NCBI GenBank assembly: GCA_029237515.1
Contig: JARBAV010000240.1
Coordinates: 1-22,083 of the forward strand
Length of the DNA stretch: 22,083 bases
Direction: 5' to 3'
From: Nitrososphaerales archaeon
GTDB taxonomy: Archaea; Thermoproteota; Nitrososphaeria; Nitrososphaerales; Nitrososphaeraceae
The position numbers and the translations under genes were made by a program. The notes under the pieces are model-generated. The model saw only the letters and a program-made list of their open reading frames with translations, was not told the origin of the DNA and searched no databases. Shown piece by piece: positions 1-22,083 of the stretch (positions are counted from its first letter, which is position 1; the number at the start of each line of letters is the position of its first letter).

Positions 1-738
1 CGTATTAAGCAAGAGGCTGTCGAAAAATACCAGGAAGCGATAACAGAAGGAAGATTTGAAGATGCAAGGAAATTTGGCCAAGCCACTTCTGTTTTAACAC
101 AGACTATGGTAGAAGAATCAAAAAGAATCCTCGCTCTTTTAGGGATACCTGTGGTTCAAGCTCAATCAGAAGGAGAAGCAGCAGCAGCTTATTTGACCAA
201 ATCTGATAACGCTTTTTGTGCAGCTAGTCAAGATTATGATTCAATATTATTTGGAGCGAAAAGATTAGTACGCAATCTCACTATAAGTGGTAAGAGAAAA
301 GTACCTAACAGAAATCTATATTTAGATATTCAGCCAGAAATTATCAAACATGTAGACGTACTTGACAAAATGGGACTGACTCACGAACAGTTAGTAGATA
401 TTGGAATTTTAATAGGCACAGATTTTAATCCTGAAGGTGTAGCTGGAATAGGTCCCAAGACTGCTTTAAAATTAATTAGAGAATATGGTAAATTAGAAAA
501 TATAGATAAAATAAAAGATAAAATAGTTCAAATCCCTTATCAAGATATTCGCGACATATTTCTAAACCCTGAAGTTCCAAAGATCAATAATATTGAATAT
601 ACTGATGTTGACTACAGTAATGTAGTTGATTTTCTTTGTGGAGAAAAAGATTTTTCTAGAGAACGGGTGACTGCAGCTTTAGATAGACTTAAGAAATCAA
701 TATCAAGCCGCAATCAATCTCTAGAAAATTGGTTTTAG
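1..738 (+). CDS. fen: Flap endonuclease FEN1, 3' part (5' end outside window)
   Basis: Structure-specific nuclease that removes 5' flaps during Okazaki-fragment maturation and repair. The frame is open from base 1, so the gene enters from the left; 245 residues are visible and roughly 95 N-terminal residues of a usual ~340-residue archaeal FEN1 are missing. Visible active-site motifs are SEGEAAAAYL (acidic residues at visible positions 57 and 59), SQDYDSILFG (aspartates 78 and 80) and IGTDFNPEGVAGIGPKTA (aspartate 141 followed by the helix-3-turn-helix that binds DNA behind the flap). The protein ends in NQSLENWF, which fits a C-terminal PCNA-interacting peptide (hydrophobic L, then W-F) but has Asn where Gln is usual. 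The family call is firm. The gene stands alone on the plus strand; the next gene starts 260 bases downstream. Confidence 0.96.
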   Translation, partial: RIKQEAVEKYQEAITEGRFEDARKFGQATSVLTQTMVEESKRILALLGIPVVQAQSEGEAAAAYLTKSDNAFCAASQDYDSILFGAKRLVRNLTISGKRKVPNRNLYLDIQPEIIKHVDVLDKMGLTHEQLVDIGILIGTDFNPEGVAGIGPKTALKLIREYGKLENIDKIKDKIVQIPYQDIRDIFLNPEVPKINNIEYTDVDYSNVVDFLCGEKDFSRERVTAALDRLKKSISSRNQSLENWF

Positions 739-957
739 AATACCCGTACATAGTAAAAAAAGTATTATACTAGTGATACCATTGACTACTTATAGATCAC
801 TCTATCGCTGCACGGACATGCAGTATAACTATCAAAGATGATATGCTATTTTTCTAGTAGAATGATCACTTCTAAGATCAGATAATTACAATTGATGCAA
901 CAGCTAAATATTTTAATTAAATACATACTAATGTAATTATCAGTAATAATAGAAGGT

Positions 958-972
958 TCACATAAATATCTA
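958..972 (+). promoter_or_regulatory. TATA-like element of the 999 winged-helix gene
   Basis: The sequence cataaatatc (961-970) lies about 33 bases before the ATG at 999. There is no purine-rich ribosome-binding site between them, as expected of a leaderless or short-leader archaeal transcript. Motif match by eye only. Confidence 0.4.
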
Positions 973-998
973 GTTTACATGTTCTATCTGATTCTATT

Positions 999-1331
999 AT
1001 GAAATACAGAAGCAGAACAGAAATTGTAGGTCTGATCCTAGAGGCTGCAAATGGAGGAGGAGCAACCAAGACAAAAATAATGTACAAAGCATTTCTATCA
1101 TTTGCTCAGCTCCGAGAATATCTTACAATGTTACAAGACAATAAACTTATTGAATATGAAGGTGGAAAGCAGACATATAGAACAACAGAAAAAGGAATGC
1201 GTTTACTACATATCTATAACAAGATGTATGAATTAATACCACCACTTACAACAATGGCTGCAACTGAGAAGGACATTAAAGTAGAACATAGTAACAGCAG
1301 TAATGATAGCGACATGAATTTTAGTCAATGA
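999..1331 (+). CDS. Small winged-helix DNA-binding protein (thaumarchaeal HTH_45-like), paralogue A
   Basis: Predicted 110-residue winged-helix protein, presumably a transcriptional regulator. Residues 1-12 are basic (MKYRSRTEIVGL). They are followed by a helix-turn-helix (about 24-48: TKTKIMYKAFLSFAQLREYL), a wing (LIEYEGGKQTYRTTEKG) and a C-terminal helix beginning MRLLHIYNKMYEL. The last ~25 residues are polar and probably disordered. This architecture recurs in many paralogues in ammonia-oxidising archaea. The target and ligand cannot be read from sequence. A close paralogue lies on the opposite strand at 15460-15726. The first ~80 bases of the two genes are nearly identical, with a 3-base difference in a GGA run. 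The ATG is chosen because the shared MKYRSRTEIV begins there and a TATA-like box lies ~33 bases upstream. Confidence 0.85.
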   Translation: MKYRSRTEIVGLILEAANGGGATKTKIMYKAFLSFAQLREYLTMLQDNKLIEYEGGKQTYRTTEKGMRLLHIYNKMYELIPPLTTMAATEKDIKVEHSNSSNDSDMNFSQ

Positions 1332-1380
1332 TAAAAATCATAATTCATTGATTATAACTAGGAATGGAAGCATAATTTGG

Positions 1381-1461
1381 TCAAGCAATAATCCGTGCAG
1401 CTCTATTTTGTCCTCGGGCTGATTCCAAAACAACTTTTGACCATGTAATCCAAAAGTCCAT
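1381..1461 (-). CDS. Possible 26-residue microprotein
   Basis: Short ORF starting ATG at 1461 and ending TGA at 1381. It encodes 26 residues (MDFWITWSKVVLESARGQNR followed by AARIIA) that would form one amphipathic helix with Trp residues at one end and Arg at the other. I recognise no family. The composition looks more protein-like than random translation of AT-rich DNA, and an AT-rich tract lies upstream, but length alone makes this weak. It could equally be the tail of a decayed gene. Confidence 0.2.
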   Translation of the reverse strand: MDFWITWSKVVLESARGQNRAARIIA

Positions 1462-1629
1462 GATTTTATGCTTTAATAAGGCAACTTAACTTAAAAAAAT
1501 TAAAGATTTAATTTACAATATTATAATATTTATGACATTTACAATCGGAATAAGATTGCAAAAACATTGTATTGTATTATATTGTATCTGCCCAAGGGGA
1601 TGACATATTTTTATACTTATACTTCAAAA

Positions 1630-1773
1630 TCATTTACCTATTCTAAACATTTTAGTTCCGCAAGTAGTACAAATGCCTTGGGTAGCTGGTTTACCATTCT
1701 TCATTGTGACCTTTTTTTCATCTTTCATTAGTCTTTTTGACTTACACTTAACGCAATATGCTTCCATACTCAT
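1630..1773 (-). CDS. Zinc-ribbon mini-protein (DUF5679-like)
   Basis: A 47-residue protein, MSMEAYCVKCKSKRLMKDEK at the start and ending GICTTCGTKMFRIGK. Two CxxC pairs (Cys7/Cys10 and Cys35/Cys38) flank a basic loop containing KNGKPATQG, so one structural zinc is expected. The pattern C-V-K-C, a KNG-P-A-T-Q-G loop, C-x-x-C-G and a terminal F-R-I-G-K agrees with the small archaeal proteins I know as DUF5679; function unknown. The start may instead be the internal ATG at 1767 (45 residues), which would sit ~24 bases from the AT-rich element at 1786-1796. It is isolated on the minus strand and divergent from a doubtful ORF at 1812. Confidence 0.8.
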   Translation of the reverse strand: MSMEAYCVKCKSKRLMKDEKKVTMKNGKPATQGICTTCGTKMFRIGK

Positions 1774-1811
1774 GCAGTAAAAGAGCCTAAATAAAAGAAG
1801 TAGTGTAAAAA

Positions 1812-1943
1812 ATGATTGTCAGAAAGCCTAGCGAGACTTATCCTTTTTTAAATTATCGTTATGATACTATGATTCTAGATCTAATCCTAAGCATGATTAT
1901 TCTTGAAAGTATTTGTAAAGCTGATGATTATTTATATATTTAG
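1812..1943 (+). CDS. Doubtful 43-residue ORF with a hydrophobic segment
   Basis: ATG at 1812, TAG at 1941-1943. The product begins MIVRKPSETYPFLNYRYDTM and continues with a hydrophobic stretch (ILDLILSMIILESI) that could be a membrane helix or an amphipathic helix. The element ctaaataaaag (1788-1796) lies ~20-25 bases before the ATG, so a short leaderless transcript divergent from the zinc-ribbon gene is possible. I recognise no family, and chance is a good alternative. Confidence 0.2.
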   Translation: MIVRKPSETYPFLNYRYDTMILDLILSMIILESICKADDYLYI

Positions 1944-1993
1944 TGCATAATACGTCAGATAATTTGTAAATATAATTCGCTTTATTACCGTCC

Positions 1994-2257
1994 TTGAAAA
2001 TCTTCCAAGTATGTCATGCTATTCGATGTGACGTGTACGGTATATGTATCGATATTAGTAAAGGTGCGAATTGCTGTCATCTGGTAAAGAGAATGTTTCC
2101 AGATTTTACACTAACACATCTGAAAGGGAAGGTTGTAGACAAGATGAGTTTCCAGTATAGGTTAAAAATGGTGCTACTTGTGGCTGTAGATGGAATTCAC
2201 CACTACATTCTAAGCCAAAGCAACAGTTGCCATTTCCAATGCATCAATATGTTCTAA
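1994..2257 (+). CDS. Unrecognised 87-residue ORF (TTG start), possibly a remnant
   Basis: Open frame of 87 codons from TTG at 1994 to a stop at 2255-2257. It is Cys/His-rich at both ends (CHAIRCDVYGIC near the N-terminus, NSCHFQCINMF at the C-terminus), with a hydrophobic middle (LKMVLLVAVDGIHHYI). I recognise no family. It has no clear promoter or ribosome-binding site and sits in a gene-poor stretch, so it may be a fragment of a decayed gene (a transposase piece is conceivable, not shown) or a chance ORF. Confidence 0.22.
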   Translation: MKIFQVCHAIRCDVYGICIDISKGANCCHLVKRMFPDFTLTHLKGKVVDKMSFQYRLKMVLLVAVDGIHHYILSQSNSCHFQCINMF

Positions 2258-2561
2258 TCAGGACTAATAGACTTAAGTAATAATAAAAATTAATTCCACC
2301 TACAAACATAAAGGAAAACTACTAAATGAATGAATTGCTATCTATGGAAAGCAACAGCACAAGAAAAACCTTTGCAATATCATCAATTAACAAAGTCTTC
2401 AAACTAATGGATAAAACTTATTGGTTTCAATCTCAATCTAATATCTTTGTGAGGTACTGATATCGGAAGTGATTCTCGCAAAGCATTATAGATTTGATTT
2501 GACTTGTCTCTAGATTTTCAAAAATATAATATTCGATCAAATTATTTGTGTGTTTATGCAA

Positions 2562-2572
2562 TGTTTTAAATT
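2562..2572 (+). promoter_or_regulatory. TATA-like element of the SHMT gene
   Basis: The sequence ttttaaatt (2564-2572) lies about 30 bases before the ATG at 2600, with a purine-rich but Shine-Dalgarno-free spacer. Position and composition fit an archaeal box A. Confidence 0.45.
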
Positions 2573-2599
2573 AGGACAGAAAACGAAAATAGTAAATAT

Positions 2600-3925
2600 A
2601 TGAGTGCGAATGAGTTATTTGATAGAGTATTAAGTTTATTAAGAAAGCATCATGAATGGTTCAACAACTCTATCCCATTAATTGCAAGTGAGAATATACC
2701 TAGTCCAGCGGTAAGAGAGGCAATTATATCTGATTTCGGAAATAGGTACGCAGAAGGCTGGCCTGGTGAGAGAGTCTATGCAGGTTGTACATATATTGAT
2801 CAAGTAGAGATAATATGTAACGATTTAGCGAAGAGGGTCTTTGGTGCAGAATTTGCTGACTGTAGGGCAACATCAGGAGTAGTAGCAAATCTTGCAATAT
2901 ATTCTGCATTTGCAGATCCAGGCGACTACATGATTGCTGCATCCATACCCGCTGGCGGTCATATTTCACACGGTAAGAAAGAACATTCTGGTACTGCAGG
3001 GTTGGTACATGGATTGAATATAGAACATTATCCTTTCTTAAAAGAAGAAATGACCATCGATGTAGATGCAACGAAGAAAAAGATCGAAGAAATGGCTAGA
3101 TCGGGTAAGACACCAAAGTTAGGAATGTTTGGAGGAAGTCTATTTCTTTTCCCTCATCCTATCAAGGAATTGGCTGACTTTATGCATGATTACAATATTC
3201 ATATTAATTACGATGGGGCTCATGTGGCTGGTCTAATTGCCGGAGGTAAATTTCAAGATCCATTGAGAGAAGGAGTGGATACGATGACGATGAGTTCACA
3301 CAAAACTTTATGGGGTCCCCAAGGAGGGATTATAGTTTCATACGAGAAACACGCAGAATCTATAAAAAAGGCAATCTTCCCTGGTAATACTAGTAGTCAC
3401 CATCTTCACCATGTCGCAGGGAAGGCAATTGCACTGGCTGAATCACTAGAATTTGGAAAAGAGTATGCTACACAGGTAATCGCGAATGCTCAAAAACTTG
3501 GAGAACAGCTTGCAGGTTTAGGTTTTGGAGTATTAGGAGAAAAGAGAGGATACACTGAATCGCATCAAATCGCTGTTGATGTTTCAAAGTTTGGTGATGG
3601 AGGAACTGTTGAAAAAGATTTGGAGAATGCAAATATAATTCTGAATAGACAACTATTACCTGGAGACATTAAAGCGGGAAGACATTATATGCATCCAAGT
3701 GGGATAAGGATCGGGGTTCCGGAGGTAACTAGGCTAGGAATGAAAGAAGATCAAATGATAGATATAGCTCATTTTATAAAACGAGTAGTAATTGAAAAGG
3801 AGAATCCAACTATTGTTGCAAATGACGTATCCAATTTTAGAAAAGAGTTTCAGAAAGTGCACTATACATTTGACGATATAACAGGTGCATATGAATATAT
3901 TAGTCTAGTTAATAGATCTAAATAA
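2600..3925 (+). CDS. glyA: Serine hydroxymethyltransferase
   Basis: PLP-dependent cytosolic enzyme interconverting serine and glycine with transfer of a one-carbon unit to a pterin carrier. The 441 residues span the whole family length. Landmarks: PLIASENIPSPAVREAI near the N-terminus; RYAEGWPGERVYAGC (substrate/PLP loop, homologous to the usual NKYAEGYPGKRYYGG); NYDGAHVAGLIAGG with the Asp that contacts the PLP ring nitrogen; TMSSHKTLWGPQGG containing the Schiff-base lysine, Lys235; and a C-terminal domain with GIRIGVPEVTRLGM. The loop GGSLFLFPHPIKELAD is typical of archaeal SHMTs. The ATG is supported by the TATA-like box ~30 bases upstream. It is convergent with polC, the stop codons being separated by 36 bases. 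No unusual features seen. Confidence 0.97.
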   Translation: MSANELFDRVLSLLRKHHEWFNNSIPLIASENIPSPAVREAIISDFGNRYAEGWPGERVYAGCTYIDQVEIICNDLAKRVFGAEFADCRATSGVVANLAIYSAFADPGDYMIAASIPAGGHISHGKKEHSGTAGLVHGLNIEHYPFLKEEMTIDVDATKKKIEEMARSGKTPKLGMFGGSLFLFPHPIKELADFMHDYNIHINYDGAHVAGLIAGGKFQDPLREGVDTMTMSSHKTLWGPQGGIIVSYEKHAESIKKAIFPGNTSSHHLHHVAGKAIALAESLEFGKEYATQVIANAQKLGEQLAGLGFGVLGEKRGYTESHQIAVDVSKFGDGGTVEKDLENANIILNRQLLPGDIKAGRHYMHPSGIRIGVPEVTRLGMKEDQMIDIAHFIKRVVIEKENPTIVANDVSNFRKEFQKVHYTFDDITGAYEYISLVNRSK

Positions 3926-3961
3926 TAACAGAATATTATCAAAATAATCCAACATCTTTGA

Positions 3962-6900
3962 TTATTTATTCATGAATTCAATCAGTGTAGATTGTTCCTT
4001 CTTTTGCTCTCGAAAGATCAATTTCAATTCGGTTGATAGAGATTCTACTCTATTACGCAGGTAATCATTAATCTTGAATTCTCTACACATATAATGCGCA
4101 ATATTAAGATATTTCTCAACAGAACCTCTTGTTACTGTTTGTAATAATTCATTTTCGCATTTAAGGCAATTACCACGTAATGGAATTCTACGATATTTTT
4201 CTGCACATTTACTACATCTAAATGTCTGGGAGGAATAGGCTCTCATGTTACCCATTATATCAGGTAGGATATGTGTAGTTAGTACCATTGATACTACTTC
4301 ATCTTCATCGACTGCATTAATTAATTTTGCAGTAGATATTTGCATCTGCAACTTTTCATCCATAGTACTTAATCTAGAATATGCACTATGTTGAACATTT
4401 GTTGTTAACGATTCAGTAAAATGTGTAAACATATAGTTGAAAAATTGATCCTCTTTTCCAATCCTATTCTTTACGATCTCTATTTTGGAAGTAATATCAG
4501 CTGCTTTAGCTCTATTCCACGTGGCCTCATAGAATTCTAGAGGATAGATCGAGGATATATCCACGTTGTGTGCTTGTCGCTGCACTTCATATGGTAATAC
4601 AGTAGGCTGAATCAACAATGGAGCATCCATGAGTCCGCCAATTTTATCAGGCAAAAAATCAAAAGAAAAATTTAGAAACGCATCAAGCAGAAGCATTATG
4701 GAGTCAGCATCACCATCGCAATCTCTTCGCTTTGCTGAATGCCATATAGGAGATGCTAGGCATACTTGGGATTTTGTGAATCCGATAATTCTACCTATAA
4801 TACCAACTGATGTGTGCGGAGCAAGGCCAACAATCAAATGACCTATCAAATCTTCAATAGTGGAAATGCCATAGTAAGGTTCTAGATGATACACTTTTAC
4901 TAATTCCTCATCTACGAATTTGGCTACATTAACTAAATGTTCTGCACAATCCAGAGGTAGAACTATATCTTGCAGCAATAGTTCTATGAGCTGATCGGAT
5001 GAAGTTAGATCTCTGTCAACATAATCCTTATTATATCCTAATTTCTTAATTTTTTCAATATTGGTCATTATCCAAACTGGTTTAAAATGTGTGAGTGGTT
5101 CATTGGTTGCATCGAATCTTATCGTTCCATCTTTAAAGGCATACAACTTGTGTTTTTGTCGCAGCAGTCCCTTCTCTAATAACTCTGCCGATTTATTTTT
5201 GCTCATCAGAGCCTTGACTCCTTTAAAAGGTTCTGCAGCCTTTAAACCGAGTTTACGTTGAGCTTGCTCAATTACTTTACTCAAAGGAAAGCTAACAGGT
5301 GAATAGGGTTTGCCTTCCCTGCCGCATCTACTGCAACGATTGTTCTTACCATTATACAAGATCTCTTCTCTACATACTATACATAAATTACGAATAGGGG
5401 TAGACGATCCGCATTTAGTACATTTTGTTCCTAATGAAGGAAATTTACAACTATTACAAAATCTATTTGCGATTTCTGTAAAAAAAGATGATTTGATCTT
5501 TGAAGCCTTTAGAATATCTCTAGTAGAGCCACCTTTTGAACCTATAGGGAATAATACATGAACTGGAGGTTTCATTTTACGTTCTGCAGCCTTTTCAGGG
5601 CGGCCGACCCTTACTGCAATTGAAGAAGCAAATTTTGGCATCAATCGAATTCCAGAACTATATGAGACAAATTCTATTGTATTCAATGATTTGATATTAT
5701 CATTAGCACAGAACTGTAAACCATACCTTTCTGTAAGGGTATTAGAATTCGAAAACAGGAGTCTCTGCAAAGAGTATACCTGATTAGGATCATCTATCTT
5801 AATATGATCTTCATCTACTATTGAATGGTATACTCCAAGTCGTTCCAAAATATCTTTTAATTGAAAATTATTCTTAACCAAGAAATAGGAACATGATGCT
5901 TTATTCTTATTATTATCCTGAATATAAGAACAAATTAGGTTTTCCTTTAGGAACAATACCTCATCTATACTAATATGTTCCCAGAAAAAAGAATATCTTG
6001 GACATAATGGTATGTCTAATATCAGGCTCATTCTAAATGCGTCTTTTACATTTGGTATGTCTTTGAATGATCTGCTCATTAGTTTAATCAATTGAGGATT
6101 AATTTCTGATCTTTGCAGGTTTGAAATGGTTAAATTTGACAGATGGGAGTGTATTTCTTGAAGCCATGCCTCTTCTACGTAAGAGGCAGGAAGCAGCTCC
6201 GCATTATTTTCAAGAAAATCACCATAGCTTATAAGCATGTCACCAAGATAAAGAATTTTTTCAACTCTTTGTCGTACAACTGAGGCATGTTCAGCAGTAC
6301 TTACTTGCAAAACACTACCATCATTTAGTCGTACTATGGGTGGATCTATATCATCTACCAAAGCTATGGTTGATGCTTTGCCTGGCACGTCCATTTTTAT
6401 CTGCGTTCCTACAACTATCGCGTGATCTAAAAGAACTGGGACTGCAGGATGAATTCCAATTGTGGCGAAGCCAGTATTATAACATCTTCCATATCTTAAT
6501 CTAAATCCACCCAACCTCTTTGGCATAGAAAGTACAGGTCTGCCGGTAATAACTTCTGACATTCTGTGATTGGCCGCATCGTCACCATCGCCAGTTTGCA
6601 CCGCCCCTTTTAGATCTTTAAGCCACTCCCATCCATCAAGGTCGAGAGCTTCGACGAGTTTAAGTAATTTTCTACTTCTGCCAATAATACCATCATTCAT
6701 TACTCTTAAGGCACCCCCACGTACCCTATCGGTAGAGATGCGTTTCATGTTTCTGTGGCCTGAAACCTCTATCTGGTCGGTATCAATCCCGTCAAGCTCT
6801 ACGGGTAAACTTTTGATGCATTTAATAACATCTTCGTCTAAAACTTTGAATTGGAAATTACCTACTTCGCGTTCATAAGTACGAAGTTCTTCTACAAATC

Positions 6901-7480
6901 GACCAGTTTCATCATCATATGAGTTTGCGATGTACTCGCTTATACCAACTACCTTTCGAGCGTGATCTGCTATTAACATAGTGAGCGCCGCTTCTGTTCC
7001 TCCAGCAGACCGTATTGGGCCAGCAAATGAGATAGAAAGATAGGTACTACCATCAGAATTATTTTTAAGTTGAACATTGGAGATACCCTGCAATGGTGCC
7101 ACAGTAACACCTTCTGTGACTACAGCTAAGCTCACCCGAACAGCATTATCAAGTCGAGTTCTAAGATCTCCTGCATCATATTCTCCCAAAGCAATTTCTT
7201 CGGCAATCTTGAGTGCAGCTTTTTCTTTAGTGGTTCGTTCTAATAAGGTTCTTAGCCTACTTGCAATATCAATATCATGCATTTTTGCCACCCTATCAGC
7301 CAGATCGTATGCAATTTTAGATTCAATCGTGTTTGAAGCATCTAGACCAATTTTTCTTGCTTTCAATGCTAATTCATAAATTTGCTCGACTTTTCTAAGA
7401 ATATCTTGTTGATAATTCATGTAATAAACTGGCATATGAGTATTCCTCAGACGAGTTATACCATCGCTAGTTATCGTCAT
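3962..7480 (-). CDS. polC: DNA polymerase D large subunit DP2 (catalytic)
   Basis: Catalytic subunit of archaeal replicative polymerase D, 1172 residues. The N-terminal part contains FAGPIRSAGGTEAALTMLIA and RGGALRVMNDGIIGRSRKLL, typical of DP2. A Cys-rich zinc-binding region (CNSCKF...CTKCG...CIVC...CSRCG) lies near residues 672-720. The catalytic aspartate cluster is DCDGDAD at about 920-926, followed by LLLDAFLNFSFDFLPDKIGG and MDAPLL. A second zinc pair (CSKCAEKYRR...CLKCE) is near 1088-1108. The C-terminus carries QSTLIEFM (3971-3994), a PIP-like clamp-binding motif. There is no intein, although euryarchaeal polC often has one. The start is uncertain: Met1, Met16 and Met21 are all possible. 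The gene follows GGGP synthase by 13 bases and is probably co-transcribed; its partner DP1 is encoded separately at 11141-12736. Confidence 0.97.
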   Translation of the reverse strand: MTITSDGITRLRNTHMPVYYMNYQQDILRKVEQIYELALKARKIGLDASNTIESKIAYDLADRVAKMHDIDIASRLRTLLERTTKEKAALKIAEEIALGEYDAGDLRTRLDNAVRVSLAVVTEGVTVAPLQGISNVQLKNNSDGSTYLSISFAGPIRSAGGTEAALTMLIADHARKVVGISEYIANSYDDETGRFVEELRTYEREVGNFQFKVLDEDVIKCIKSLPVELDGIDTDQIEVSGHRNMKRISTDRVRGGALRVMNDGIIGRSRKLLKLVEALDLDGWEWLKDLKGAVQTGDGDDAANHRMSEVITGRPVLSMPKRLGGFRLRYGRCYNTGFATIGIHPAVPVLLDHAIVVGTQIKMDVPGKASTIALVDDIDPPIVRLNDGSVLQVSTAEHASVVRQRVEKILYLGDMLISYGDFLENNAELLPASYVEEAWLQEIHSHLSNLTISNLQRSEINPQLIKLMSRSFKDIPNVKDAFRMSLILDIPLCPRYSFFWEHISIDEVLFLKENLICSYIQDNNKNKASCSYFLVKNNFQLKDILERLGVYHSIVDEDHIKIDDPNQVYSLQRLLFSNSNTLTERYGLQFCANDNIKSLNTIEFVSYSSGIRLMPKFASSIAVRVGRPEKAAERKMKPPVHVLFPIGSKGGSTRDILKASKIKSSFFTEIANRFCNSCKFPSLGTKCTKCGSSTPIRNLCIVCREEILYNGKNNRCSRCGREGKPYSPVSFPLSKVIEQAQRKLGLKAAEPFKGVKALMSKNKSAELLEKGLLRQKHKLYAFKDGTIRFDATNEPLTHFKPVWIMTNIEKIKKLGYNKDYVDRDLTSSDQLIELLLQDIVLPLDCAEHLVNVAKFVDEELVKVYHLEPYYGISTIEDLIGHLIVGLAPHTSVGIIGRIIGFTKSQVCLASPIWHSAKRRDCDGDADSIMLLLDAFLNFSFDFLPDKIGGLMDAPLLIQPTVLPYEVQRQAHNVDISSIYPLEFYEATWNRAKAADITSKIEIVKNRIGKEDQFFNYMFTHFTESLTTNVQHSAYSRLSTMDEKLQMQISTAKLINAVDEDEVVSMVLTTHILPDIMGNMRAYSSQTFRCSKCAEKYRRIPLRGNCLKCENELLQTVTRGSVEKYLNIAHYMCREFKINDYLRNRVESLSTELKLIFREQKKEQSTLIEFMNK
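3971..3994 (-). other. PIP-like PCNA-binding motif at the DP2 C-terminus
   Basis: The final residues EQSTLIEFMNK contain Q-S-T-L-I-E-F-M. This matches the Q-x-x-hydrophobic-x-x-aromatic pattern of PCNA-interacting peptides, with Met in the last position where an aromatic is most common. Its place at the extreme C-terminus is where DP2 clamp-binding motifs are known in other archaea. Confidence 0.6.
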
Positions 7481-7493
7481 TATTGCGTAATTA

Positions 7494-8234
7494 TCATCTC
7501 CTTATTGAACGTATAATGGAAGATAGTTTATTCTCCCAATCATCATCTTTCTCTATCATCGTTCCAACAACTATTATATCTGCACCTGCTTCAGCGATTT
7601 CCTTGGCTTTCTCAGGAGTACGAACGCCACCACCTACGATCAAAACACCAGTAAATTGCTTTCGTACTGCTGCTATCATATCTGGAGGAATACTGTTAGC
7701 CGCGCCTGATCCGGCCTCTAGGTATAGAAACCTCATCCCTAAGTACTGCGCAGCTAATGCATACATTACTGCAATTCCTCTCTTATCAAATGGGATAGAC
7801 CTAGCTTGACCAACAAACCATGCCGTTGTATGTTCACCGACGACAAGATAACCCGTAGGTAATGACTCAATGTTATATTTTTTAACTGATAAAGCCCCCA
7901 AAGCCTGCGCCCCAGTTATAAAATAAGGATTCTCTGAATTAAGTAGAGAGCTGAAAAGGATTGCATCAGCTTTAGGTACAACTCCAGTTACATTACCCGG
8001 AAATAGTATTACAGGTATATTGATTTTAGACTTGATAGTAAAGACCATTTCTGCTAGTTCAATTTGATCTGTCGCTGATGAACCACCGATAAGTATTGCA
8101 GATGCACCTAAACTCTGAGCCTTATTTCCTATAAGTACCGCATTAGTAGAGTTTTCTGAATCAATGAGTGGAAAGCACAGTGTGCCATACTTCTTTAACT
8201 CGTCTAATATGTAATTCTCGACCCTGTGTTCCAC
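7494..8234 (-). CDS. Geranylgeranylglyceryl phosphate synthase
   Basis: Catalyses the first committed ether-bond step of archaeal membrane lipids, joining geranylgeranyl diphosphate to sn-glycerol-1-phosphate. The 246-residue TIM barrel shows FPLIDSEN, ILIGGSSATDQIE, PVILFPGNVTGVVPKADAIL, FSSLLNSENPYFITGAQ, LYLEAGSGA, LIVGGGVRTPEKAKE and GADIIVVGTM. The last three form the phosphate-binding half. Length and motifs agree with the archaeal enzyme. The start is GTG at 8234, supported by a TATA-like tract (8255-8263, minus-strand sense) about 25 bases upstream; an ATG at 8236 is out of frame. polC follows by 13 bases, so the two form an operon, and the plus-strand gene at 8329 diverges from it. 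The related PcrB heptaprenylglyceryl phosphate synthase is bacterial and unlikely here. Confidence 0.95.
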   Translation of the reverse strand: MEHRVENYILDELKKYGTLCFPLIDSENSTNAVLIGNKAQSLGASAILIGGSSATDQIELAEMVFTIKSKINIPVILFPGNVTGVVPKADAILFSSLLNSENPYFITGAQALGALSVKKYNIESLPTGYLVVGEHTTAWFVGQARSIPFDKRGIAVMYALAAQYLGMRFLYLEAGSGAANSIPPDMIAAVRKQFTGVLIVGGGVRTPEKAKEIAEAGADIIVVGTMIEKDDDWENKLSSIIRSIRR

Positions 8235-8253
8235 ATTCTAACCATTTCTAGGC

Positions 8254-8308
8254 ACTATATATCATTGCTTTGAAATCAAGTCAAATCCATAAAGAATATT
8301 ATTTAGCT
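8254..8308. promoter_or_regulatory. Divergent promoters between GGGP synthase and the 8329 gene
   Basis: Two TATA-like tracts lie in the 94-base divergent gap. One at about 8255-8263 (ctatatatc, read on the minus strand) is ~25 bases from the GTG at 8234. The other at 8298-8307 (attatttagc, plus strand) is ~27 bases from the ATG at 8329. Both spacings suit leaderless transcripts. Confidence 0.45.
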
Positions 8309-8328
8309 ATACCAATTTGTATAGTACA

Positions 8329-8703
8329 ATGGCTTCTAATGAAATAGAATATAATGATATAATCAAACATATTATTGCAAATTCTCTATTTACTGAACGC
8401 CAAATTTATATACTTTATAATAAATCCTCTAGAAGGAGCCCGCCTAACAGAATAAGTAAAGGTGCGTATTATAGGCAGCTCAAGCAATCTGAACAAAAAG
8501 TCGCTGGAGTTCTTTATAGTCTAATTATCTTAAGATACCTAAATATGATTGATAAAGGGACGTTTCATACAATAGAAGTAATATTAGATAACACATCACA
8601 CCTTATTGAGAGCATCAAACGTGATATAGTATCCCAAAATGATAGTCGTAACGTGATATCACTTGTCGATGAAATAATACAGAAATTAATTCATCAAAAA
8701 TAA
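8329..8703 (+). CDS. Conserved-looking protein of unknown function, possible helix-turn-helix
   Basis: I do not recognise this 124-residue protein. It is mostly helical and basic. The segment SLFTERQIYILYNKSSRRSP followed by ISKGAYYRQLKQSEQKVAGV resembles a helix-turn-helix recognition unit: a T-E-R-Q-I helix, a basic turn, then a second helix with two Tyr, Arg and Gln residues. A further helix follows (LYSLIILRYLNMIDKGTF). The C-terminal ~40 residues (RDIVSQNDSRNVISLVDEII) look helical. ATG at 8329 is preferred over an in-frame TTG at 8317 because it is canonical and sits ~27 bases from a TATA-like tract. The next gene starts 34 bases downstream in the same direction, so the two may be co-transcribed and functionally linked. 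No signal peptide or membrane segment is visible. Confidence 0.75.
   Translation: MASNEIEYNDIIKHIIANSLFTERQIYILYNKSSRRSPPNRISKGAYYRQLKQSEQKVAGVLYSLIILRYLNMIDKGTFHTIEVILDNTSHLIESIKRDIVSQNDSRNVISLVDEIIQKLIHQK
8653..8662. repeat. GTGATATCAC palindrome inside the 8329 gene
   Basis: Perfect 10-bp palindrome at 8653-8662. It is one of several sites containing GTGATAT or ATATCAC between 8619 and 9041. Whether it binds a protein is unknown. Confidence 0.5.
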
Positions 8704-8707
8704 GAGT

Positions 8708-8739
8708 TATATCAATGATATATCACATCTAGTTGTGAT
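8708..8739. promoter_or_regulatory. Two adjacent palindromes before the membrane winged-helix gene
   Basis: TATATCA-A-TGATATA (8708-8722) is a perfect inverted repeat with a 1-base centre. It overlaps the likely TATA box, ~28 bases from the ATG at 8738. The second, ATCACA-TCTAGT-TGTGAT (8722-8739), has 6-base arms and runs into the start codon. Both are placed where a bound regulator would block transcription or translation start, so an autoregulatory operator is plausible. The palindromes are seen directly; their use is inference. Confidence 0.45.
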
Positions 8740-9388
8740 GTTTGAAGGCTATGACATGCATACCCTACTGTTGGTAGTAGTTTCTTTTTTTTCTGGAGTT
8801 GCAATAATCCTATCTTACAAGGCTATAAAGTTCTTTAGGCATAATAATAGTTCCCTAAAAAATGCAATTATTGATAACAGAATAAAACAATATGCTGACA
8901 AACTGCACGTATATGATAAAGCGATAGCAGATCTCAAAGTTAAGGTTGATATGTTAGAAATGTCAGAAAGATCTCATTCAATATCACGTGATATTGAAAG
9001 TAAAAAGGAAGACTCAGGACGTGATATTAATATGATATCACAAAATGATGTGATTATAGAAGAGTTAAGAAAGAAAACTGCACCTGCATCTATACAAACA
9101 TCTACACAAACACATACTTACTTAGATACTTTAGAGCAAATATTGTTAATGTTAAGAGAGAAACCAATGACGACGAGGCAAATTCAAGAGCGAGTCGGAA
9201 GGTCACGCGAACATACATCACGCGTAATGAAAGGATTATACAATTCAGGTTTTGTGATAAGGGATACAAATTCTAAGCCATTTAAGTATAGTATTACTGA
9301 CACAGGATTACGACAATTACGTGATTTGCATAGTGATAATGACTTGAGTGTCACAACTAGAACTGAACAGAATCTAGAACCGGTATAA
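8738..9388 (+). CDS. Membrane-anchored winged-helix (MarR-like) protein
   Basis: A 216-residue protein with three parts. Residues ~8-26 (HTLLLVVVSFFSGVAIILSY) form one hydrophobic segment near the N-terminus followed by basic residues (KAIKFFRHN), so the rest is probably cytoplasmic. Residues ~38-110 form a charged coiled-coil-like linker. Residues ~128-200 form a winged helix: LEQILLMLREKPMTTRQIQE, then VGRSREHTSRVMKGLYNSGF with the recognition helix, then a wing FKYSITDTGLRQL. The last ~15 residues are polar. It may sense a membrane signal or hold DNA at the membrane; neither is shown. ATG 8738 is preferred over GTG 8735; Met at 8756 is an alternative that leaves the hydrophobic segment intact. 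The gene borders the putative replication origin and has palindromes in and before it. Confidence 0.85.
   Translation: MFEGYDMHTLLLVVVSFFSGVAIILSYKAIKFFRHNNSSLKNAIIDNRIKQYADKLHVYDKAIADLKVKVDMLEMSERSHSISRDIESKKEDSGRDINMISQNDVIIEELRKKTAPASIQTSTQTHTYLDTLEQILLMLREKPMTTRQIQERVGRSREHTSRVMKGLYNSGFVIRDTNSKPFKYSITDTGLRQLRDLHSDNDLSVTTRTEQNLEPV
8977..8998. repeat. Perfect 22-bp palindrome inside the membrane winged-helix gene
   Basis: The left arm TTCAATATCAC (8977-8987) is followed immediately by its exact reverse complement (8988-8998). It lies in codons for the linker region. It shares the core ATATCAC/GTGATAT with sites at 8619-8627, 8653-8662 and 9021-9041. Confidence 0.7.
9021..9041. repeat. Inverted repeat GTGATAT-7-ATATCAC
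   Basis: GTGATAT at 9021-9027 and ATATCAC at 9035-9041, separated by TAATATG. It lies in the linker codons of the membrane winged-helix gene, 22 bases after the 22-bp palindrome, with the same core sequence. Confidence 0.6.
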
Positions 9389-9395
9389 AACCGGT
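9379..9395 (+). terminator. Possible GC-rich hairpin at the 3' end of the winged-helix gene
   Basis: ACCGGT (9379-9384) and ACCGGT (9390-9395), separated by ATAAA, can pair as a 6-bp stem that spans the stop codon. This is unusually GC-rich for the neighbourhood. No long T run follows directly, so a terminator role is only possible; the hexamer is self-complementary and may instead be a protein site. Confidence 0.3.
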
Positions 9396-9547
9396 CGGCA
9401 TTTGATTCCGTGAATATTGTTAACATTACCTTAAATCATAATTAACACGCTTTACTAGTTGCAACATGTTAAGAAAAAACTATGAGAAGCCAGAACTAAA
9501 TTGTTATCTCGCTGTTTGTTAATAACAAATCACAAAATGCAGTCCAG

Positions 9548-9587
9548 ATTAACTCTCCAGTGGAAATAAAGGGGTCTATTTTAAGAC
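9548..9587 (+). repeat. Origin recognition box, copy 1 of a perfect 40-bp direct repeat
   Basis: Identical over 40 bases to 9609-9648, with start-to-start spacing of 61 bases. The core is CTCCAGTGGAAATAAAGGGG followed by T. The repeat extends beyond the usual ORB into TCTATTTTAAGAC on the G-string side, so the conserved unit here is longer than a mini-ORB. Confidence 0.88.
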
Positions 9588-9608
9588 ATTAACAATGTTA
9601 AAGATGTT

Positions 9609-9648
9609 ATTAACTCTCCAGTGGAAATAAAGGGGTCTATTTTAAGAC
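9609..9648 (+). repeat. Origin recognition box, copy 2 of a perfect 40-bp direct repeat
   Basis: Exact copy of 9548-9587 in the same orientation. The identity ends sharply at both sides (T/G before, G/A after), and the 21-base spacer holds the palindrome at 9589-9601. The 61-base period is about six helical turns, so two Orc1 molecules would sit on nearly the same face of the DNA. Confidence 0.88.
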
Positions 9649-9715
9649 GTTTTAGGTTAGTGAAATACGATTGTAAACCAAAGTTAACATACAGTTGAAT
9701 AATGTATTAACCCCC

Positions 9716-9736
9716 ACCCCTTGATTTCTTTTGCAG
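9716..9736 (-). repeat. Inverted ORB-like box
   Basis: The minus-strand sequence matches the 21-base ORB core of the perfect repeats at 16 of 21 positions by hand alignment, including the entire GGGGT and GAAAT blocks. Its orientation is opposite to the two perfect copies, so it would close the far side of an unwinding region. Confidence 0.6.
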
Positions 9737-9865
9737 TCCATATCTCATTATCTATTATTTCTATTGAAATATAGTTAAGCTAAAAATTAACAATAATTGA
9801 TTCTCTTGTTTAAAACTGTTTGTTAACTTGTTGTTAACACCTATTGGTTTAGTATCCTTCTTATG

Positions 9866-9886
9866 TTGGAAAGGAAAAACAGGGGT
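9866..9886 (+). repeat. Weak direct ORB-like box near the orc1 promoter
   Basis: Matches the ORB core at 14 of 21 positions by hand, with GGAAA and AGGGGT intact. It ends just before the orc1 TATA-like element at 9891-9899. If Orc1 binds here it could regulate its own promoter. Confidence 0.35.
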
Positions 9887-9890
9887 GAGG

Positions 9891-9899
9891 GTATATTAC
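9891..9899 (+). promoter_or_regulatory. TATA-like element of orc1/cdc6
   Basis: gtatattac lies about 30 bases before the TTG start at 9925. The ATGs at 9906, 9912 and 9929 are all out of the orc1 frame, and an in-frame stop lies at 9916-9918. The spacing therefore supports TTG as the real start. Confidence 0.5.
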
Positions 9900-9924
9900 A
9901 TGATAATGGGAATGATAAATAAAT

Positions 9925-11151
9925 TTGAATGATGATAGCCTTGATAGTATATTTGATAAAGCGGCTTCAGGGACGTCGCTAGTCGTCAAAGATAGAAGAA
10001 CATTAACTATAGACTATGTGCCCGACCGCCTTCCATTTAGGGATGAAGAAAGTAAGACTATTGCACATACTTTATCTATTATTTTGAAAGGATCCAGGCC
10101 ATCTAATTTATTACTTTTTGGGAAACCGGGAACAGGAAAAACTGCCGTGGTTAAGAATGTCTTACATCGACTTTCTGTTAAGGGCGAGGAATTAGGAATA
10201 GAATTAACGGTGCCATTTGTAAACGCAAAGAGTGCTAATACAGCATATAAGGTCTTACATGAAATTGCTGAAAAAATGGGTATCAATAAAGGAGAAAAAA
10301 AATTACAGGTCCATTTTACGGGCTTATCAATGGGTGAGGCGACTGATAGAATATTAGAATTTATTCAAAGAAGGAAAAAACTTTATGTGATTCTTGTCAT
10401 AGATGAAATTGATTCACTGGTAGAAAAGAATGGGGATGATATACTTTATAATTTTACTAGGGCTAACGAGAGAATATCAACTGAATCATTTATCAGCCTA
10501 ATAGGAATATCTAATAGTCTAACATTTAAGGATAAACTTGATCCTAGAGTTAGGAGTAGTCTCAGCGAAGAAGAGTTGGTGTTCAATCCATATACTATAG
10601 AACAACTGCAAAGAATCCTTGCAGAAAGAACATTGTTAGCATTTAATGAAGACGTAGTTTCAAGTGCGGCTATTAATCTTTGTGCAGCTATGGCCGGTAG
10701 AGAGCATGGAGATGCCAGAAAGGCGATCGACCTTTTAAGAGTAGCAGCTGAAATTGCAGAAATAGAAAGAACAAATAAAGTTGAAGAAAAACATATTAGA
10801 TTAGCACAAGAAAAAATTGAAAAAGATACAAATTATGAAGTTTTGAGAAATTCAACAACACATACTAAAATGATAATGTTAGCAGTATTGAAATCAAGAA
10901 ACGGTAACACTGGGGAAGTATATGAAATATACTCAGATATATGTAGACGTATTGAGCAAGAACCATTAACCCAACGTCGAATAACCCAAATAATGAGTGA
11001 GTTAGATCAATTGGGCCTAATAACTAGTGATGTAATAAGTCAAGGAAGATATGGTAGATCTCAAAAAATTAGGATCACTGTACCACATTCAACTGTGAAG
11101 GAAGCCTTGAAAGAGGATTCTATTCTCGCAGGGGTACTATCTATTGACTAA
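9925..11151 (+). CDS. cdc6: Orc1/Cdc6 replication initiator
   Basis: AAA+ initiator that binds ORBs and loads the MCM helicase; 408 residues, normal for the family. Walker A is GKPGTGKT (66-73) and Walker B VIDEID (158-163). Sensor 1 is around IGISN (193-197), an arginine-finger region is DPRVRSSL (207 onward), and sensor 2 is GDARKAIDLLR with Arg265. The C-terminal winged helix (about 310-395) has recognition helix LTQRRITQIMSELDQLGLI and wing GRYGRSQKIRITV. The start is TTG at 9925: an in-frame stop lies just upstream, no in-frame ATG or GTG is near, and the TATA-like box is ~30 bases away. It follows the putative origin directly. The 3' end overlaps the 3' end of the DP1 gene on the other strand by 11 bases. 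Confidence 0.96.
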   Translation: MNDDSLDSIFDKAASGTSLVVKDRRTLTIDYVPDRLPFRDEESKTIAHTLSIILKGSRPSNLLLFGKPGTGKTAVVKNVLHRLSVKGEELGIELTVPFVNAKSANTAYKVLHEIAEKMGINKGEKKLQVHFTGLSMGEATDRILEFIQRRKKLYVILVIDEIDSLVEKNGDDILYNFTRANERISTESFISLIGISNSLTFKDKLDPRVRSSLSEEELVFNPYTIEQLQRILAERTLLAFNEDVVSSAAINLCAAMAGREHGDARKAIDLLRVAAEIAEIERTNKVEEKHIRLAQEKIEKDTNYEVLRNSTTHTKMIMLAVLKSRNGNTGEVYEIYSDICRRIEQEPLTQRRITQIMSELDQLGLITSDVISQGRYGRSQKIRITVPHSTVKEALKEDSILAGVLSID

Positions 11152-12736
11152 AGTTCATTATGAATGGTTGAAGTGTAGACAGATCAACTATAACTGCAAC
11201 TCCAGGATTAGGTATAATGCCCATCGTTCTTTGAAAGTTTGTCTGTCCTTGCCAAGTTCCAGAATTTACTATTAGTGTTCCACGGTAATTTTGAGCATCA
11301 AGAACATGTATGTGCCCTGAATGAAATATGTCTGGAACTTCAGTAATTACCATGTGGTCTTCTTGTTCGGGGGCAATAGGAGTACGTTCTCCATAAATAG
11401 GAGAAAGATGCCTTGCTCTCAATAATACTTTCATTGCTTCTGCAGGCTTAGCATAACTTAGATCAGGGATCGTACCTATGATGTCATCTAGACCCTGTCC
11501 GTGGTACATTAGTATCTTTACGCCATTCAATTCGATCAAACTGGGATTTCCAAGCATTTTGAAATTTTGAAATGTGTAAAGTTTTTCAGAGCTTTGCCTA
11601 GGAATAGAAGGTTGTGGCAATGCTCTTCGACCCGGATCATGGTTTCCAGGAATAACAAAAACATTAATGTGCTTAGGTATACGTGAGAGTAAGTCCATTA
11701 CATGTGACATCTGACTATTAATATTTAATTCAAGTAATTCTTTGTCTTGATTAGGGAATATTCCGATGCCATCTATTAAATCACCACCAATACATAGAAA
11801 TTTGATTTTCCTTACAATTTCATCGTCAGTTGATGATATCCAATTCAAAAATTTCATAAATGCGGTTTCCATGAAATATTTACTTCCTACATGTAAGTCT
11901 GAGATTAATACCACATAGGATTCAGATTTGGCTCTGTTTGGTAAATGATCTGGAATATCAGGTGATATTATATTTTTTATAACGAAATTTTGGCTTTTCC
12001 TACCGTTCTCTAATTCTAGCATAACCATTTGATCTGTGGTAATCAACGATCCCTGTTTTTTTATATCCTCAGTCGTACCCATCACATGTAAATCTCCACT
12101 AAAATCATCTATCACTATTTCTAATCCATGACGCTTGAATTGTCTTGACATAACCAAACCAGCTACAACCATTGTTGAGGATAATCCCGAAATTTGTTCA
12201 TATTGCATGTATGGTTTATGATTTCCAGTATCTGTCTTCTTTTTCTTCAGAGTTTTTACTCTTGTGATTCGTCTACTATCAGGACGTAAGGACAAGATGT
12301 GCATAGATTTTTCATATCTGCTTCTAAATAGTGAAGTATACCCTTCAACTCCTTCTCCACTATTAATTATGGGAGTTGGATCTAAGAGTACTCTGTATGA
12401 TACTGGTTCTGATGTATCACTATTGCGTAGATGTAATAAATCTAATGATGATGATGATGAAGATGATAAAGACTTACCATAAGAACTGTTTTGAATTTGG
12501 TTTTGAGATTCTCCATTTTTAGAATGTTTATCAACGACCATTTTTATATCTTCTACCAGAATTATAGAATTATCTTTGCTAGCTACCTTGGCTTTGATAA
12601 TGTCTTGAATGATCCTTAAAATATCTATATCAAGCCCTTTGAGCATTTCAAAAGCGTCAGGATGTATCTGATATCCTTTACTAATTGCAAAACATAGGGC
12701 ATTGGATATTTCTGTTCCGAAATCCAAATTGTCCAC
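11141..12736 (-). CDS. polB: DNA polymerase D small subunit DP1 (3'-5' exonuclease)
   Basis: Proofreading subunit of polymerase D, 531 residues. The N-terminal ~110 residues include a polar, Ser-rich linker (SSYGKSLSSSSSSSLDLLHL). An OB-fold region follows (~170-260), then a calcineurin-like, Mre11-type phosphoesterase domain. All its metal-binding motifs are present: VLISDLHVGS (~280), CIGGDLIDG (~310), FVIPGNHD (~365), MYHGQGLDD (~405) and HSGHIHVLD (~472). The exonuclease therefore looks active. The start is GTG at 12736, supported by the AT-rich box ATTAAATATT about 26 bases upstream on the minus strand. The gene runs toward orc1 and overlaps its end by 11 bases. It is not adjacent to polC, unlike the clustered pair in Pyrococcus, but the two lie within 9 kb. 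Confidence 0.96.
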   Translation of the reverse strand: MDNLDFGTEISNALCFAISKGYQIHPDAFEMLKGLDIDILRIIQDIIKAKVASKDNSIILVEDIKMVVDKHSKNGESQNQIQNSSYGKSLSSSSSSSLDLLHLRNSDTSEPVSYRVLLDPTPIINSGEGVEGYTSLFRSRYEKSMHILSLRPDSRRITRVKTLKKKKTDTGNHKPYMQYEQISGLSSTMVVAGLVMSRQFKRHGLEIVIDDFSGDLHVMGTTEDIKKQGSLITTDQMVMLELENGRKSQNFVIKNIISPDIPDHLPNRAKSESYVVLISDLHVGSKYFMETAFMKFLNWISSTDDEIVRKIKFLCIGGDLIDGIGIFPNQDKELLELNINSQMSHVMDLLSRIPKHINVFVIPGNHDPGRRALPQPSIPRQSSEKLYTFQNFKMLGNPSLIELNGVKILMYHGQGLDDIIGTIPDLSYAKPAEAMKVLLRARHLSPIYGERTPIAPEQEDHMVITEVPDIFHSGHIHVLDAQNYRGTLIVNSGTWQGQTNFQRTMGIIPNPGVAVIVDLSTLQPFIMNFSQ

Positions 12737-12753
12737 CTTGACTATGAAAGCGC

Positions 12754-12817
12754 CATATTTAATATTTAATTACATTTCTGTAACAAACGAATGAATAATA
12801 ACTACAAATAATTATAG
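12754..12817. promoter_or_regulatory. Divergent promoters of DP1 and the SpoIIM-like gene
   Basis: In the 103-base gap, ATTAAATATTAAATATGG read on the minus strand (12771-12754) is ~26 bases from the DP1 GTG. taattatagg (12808-12817) on the plus strand is ~27 bases from the TTG at 12840. The spacing supports both non-ATG starts. Confidence 0.45.
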
Positions 12818-12839
12818 GAGCAAATACCCATACACTGAA

Positions 12840-13382
12840 TTGCATCTCACCATCAAGAGACGTTTACTGTATCTTGTATTTGGTATAATCACTTTTCTTA
12901 TCTCGTATTATGGGGGTTCATCAATACATATGAGCAGCTCAGAAGTGAATGAGCTAAAAAACCGGTTTATGGATCAAATTGAAGATATTGATCAGATAGG
13001 GATATTCATTAATAATGCAAAGATTGCATTGGGCATGTTTGTTCCATTACTAGGCGTAGGCGTAGGTATTTTTTCTGGTTTTTCAACAGGTATGGTATTT
13101 AATGCAATAGCAGCAACGTCTGCTAACCTTAATGATATCTCACCTTTGCTGATTCTTATTACTCCTTTCGGATTAATGGAAATTATTGCCTATGGTCTTG
13201 CAATATCCAGAAGCGGTATGCTCTTCTATTCTTTATTGAAGAGAAAATATTGGCGGGAATATCTTCTGTCTACTTTAGTGGAGATAGGAGTTGTAGTGAT
13301 CTTACTTTTAAGCGGTGCAATAATAGAATGGGAAATGATCACCAGATTGAATGGATTATCCGATACTCGATTTAGCATCTAA
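12840..13382 (+). CDS. SpoIIM-like integral membrane protein
   Basis: A 180-residue protein of the SpoIIM / DUF95 type. The pattern is one N-terminal membrane helix (LLYLVFGIITFLISYYGGSS), an extracytoplasmic-looking polar segment, then a NNAKIALGMFVPLLGVGVGI helix and the conserved-style block LLILITPFGLMEIIAYGLAI (usually PHGxxElxA in the family). A basic loop SLLKRKYWREYL and a final helix LVEIGVVVILLLSGAIIEW complete about 4-5 helices. In spore-forming bacteria SpoIIM drives membrane remodelling; the role of archaeal members is unknown. The start is TTG at 12840: no in-frame ATG or GTG lies upstream before a stop, and a TATA-like box sits ~27 bases away. Divergent from DP1, with no co-directional partner close by. 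Confidence 0.8.
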   Translation: MHLTIKRRLLYLVFGIITFLISYYGGSSIHMSSSEVNELKNRFMDQIEDIDQIGIFINNAKIALGMFVPLLGVGVGIFSGFSTGMVFNAIAATSANLNDISPLLILITPFGLMEIIAYGLAISRSGMLFYSLLKRKYWREYLLSTLVEIGVVVILLLSGAIIEWEMITRLNGLSDTRFSI

Positions 13383-13425
13383 CCGTTTGTTATTTATCTG
13401 TTTAAACAAAAATAATAGGTAATTC

Positions 13426-13557
13426 TTAAATCTGACTTTCTCCACAAGCAGGGCAAATCCGCAACTTTTTGGACATTTTCGCTCCACACTCTACACAATA
13501 TTTTATTGCTTCATCTGTTTCAGAATTGATGTCAACAGATTTATTTTCCACTGACAT
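13426..13557 (-). CDS. Zinc-ribbon mini-protein, 43 residues
   Basis: ATG at 13557, TAA at 13426-13428. The product has an acidic N-terminal ~18 residues (MSVENKSVDINSETDEAIKY) and then a compact zinc ribbon: C-V-E-C-G at 21-25 and C-P-A-C-G at 35-39 around a basic loop KMSKKLRI. Such double CxxCG units bind one zinc. The family is a generic zinc-ribbon class with no assignable function. A TATA-like tract (aaattatatttaaat, 13581-13595) lies ~30 bases upstream and may also serve the divergent PAC2 gene. The clean CxxC spacing makes chance unlikely despite the small size. Confidence 0.75.
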   Translation of the reverse strand: MSVENKSVDINSETDEAIKYCVECGAKMSKKLRICPACGESQI

Positions 13558-13646
13558 GTATGTGATAAAACTTCAAGTCTAAATTATATTTAAATCCATC
13601 TTGTAATAATTTTTATTCCGGAAAATAATTCTATCAACAGTAGGGT

Positions 13647-14399
13647 ATGCTTAATTTAAAGATTCACAAGAATCCTACTTTTGTCTCACAACCAACTATG
13701 ATTGCTGCTTTACCTGATATGGGCAATGTTGCAGGTATGGGAATGACTCTTTTGACTACGAGTCTTGAAGCCGACCTCTTCGCCGAAATTTATGCATTTT
13801 GGCCACCTTTTGTAACGTATAACCAAGGTATCATTAGATATGTTCAGTCAAGTTACAAATTTTATTGGGTTTCTAAATATGATCTTGTAATATTTACAGG
13901 AGATTTTAACCCTTCTGATCCACGAAGACTGTACGAAATATGCTATGAAGTTCTGAAAATGGCTGAAAGAGTTGATGCAAAAATATTATACTCAATAGGC
14001 GCAGCATTAAGACAAAATACTTCTTCTACCTCTACTTCAGGTGGTGGAGTGTATGGCGCAGTAAATAATGAACAGATTGCTGATAAGATAAGTAAATTCA
14101 ATATGAACGTCCTAGAGGGGGAAGGACAAATTATAGGATTTAACGGTCTAATATTAGGACTTGCGAAGGAAAGAGGATTGAATGCGATGTGCATTCTAGG
14201 CGAAATCGATAATCCTAATGTTATCCAACCTATGACTGCTAAGGCTATTCTACATACATTAACAAAGATTCTAGGAATCCCTTCTTTGGATATGAAAGAG
14301 TTAGAAGAGGAAGAAAAGCGCAAAAAGTTTATGGAACAGCAAATGAATTACCTAGAAAATGTGATGGAACATGGGGGCAAACCCCCTGGGATAGCGTAG
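13647..14399 (+). CDS. PAC2-family protein (proteasome assembly chaperone-like)
   Basis: 250 residues with the fold and motifs of the archaeal PAC2 family, relatives of eukaryotic proteasome assembly chaperones; the archaeal function is not settled. Seen: an N-terminal strand-loop FVSQPTMIAALPDMGNVAGM with the glycine-rich turn, LVIFTGDFNPSDPRRLYEIC, ILYSIGAAL, IIGFNGLILGLAKERGLNAM and CILGEIDNPNVIQPMTAKAIL. The C-terminal ~35 residues are a charged helix (KELEEEEKRKKFMEQQMNYL). A Ser/Thr/Gly-rich insertion (SSTSTSGGG) occupies residues ~126-134. The ATG is the first in frame, with AT-rich tracts 22-33 bases upstream. cdvA follows in the same direction after 124 bases but appears to have its own promoter. 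Confidence 0.85.
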   Translation: MLNLKIHKNPTFVSQPTMIAALPDMGNVAGMGMTLLTTSLEADLFAEIYAFWPPFVTYNQGIIRYVQSSYKFYWVSKYDLVIFTGDFNPSDPRRLYEICYEVLKMAERVDAKILYSIGAALRQNTSSTSTSGGGVYGAVNNEQIADKISKFNMNVLEGEGQIIGFNGLILGLAKERGLNAMCILGEIDNPNVIQPMTAKAILHTLTKILGIPSLDMKELEEEEKRKKFMEQQMNYLENVMEHGGKPPGIA

Positions 14400-14496
14400 A
14401 CTGGTATTATAGAAATTACGTAAGCCGGCAAAGTTTTCGAATTAGATTACGATGAAATCTTTTGCCAAATAATTCAACAATTTTGACAACATTGCC

Positions 14497-14504
14497 ATTA
14501 TATC
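14497..14504 (+). promoter_or_regulatory. TATA-like element of cdvA
   Basis: attatatc lies ~24 bases before the ATG at 14524. No Shine-Dalgarno-like sequence is present, again fitting a leaderless transcript. Confidence 0.4.
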
Positions 14505-14523
14505 AGCTTAATAAAGCGTTTGC

Positions 14524-15369
14524 ATGAGTGAAGTAAAGTTAGAATTTATTGGTAAACAGGTTAAGGATATGTACGGAACCTACATGGGAAAAGTTATTGG
14601 TATGGTAACAGATATTGATGGTTCTATAGAATCCGTTAGTGTAGATTGCGGTTATGCAGGATTAAAGCAATTAGTGTACGAGCAATTATTAGTACAGGGT
14701 GATTATGTAATTTTTATTCCAAAATGGAGATTGGATGTACAGAAGTTACTTAGGCAGAAAAACCTTGTATTACAAAGGATCAAAGCGTTACAGGAGATGG
14801 TTACGGCTAATGATTTGATGAGAGAGGACGTTGAATTGGTGTATATAAAGTACCAGAAGAGATTGCAAGACCTTGAGGATAAAGGAAAAATAGTTCTGGG
14901 ACAACTGCAAGAAAGACTGAATCAGATAGATGCGGAAAGCCAGAATATAAAATCGGTACTATTTGACGCAAAGTTACAGTATAGAAGCAATGAGATCACC
15001 GAAGAAACATTTCAACAAATTAGTTTGTCTACCAATGACCTAATAGAGCATGTTAACTTAGAAAAAGGAGAGATTAATAACGTCATATCTAGATTAAGTC
15101 AACAGACATTTGAGAGGATGGATTTGAATTCAGTACAAAATCCCTTATCAGACCAACCAAAATCCAACTCCAGCCTTGAATCAAATTCACAGTCTCCTGG
15201 AGGTGACATTCCTGTTACAGGGCCTCAAGCAGTTGGTGCGGCTGCAGCGGCAGACAATGATTATAATAATGATAATGATGACGATCATCCTAAGACTATT
15301 CGCAAGGAAACTACTACTGAGGACGAGGCTGAAACTAGTTGGCTTAACCAGGTTCTACAACACGATTAA
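14524..15369 (+). CDS. cdvA: Cell division protein CdvA
   Basis: DNA/membrane-associated scaffold of the archaeal ESCRT division machinery, which in Crenarchaeota recruits CdvB. The 281 residues divide as follows: an N-terminal PRC-barrel-like domain (~1-75: KLEFIGKQVKDMYGTYMGKV, then VTDIDGSIESVSVDCG); a long coiled coil (~78-200, e.g. KNLVLQRIKALQEMVTANDL, YIKYQKRLQDLEDKGKIVL); and a low-complexity acidic tail (~205-275) with DNDYNNDNDDD. It ends with a short hydrophobic peptide SWLNQVLQHD, where a CdvB-binding element would be expected. The domain order matches thaumarchaeal CdvA. No cdvB or cdvC is nearby, which is usual for this phylum. ATG 14524 has a TATA-like box ~24 bases upstream. 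An AT-rich convergent terminator region follows. Confidence 0.9.
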   Translation: MSEVKLEFIGKQVKDMYGTYMGKVIGMVTDIDGSIESVSVDCGYAGLKQLVYEQLLVQGDYVIFIPKWRLDVQKLLRQKNLVLQRIKALQEMVTANDLMREDVELVYIKYQKRLQDLEDKGKIVLGQLQERLNQIDAESQNIKSVLFDAKLQYRSNEITEETFQQISLSTNDLIEHVNLEKGEINNVISRLSQQTFERMDLNSVQNPLSDQPKSNSSLESNSQSPGGDIPVTGPQAVGAAAAADNDYNNDNDDDHPKTIRKETTTEDEAETSWLNQVLQHD

Positions 15370-15430
15370 ATTAATTTAATTTTAAAAAAAATACAAAATA
15401 GTTTGATTAATATTTAATACTTTTTTAGAA
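15366..15430. terminator. AT-rich bidirectional termination region between cdvA and the winged-helix gene
   Basis: A 14-bp palindrome TTAAATTAATTTAA (15366-15379) overlaps the cdvA stop. It is followed by TTTTAAAAAAAA and a second T6/A7 tract around 15420-15436. T-rich runs on both strands between two convergent genes suit archaeal termination. Assigned from composition only. Confidence 0.4.
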
Positions 15431-15459
15431 AAAAAGGAAGACTTATAAAAAATAAATAT

Positions 15460-15726
15460 TTAGGCTCCGCCTTGTTTTGCAGATGTTTGCAAGAGCTCGC
15501 CTATTTCATTATGCATTCTCAGAAAATTCAGACCCTTCTCAGTTGTCTTGTATGTTTGAGAACCCTCAAGATACTCTAATAAGTTGTTCTCGATGAGTAC
15601 CGAAAGATATTCTCTTAGCTGTGCGTAGCTAAGGAAAGCCTTATACATTATTTTTGTCTTGGTTGCTCCTCCATTTGCAGCCTCTAGGATCATTGCCACT
15701 ATTTCTGTTCTGCTTCTGTATTTCAC
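15460..15726 (-). CDS. Small winged-helix DNA-binding protein, paralogue B
   Basis: 88-residue paralogue of the 999-1331 protein. It has the same MKYRSRTEIV start, the helix-turn-helix TKTKIMYKAFLSYAQLREYL, the wing LLEYLEGSQTYKTTEKGLNF, and a shorter C-terminal tail. Presumed transcription factor; ligand and targets unknown. The start codon is GTG at 15726, where paralogue A has ATG, and a TATA-like tract (15749-15762) lies ~29 bases upstream. It converges on cdvA and diverges from acs; the 174-base divergent gap contains a perfect 19-bp palindrome, so it could regulate acs, itself, or both. The first 27 codons match paralogue A at about 75 of 81 bases by hand count, whereas later codons differ freely at synonymous sites. 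Confidence 0.85.
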   Translation of the reverse strand: MKYRSRTEIVAMILEAANGGATKTKIMYKAFLSYAQLREYLSVLIENNLLEYLEGSQTYKTTEKGLNFLRMHNEIGELLQTSAKQGGA

Positions 15727-15795
15727 AATTTAGATACACTGAATTTCTTTATTTTAATATATTGACACATTCTACAGTAAGAAACTTCTATATCG

Positions 15796-15814
15796 ATATT
15801 ATACAGTATAATAT
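15796..15814. promoter_or_regulatory. Candidate operator: 19-bp perfect palindrome between winged-helix gene and acs
   Basis: ATATTATAC-A-GTATAATAT: 9-base arms with a 1-base centre. It lies 87 bases before acs and 70 bases before the winged-helix GTG in the divergent gap. Size and symmetry suit a dimeric regulator; the neighbouring winged-helix protein is the obvious candidate, by position only. Confidence 0.45.
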
Positions 15815-15861
15815 GGTTTTGACGTTGTTGACATATTAAGATACAACTAACTTTCCCATAA

Positions 15862-15873
15862 GGTTTTTAAAAT
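15862..15873 (+). promoter_or_regulatory. TATA-like element of acs
   Basis: gtttttaaaatt lies ~32 bases before the ATG at 15901. Confidence 0.4.
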
Positions 15874-15900
15874 TTCCGGATCTTTTAACATAACGTAATA

Positions 15901-17877
15901 ATGTCTACTGACCTCAAATCTAATGAAGTATCAAATATATACGAAGATATCTCACGGGCCAAAATATCTCTCCAAGGTAAGAAATATGATATGCTAAGAA
16001 AGAATGCGTTGGAAGATCCAGAACTGTTCTGGGACCAGCAGGCAAAAAATTTGGTATGGTTCAAGTACTGGGATAGAACATTAACCTGGGATCCTCCTTT
16101 TGCAAAATGGTTTGTCGGAGGTTCACTAAATGCTTCCGTAAATTGTATTGATAGACATGTGGACTCACAATTCAAGAATAAGGCAGCAATTATTTGGCAA
16201 GGAGAAAATGAGAAGGAAACTAGGACGATTACTTATTATCAATTGTACAAAGATGTCAATATCTTTGCTAATGTCCTAAAAAGTCTTGGAGTAAAAAAAG
16301 GCGATCGTGTTATAATTTACCTTCCGATGGTTCCGGAAGTCACAATTGCAATGCTGGCATGCGCAAGAATTGGCGCGACACATATTGTTGTTTTTTCTGG
16401 TTTTAGTGCCAAGGCTATAGCTGATAGGGCCAACGATTCTGAATCCAAAATTATAATAACTGCTGATGGAGGCTATCGCAGAGGTAAGATCATAGAATTA
16501 AAAAAGATCGTCGATGAAGCTGCTCTATCGATCCCCTCCCTAGAAAAGGTCATTGTATTAAAAAGAGTCTCTAATGATATTAAAATGACCAATAATAGGG
16601 ATGTATGGTGGCATGATATTGTTCAGAATGAGCAAGAGCAATATTGTAAACCCGAGATTCTGGACAGTGCTCATCCATTGTTTATTTTATACACATCAGG
16701 GACTACTGGGAAACCAAAAGGCGTCTTGCATAGTACTGGTGGTTATCTTACACATTTATATACTACCGCGAAATTGGTATTTGATTTCAGACCAACAGAT
16801 ATATTCTTTAGTACTGCTGACGTTGGATGGGTTACAGGGCATAGCTATACCGTGTATGGTACTCTTATGCATGGTATAACTGAAATTATGTATGAAGGAA
16901 CACCTGATTATCCTACACCAGATAGATATTGGGCAATAGTTGAAAAGCATGGAGCAACAATATTATATACTACTCCAACTGCATTACGTATGTACATAAA
17001 GTATGGGGATAATATACCCACATCATTTGATTTGTCATCTCTTCGTCTATTGGGAACTGTAGGCGAATCTATCAATCCTGATGTGTGGCAATGGTATTTT
17101 AAGACTATCGGAAAACAAAATTGTCCTATAATTGATACATGGTGGCAGACTGAGACAGGTGGCATTATACTAAGTGCATGTACGGGAATAAATGATGATA
17201 CTATTCCAATGAAACCTGGTTCTGCAACGTTCCCCATACCTGGAGTAGATATGGTTGTTGTAGATGAATATGGAAAAGTCATTGATGCTAACAAGAAGGG
17301 ATACTTGATGATCAAGAATCCTTGGCCTGGAATGCTGATGACTCTTTGGAAGAATGATAAAAAATATCAAGATGTGTACTGGGATAAATTTAAGGGCATG
17401 TACTATACAGGCGATTATGCATTAATGGATGAAGATGGTTATTTTTGGCTTTTAGGCAGATCGGATGATGTGCTTAAAGTTGCAGGCCACAGACTAAGTA
17501 CAATGGAGCTAGAAAGTACGTTTGTTTCACATAAAGCTGTTGCTGAAGCTGCGGTAATAGGAAGGTTGGACCAAAAGAAAGGCGAATCCGTAATTGCATT
17601 TTTAGTATTACGTAGTGAATATACACCTACAGAAGAACTACGTAAAGTACTTACTGATCATATAAGAAAAACCATAGGACCTATAGCAGCACCAGAAGGG
17701 ATCTATTTTGTAAGTAAACTTCCTAAAACGAGAAGCGGAAAAATAATGCGAAGACTGCTTAAATCGATAGCAAATAAAGAAGATTCAATAGGTGATCTAA
17801 CAACACTAGAGGATAATACATCAGTTGAAGAAGTCAAGCAAGTTTTCAATAAATTAAAAAGTGAAATAGTAGAGTAG
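15901..17877 (+). CDS. acs: Acetyl-CoA synthetase (AMP-forming)
   Basis: Activates acetate to acetyl-CoA through an acetyl-AMP intermediate; 658 residues, full length. The N-terminal ACS-specific part contains WFVGGSLNASVNCIDRHV. The AMP-binding P-loop is YTSGTTGKPKGVLHS (264 onward). GWVTGHSYTVYG, TVGESINPDVW and DTWWQTETGG (412-421) supply the acetate-pocket residues Val, Thr, Val and Trp in the arrangement known for true acetyl- rather than longer-acyl-CoA synthetases. Then come YYTGDYALMDEDGYFWLLGR, the hinge SDDVLKVAGHRLSTMELEST, and the C-terminal KTRSGKIMRRLL with catalytic Lys614, a common acetylation target. In ammonia oxidisers it probably salvages acetate or links to central carbon metabolism; propionate as substrate cannot be excluded. 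Transcribed alone, with a candidate operator upstream. Confidence 0.96.
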   Translation: MSTDLKSNEVSNIYEDISRAKISLQGKKYDMLRKNALEDPELFWDQQAKNLVWFKYWDRTLTWDPPFAKWFVGGSLNASVNCIDRHVDSQFKNKAAIIWQGENEKETRTITYYQLYKDVNIFANVLKSLGVKKGDRVIIYLPMVPEVTIAMLACARIGATHIVVFSGFSAKAIADRANDSESKIIITADGGYRRGKIIELKKIVDEAALSIPSLEKVIVLKRVSNDIKMTNNRDVWWHDIVQNEQEQYCKPEILDSAHPLFILYTSGTTGKPKGVLHSTGGYLTHLYTTAKLVFDFRPTDIFFSTADVGWVTGHSYTVYGTLMHGITEIMYEGTPDYPTPDRYWAIVEKHGATILYTTPTALRMYIKYGDNIPTSFDLSSLRLLGTVGESINPDVWQWYFKTIGKQNCPIIDTWWQTETGGIILSACTGINDDTIPMKPGSATFPIPGVDMVVVDEYGKVIDANKKGYLMIKNPWPGMLMTLWKNDKKYQDVYWDKFKGMYYTGDYALMDEDGYFWLLGRSDDVLKVAGHRLSTMELESTFVSHKAVAEAAVIGRLDQKKGESVIAFLVLRSEYTPTEELRKVLTDHIRKTIGPIAAPEGIYFVSKLPKTRSGKIMRRLLKSIANKEDSIGDLTTLEDNTSVEEVKQVFNKLKSEIVE

Positions 17878-17936
17878 TCCATAGTCTATAACGAATTTTA
17901 GTTATCTAAGACAAGACAAATACTGATATGTTATAT

Positions 17937-18689
17937 CTAGCTAGACTCTGTTTCATGCCCATGCCCTTCTTTGATAGCATATTTCTTGTACGCGGAAATT
18001 AACCAGTCTATATCAGAGTCAGTTTCTTCGTGCTTTGCCATCTTGCCAATCTTTAGGACGTCTCGTATATCCTTGCTATTCAGCTCATTCCATACCTTAT
18101 CTGCAACTTTTGAAGCTGTCCTAGCTTCAATTTTATACCTTTCATTAAGTAACTTTGTCGAGATCTTGACAAACTCTTCATATTTGTATTCTGGGAGATA
18201 AAATATTAAGAATCTTGATTTTAATGGTTTTGAAAGATCATTTAAACTATTCGAGGTTGCAAATATATGTAGGCTCATCTCCAGTTGTCTGGTTTTCCTG
18301 ACCTTTGTAGAACTAAGAATGCCAGTTTCCATTATGTTTAGTAAGGCGACTTGATCACTTTTCTTCATCTTATCTATTTCATCAATCAGCAAATATTTTG
18401 TTGATGGATGCTCAAACAAGTAATCAACCATACCTACTCCACTAGTTCCTGTGCCATCTGTAAAGTAACTATTGTCTAATCCTTTCATCATTTGTAGGAG
18501 AAATATCGTCTTGCTTGAGGCAGGCGGACCAGTTAGGAGAATATGTGAAGACTCCTTGCTAATTATTGATCTCATGAATAGCTTCTTAAGATCAGAGTAT
18601 CCTACTATACCAGAGAAGAATTTTTCTTCTGGGGGTAGAATATCTACTTCATGCTCGATGCCTAACCTTTTGAATAGAGTCTTAAACAC
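17937..18689 (-). CDS. AAA+ ATPase with MCM-like features
   Basis: 250-residue single AAA+ module of unknown role. Walker A is GPPASSKT (54-61), with Ser in place of the usual Gly before Lys. Walker B is LLIDEIDKM (100-108). The segment after it (SDQVALLNIMETGILSSTKV, then RKTRQLEMSL) resembles the helix-2 insert of MCM/MoxR-type ATPases. Sensor 1 is IFATSN (Asn147), with SRF (Arg159) as a possible arginine finger. The C-terminal ~70 residues are helical (lid). The start is given as GTG at 18689, the only usual start. The frame stays open upstream to a stop at 18792 and would add a plausible-looking sequence (ENSINDLYQDLIYYKPFLHK), so the true start may be a rare codon further up. Convergent with acs; rad50 lies 940 bases upstream on the same strand. 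Confidence 0.8.
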   Translation of the reverse strand: MFKTLFKRLGIEHEVDILPPEEKFFSGIVGYSDLKKLFMRSIISKESSHILLTGPPASSKTIFLLQMMKGLDNSYFTDGTGTSGVGMVDYLFEHPSTKYLLIDEIDKMKKSDQVALLNIMETGILSSTKVRKTRQLEMSLHIFATSNSLNDLSKPLKSRFLIFYLPEYKYEEFVKISTKLLNERYKIEARTASKVADKVWNELNSKDIRDVLKIGKMAKHEETDSDIDWLISAYKKYAIKEGHGHETESS

Positions 18690-19628
18690 TCTATGTTTAT
18701 GTAGAAATGGTTTGTAATAAATTAGATCCTGATATAAATCGTTTATTGAATTCTCTAGTTCTATATATATTTCAATTGAATTAGTAATAATTTATCAGAA
18801 TGGAGTAACAGAATCTCGATCGATATCATTATTGCTTATTGCTTAGGGACTTTAATATATAGCCCCAAATTGTGATCCATAATATATAGCACAAGTAAAT
18901 GTTCCCGAAAAAACAGATGGGGTTATTACCATGAAGGGACTGATATTGAATAACACTACTTCAATAAATGTATGGTTGCATATACTACATTAACCAGTTT
19001 TCATACCATTGCATATATCATATCTACCATGATGGAACGGTTTATCGCATCTATTACCAGACCGTACCAGCTTACAACCAAATATTATTCCACACTGGAT
19101 ACATTGATGATAACATGTCTGAAAGGGGCCTTTGTCTGTGGCGTACATCGAACCCAATCTTTGAACACTCGCCATTATTATGGTCTTATAAGTGAGATCA
19201 GCAGACAGCTTATTTTAAGAATAAGCAATAAGGTTACTTAAAATTCATGATTAAAATTATTAGATTAGATTTGATTTTTCAGTTAGTAGGCACTTTTTTA
19301 ATATGAAGGGAGGGATTAAAAAAATTCTGATGTATCAGCTTTACACCTTGATAAAAGAGAGAAGCATATGAACAATCTATTTTGTGAGACTATCCTCAGC
19401 TTACTGAAAATTTAGTACAAAGTATTTCGAATTGAATTTGTCCAAGTATAAGCAGGTAGATAATAATTCGTTTGCTAAGCAAAGAAACTTTTCTAGACCG
19501 ATTTCATTTATTAGTAGATTTGAATTTGATTTAAAGTTCATGAAATTATTTAAAAAAATATCATGATTAAGGATCATGAAGTAAAATCAACAATCTAAAC
19601 TATATTCCTTCTTTGCAATTATATGTTA
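18690..19628. other. Stretch without a convincing gene
   Basis: About 940 bases. The left ~100 bases may be the extended N-terminus of the AAA+ gene (frame open to 18792). Between 18968 and 19241 two overlapping plus frames and one minus frame are open for 61-89 codons, but none shows recognisable motifs or a clear start signal, and frames competing on both strands usually mean non-coding or decayed DNA. A 12-base inverted repeat (18829-18840 and 19220-19231) encloses this part. The remainder to 19628 is AT-rich with no gene, tRNA or array that I can see. Confidence 0.5.
18829..19231. mobile_element. Possible decayed element bounded by 12-bp inverted repeats
   Basis: TTATTGCTTATT (18829-18840) and its reverse complement AATAAGCAATAA (19220-19231) face each other across 403 bases that carry only doubtful ORFs. 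This could be a MITE or remnant of an insertion sequence. The repeats are short and AT-rich, no target-site duplication is obvious, and the inner sequence has no recognisable transposase, so confidence is low. Confidence 0.2.
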
Positions 19629-22083
19629 TCATAGTTTGACAGGTGTATAAACAACCTGTCTATTGCCGTTTTCATCACCCTTTAGAATGATCGAATGATA
19701 ATCACCAAATTCCGTTTCTGTATGAGTTACGAGAAAGATCTGTTTGAAGCTCCTAGCTTGAGTAAGCATACTAACTAGGATCTTTCTTCTGGATGAATCC
19801 AAACTCGCCATTGGTTCATCCATTATTATAGAATTAATTATTGGTGGCTTCCTCTCCGAGTTCTTGAAGGGCTTTATTCTTGCCATCAACTTGGATATTG
19901 CAATTCTTAAGGCCAATCCTAGAGCGGTTTCATCGCCTCCACTCAACTGATCTTTATTCTTTATTACATTATCTTTGCTATCCATGAGTGTTATTTCCAA
20001 TCCATGAGATTCCATACCTCCTTTCACTCTTCTTATAGTGGAAGAAATTTTATCTATAGCATAACGGCCTTCTGTGAGCTGTGCCATGTAATCATTGGTA
20101 GCATGTCTTAGTACTCCTACCATTTTTCCTTCTACTACGTAATTTGAAATGAATCCATCGATCTCGCCTCGCAAATATTTTACATGTCGTAACTCATTCT
20201 CTTTCTCAGACAATATTCTTGCTTTTTGTAAGAGCTTCTTTACGTTAGATTCCCTATTTTTTATGTCATCTTTTAATAATGAGGCTTGTCTGATAAGTAT
20301 ATCTAAGAATCTTCTTTTGGCGTCAAGACTATTTTCCATAGTTTTCCTTTTAATAATAATTTCATCAATAGTGTTACAATGTAGATTTTCTAATAAATCA
20401 TCAAGATTAGTAACTAAAAGTTCTTGTAGATATTCTTGCAGCTTACTCTTCAACTGGTCAATATCATTAACTATATTTTTCTTTTGATCCTCTAATTTTG
20501 ATAGCTCGTTTTGATACTTCTTATACTGTACATTTTCTTTATCTATCTGCTCTTCGATTCGGCATATCTCTTTTTCATAATGTTCTATTTCTAATCTTAG
20601 ACTCGTTCTTTCTGAAATGACGTCATTGATCGTGGTAAAACCCAGAAATGATAGGAGATCCTCGATTGATTTTGCATGATATAGATCATGTATAAAGCGG
20701 GCATTTTTTCTGTGATTTATGAGATTATCACAAAGTGTAAGCATATTTTGTAAAATGACTTTAGTCTTGTTTTTAGTATCTAGCTTCTTGCGTACTTCGT
20801 CATGTTCATCCTTTGTTTGTTTAATCCTAATATTGACATTTTTATAATCAGAGTCTATTTCTCTAATTTCGTTACCTAATCCTGCTATCATCCTTCCCTT
20901 GTCACCGATCGATTTGTTACAGACAGGACATTTCGTCTGCTCTTTGATATACTTTATACTATTCTTTTTTATGCCAGAAATAACTTCGTTAGATATTAAA
21001 ATCTGATTCAAATACTCAATATTGTTATGTAAAGAAATCTCATATTTTTCTAAGCTTTTTACCTCGTTAGATGTCTCTTGTAGCTGATTGTTCATCTGTT
21101 CTGGCTGAGAAATTGGATCGAAATCCAAGGTGATAGAAGAACGCTCCATAACTTGTCTAATTTGATTCTCGTATGTTTTTATTCCCATAAATAGTCTATT
21201 TAGTTGTAATAAATCTTCATCGTTTGGAAGACTTTCTAAAGCCTGTTGTACTACAACTTTCTGATTACCAAGATTCTTAATGGATTTTTTTAAGGCGTCT
21301 ATTCTCTCATCTTGGCTTGTTATGTAATTAGTCTTTTCTACTAAGGAACTACTAACTAATACAAGCTCATTATTTTTGTTTGTTATATTCATATTATTAC
21401 TTTTAATCTTCTTTAGCATATTCTCTGATGGTATATTCGAAAGACTTTCGAGAGTTTTATTCAAGTCAGATTCAGATTCGAGTCGTTCTTTTTCTTTTAC
21501 TTCTAATTCATTCTCTCTTTTGATAAGTTCCGCCTTTTCAATAGCAAGAATTCCCACTTCTCCTTTTAGTAAACTAATGGACTCTTGAAGATCTGTACTA
21601 AGCTTAGAGAGATCATTTTTGACCCTGTCGAATTCATCAAGTCCAAAAAGTGTAGTAATTAATCTTCTTAATTCTACTGGATCCGCCAATGCTAGTCTGT
21701 CTACATCCTTCTGTCTGACATATACAGTCTTTTCAATTATGGAAGCACTAACTCCTAACATCCGTTCAACTTCTATGTTAACAGATCTGGGCCTATTAAC
21801 TATCACAGCAAATTTATTATTCCTTCCATCATCATCTTCCCCATTAATATTATGTTCATTCACTTTTTTAGATAAAACAGCATCTTCACTGAAATCAATT
21901 TCACTTTTTTGAGTTTTTGACCTCTTGATTGTAAGTTTTCTTACTATTCTATATACGATTCCTCCAAGATCAAAAGTGACGTCGACCTTGCAGCCTGATT
22001 TACCAGCTTTAACAAGCGTTTTCCGTTGCTGATCTTCTATCAATTCGTCACCCAGAAGGCCCCATAACATCGCTTGAATGAAG
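19629..22083 (-). CDS. rad50: DNA double-strand break repair ATPase Rad50, lacking N-terminus
   Basis: SMC-like ATPase that works with Mre11 in break processing. The frame continues past the window edge (codons F-I-Q-A precede the Met at 22070), so about 35-40 residues including Walker A are outside; 817 codons are visible. Near the visible N-terminus AMLWGLLGDELI and a beta-rich lobe-I segment (VDVTFDLGGIVYRIVRKL) are followed by a Q-loop-like YVRQKDVDRLALADP. Long coiled coils flank the zinc hook CPVCNKSIGD, which dimerises through shared zinc. The C-terminal lobe has the signature LSGGDETALGLALRIAISKL, Walker B SIIMDEPMASLDSSRRK (PMASLD where PTxxLD is usual) and the switch histidine in IFLVTHTETE. 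Mre11 would be expected upstream, beyond the right edge. The minus-strand gene ends at 19629. Confidence 0.96.
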   Translation of the reverse strand, partial: FIQAMLWGLLGDELIEDQQRKTLVKAGKSGCKVDVTFDLGGIVYRIVRKLTIKRSKTQKSEIDFSEDAVLSKKVNEHNINGEDDDGRNNKFAVIVNRPRSVNIEVERMLGVSASIIEKTVYVRQKDVDRLALADPVELRRLITTLFGLDEFDRVKNDLSKLSTDLQESISLLKGEVGILAIEKAELIKRENELEVKEKERLESESDLNKTLESLSNIPSENMLKKIKSNNMNITNKNNELVLVSSSLVEKTNYITSQDERIDALKKSIKNLGNQKVVVQQALESLPNDEDLLQLNRLFMGIKTYENQIRQVMERSSITLDFDPISQPEQMNNQLQETSNEVKSLEKYEISLHNNIEYLNQILISNEVISGIKKNSIKYIKEQTKCPVCNKSIGDKGRMIAGLGNEIREIDSDYKNVNIRIKQTKDEHDEVRKKLDTKNKTKVILQNMLTLCDNLINHRKNARFIHDLYHAKSIEDLLSFLGFTTINDVISERTSLRLEIEHYEKEICRIEEQIDKENVQYKKYQNELSKLEDQKKNIVNDIDQLKSKLQEYLQELLVTNLDDLLENLHCNTIDEIIIKRKTMENSLDAKRRFLDILIRQASLLKDDIKNRESNVKKLLQKARILSEKENELRHVKYLRGEIDGFISNYVVEGKMVGVLRHATNDYMAQLTEGRYAIDKISSTIRRVKGGMESHGLEITLMDSKDNVIKNKDQLSGGDETALGLALRIAISKLMARIKPFKNSERKPPIINSIIMDEPMASLDSSRRKILVSMLTQARSFKQIFLVTHTETEFGDYHSIILKGDENGNRQVVYTPVKL

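Follow-up and report, generated by a model that had tools for sequence, protein, structure and literature searches.

A 22,083-nucleotide contig of a Nitrososphaeraceae MAG, called the window throughout, very probably carries a chromosomal replication origin that is linked to cdc6 and belongs to the Orc1/Cdc6-ORB (oriC1) kind. This reading is strongly supported by a box architecture that is kept upstream of cdc6 in relatives, by strict ORB sites that occur almost only there and by an initiator of the Orc1 type. Judged from the sequence and from comparison with relatives, the layout of the locus is ORB1> - palindrome - ORB2> - <ORB3 - AT-rich region with TTGATT-N5-GTTTAAA - ORB4> - cdc6. We propose that Cdc6 from the adjacent gene would bind the two strong direct boxes, 61 bp apart, as well as the degenerate, inverted pair that brackets the AT-rich region, that it would load MCM at the origin and that the AT-rich region would melt. 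Further proteins probably bind the GTTAA palindrome and the unwinding-region element, and a membrane-anchored winged-helix neighbour and an HTH_45 regulator are candidates. Origins of this kind are known; as far as the accessible text of the literature searched shows, the layout typical of the family seems to have gone undescribed, as do its additional motifs, the concerted repeat and the conserved neighbour with a membrane anchor. Ammonia-oxidising archaea are both abundant and difficult to cultivate, and the conserved architecture gives binding and plasmid-replication assays a definite stretch of DNA to address. What is of interest in the locus is its non-ORB layer.

Gene content of the window and the initiator

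The assembly to which the window belongs comprises 2,338,188 bases in 511 contigs. The features of the window are as follows.

3962..7480, minus strand: PolD large subunit gene (TIGR00354 and NF003103 above cut-off)
8735..9388, plus strand: gene of the predicted membrane-anchored winged-helix protein; it lies upstream of the origin and cdc6 and has the same orientation
9548..9587, plus strand: repeat copy 1 of the exact 40-bp repeat, with the ORB1 box at 9556-9575
9589..9601, no strand: palindrome TTAACAATGTTAA, midway between ORB1 and ORB2, exact in the window
9609..9648, plus strand: repeat copy 2, with the ORB2 box at 9617-9636
9716..9735, minus strand: ORB3, opposed degenerate box (15/20 to the window box)
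9736..9866, no strand: putative duplex-unwinding element between ORB3 and ORB4
9797..9814, plus strand: element TTGATT-N5-GTTTAAA, inside the unwinding region
9867..9886, plus strand: ORB4, degenerate box (14/20), inverted relative to ORB3, just before cdc6
9925..11151, plus strand: cdc6/orc1 initiator gene (TTG start; TIGR02928; Cdc6_C and Cdc6_lid)
11141..12736, minus strand: PolD small subunit gene (NF003118 above cut-off), convergent with cdc6

The cdc6 product scored 371.9 bits against TIGR02928 (cut-off 181.3). Its nearest solved structure was 2v1u (E 3.9e-95), and the alignment to the Cdc6/Orc1 chains 2v1u and 2qby_A covered nearly the whole length. The adjacent orc1/cdc6 gene is predicted from its sequence to be of the ORB-binding type, and it is accompanied by multiple ORB motifs with dyad and G-string, four boxes in number. 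An initiator gene right after the origin had been claimed in an earlier note on this DNA, and cdc6 does start 38 bp past the end of ORB4. A second, distant Cdc6 paralogue (29-36% identity) was observed elsewhere in G027, G032, G015, G007, G057 and G080.

To the left of the origin lie genes for the PolD large subunit, geranylgeranylglyceryl phosphate synthase and part of FEN-1. Replication and cell-division genes are grouped around the origin, the cluster holding FEN-1 (part), both PolD subunits and cdc6 together with an MCM-P-loop-like AAA protein (17937-18689) and a CdvA-like gene (14524-15369). Searches of the window with Rfam at the gathering threshold and with a tRNA scan gave no matches.

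A direct pair of ORBs is conserved upstream of cdc6

The locus had drawn attention through two exact 40-base copies, at 9548-9587 and 9609-9648, and these coordinates hold. The direct repeat is exact over 40 bp, reaches 43 bp with one mismatch and has a start-to-start distance of 61. The origin recognition box pattern reported in both copies was located in each as the box TCCAGTGGAAATAAAGGGGT (9556-9575 and 9617-9636). A search of the organism's own 2.34-Mb, 78.8% complete assembly with the 20-base ORB pattern CTCCAGTGGAAATAAAGGGG (at most 3 mismatches) returned only the ORB1 and ORB2 sites, and the reversed control of this pattern returned one site. The box also fits the part of a published Methanomicrobia ORB motif that was available to us (TCCA[GC]T[GT]GAAA[CT][AG]A; PMC4164010), a comparison independent of the window-derived scoring used below.

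The earlier note had proposed looking for the 40-base unit upstream of cdc6 in related genomes. What is kept there is the ORB pair itself, found in 41/41 usable family loci (40 genomes) with the boxes 60-62 bp apart, 28 of them at 61. The search called for two boxes of at least 15/20 and allowed a spacing of 58-65 bp, the box used for scoring having come from the window itself. Since the pair occupies a conserved position in all 41 loci, chance is excluded. A cdc6 match was obtained in 70 of 81 genomes; 49 genomes belonged to the family, of which 40 were usable and gave 41 loci, G038 having two that were both counted. Nine family genomes were dropped: G006, G012, G020 and G045 had no cdc6 match, cdc6 was broken or partial in G019, G035 and G036, and in G004 and G025 the contig ended within about 110 bp of cdc6. 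The two loci of G038 (C53 and C60) carry different cdc6 genes in one assembly, one resembling other genera, and contamination is possible.

The strict pattern TCCANTGGAAAYNNNGGGGT matched in 51/81 genomes, with one match for the reversed control. Apart from the sites on three contigs in which cdc6 had no match (G002:C291, G006:C335 and G062:C101), which adjoin a homologue of the membrane-anchored gene, its matches are located upstream of a cdc6 match at a distance of no more than 1.7 kb. Within the G002 assembly an ORB pair together with the membrane-anchored gene occurs on both C246 and C291, and these contigs probably represent mixed strains in the MAG.

Outside the family, under looser criteria and without a control, a box pair at 38-66 bp was found in 17/18 cdc6 loci, these loci being part of the 25 other-family genomes with a cdc6 match; G060 had no box pair at its cdc6 locus by the same criteria. 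In some of these genomes the pair lies far from cdc6. A 317-codon frame stands between them in G051 and a 167-codon frame in G054, and the distance is 1677 bp in G077 and 865 bp in G068, which suggests that the strong pair and the cdc6-proximal region are separable modules. Three genomes of family f2 (G049, G065 and G076) have three direct boxes with ends GGTGT instead of GGGGT, and the change from GGGGT to GGTGT was observed at the origin loci of families f2 and f3 (the same three genomes and G050).

The bases past the G-string vary between species

The 13 bases past the G-string, equally conserved in the two copies of the window, had been taken to suggest a lineage-specific ORB extension. 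They correspond to offsets 19-31 from the box start, the first of them (T) belonging to GGGGT, and we tested offsets 20-32 in both copies (26 values). As a recognition element the extension did not hold up: only the first T is conserved, and the 13 positions after it have an information content of 0-1.1 bits, with 21 of the 26 values at 0.4 or below and the others reflecting a weak preference for A/T at offsets 22-24. Conservation of the stretch across the lineage was not found among these loci; it varies even within a genus, and both copies change together.

Identity of the extension stretch was 0.61 within a genome against 0.35-0.37 between genomes. In genera g1, g2 and g11, which were grouped apart only after the data had been inspected, identity between paralogous copies exceeded that between orthologous ones in 42/44 species pairs, with 2 ties, and in the variable columns the two copies agreed in 19/20 (g1), 48/48 (g2) and 53/60 (g11) cells. 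With a 19-base stretch the effect was gone in g1 (1/6 pairs) and kept in g2 (27/28) and g11 (9/10). For g6, g8 and g12 the paralogous identity was the higher in 17/52 pairs, with 29 below and 6 ties. We consider the 40-bp identity best explained by concerted evolution, and not by a longer conserved recognition sequence; recombination or slippage between the direct repeats would leave the copies equal while species differ, as in g1, g2 and g11. Selection for equality is a possible alternative cause of equal copies.

Two other explanations of the shared flank bear on the same data. A true extended, lineage-specific recognition sequence co-evolving with Cdc6 would agree with copies that match fully or almost fully in g1, g2 and mostly g11, with the conserved first T and with the A/T preference, but it is hard to reconcile with the low information of most columns, with extensions that differ between same-genus species whose Cdc6 proteins are 95-96% identical, and with copies within one genome that share little in g8 and g4 and 0.23-0.69 in g12; we regard it as improbable. 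A very recent duplication of the pair, its identity reflecting youth and not homogenisation, would account for the exact 40 bp in the window. The pair with its spacing is nevertheless present in all 41 family loci, and a pair in 17/18 loci of other families, indicating that the two boxes are ancestral, and the shared tract differs among species, so that such a duplication is very improbable. Haloarchaeal oriC1 with extended G-string ORBs has, in the descriptions available to us, an added element common to the lineage, whereas here the bases past GGGGT differ among species. If concerted evolution of paired initiator sites is true, origin boxes and their flanks can be rewritten in step, which bears on the co-evolution of initiator and origin.

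Degenerate inverted boxes flank the putative unwinding region

The opposed box and the weak fourth box described in the earlier note (9716-9736 and 9866-9886) were both found, with coordinates within one base. ORB3 reached at least 13/20 on the minus strand in 39/41 family loci (base shuffles give a mean of 0.47) and ORB4 at least 13/20 on the plus strand in 40/41 (mean 0.70). Both retain GAAA and GGGGT, the TCCA half being mostly lost, and they are mutually inverted with their dyad halves facing AT-rich DNA. In 39/41 family loci the midpoint of the 40-mer with the lowest stability in the origin falls between ORB3 and ORB4. The conserved position and orientation around the least stable DNA indicate that the third and fourth boxes are not accidents. 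Of the AT-rich tract noted earlier, the presence was upheld and the placement was revised, the most AT-rich part of the window origin (9749-9788, AT 0.85) lying between the opposed and the fourth box.

The putative unwinding region contains a further motif, TTGATT-N5-GTTTAAA, the pattern having been picked after the alignment had been viewed. A relaxed form occurred in 39/41 family loci, compared with 6.8% of dinucleotide shuffles. The exact form has a single site in the window organism's genome, at 9797-9814, and in some family genomes it also occurs off-origin (for example, 6/7 copies in G014). Among 18 loci outside the family TTGATT was found with GTTTAAA in G076 only, and the relaxed pattern in 5/18 over 1800 bp; we treat the element as family-specific on these counts. 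It may be part of the cdc6 promoter.

This arrangement resembles Sulfolobus oriC1 (Orc1-1, ORB1-3) as described in the available part of PMC12141716, where inverted ORB2 and ORB3 surround an unwinding element that contains the ucm motif, needed for firing and bound by UBP. Both origins have ORB sites beside the gene of an Orc1-type initiator, and in both inverted ORBs, a trait of oriC1-type origins found here in 39/41 loci, border an unwinding region that is AT-rich and contains another conserved motif. Unlike in Sulfolobus, the strongest boxes here are two direct copies at a constant spacing of 61 bp that lie outside the unwinding region, and the boxes flanking that region are degenerate. A conserved motif occupies the place of ucm in 39/41 family loci with a different sequence, and the extra motifs look different when compared by eye with the ucm oligonucleotide in the accessible text. 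According to that text, Desulfurococcales and Sulfolobales acquired the ubp gene relatively recently, and the authors of the ucm/UBP work raise the question of whether analogous origin proteins exist in more divergent archaea (PMC12141716). The palindrome, the unwinding-region element and the membrane-anchored neighbour described here are concrete candidates for such sites and proteins.

Nitrosopumilus maritimus belongs to the same phylum as the window organism. A single origin has been mapped in it (PMC4010727; PMC5333045, excerpts) and has been the reference when an origin was assigned to ORB repeats that precede cdc; the genome of Ca. Nitrosocaldus cavascurensis was oriented at such repeats, and the passages available on its predicted origin give no box-level anatomy (PMC5797428). 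The f2 loci, with their three direct GGTGT boxes, differ from the window and are not equated with N. maritimus. Literature searches for ORBs together with Nitrososphaera or Thaumarchaeota found no box-level account of a Nitrososphaeraceae origin in the text accessible.

Nucleotide skew and the position of the origin

The earlier note expected an extremum of GC skew at this locus. As the window organism's genome is in 511 contigs, skew was analysed in four closed relatives (G005, G027, G049 and G032) using 20 stretches of 20 kb each. The outcome was divided. Contrast in third-codon-position AT (AT3) skew at cdc6 was present in all four (p = 0.0001 in G005, 0.040 in G027, 0.0065 in G049 and 0.024 in G032), these p values being optimistic since the permutation ignores autocorrelation and neighbouring stretches are not independent. 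The cdc6 split ranked 1, 1, 3 and 5 among 10, respectively, and the sign in G049 was opposite. Raw AT skew was significant in G005 only. GC skew at cdc6 gave no signal by either measure in three of the four relatives, the exception being GC3 skew in G032 (p = 0.0013, rank 2). AT3 skew favours an origin near cdc6 in G005 and G027; in G049 and G032 the support is weak.

These data bear on whether the boxes could be operators of cdc6 only, serving autoregulation while replication starts elsewhere. In the window 38 bp separate the end of ORB4 from the cdc6 start, and in most family loci the box is near cdc6, so Cdc6 may control its own gene too. However, ORB1 begins 369 bp and ORB2 308 bp upstream of cdc6, on the far side of the AT-rich tract, and they are conserved in G051 and G054 despite the reading frames that separate them from cdc6. 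The inverted-box and AT-rich layout matches that of Sulfolobus oriC1 in the available description (PMC12141716), and the AT3-skew contrast falls at cdc6. Operators alone are very unlikely on this evidence, and we retain the reading of the locus as an origin.

A GTTAA palindrome lies between the direct boxes

The palindrome TTAACAnTGTTAA is conserved midway between ORB1 and ORB2. At least 9 of its 10 half-site bases were found in 30/41 family loci (all 10 in 19), compared with 1.7% of base shuffles, and the origins average 10.05 occurrences of GTTAA/TTAAC where dinucleotide shuffles give 2.1 (totals of 412 and 87.1 over 41 loci). Outside the family the palindrome was present at 4/17 loci with a box pair. 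In the window organism's genome it occurred at 2 places, compared with 3 for the reversed control, and among the matches listed across 81 genomes the picture was mixed and not clearly above that control, giving no sign of a large regulon.

When 20 stretches around palindromes were examined, the frame of an HTH_45 regulator adjoined in three (L211, L212 and L213). In 30 HTH_45 loci taken from more than 100 matches, a palindrome (at least 9/10) lay at most 250 bp upstream in 12 and downstream in none, compared with 1.8% in shuffles; three of the 12 positives are the discovery loci, and without them the count is 9/27. Loci with origin-like palindromes upstream include L213:1867-2229, L252 and L258. 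The best-matching HTH_45 copy of the window organism's genome (L250) is without the palindrome. Its presence upstream of HTH_45 genes makes this regulator a rival candidate for the binder, and it may be the protein that recognises the palindrome.

A membrane-anchored winged-helix neighbour accompanies the origin

The product of 8735-9388 has a transmembrane-like helix at its N terminus along with a long helix and a winged helix, and it matched PF01978 with 29.4 bits (cut-off 25.6). In a structural model a helix spans residues 8-90 and the winged helix about 121-210, with pLDDT of about 90 in most of the latter; because overall confidence was low (pTM 0.36), only the fold class was used. The nearest solved folds in a structure search were MarR/ArsR-like winged helices. 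Where the neighbour genes have names, these are mostly predicted transcriptional regulator or helix-turn-helix protein.

A homologue was found upstream of cdc6, on the same strand and within 3.6 kb, at 60/68 cdc6 loci from 14 families. The transmembrane-like N terminus was present in 56/60, the frames of the other four starting at the edge of the available DNA. Among the eight loci without a homologue, four have less than 260 bp of upstream DNA, and in G065 and G076 the gene lies just beyond the stretch examined. G013 has the gene on another contig, and none was found for the second G038 locus. This constancy of position makes the neighbour a candidate for a protein linked with the origin.

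One may go further and suppose that a second, non-ORB control system operates at the origins of Nitrososphaerota, with GTTAA half-sites, which form the palindrome fixed between the two strong ORBs and recur through the origin, bound by a winged-helix dimer and the membrane-anchored neighbour of the 14 families tethering or gating the origin at the membrane. We hold this proposal to be rather unlikely as a whole. Such a tether would be a counterpart of UBP or of membrane-linked initiation control in role, not by descent.

In other families (G058, G070, G079, G051 and G054) a minus-strand frame of about 128-164 codons, absent from the window, was observed between the membrane-anchored gene and the origin, and by eye these frames probably form one related family, perhaps of DNA-binding proteins.
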